Source: an uncultured Burkholderiales bacterium | Lineage (GTDB): Bacteria > Pseudomonadota > Gammaproteobacteria > Burkholderiales > Burkholderiaceae_C | Direction: 5' to 3' | DNA: 11,340 nucleotides | NCBI GenBank assembly: GCA_937897495.1 | Contig: CALCBL010000054.1 | Coordinates: 1-11,340 of the forward strand | Shown here: positions 1 through 11,340 of the stretch, piece by piece | Layout: each line of letters begins with the position of its first letter | Numbering within the stretch: position 1 is the stretch's first letter | Position numbers and translations under genes: made by a program | Notes under the pieces: model-generated | Told to the model about the DNA's origin: nothing | Database searches by the model: none | Seen by the model: only the letters and a program-made list of their open reading frames with translations

Positions 1-2
1 GT

Positions 3-39
3 GCCTTGATGGAAGCGGCCCTTGGCCGCCATCAAAGGC
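3..39 (-). terminator. Strong hairpin at the 3' end of msrQ, possible terminator
   Basis: TTGATG (6-11) pairs with CATCAA (30-35) and GCGGCC (15-20) pairs with GGCCGC (24-29), around a CTT loop with a three-base bulge (12-14). GCC (3-5) and GGC (37-39) can extend the stem past a bulged A. The hairpin covers the msrQ stop codon at 32-34, a common place for an operon-ending structure. Whether a T-run follows on the minus strand cannot be seen, because the window ends there. It could instead be a REP-like repeat or only an mRNA-stabilising stem. Confidence 0.45.
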
Positions 40-649
40 GTGCCTGACGCCTACTGTGTGCAGCGTGCCAGACTCGCCAGCCCAATAAGACGCCTAAGAT
101 TCCGGCGTACACAAAAACTTCTGTGAAGTCCTGTTTGCCAGACCTCATCCAGAAGAAATGCAAAATGGCCAGCACGGCAATGGCGTAGACCAGGCGGTGC
201 AACATGCGCCAGCGCACAGCCCCTAGCATTTTGATGGCCGCATTGAACGAAGTGGCCGCCAACAAACTGAGCATGACAGCCCCTGCAAAACCCACTGCAA
301 TGAAGGGCCGCTTCACAATGTCGGCAACGATCTCATCCCACGCCAGGCCCATGTCAAACACGCTGTAACAAAGCGCATGCGTCAGCGCATAAAAAAATGT
401 GAGCACACCTAAATTGCGCCTGAATTTCAACAACTCTGGCAGGTTGAAAATCACGCGCAAAGGCGTGACCAACAAAGTGATGCACAAAAATCTCAGCGTC
501 CAATCGCCTGTCGAACGAATTAAATATTCTGCAGGATTGGGGCCTAAGCTGTCTAAGAAAATGCCACTGCAAAGCCAAGCAAAGGGTATCAAGCAAACCA
601 AAACCAAGCCTAGCTTGGCCATTGGCTTGCGCAATACCTGGCGCAGCAT
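32..649 (-). CDS. msrQ: MsrQ, haem-binding membrane subunit of the MsrPQ methionine sulfoxide reductase system
   Basis: This is the inner-membrane b-type haem protein that passes electrons from the respiratory chain to periplasmic MsrP, which repairs oxidised methionine in envelope proteins. The 205-residue product is almost all hydrophobic helices (about six), as expected for MsrQ/YedZ of the ferric reductase-like superfamily. Histidines at about 91 (in FYALTHALCY), 151 (RMLHRLVY) and 164 (AILHFFW) sit where the family's haem ligands are expected. The ATG at 649-647 is preferred over an in-frame TTG three bases upstream. It shares one base with the msrP TGA (TGATG), so the two are translationally coupled. 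Length is normal for the family. Confidence is high from the residue pattern plus the msrP neighbour. Confidence 0.95.
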   Translation of the reverse strand: MLRQVLRKPMAKLGLVLVCLIPFAWLCSGIFLDSLGPNPAEYLIRSTGDWTLRFLCITLLVTPLRVIFNLPELLKFRRNLGVLTFFYALTHALCYSVFDMGLAWDEIVADIVKRPFIAVGFAGAVMLSLLAATSFNAAIKMLGAVRWRMLHRLVYAIAVLAILHFFWMRSGKQDFTEVFVYAGILGVLLGWRVWHAAHSRRQARL

Positions 650-1647
650 CAAAAGTTCTTCGCTAGGTCCATGCCTGAATACAGGGAAGCTACTTGGGCT
701 TCATAGCCATTGAACATGAGGGTCTTGCGCTTTTTATCGAGCAAGCCCCCCTCGCCAATTCGCCGCTCATTGGCCTGGCTCCAACGCGGGTGATCCACCG
801 TGGGGTTCACGTTGGAGAAAAAACCATATTCTTGAGGCGCGGATTTGGCCCAAGAGATCACAGGTTGTTTTTCAACAAAGCGAATTTTCACAATGCTTTT
901 GCCGCTTTTAAATCCGTACTTCCACGGCACAACCAAGCGGACAGGCGCACCATTTTGTTTGGGCAGAACTTCACCGTACATGCCAAATGTGAGCAAGCTT
1001 AAAGGGTGCATGGCTTCGTCCATGCGCAAGCCTTCAAGGTAGGGCCAATCGATGTAACCACCGCGCAGGCCCGGCATGGTTTGAGGGTCGGCTTGTGTCA
1101 CGAATTCAAGGTATTTGGCATTGGGCAAGGGCTCGACGCGCTTGATCAAATCAGACAATGAGTAACCAATCCAAGGGATGACCATAGACCAACCTTCGAC
1201 GCAGCGCATGCGGTAAATGCGCTCTTGCATGGCGCCCCATTTCATGACATCTTCCAAATTGAAACGGGTGGGTTTTTTCACCAGGCCTTCAACTTCAATG
1301 GTCCATGGAGCGGCTTTCAAGGTGTGGGCGTTGCGGGCAGGGTCTGATTTATCGACGCCAAATTCGTAAAAATTATTGTAGGTCGTGGCATCTTTGTAAG
1401 AAGTGGCCTTCTCAACGGTCATGGCGCCTTGCACGCTTGATTGCGTCGCAGGCAGGGCAGCCAATTTGACCGCGGCGGCACCGCCTTGCGCAAACGCCTC
1501 ACGTTGCGCCCACGAGCCCATGCCCAGGGCAGCTGCGCCTGCAGACCATTGACGCAGCAGTTGCCGCCGGTTGGCATAAGAGGCCTGCTCGGTGATTTCA
1601 CTGCTCAGGGGGTGTATGAAGCCGTCTTGTTGGGTGCGAATCAGCAT
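649..1647 (-). CDS. msrP: MsrP, periplasmic molybdopterin-dependent protein-methionine-sulfoxide reductase
   Basis: MsrP (YedY) reduces methionine sulfoxide, free or in periplasmic proteins, using a mononuclear molybdopterin cofactor and electrons from MsrQ. A twin-arginine signal is visible near residues 27-33 (NRRQLLRQW) with a hydrophobic stretch ending near AFAQ at about 51-54, so export is by Tat with the cofactor already bound. The sulfite-oxidase-fold core carries [10 protein letters not shown], and Cys149 is the expected Mo ligand. Other family blocks are [30 protein letters not shown] and [11 protein letters not shown], and the protein ends in the usual [16 protein letters not shown] tail. 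At 332 residues it is full length. The start has only a weak GAAAG ribosome-binding site. It is the first gene of an msrPQ operon. Confidence 0.96.
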
Positions 1648-1689
1648 GTCTAACTTTCAAAGAAGATGAACTATTGGAAAACTTCAGGC

Positions 1690-1714
1690 TTAACCCCGTC
1701 TTCGCAAGGGTTAA
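1690..1714. repeat. Inverted repeat TTAACCC/GGGTTAA upstream of msrP
   Basis: A perfect 7-bp inverted repeat, TTAACCC (1690-1696) and GGGTTAA (1708-1714), is separated by 11 bases. It lies about 43-67 bases upstream of the msrP start, between that gene and the terminator of the cytochrome gene. It may be an operator for msrPQ or part of a read-through hairpin. No regulator gene is nearby to support a specific assignment. Confidence 0.35.
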
Positions 1715-1720
1715 AGGCTC

Positions 1721-1746
1721 AAAAAAAATGGACCCTGAAGGCCCAT
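1721..1746 (-). terminator. Rho-independent terminator of the cytochrome c gene
   Basis: Read on the minus strand, ATGG-G-CC pairs with GG-T-CCAT (one G-T wobble) around a short TTCA loop, and eight Ts follow directly (the A-run at 1721-1728 on the plus strand). This is a textbook intrinsic terminator, 36 bases or more beyond the cytochrome stop codon. TTTT at 1746-1749 follows the same stem on the plus strand, so weak bidirectional action is possible, but no plus-strand gene points into it. Confidence 0.8.
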
Positions 1747-1759
1747 TTTGTACTCACGA

Positions 1760-1788
1760 GCGTTAACTCTGTGTGTTGCTGTTAACGC
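1760..1788 (-). repeat. 8-bp inverted repeat overlapping the cytochrome stop codon
   Basis: GCGTTAAC (1760-1767) and GTTAACGC (1781-1788) form a perfect 8-bp inverted repeat with a 13-base loop. The cytochrome stop codon TAA (1784-1782) lies inside one arm. It has no T-run of its own; the true terminator follows about 14 bases further along the transcript. It probably acts as an additional 3' mRNA hairpin, for example protecting against exonucleases. Confidence 0.5.
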
Positions 1789-2423
1789 AAACCTGCAATG
1801 TAGTCAGCAACAGCCTTGATTTCACGGTCGTTCAATTTGGCAGCGACTTGTGTCATTTGCAAATTATTTTTGCGAATGCCGTCACGGAAATAGGTGAGTT
1901 GGCTGGTGGTGTAGTCGGCATGCTGTCCTGACAAACGGGGGTATTGCGCAGGCATACCTGAACCATTCGGGCTGTGGCAACCAGAGCAGGCGGCAATTTG
2001 ACGATCGGCAATACCACCGCGGTAAATCTTTTCACCCAAGGCAACAGACTCTTTTTCTTTGGCGAATCCGGGCTTGGCCGTTTTGCTGGCCAAGAAATAC
2101 GCCACATTGCGCATGTCGGCGTCGCTCAATTGGGAAGCAAAACCCATCATGACAGCGTTGGCACGTTTGCCTGATTTGTACTCTTGCAACTGCTTGATGA
2201 TGTATTCAGGGTGCTGCTGCGCCAACTTGGGGTTGACGGGGGTGCTTGAGTTGCCATCTGCCATGTGGCAAGCAGCACAAACGCCGCCCACAATGGCTTC
2301 GCCTTTGGCCAAGTCTGGCTTTTCAGCCTTGGGCGCAGGCGTAGCGGCAAAAACAGAACCAGCCATCAAAGCTGAAGTGAGTGCAGCGAAGAAAAATTGA
2401 GTCATTGACTTCATGGTCGACAT
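1782..2423 (-). CDS. Di-haem cytochrome c4-like periplasmic electron carrier
   Basis: The product is an exported c-type cytochrome with two haem domains. CAACH lies at about 49-53 and CSGCH at about 146-150 of the chosen 213-residue form. Methionines in NAVMMGF (about 92-93) and NNLQMTQVA (about 190) are the likely distal ligands. The two-domain plan and length fit cytochrome c4, which carries electrons to terminal oxidases. A Sec signal is clear: a hydrophobic TQFFFAALTSALMAGSVFA segment, cleaved near FA|ATPAP. ATGs at 2447, 2423, 2414 and 2405 are all in frame. I chose 2423 because a -10-like TAGAAT at 2456-2451 would put the transcript start downstream of 2447, but 2414 (MKSMTQ) is equally possible. 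It is divergent from engB and ends in its own terminator. Confidence 0.9.
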   Translation of the reverse strand: MSTMKSMTQFFFAALTSALMAGSVFAATPAPKAEKPDLAKGEAIVGGVCAACHMADGNSSTPVNPKLAQQHPEYIIKQLQEYKSGKRANAVMMGFASQLSDADMRNVAYFLASKTAKPGFAKEKESVALGEKIYRGGIADRQIAACSGCHSPNGSGMPAQYPRLSGQHADYTTSQLTYFRDGIRKNNLQMTQVAAKLNDREIKAVADYIAGLR

Positions 2424-2450
2424 CCGAAATAGTAGGCGCAAAACCATGAG

Positions 2451-2460
2451 ATTCTACAAT
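2451..2460. promoter_or_regulatory. Overlapping divergent -10-like hexamers between the cytochrome gene and engB
   Basis: TACAAT at 2455-2460 (plus strand, towards engB) and TAGAAT at 2456-2451 (minus strand, towards the cytochrome gene) each match five of six positions of TATAAT and overlap by two bases. Neither has a convincing -35 at the usual distance. If both are real, the two transcripts compete for one short promoter region. This assignment is tentative. Confidence 0.35.
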
Positions 2461-2468
2461 GCCTGCTA

Positions 2469-2484
2469 GCGCCATTTCTGGCGC
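2469..2484 (+). other. Small hairpin in the engB 5' leader
   Basis: GCGCCA (2469-2474) and TGGCGC (2479-2484) form a 6-bp GC-rich stem with a TTTC loop. It starts close to the transcript start inferred for engB and ends 18 bases before its ATG. It is not a terminator (no T-run), and it could equally be an operator palindrome between the divergent genes. Confidence 0.4.
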
Positions 2485-2502
2485 CCTTCAAGTTTGAACC
2501 GT

Positions 2503-3255
2503 ATGGCCACCGAAAATAGCTCCCCTCCAGCCCCAAAACCCTCGCTCTCAAGCGCTGTCAAAGTCAGGAAAACACCTGTCAAAGCAGGGCCATTGCCAGA
2601 AGTTCCTGAAGTCAAGGTCATCACGCCGATGGGCTGGATGCACACCGCCCGGTTTTTAACCACCGCTGCTGAATTGTTTCACCTGCCCGCCCTCGATGTG
2701 CCAGAAATAGCCTTTGTAGGACGCTCCAACGCCGGCAAATCCACCTGCATCAACACCCTGACCCAACAAAAACAGCTGGCCTTTGCCTCCAAAAAGCCTG
2801 GCCGAACCCAACACATCAACTTGTTTTCTTTGGGTAAACAAGGGGTGACAGACGCCGTTTTGGCCGATCTGCCGGGGTATGGCTATGCTGCGGTGCCCAA
2901 ACAAGACAAATTGCGCTGGCAAAAAGTCATGGCCAATTATTTGGTCACACGGGAAAACCTCAAAGGCATCGTCCTGTTGTGCGACCCCCGATTGGGCATG
3001 ACCGAACTTGACGAGGTCTTGCTCGAAGTCATTCGGCCCCGGGTCGAAGAGGGTCTGAACTTTTTGGTCCTGCTGACCAAATCAGACAAGCTCACCCGAT
3101 CAGAAGGCGCAAAGGCCTTGTCGATTGCCAAATTGCAAGCGGGCGGTGGACAAGCCAAACTTTTCTCTGCCCTTAAGAAACAAGGCGTTGAGGACTTGGC
3201 CCAATTGATGTGGGATTGGACGCATGAAGCGGAACCGGATGGCACCCATGATTGA
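2503..3255 (+). CDS. engB: EngB (YihA/YsxC), GTPase for large ribosomal subunit assembly
   Basis: This is an essential-type TRAFAC GTPase that assists 50S subunit maturation. The G motifs appear in order in the 250-residue product: G1 GRSNAGKS (about 73-80), G2 threonine in KPGRTQHINLF (about 102), G3 DLPGYG (about 122-127), G4 TKSD (about 192-195) and G5 FSALKKQG (about 221-228). PGRTQ and DLPGYGYA are typical of EngB and separate it from Era and Der. The first 45 or so residues (rich in Pro, Ser and Lys) are a longer N-terminal tail than in E. coli. The start is the ATG at 2503; an in-frame TTG at 2494 is less likely. No strong Shine-Dalgarno is seen. Divergent from the cytochrome gene and overlapped at its 3' end by a hydrolase gene. 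Confidence 0.96.
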   Translation: MATENSSPPAPKPSLSSAVKVRKTPVKAGPLPEVPEVKVITPMGWMHTARFLTTAAELFHLPALDVPEIAFVGRSNAGKSTCINTLTQQKQLAFASKKPGRTQHINLFSLGKQGVTDAVLADLPGYGYAAVPKQDKLRWQKVMANYLVTRENLKGIVLLCDPRLGMTELDEVLLEVIRPRVEEGLNFLVLLTKSDKLTRSEGAKALSIAKLQAGGGQAKLFSALKKQGVEDLAQLMWDWTHEAEPDGTHD

Positions 3256-4138
3256 AACTTGGCAGCAAACATTGCCTCACGGCATTCACTTAAGTTGCCG
3301 TGCGGCAGGGCCCAAGGGTGCGCCCGTCTTGCTGTTCTTGCACGGCTTCCCTGAAGCGGCTTTTGTGTGGGACGACCTGTTGCTGCACTTTTCGAAACCT
3401 GCAAATGGTGGCTATCGATGCGTGGCGCCGAATTTGCGCGGCTATGAAAAATCAAGTCATCCCTCCGAGGTGTCTGCCTACCGTGCTAAATTTTTGGTGC
3501 AAGACATTGCCGCGCTGATTCAAATTGAATCTGGCACATCACCCCTCAAAGCCTTGGTCGCCCACGACTGGGGCGGCGGCGTGGCTTGGAACCTTGCCAA
3601 TCAAATGCCTCAGTTGATGCACAAACTCATCATCATCAACTCGCCGCATCCTGGTACTTTTCTGCGCGATCTAAAAGACCATCCAGCGCAAATTGAGGCC
3701 AGTGCTTACATGAATTATTTTTGTGAGCCGCAAGCTGCTGCCGAACTCAGTGCCAATGAATTTGAAATGCTGTTTGCCTTCTTTGAAAAAGGCGTGAAGC
3801 CCACTTGGTTAAAGCCCGAAGTCAAAGCGCAATACAAAGCGGCTTGGTCGTGTGGCTTGCAGGGCGGCCTTAACTTCTACGCGGCATCGCCCCTCAAACC
3901 CAGCAAGCCTGGTGAGCATGTCTTGCAAAATTTGACTTTGCCTGACGAGATGTTGCGCATCACGGTGCCCACCTTGTTGCTTTGGGGCTTGCAAGATGTC
4001 GCCTTGCTGCCCAATTTGAATATTGGCTTAGACGCCTATATTCCCAAGCTCACTTATGTGCCCATTGAAGATGCCTCGCACTGGGTGGTGCACGAACACC
4101 CTGAACTTGTTCAGCGTGAAATTGCGGCTTTTTTATAG
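3248..4138 (+). CDS. Alpha/beta hydrolase with Asp nucleophile, epoxide hydrolase/haloacid dehalogenase-like
   Basis: The 296-residue product has the alpha/beta hydrolase fold of the soluble epoxide hydrolase and fluoroacetate/haloalkane dehalogenase branch. Visible are the oxyanion block HGFPE (about 32-36), the nucleophile elbow AHDWGGG with Asp107, an acid residue in LLWGLQD (Asp250) and the catalytic His278 in DASHWVVHEHPEL. Cap-domain tyrosines at about 154/157 (SAYMNYF) and 211 (LNFYAAS) are where epoxide hydrolases keep their ring-opening pair, which favours that activity over dehalogenation. The physiological substrate is unknown. In-frame ATGs lie at 3224, 3239 and 3248. I chose 3248, which overlaps the engB stop by eight bases, but 3239 is possible. 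The 3' end overlaps the convergent acyltransferase gene by 28 bp. There is no signal peptide, so it is cytoplasmic. Confidence 0.88.
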   Translation: MIETWQQTLPHGIHLSCRAAGPKGAPVLLFLHGFPEAAFVWDDLLLHFSKPANGGYRCVAPNLRGYEKSSHPSEVSAYRAKFLVQDIAALIQIESGTSPLKALVAHDWGGGVAWNLANQMPQLMHKLIIINSPHPGTFLRDLKDHPAQIEASAYMNYFCEPQAAAELSANEFEMLFAFFEKGVKPTWLKPEVKAQYKAAWSCGLQGGLNFYAASPLKPSKPGEHVLQNLTLPDEMLRITVPTLLLWGLQDVALLPNLNIGLDAYIPKLTYVPIEDASHWVVHEHPELVQREIAAFL

Positions 4139-5004
4139 ACCGATGCTTCACCCTCTGGGCGTGTTTTAAAACGCTTGTGCACCCAGTAATACTGCGATGG
4201 CGTAGCGCGAATGTGTTCGGCCAATTCAGCGTTCATTCTGAGGGTGTCGTCAAATAAATTGACTGTGGGGAAATTGTCCCAAGCCTCATGCAAAGTTATT
4301 TCATAACCTTGCGGCGTCATGCGCGTGACCAGTGTCAGAACCTGCGCACGCCCTAAACGCGCAAATCGTGACAATGAAGGGACTGTTGCCGCGGTCACAC
4401 CCATGAATGGCACAAAGAGGGATTCATCTGGCCCAAAGTCCATATCGGGTGACAGGTGCAACATCTCCCCTTGCCTTAAACCGCTCATGATTTGCTTCAC
4501 ACCTTCGTGCCGAAAATAGGGCTTCACATTGCCTGTGCGTTGACGTCCTTCATTCACCCAAGCGTCCATCACTTTGTTGTGCTGTGGCACAAAGATAAAT
4601 GCCACAGGTTTGCTGGCTTTCAAAGTGAGCGCCAAGCCACCTGCATCAAGTCCAACGAAATGGGGCGCCAAAATAATCTTAGGTGTGTCGGCCGCCAATT
4701 GAGAAAAAGCAGCAGGGGTGCCAAGCCATTTCAAGCGCGACTCAACAACCGACAAAGGGGCATGCCAGAGCCACGCTCTGTCTAGCAAGGACTGTGCAAA
4801 TTGAACGAAATGCGCGCGGGTCAGTTGTTTGATTTCTTCAATGGGTTTTTCAGGAAAGCACAGCCTCAAATTGGTCTGCACAATGTGCTTTCGATTTTTC
4901 ATCTTGAGCCACAGCAGCCAACCTAAAAAATGCCCTAGTACACGGATGCCACGCAAAGGCATGTGCGACAACAAACGCATGAGGCCCACAAACAACAGTG
5001 TCAC
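4111..5004 (-). CDS. LpxL/HtrB-family lipid A acyltransferase (HX4D type)
   Basis: A member of the LpxL/LpxM family, which adds secondary acyl chains to lipid A at the cytoplasmic face of the inner membrane. The 297-residue product has an N-terminal membrane anchor (about 16-34, RGIRVLGHFLGWLLWLKM) and the catalytic HX4D motif in APHFVGLDAGG (His115, Asp120). It also has the LSPDMDFGPDESLFVPFMG block (about 184-202) and the family's C-terminal YYWVHKRFKTRP. The start is GTG, within a GTGA overlap with the upstream acyltransferase and eight bases after an AGGAG site; the next ATG is 24 bases downstream. The last nine codons are antisense to the end of the hydrolase gene. Which chain (lauroyl, myristoyl or other) and which position it acylates cannot be read from the sequence. 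Confidence 0.9.
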   Translation of the reverse strand: MTLLFVGLMRLLSHMPLRGIRVLGHFLGWLLWLKMKNRKHIVQTNLRLCFPEKPIEEIKQLTRAHFVQFAQSLLDRAWLWHAPLSVVESRLKWLGTPAAFSQLAADTPKIILAPHFVGLDAGGLALTLKASKPVAFIFVPQHNKVMDAWVNEGRQRTGNVKPYFRHEGVKQIMSGLRQGEMLHLSPDMDFGPDESLFVPFMGVTAATVPSLSRFARLGRAQVLTLVTRMTPQGYEITLHEAWDNFPTVNLFDDTLRMNAELAEHIRATPSQYYWVHKRFKTRPEGEASVYKKAAISR

Positions 5005-5843
5005 GCGGTGGACTCCTGCCTAGGCTGCTTGTACCGGGCATAGCCCCAAAGGTACTGATCGGGGCGCGACAAAATCAAGCGCTCCATGGCCTGGTTGATT
5101 TGCAAAACCAGTGCCTCCACGTCATCCGCATCTTGGGTGCTTAGTTCACTGGCATGAATGCGATAGCCTTGCCCCCAAGGCAGGCGCTCGCCCCAAATCA
5201 AAATCAATTTGGCCCCTGTTTGCAAAGCCAATCTGGCTGCCAATGTCATGGTGTACGCAGGCTTGCCAAAGAAGGGCGTCCATTGCCCCATGCCTTGCGG
5301 CGGCACTTGATCTGGCAGCAGGCCCACCGATCTGCCAGCGCGCAGGGCTTTGATCATCTGCCTCACACCCGCCAAGGTGGTAGGCGCCGTCTCTAAGCCA
5401 GGACGCGCGCGGGAAGCTTCCATGACCTTGCCAAAACCTTCTTTGCGAGCAGGCCTAAAGAGCACGGTCAGGGGCCCATATTTTTGACTGAAGGCGGCAC
5501 ACAAAGCCTGTGCACTCACTTCAAAGCAGCCCAAATGAGGCGTTAAAAATAAAACGCCTTGGCCCGCGGCATAGGCTTTTTCAGCTTGTAAATAAGACCC
5601 CTCAGCCCATTGCACGCTGGGGCTTTTTCCCATCCACAAACGCGGCAGTTCGGTCGACATCGAACCCGCCTGCCCCACTGCGCCCACCGCCTGTGAAAAG
5701 CCTAGGCCCGCCGTTTTGACGTTGGCTAAAAAGCGCTGGCGATAGGTTTTGGACAACAGCCAAGCCAGCCAGCCAACGGCCTGCCCAAGGGCGTGCAAAG
5801 CCCACAAAGGCCAATGGGAAAAAAAACGAAACCAAAAAATCAT
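5001..5843 (-). CDS. LpxL/LpxM-like lysophospholipid/lipid A acyltransferase (HX4E type)
   Basis: A second, divergent member of the same family, 280 residues, first in a two-gene operon with the following acyltransferase. It has an N-terminal hydrophobic anchor (about 7-31), the catalytic HX4E motif in LTPHLGCFEVSA (His103, Glu108), the block GLLPDQVPPQGMGQWTPFFG (about 174-193) and a C-terminal DQYLWGYARYKQPR. It lacks the usual W-x-H-x-RFK ending of LpxL and shows YARYK instead. Together the two enzymes probably complete hexa-acylated lipid A. The start ATG (5843-5841) has no good Shine-Dalgarno in the AT-rich stretch before it. The gene is divergent from metK, and the minus-strand transcript probably starts within the metK leader region. 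Placing lipid A acyltransferases beside metK is familiar in Burkholderiales. Confidence 0.88.
   Translation of the reverse strand: MIFWFRFFSHWPLWALHALGQAVGWLAWLLSKTYRQRFLANVKTAGLGFSQAVGAVGQAGSMSTELPRLWMGKSPSVQWAEGSYLQAEKAYAAGQGVLFLTPHLGCFEVSAQALCAAFSQKYGPLTVLFRPARKEGFGKVMEASRARPGLETAPTTLAGVRQMIKALRAGRSVGLLPDQVPPQGMGQWTPFFGKPAYTMTLAARLALQTGAKLILIWGERLPWGQGYRIHASELSTQDADDVEALVLQINQAMERLILSRPDQYLWGYARYKQPRQESTA
5013..5017 (-). promoter_or_regulatory. Shine-Dalgarno AGGAG that fixes the GTG start of the second acyltransferase
   Basis: CTCCT on the plus strand reads AGGAG on the minus strand, eight bases before the GTG at 5004-5002. This supports the GTG, which overlaps the upstream TGA as GTGA, over the first in-frame ATG 24 bases later. 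Confidence 0.75.
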
Positions 5844-5854
5844 TTTATGTTTGG

Positions 5855-5860
5855 TAAACT
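5855..5860 (+). promoter_or_regulatory. Candidate -10 element for metK
   Basis: TAAACT matches TATAAT at four of six positions and would start transcription near 5866-5868, exactly where the first leader hairpin begins. No clear -35 is visible at the usual spacing, so the call is weak and rests mostly on its position. Confidence 0.3.
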
Positions 5861-5866
5861 ACGCCG

Positions 5867-5968
5867 GTCGCTGAGTTAAACAGAGCAACTTGCAGGGCGA
5901 CACACACATTCTTTCAGCATGCCTAGCATGCCCCGAATTGTGCCTTGTCTTCGGACAAATCTGCTAAA
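5867..5968 (+). promoter_or_regulatory. metK leader, SAM-II-like aptamer candidate
   Basis: A 5' stem pairs GTCGC (5867-5871) with GCGAC (5897-5901), plus a T-G pair. Its loop begins GAGTTAA (5873-5879) and ends CTTGCA (5889-5894). This resembles the SAM-II riboswitch plan of a first stem, a GAUUU-like loop start and UUGCA just before the closing strand. GCTAAA, a conserved SAM-II tail word, occurs at 5963-5968 after CAAAT, which can pair with ACTTG of the loop at four of five positions. Between these parts is an insert with two hairpins: GCATGC/GCATGC (5917-5922, 5926-5931) and TTGTC-TTCG-GACAA (5945-5958), the latter with a stable UUCG tetraloop. The large insert and the absent RUAAA-like segment after the stem are unlike standard SAM-II. 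The alignment was made from memory and by eye. Confidence 0.4.
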
Positions 5969-5974
5969 GCGTTC

Positions 5975-6031
5975 GCCGAGGCCCAAAGCTCCTGGCAGCG
6001 CAGATCAACATGCATGCCAAACTTACAGGAG
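5975..6031 (+). promoter_or_regulatory. Putative anti-SD / anti-anti-SD switch before metK
   Basis: CTCCTG (5989-5994) is perfectly complementary to CAGGAG (6026-6031), which contains the metK Shine-Dalgarno AGGAG (6027-6031, seven bases before the ATG). A competing stem, GCC-AGG (5975-5977, 5979-5981) with CCTGGC (5991-5996) and a single bulged G, uses the same CCTG bases and would free the Shine-Dalgarno. The two structures exclude each other, as in a translational riboswitch or attenuator. A third GCATGC copy at 6012-6017 could also pair with the copies further upstream. Confidence 0.45.
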
Positions 6032-6038
6032 ACTCCTC

Positions 6039-7223
6039 ATGGCGAATGACTATCTTTTCACTTCAGAATCCGTGTCCGAAGGCCACCCCGACAAGGTTGC
6101 CGATCAAATCTCAGACGCCATTCTCGACGCTATTTTTGAACAAGACCCCCGCAGCCGCGTGGCCGCCGAAACGCTGACCAACACCGGTTTGGTAGTTTTG
6201 GCCGGTGAAATCACCACCAACGCCCACGTCGACTACATCCAGGTGGCCCGCGACACCATCAAGCGCATTGGCTACGACAACACCGAGTACGGCATCGACT
6301 ACAAAGGCTGCGCGGTCATGGTTTGCTACGACAAGCAGTCCAATGACATTGCCCAAGGTGTGAACCATGCCTCCGACGACCACCTGAACACCGGTGCCGG
6401 CGACCAAGGTTTGATGTTTGGTTACGCTTGCAGCGAAACCCCCGATCTCATGCCTGCGCCCATTTATTACGCGCACCGTTTGGTCGAGCGTCAAGCCCAG
6501 TTGCGCAAAGACGGCCGCTTGCCTTTCTTGCGCCCCGATGCCAAAAGCCAAGTGACCATGCGCTACGTAGACGGCAAGCCGCACAGCATCGACACCGTGG
6601 TGTTGTCCACTCAGCACAGCCCAGATCAAAGCGAGTCGGCCACCAAAATGAAGGCCAGCTTCAACGAAGCCATCATTGAAGAAATCATCAAGCCTGTGCT
6701 GCCCAAAGAGTGGCTGCAAGACACCAAGTACCTGATCAACCCCACAGGTCGCTTTGTCATTGGCGGTCCTCAGGGCGATTGCGGCCTGACCGGTCGCAAG
6801 ATCATTGTGGACACCTACGGCGGTGCTTGCCCTCACGGCGGCGGCGCCTTCTCAGGCAAAGATCCTTCAAAGGTTGACCGTTCAGCTGCTTATGCAGCGC
6901 GCTATGTGGCCAAGAACATTGTGGCTGCTGGTCTTGCAACCAAGTGCCAAATTCAAGTGGCCTACGCCATTGGTGTGGCACGCCCCATGAACATCACGAT
7001 CAACACTGAAGGCACTGGCGTGATCTCTGATGACCAGATTGCCGCTTTGGTGAACGAGCACTTTGATTTGCGCCCTAAGGGCATCATTCAAATGCTCGAC
7101 CTCTTGCGCCCCATCTACACCAAGACAGCGGCATATGGCCACTTTGGCCGCGACGAGCCCGACTTCACATGGGAGCGCACCAACATGGCCGCCACACTGC
7201 GTGCGGCCGCTGGCTTGAAGTGA
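6039..7223 (+). CDS. metK: MetK, S-adenosylmethionine synthetase
   Basis: MetK condenses ATP and methionine to S-adenosylmethionine, the cell's main methyl donor, with release of phosphate and pyrophosphate; it is a cytoplasmic tetramer. From the ATG at 6039 the product is 394 residues, normal for the family, and begins [19 protein letters not shown] with the methionine/ATP-binding SEGHPDK at about 13-19. The two family signatures are present: [12 protein letters not shown] (about 119-130) and [16 protein letters not shown] (about 267-282). The frame stays open 40 codons further upstream to an ATG at 5919, but that start has no Shine-Dalgarno and lies in the structured leader. The 6039 start has AGGAG seven bases before it. 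The gene is divergent from the acyltransferase pair and abuts the convergent FAH gene with no spacer. Confidence 0.98.
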
Positions 7224-8096
7224 TTATTTGACGGGGTTTTCTAAAACGCCAATCCCGTCAATTTCAACGCGCACCACATCGCCCGACTTTAAATATTTGG
7301 GCGGTGTGAAGCCAATGCCCACACCCACGGGTGTGCCCGTGGCAATCGCATCACCTGGGTACAAAGTGATGCCCGCGCTCAAAGTTTCAATGAGCGTCGG
7401 AATGTCAAAAATCAAATCGGTGGTGGCGGCGTTTTGGCGCTCTTCGCCATTCACATAGCAACGCACATGGGTGTTGGTGCCGTCCATTTCGTCGGCACTC
7501 ACAAGCCACGGGCCCATGGGGCAGAAGGTGTCAAATGATTTGCCCATGTGCCATTGCATGTGCTTGTTTTGCCAATCGCGTGCCGTGATGTCATTGACGA
7601 TGGTGTAACCCCACACGTGCTGCATGGCATTGGCTTTGGTGATGCCTTTGCCACCTTTGCCAATGATCACGGTCAACTCGGCTTCGTAGTCAATGGCCGT
7701 TGACACCTTGGGCATCTCGATGGCGTCGCCTGTGGCAATGACGCACTCGGGCACTTTGGTAAAGATGATGGGCTCGGCGGGAATTTCGCCGCCGGCTTTG
7801 GCACTGCTGTCAAAGCCACTGCGCGCAAACTCTTTGGCGTGTGCGTGGTAGTTTTTGCCCACGCAAAAAATGTTGCGGCGTGGGTGGGGCAAGGGTGCAC
7901 GCAATTGCACGTCTTTCAGGGCAATGGCGGCACCTTGGGGTGGTAAGGCCTCGCCACGAGACAGGGTGTCTACAAGTGTGAGCGCTCCAAGTTCGCGATC
8001 GGCCAGGGGCAAGTCAAACGGTGTGACTGCAGATGAATCTTGCGACACCAAGCCCACATGGGGTTGGCCTTGGTAAAAAAAAGCAGCAATGCGCAT
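7224..8096 (-). CDS. Fumarylacetoacetate hydrolase (FAH) family protein
   Basis: A 290-residue enzyme of the FAH superfamily, whose members hydrolyse, decarboxylate or hydrate oxo-acids in the breakdown of aromatics, sugars and dicarboxylates. Glu138 and Glu140 in DYEAELTVIIG and Asp169 in NDITARDWQ form the expected Mg/Mn site, with the usual 31-residue spacing from first Glu to Asp. Other family blocks are FCVGKNYHAHAKEF (about 77-90), GKSFDTFCPMGPW (about 185-197) and TGTPVGVGIGF (about 253-263). The ATG at 8096 is chosen because the family begins close to MRIAAF; the frame is open to 8177 without a plausible start. It is divergent from a Bug solute-binding gene, a frequent pairing in Burkholderiales, which suggests a catabolic role for the transported acid. 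The exact substrate is unknown. Confidence 0.9.
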   Translation of the reverse strand: MRIAAFFYQGQPHVGLVSQDSSAVTPFDLPLADRELGALTLVDTLSRGEALPPQGAAIALKDVQLRAPLPHPRRNIFCVGKNYHAHAKEFARSGFDSSAKAGGEIPAEPIIFTKVPECVIATGDAIEMPKVSTAIDYEAELTVIIGKGGKGITKANAMQHVWGYTIVNDITARDWQNKHMQWHMGKSFDTFCPMGPWLVSADEMDGTNTHVRCYVNGEERQNAATTDLIFDIPTLIETLSAGITLYPGDAIATGTPVGVGIGFTPPKYLKSGDVVRVEIDGIGVLENPVK

Positions 8097-8162
8097 GATG
8101 AAGGGCACCTTGAAATAAGATTGATCTAGACCGTATTGTGACGCCTCCAAAGAATTTGATCG

Positions 8163-8177
8163 GTGAGGTCCACTCAC
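8163..8177. repeat. Short inverted repeat in the FAH/Bug divergent region
   Basis: GTGAG (8163-8167) and CTCAC (8173-8177) form a 5-bp inverted repeat with a 5-base centre, extendable by one G-T pair. It lies midway in the 182-bp gap (8097-8278) between the divergent FAH and Bug genes, where an operator would be expected. The rest of the gap shows no promoter that I can defend on either strand, and there is no adjacent regulator gene. Confidence 0.25.
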
Positions 8178-8278
8178 TGATAGATACCCCGATGTGACAT
8201 AGGTTCATGCAGAAGATGGACTGCGGTGTTAGAGTCTGTTGGAAAGCTAAAGCGCCCCAAAACAATGTAGGAGACCTC

Positions 8279-9307
8279 ATGAATTTCTTTCAATCGATGC
8301 GTCCATCAAAAACAGCTCGCCAGTATTTTCTGGGTACAGCCAGTGTTCTTGCCAGCAGTTTGCTTCTGAACATGGCCGGACAAGTTTCTGCCTCGGCGCA
8401 AGCTGCCCCCTACCCGACCAAATCCATCACCATGATCGTGCCGTTCCCACCCGGTGGCTTAGCGGACATTGTGGCTCGCCCCGTGGCAGAAGCCATGAGC
8501 CGTGAACTGGGTCAGCCCGTGATCATTGAAAACAAAGGCGGTGCAGGCGGCGGCATTGGCATGGGTGTGGCTGCGCGCTCCAAACCCGATGGCTATACCG
8601 TTCTCTTGGCCTTGTCTTCATTGACCGTCATCCCTGAAGCCGATGCCTTGTTAGGCCGCAACCCCATGTTCTTGCTGAACGAGCTGCGCCCCATTGCGCG
8701 TTACACCGCAGACCCAACGGTGCTGGCCGTGCGCGCTGACGCGCCTTGGAAGACTGTTAAAGAGTTTGTTGAAGATGCGCGCAAACGTCCTGGTGCGATC
8801 AACTATGGCTCGTCGGGTAACTACGGCACCATGCACGTTCCCATGGAAATTTTGGCGCAAACCGCTGGCATCAAGTTGACCCACATTCCGTTCACGGGTG
8901 CAGGCCCTGCCGTGGTGGCCATGTTGGGCGGTCAAATTGACGCATTGTCCACAGGCCCCGCTACTGTTTTGCAGCACGTTAAAGCCGGCAAAATTCGTGT
9001 GCTGGGCCATTGGGGCAACGGCGCATTGGCCTCCATGCCCGAGGTCAGCAGTCTGAAAGATTTGGGCTTCAATGCCGAGTACGCGCAGTGGTCTGGCTTG
9101 TTCATTCCAAGCGGTACACCCGAGCCTATTGCGCAGCGATTGCGTGCTGCCGCCAAAATGGCCGCTCAAGATGCCAAAGCCCGCGAAGTGATTCAAAACA
9201 CCGGCAGTCCTGTGCAATATTTGGACAGCCCCGATTTTGAAAAATATGTTCAGGCCGATGCCAAACGCATGACCGACGTGGTCAAGAAAATTGGCAAAGT
9301 GGAATAA
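8279..9307 (+). CDS. Bug/TctC-family tripartite tricarboxylate transporter solute-binding protein (first copy)
   Basis: An exported solute receptor of the Bug (TctC-like) family, which binds carboxylates or related small molecules in the periplasm and normally delivers them to a TctAB permease. The 342-residue precursor has a signal peptide with a hydrophobic core (about 18-34, FLGTASVLASSLLLNMA) and likely cleavage near ASAQA|APYP (about 42). The mature start YPTKSITMIVPFPPGG is the family hallmark, followed by NKGGAGGGIGMG, DGYTVLL, INYGSSGNYGTMH and FTGAGPAVVAMLGGQIDA. The start is the ATG at 8279 with TAGGAG at 8268-8273; the upstream ATG at 8207 lacks such a site. The ligand cannot be predicted, as this family is large and mostly orphan. 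It is followed by a second copy 68 bases later. Confidence 0.93.
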   Translation: MNFFQSMRPSKTARQYFLGTASVLASSLLLNMAGQVSASAQAAPYPTKSITMIVPFPPGGLADIVARPVAEAMSRELGQPVIIENKGGAGGGIGMGVAARSKPDGYTVLLALSSLTVIPEADALLGRNPMFLLNELRPIARYTADPTVLAVRADAPWKTVKEFVEDARKRPGAINYGSSGNYGTMHVPMEILAQTAGIKLTHIPFTGAGPAVVAMLGGQIDALSTGPATVLQHVKAGKIRVLGHWGNGALASMPEVSSLKDLGFNAEYAQWSGLFIPSGTPEPIAQRLRAAAKMAAQDAKAREVIQNTGSPVQYLDSPDFEKYVQADAKRMTDVVKKIGKVE

Positions 9308-9312
9308 ATTCA

Positions 9313-9327
9313 GATCAATCTTTGATC
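9313..9327 (+). other. Small hairpin between the two Bug genes
   Basis: GATCAA (9313-9318) and TTGATC (9322-9327) form a 6-bp stem with a TCT loop, six bases after the first Bug stop codon. No T-run follows directly, so it is not a standard terminator. It may stabilise the upstream message or partly separate expression of the two genes. Confidence 0.35.
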
Positions 9328-9375
9328 AAACTCATTAGCTTTTAAGAACCACATTCAGTTATCACGGAGACCTAC

Positions 9376-10422
9376 ATGAACTCATTGCACAAATCAACTT
9401 CTAGCCAAGTAATCGCTGGCACTTTACAAAAGCCCTCTGCTAAGCGCCGTCATATGGGCCTCGCATTGGCCAGCTTTTTGTTGATGGGCACAGGCATCTT
9501 TTTGTCGCAGCAAGCCCACGCGCAAAACTACCCCACGCGCCCTGTCAAAATCATTGTGCCTTTTGCCACAGGCGGCCCTGCCGACAACTATGCGCGGTTC
9601 ATGGCTCAGCGTCTGCAAGACAGCTTGGGTCAAACTTTTGTGGTCGACAACAAGCCTGGCGCAGGCTCTGTCATTGGCACCGACTTGGCGGCCAAAGCTG
9701 CTCCCGATGGTTACACCTTGCTGCTCATGTCGAACACGCAAACCGTGAACGAAACCCTCATCCCCAACAAGCCTTATGGCTTGATGAAAGACTTTGTGGG
9801 CGTCGCCCCCATCAACTATTCTGATTTGGTGTTGGTGGTCAACCCCACCAAAGGCTTGAACACTTTGGCCGATGTCATTCGTGTCGCCAAAGCCCAGCCT
9901 GGCAAGTTGAACTATGCATCTTCCGGTCCTGGCACGCCCTATCACATGGCTGGCGAATTGTTCAAAAGCATGGCCAAGATTGACATGGTGCACGTGCCCT
10001 ACAAAGGCAGCTCTGGCGCACGCACCGATGTGCTGGGCGGTCAAGTCGACATGATGTTTGATGCGGTCACCACCATGACCGAACAAGTCAAGGCTGGCAA
10101 AGTCAAAGCTGTGGGCGCCACCGGCAAAGTGCGCTCCGATGTGTTGCCCGATGTGCCCACCCTGAACGAAGCGGGCGTACCAGGCTACGAAGCCACCATT
10201 TGGCTTGGCATCATGGCGCCCAAGGGCACGCCCAAAGCCGTTGTCGACAAGCTCAATGAAGCCGTTTCTAAAATTTCTTCACAAACCGACATCAAGCAAC
10301 AGTGGGCCAAGCAAGGCGCGGCACCTTTGGTCATGAACCCTGTGGCATTTGACAAATATTTGCAAGACGACATTGCCAAATGGGCCGGTGTGATCAAGTC
10401 AGCCAACATCAAACTGGATTAA
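9376..10422 (+). CDS. Bug/TctC-family tripartite tricarboxylate transporter solute-binding protein (second copy)
   Basis: A 348-residue paralogue of the preceding receptor. The signal peptide is long, with a polar 25-residue n-region ending in AKRRHM, a hydrophobic core (about 28-44) and cleavage near QAHA|QNYP (about 49). The mature protein opens NYPTRPVKIIVPFATGGPADN and contains NKPGAGSVIGTD, DGYTLLLMSN, LNYASSGPGTPYHMAGELF and VPYKGSSGARTDVLGGQVDMMFD, all typical of Bug proteins. The start ATG has GGAG at 9366-9369. An internal ATG (residue 27, at 9454) would leave a shorter signal, but it has no ribosome-binding site. The two copies differ clearly in sequence, so they probably bind different ligands. 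The ModA-like gene follows five bases after the stop. Confidence 0.93.
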   Translation: MNSLHKSTSSQVIAGTLQKPSAKRRHMGLALASFLLMGTGIFLSQQAHAQNYPTRPVKIIVPFATGGPADNYARFMAQRLQDSLGQTFVVDNKPGAGSVIGTDLAAKAAPDGYTLLLMSNTQTVNETLIPNKPYGLMKDFVGVAPINYSDLVLVVNPTKGLNTLADVIRVAKAQPGKLNYASSGPGTPYHMAGELFKSMAKIDMVHVPYKGSSGARTDVLGGQVDMMFDAVTTMTEQVKAGKVKAVGATGKVRSDVLPDVPTLNEAGVPGYEATIWLGIMAPKGTPKAVVDKLNEAVSKISSQTDIKQQWAKQGAAPLVMNPVAFDKYLQDDIAKWAGVIKSANIKLD

Positions 10423-10427
10423 TTCTT

Positions 10428-11135
10428 GTGTCGCGCTTCTTTCATTTGCTCAGTGGCGGTGCCGCACAAGGCTTGGTCAACGCTTTAAAAGCTTCGATTG
10501 AAAGCACGACTGAAACCCAACTCATCTGCACCTTTGGTGCTGTGGGTTTGATGAAGCAAAAGCTCCTAGATGGTGCGCCATGCGATGTGGTCATTTTGAC
10601 CGCTGCGCTCATTGAGCAGCTCACGGCGTCAGGGCATGTGTTGGCGGGCAGCGCACGTCATTTGGGGCTTGTCAAAACAGGCGTTGCCGTGAAGAGCGGC
10701 ACACCTTGGCCTCAAGTTGAAACCGCCGAGCAATTGAAGGCCGCCATGTTGGCTGCGACGGGCATTTATTTTCCCGACCCCCAGCTGGCCACAGCGGGCA
10801 TTCACTTTATGAAAGTGCTCAATGGTTTGGGCATTGCCGATACAGTGGCCAGCAAACTGCACGCCTACCCCAACGGCAATGCCGCCATGAATGCCATGGC
10901 CGCTTGCGATGACCCGCATGTCATTGGCTGCACGCAGGTCACAGAAATTTTAATCACCCAAGGCGTGGACTTGGTGGCCAACTTACCACTTGAATTTGAA
11001 CTGGCTACCCTCTACACGGCAGGCGTGCGGTCTACCAGCACCTGTGCAGCAGAAGCAACAGCCATGATTGACATTTTGATCAGCAAGGCCAACGCAGCAC
11101 TTCGTGCATCAGGTGGTTTTTTGCCTTTGGCTTGA
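10428..11135 (+). CDS. ModA-like (type II) substrate-binding protein without a signal peptide
   Basis: The 235-residue product resembles the molybdate-binding ModA group of periplasmic-type binding proteins. It has SGGAAQGLVNAL near the N-terminus, FGAVGLMKQKLLDGAPCDVVIL, a central VKTGVAVKSGTPWP, FPDPQLATAGIHFMKVLNGLGI, PNGNAAMNAMAACDD and VIGCTQVTEIL. The two-lobed fold is therefore likely, but it starts almost directly with the fold and has no signal peptide, so it should stay in the cytoplasm. Oxyanion ligands could not be verified, and binding of another small anion or a regulatory role is possible. I chose the GTG at 10428, five bases after the preceding stop; it has no Shine-Dalgarno and probably depends on translational coupling. 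The frame extends upstream to 10380, inside the Bug gene. Confidence 0.75.
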   Translation: MSRFFHLLSGGAAQGLVNALKASIESTTETQLICTFGAVGLMKQKLLDGAPCDVVILTAALIEQLTASGHVLAGSARHLGLVKTGVAVKSGTPWPQVETAEQLKAAMLAATGIYFPDPQLATAGIHFMKVLNGLGIADTVASKLHAYPNGNAAMNAMAACDDPHVIGCTQVTEILITQGVDLVANLPLEFELATLYTAGVRSTSTCAAEATAMIDILISKANAALRASGGFLPLA

Positions 11136-11170
11136 AGCCAGGCAATTGATTGGCAGGATTCCGTCTTTTT

Positions 11171-11184
11171 TGGGTTGCAACCCA
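11171..11184. repeat. 14-base perfect palindrome after the ModA-like gene
   Basis: TGGGTTGCAACCCA is a perfect palindrome, preceded by a run of six Ts at 11165-11170. On the plus strand the T-run is on the wrong side of the stem for a terminator, and on the minus strand As rather than Ts follow it. It may be a protein-binding site or a stem without a terminator function. Confidence 0.35.
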
Positions 11185-11224
11185 TCCATTTGACTTTCCG
11201 ATACCCCCAATTTTCAGAAGCCCA

Positions 11225-11253
11225 CTTGAATTTCTCTTAAACGCCCTTATCAT
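11225..11253 (+). promoter_or_regulatory. Heat-shock promoter: sigma32-like with overlapping sigma70-like elements
   Basis: CTTGAA (11225-11230) followed 12 bases later by GCCCTTAT (11243-11250) resembles the sigma32 pattern CTTGAA / CCCCATNT. The same region reads TTGAAT (11226-11231) and TATCAT (11248-11253) with a 16-base spacer, a fair sigma70 promoter. Either would start transcription within the CIRCE operator that follows directly. This fits groESL control in betaproteobacteria. Confidence 0.65.
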
Positions 11254-11279
11254 TAGCACTCGCAGGAGATGAGTGCTAA
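11253..11279 (+). promoter_or_regulatory. CIRCE operator, binding site of HrcA
   Basis: TTAGCACTC (11253-11261), a 9-base spacer and GAGTGCTAA (11271-11279) match the CIRCE consensus exactly in both arms. CIRCE is bound by the repressor HrcA, whose activity depends on GroEL, and it controls groESL and sometimes dnaK operons. It sits on the predicted transcript start and points right, so the controlled gene, most likely groES, begins just after the window. The only gene on its left (ModA-like) points towards it and is not a target. Confidence 0.95.
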
Positions 11280-11307
11280 CAACGCCAGCACCCTCCCATG
11301 AACCCTT

Positions 11308-11339
11308 AAGTATTCAATTTTGAATACTTTTTGTTTTTT
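11308..11339 (+). other. AT-rich hairpin plus T-run in the heat-shock leader
   Basis: AAGTATTCAA (11308-11317) and TTGAATACTT (11320-11329) are a perfect 10-bp inverted repeat around TT, followed by a T-rich tract to 11339. On shape alone it is an intrinsic terminator, yet it lies about 50 bases into the transcript expected from the promoter at 11225-11253. It could be a leader attenuator, a temperature-sensitive hairpin or the operator of a second repressor. The window ends before the next gene, so these cannot be separated. Confidence 0.5.
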
Positions 11340-11340
11340 A

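Follow-up and report, generated by a model that had tools for sequence, protein, structure and literature searches.

A variant of the SAM-II riboswitch is predicted in the metK leaders of many Burkholderiales

The window analysed here, a stretch of 11,340 nucleotides, is one contig of a draft Burkholderiales assembly that comprises 682 contigs. A gap of 195 nt separates metK from a divergent upstream gene, and the leader stem, its conserved words and its hairpins all lie inside this gap. The start of metK was set by homology, as relatives align from residue 1, and the first metK codons take part in the leader fold. The genes and the ribosome site are:

5001-5843, minus strand: lipid A acyltransferase gene, divergent from metK (Pfam)
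6027-6031, plus strand: Shine-Dalgarno sequence AGGAG, 7 nt before the start codon (from the sequence)
6039-7223, plus strand: metK, S-adenosylmethionine synthetase (Pfam PF00438, PF02772, PF02773)

Two lipid A acyltransferase genes adjoin on the minus strand (4111-5843) and two TctC-type receptor genes on the plus strand (8207-10422); by Pfam, each may be a duplicated pair.

We located a SAM-II-type pseudoknot in the metK leader at positions 5867-5974, composed of the following elements:

5867-5872, plus strand: 5' strand of P1, GUCGCU, pairing with 5896-5901 (fold and covariation in 34 leaders)
5873-5879, plus strand: third strand in loop L1, GAGUUAA (alignment; pocket numbering from PMC3764141)
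5883-5886, plus strand: 5' strand of P2a, GAGC, pairing with 5971-5974 (GAAC or GAC in relatives)
5890-5895, plus strand: triplex U20 and U21 and the 5' strand of pseudoknot P2, UUGCAG, of which GCAG (5892-5895) is the P2 part
5896-5901, plus strand: 3' strand of P1, GGCGAC (fold and covariation in 34 leaders)
5902-5960, plus strand: L3 insert with P3a and P3b (energy folds)
5961-5968, plus strand: 3' strand of P2, CUGC (5961-5964), followed by U44 A45 A46 A47 (5965-5968)
5971-5974, plus strand: 3' strand of P2a, GUUC, also the opening part of the anti-start strand

In the window, P1 has six base pairs including one U-G, P2a contains one G-U, and P2 joins GCAG at 5892-5895 to CUGC at 5961-5964 with four of four pairs formed. 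Within the insert, P3a comprises 5903-5911/5935-5942 with an inner hairpin (5917-5922/5926-5931), and P3b comprises 5945-5949/5954-5958 with a UUCG loop. The original prediction had described the stem at 5867-5872/5896-5901, a loop GAGTTAA...CTTGCA, the word GCTAAA (5963-5968) and two hairpins between stem and word, one with a UUCG loop (5945-5958), and all of these were found in place. The pseudoknot it proposed, ACTTG with CAAAT, was wrong; we rejected this pairing because GCAG/CUGC pairs fully in the window and covaries elsewhere. Energy folding of 5867-5966 alone was unremarkable (z -1.14; 26 of 200 shuffles folded equally well or better) and plain folding of 5864-6053 gave z -1.87, indicating that the pseudoknot would not have been revealed by folding alone.

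We then compared the leaders of close relatives, taken as the best 80 of at least 580 metK-protein matches, from Comamonadaceae and other Burkholderiales. The motif preceded metK in 78 of these best 80 loci, with P1, GAGTT, TTGC and GCTAAAGCG in order. In the two exceptions (L045 and L051), contig ends leave only about 90-105 nt before metK, and the 3' part is visible. Judged by the letters, the same words in the same order before metK are far beyond chance. A typical leader without an insert reads GUCGC-C-GAGUUA-nnGAACnAC-UUGC-AG-GGCGAC-GUUAAACA..CU-GCUAAAGCGUUCGCC, and in some relatives inspection by eye suggests a putative promoter directly upstream of P1.

To measure covariation, we used an alignment, A1, of 34 insert-free leaders drawn from 49 distinct short-linker sequences (P1, columns 2-7/31-36; P2a, 18-21/61-64; two triplex U-A pairs; P2, 27-30/51-54). 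Its rows were picked by the pattern GAGTT, TTGC, GCTAAAGCG, and those letters are invariant by choice. The results showed that 97.2% of 542 helix cells were paired, versus 35-43% with partners slid, and that both sides had changed in 53 cells versus 15.5 in shuffles. The picking pattern dictates four of the 16 pairs, namely both triplex pairs and the two inner P2 pairs, which are hence uninformative; P1, P2a and the two outer P2 pairs carry the weight of the covariation. P1 was paired in 97.1% of cells with three pairs changed on both sides, P2 in 97.8% with two, and P2a in 95.5% with two of its four. The outer P2 pairs vary yet pair (AU 19, GC 10 and GU 4 in one; GC 28 and AU 4 in the other), and the second P2a pair moves from A-U (23 leaders) to G-C (11 leaders). 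On a quick tree of 96 metK genes with open branches, of which 93 rows were readable (all but L045, L051 and L218), at least 20 changes fell on the outer P2 letters, with 13 counted among 79 close leaders alone, and pairing was complete in 90 of the 93 leaders. The shuffle statistics, for the helices as for the start-region complementarity below, ignore kinship; the tree counts allow for it in part. These findings indicate that the pseudoknot of the window is GCAG 5892-5895 with CUGC 5961-5964. Related metK leaders both conserve the elements and covary in them, which is the outcome in favour of the original prediction.

The L3 insert, 59 nt long in the window, is missing from about half of the close relatives. 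Among 79 readable close leaders, the window included, 43 had a short linker, with P1 and the pseudoknot strand only about 10 letters apart, and 36 had an insert of more than 20 letters. The long or short state switched at least 16 times on the 96-gene tree, with 13 switches counted among the 79 close leaders alone.

According to PMC3764141, U10-U12, U20, U21, G22, C23, G42, C43, U44 and A45-A47 are completely conserved in SAM-II. The window keeps 12 of these 13 pocket nucleotides, with U5876 and U5877 as triplex U11 and U12; the exception is position 10, where G5875 stands in place of U. The same 12 were also kept in the pattern-fitting loci (78 of the best 80 of at least 580). The original prediction was right that one loop U is a G, and a G there marks most metK copies: in 39 metK leaders sampled across the order, position 10 was G in 32 (27 by script, 5 by eye), U in 6 (5 by script, 1 by eye) and unreadable in 1. 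It was U in 19 of 20 metX/metZ-type copies, a set in which 5 came from the Rfam model, which favours U10, and 3 (L153, L164 and L177) are only 34-36% like metZ. We found no literature on the contacts of U10. Instead of the GAGTT type, one metK gene (L283, genome G106) has upstream of it a canonical SAM-II with GATTTG, accompanied by a terminator-like hairpin.

Rfam 15 gave no match in the window at gathering, and its SAM/SAH and SAH riboswitch models did not match there; at E<=10, only two unrelated families matched positions 5800-6060. Of the SAM-II and SAM-V models, with which the original prediction had suggested a scan, only SAM-II gave matches, and these were below threshold and in relatives. 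SAM_alpha (RF00521, gathering cut-off 36 bits) matched below threshold at the right place of the metK leader in four of nine related loci scanned (19.9-22.4 bits), with no match in the other five at E<=10. SAM-V (RF01826) and SAM-II long loops (RF01726) matched neither the window nor the nine relatives at E<=10, and neither matched the window at gathering.

We next used two covariance models of our own. R1 was built from metK leaders, with the window outside its training; its match to the window is split by the insert into one part of 38.1 bits (E 1.4e-9) and another of 21.1 bits (E 6e-5). R1 also detected copies in genomes from other classes of the phylum and, in other Burkholderiales, copies upstream of or close to metX and metZ. 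Of 19 R1-found loci scanned, two passed the SAM_alpha cut-off (L164 and L170, 39.1 bits). R2 was built from 16 SAM-II copies, none preceding metK (for two, L178 and L179, no met gene was identified); at E<=0.01 it gave a correctly placed match in 43 of 81 metK sources, and the 330,539 bases yielded a single match elsewhere. It did not recognise the window (13.7 bits, E 0.27), as expected because of the insert. SAM_alpha itself matched eight of nine metX/metZ-type loci at 24.5-39.1 bits (L164-L166, L168, L170, L171 and L173-L175), and L175 gave no match at E<=1. The original prediction had left the choice among a variant SAM-II, a new SAM-binding class and an unrelated leader. The covarying P1, P2 and P2a, the 12 of 13 pocket nucleotides, and the models that link metK leaders and metX/metZ SAM-II copies in both directions favour the first, and we regard it as almost certain that the metK leader RNA is a SAM-II riboswitch variant.

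A possible second SAM-II copy in the window's genome (RF00521, G000:C27:9441-9526, 26.2 bits) was rejected, as it lies within a dnaK-like gene (by eye); that genome had no other RF00521 match. This indicates that matches near 26 bits and E 1e-3 in genome scans include false ones. In L169, L171 and L179, the Burkholderia sRNA candidate Bp2_287 (RF02424) gave sub-threshold matches on the strand opposite to the SAM-II motif, and that family may be a misread SAM-II-type riboswitch.

At E<=0.01, and counting copies of every kind, R1 had a match in 292 of 399 Burkholderiales genomes. SAM_alpha matched 92 of 200 at E<=0.01, above its cut-off in 36, and none of 14 control genomes. An even draw had given 139 genomes with metK, and we then sampled the metK leaders of 130 of them. 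At E<=0.1, R1 found the element in 39 of the 130, the window being one of them, and had no match in the other 91. Among the 30 most similar metK genes, a set that counts the window's own gene, 23 were preceded by the element, as were 16 of the remaining 100. These results demonstrated that the element is common in the window's family and several others, and not universal in the order. Outside Burkholderiales, in one family of the class (f55), the motif stood before an ORF of about 100 aa without a Pfam match (L149 and L154).

SAM-II copies were also seen before or near metZ-like and metX genes (L164-L168, L170, L171 and L173-L175), several with visible terminators. In several Burkholderiales families, SAM-II-like copies form tandem arrays (L160-L163, L181-L184, L186 and L188), in which copy 1 is followed by an apparent intrinsic terminator and copy 2 is not, and the position-10 region reads GAGTT, GATTT or a variant. 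These arrays precede an ORF of about 95-113 aa (MYDC.../MFDC...; three tested, without a Pfam match), followed by a MATE-like transporter ORF (PF01554 in one, the rest by eye); a transporter under double SAM-type control would be unusual. Further arrays were noted in L180, L185 and L187; what follows them is a 154-aa ORF (150 residues tested, no Pfam match), small ORFs plus an ORF that by eye resembles the HD type, with a divergent second metK further downstream, or a start that looks metZ-like by eye. We do not present tandem SAM-II arrays as new, because 44 tandems, some with mixed platforms, have already been reported (PMC9481103).

Downstream of the aptamer, the leader contains three further strands:

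5970-5981, plus strand: anti-start strand (minimum-energy fold: 5970-5977 with 6041-6048, 5978-5981 with 6035-6038)
5989-5993, plus strand: anti-Shine-Dalgarno CUCCU (minimum-energy fold: pairs with 6027-6031)
5994-6001, plus strand: proposed antisequestor GGCAGCGC (GGCAACGC in many relatives), the alternative partner of 5970-5977

The anti-start duplex of the window had an energy of -22.6 versus -11.6 in shuffles (z -4.3). Across 101 leaders, a set in which L226 and L222 were unplaced and from which 16 R1 matches from less similar metK genes were left out, the 24 nt after GCUAAA were complementary to the segment of the ribosome site and start (mean z -3.3), and 76 leaders beat at least 59 of 60 shuffles. 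The order-level rows had been gathered by DNA search with the window's leader. Complementarity was weak or absent in the close leaders L019, L052, L056, L068, L071 and L074 and in 12 deeper ones (z 0.3 to -1.4; L206-L208, L213-L215, L217, L218, L220, L221, L224 and L227). In many Comamonadaceae-type leaders, CGUUCGCCA pairs with AUGGCGAACG across the start codon, and in Undibacterium leaders the start-region pairing is GUCGCAGG with CCUGCGAU. Where the leader contains GUUCGC, 57 of 61 MAN-type starts use GCG AAC as codons, versus 0 of 9 where it does not (109 of 211 leaders parsed, 70 MAN-type starts counted, the window twice, as itself and as L200). We also folded the leaders as they would be before the ribosome site is made. 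GCGUU then had a mean pairing probability of 0.92 versus 0.68 when shuffled (81 leaders), with AACGC as its partner in 61 of the 81; the window's own antisequestor (AGCGC) did no better than shuffles (0.70 versus 0.72).

The downstream GUUCGCC therefore has three possible partners, namely the aptamer loop, GGCAACGC and the metK start region, and this rivalry suggests translational control. We consider it likely that the element is a riboswitch of the SAM-II type, with SAM as its ligand, and that it acts as an OFF switch on metK translation. When SAM is scarce, the aptamer pseudoknot would be loose, and GCGUUCGCC after GCUAAA would pair, once made, with GGCAACGC slightly downstream. This pairing would confine the anti-Shine-Dalgarno CUCC to a loop, so that nothing would cover the start codon and ribosome site as they emerge, and metK would be made. 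When SAM is plentiful, it would bind in the P2 triplex, and P2 and P2a (loop GARC with GUUC) would lock. The antisequestor could then not form, CUCC would pair with the Shine-Dalgarno GGAG, the remaining strand (GCC and beyond) would pair with the start codon region, and metK translation would stop. The control would presumably be co-transcriptional rather than at equilibrium. Equilibrium folding buried the ribosome site in both modelled states, and the OFF switch was not seen there.

A more specific proposal, which we advance tentatively, is that a metK-dedicated subclass of SAM-II exists in part of the Burkholderiales, with a pocket retuned by U10 to G, L3 hairpins gained and lost repeatedly, and a three-partner switch strand whose OFF partner lies in the coding sequence. 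If so, the first metK codons (GCG AAC) would be held by the riboswitch, and the U10-to-G pocket would have an affinity or selectivity suited to a SAM synthetase gene.

It is unlikely that the SAM-II-like aptamer instead turns metK ON, P2a formation withdrawing GUUC from the start region. GUUCGCC is indeed paired to the start region in minimum-energy folds, and leaving the P2a strand off slightly raised access to the ribosome site (mean unpaired 0.13 free versus 0.15; 17 leaders moved up, against the OFF prediction, and 4 down, with it, p 0.002). However, this change is very small and leaves the anti-Shine-Dalgarno helix in place, SAM activating SAM synthetase would be positive feedback, and SAM-II and SAM-V are described as OFF switches (PMC1273637, PMC6061858). 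One SAM-II also stabilises its mRNA (PMC9373788).

A shifted ligand within the same fold, with U10 to G letting the pocket sense SAH, SAM and SAH, or another SAM-cycle compound, is quite improbable. The difference at position 10 between metK leaders (G in 32 of 39) and metX/metZ-type copies (U in 19 of 20) would fit it, and riboswitch variants with new ligands exist, such as a spermidine variant (PMC10853860). In contrast, the sulfonium-facing uracils U11 and U21 are kept, together with U44, A47 and G22, and G and U alternate at position 10 both among metK leaders and in the second copies of otherwise alike tandem arrays, an alternation that speaks for a single ligand. Finally, it is highly improbable that the SAM-II words are coincidental and that the structured leader instead binds a protein or sRNA or attenuates translation passively: a strong start-region helix does exist apart from the aptamer, but P1, P2, P2a and 12 of 13 pocket nucleotides with covariation are unlikely by coincidence, and a model of metX/metZ-type SAM-II cross-recognises the metK leaders.

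With a SAM-sensing OFF switch as the preferred reading, SAM would probably shut off its own production at metK through a leader sensor. SAM-II was first described in alpha-proteobacteria, with few cases in other lineages (PMC1273637), and a 2007 paper mentioned cases in beta-proteobacteria that carry terminators (PMC2258182). The text of Leyn et al. 2014 (PMC4239095) gives SAM_alpha only in Rhizobiales and Rhodobacterales and describes beta-proteobacterial metK as not regulated by known regulators. For metK, the element would close this gap in Comamonadaceae and in several other families of the order, and it would tie the metK and metX/metZ leaders of Burkholderiales to one RNA family. A search of the main texts of open-licence papers found no description of SAM-II before beta-proteobacterial metK, and none pairing the SAM_alpha name with betaproteobacteria; an earlier listing is possible. 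Position 10, the inserts and the cut-off are suggested reasons why automatic annotation misses the element. The natural series of L3 inserts and the U/G swaps at position 10 offer material for probing the SAM-II pocket.

Among known systems, SAM-II long loops (RF01726), reported from Bacteroidetes and marine sources (PMC2864571), is, judged by its name, a SAM-II variant with enlarged loops, but it matched neither the window nor the nine relatives. SAM-V (RF01826) shares the pseudoknot-triplex pocket and translational control and has a helix P3 that is missing from SAM-II (PMC6061858), and the window's leader has P3 hairpins in its insert; however, SAM-V gave no Rfam match here, and its reported sources are marine alpha-proteobacteria and Bacteroidetes. 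Related to the known tandem SAM-II and SAM-II/SAM-V arrays (PMC9481103, PMC11508383) are tandem copies that occur in Burkholderiales, whereas the window has a single copy; translational and tandem SAM-II were already known (PMC9373788, PMC9481103, PMC6061858). Leyn et al. 2014 (PMC4239095) reported a likewise beta-proteobacterial element, metXZ, which has a pseudoknot, terminators and six conserved regions in its alignment; the paper's text describes it for metX and metZ leaders, not metK. Judged from that text, the metX/metZ copies L165-L168, L171 and L173-L175, which look like ordinary SAM-II, are most probably this element.

The closest likeness is to SAM-II itself (RF00521). In SAM-II, stem P1 and pseudoknot P2 are supported by covariation (PMC1273637) and the short helix P2a joins L1 and the 3' tail (PMC6061858). 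The metK leaders share P1, P2, P2a, the triplex of U11/U12 with U20/U21, G22 C23 with G42 C43, U44 A45 A46 A47 and a location before methionine or SAM genes, and some insert-free metK relatives share the UUAAACA linker (alignment). They differ in that most metK copies have G for U10 and GAGUUA for GAUUUG, that L3 carries a hairpin insert of variable length, and that the score lies below the gathering cut-off. The element is not filed under RF00521 because of that cut-off and the missing U10; it is almost certainly a variant, one that would work like the SAM-II of RF00521, with metK as its target and a predicted translational platform that takes in the first codons.
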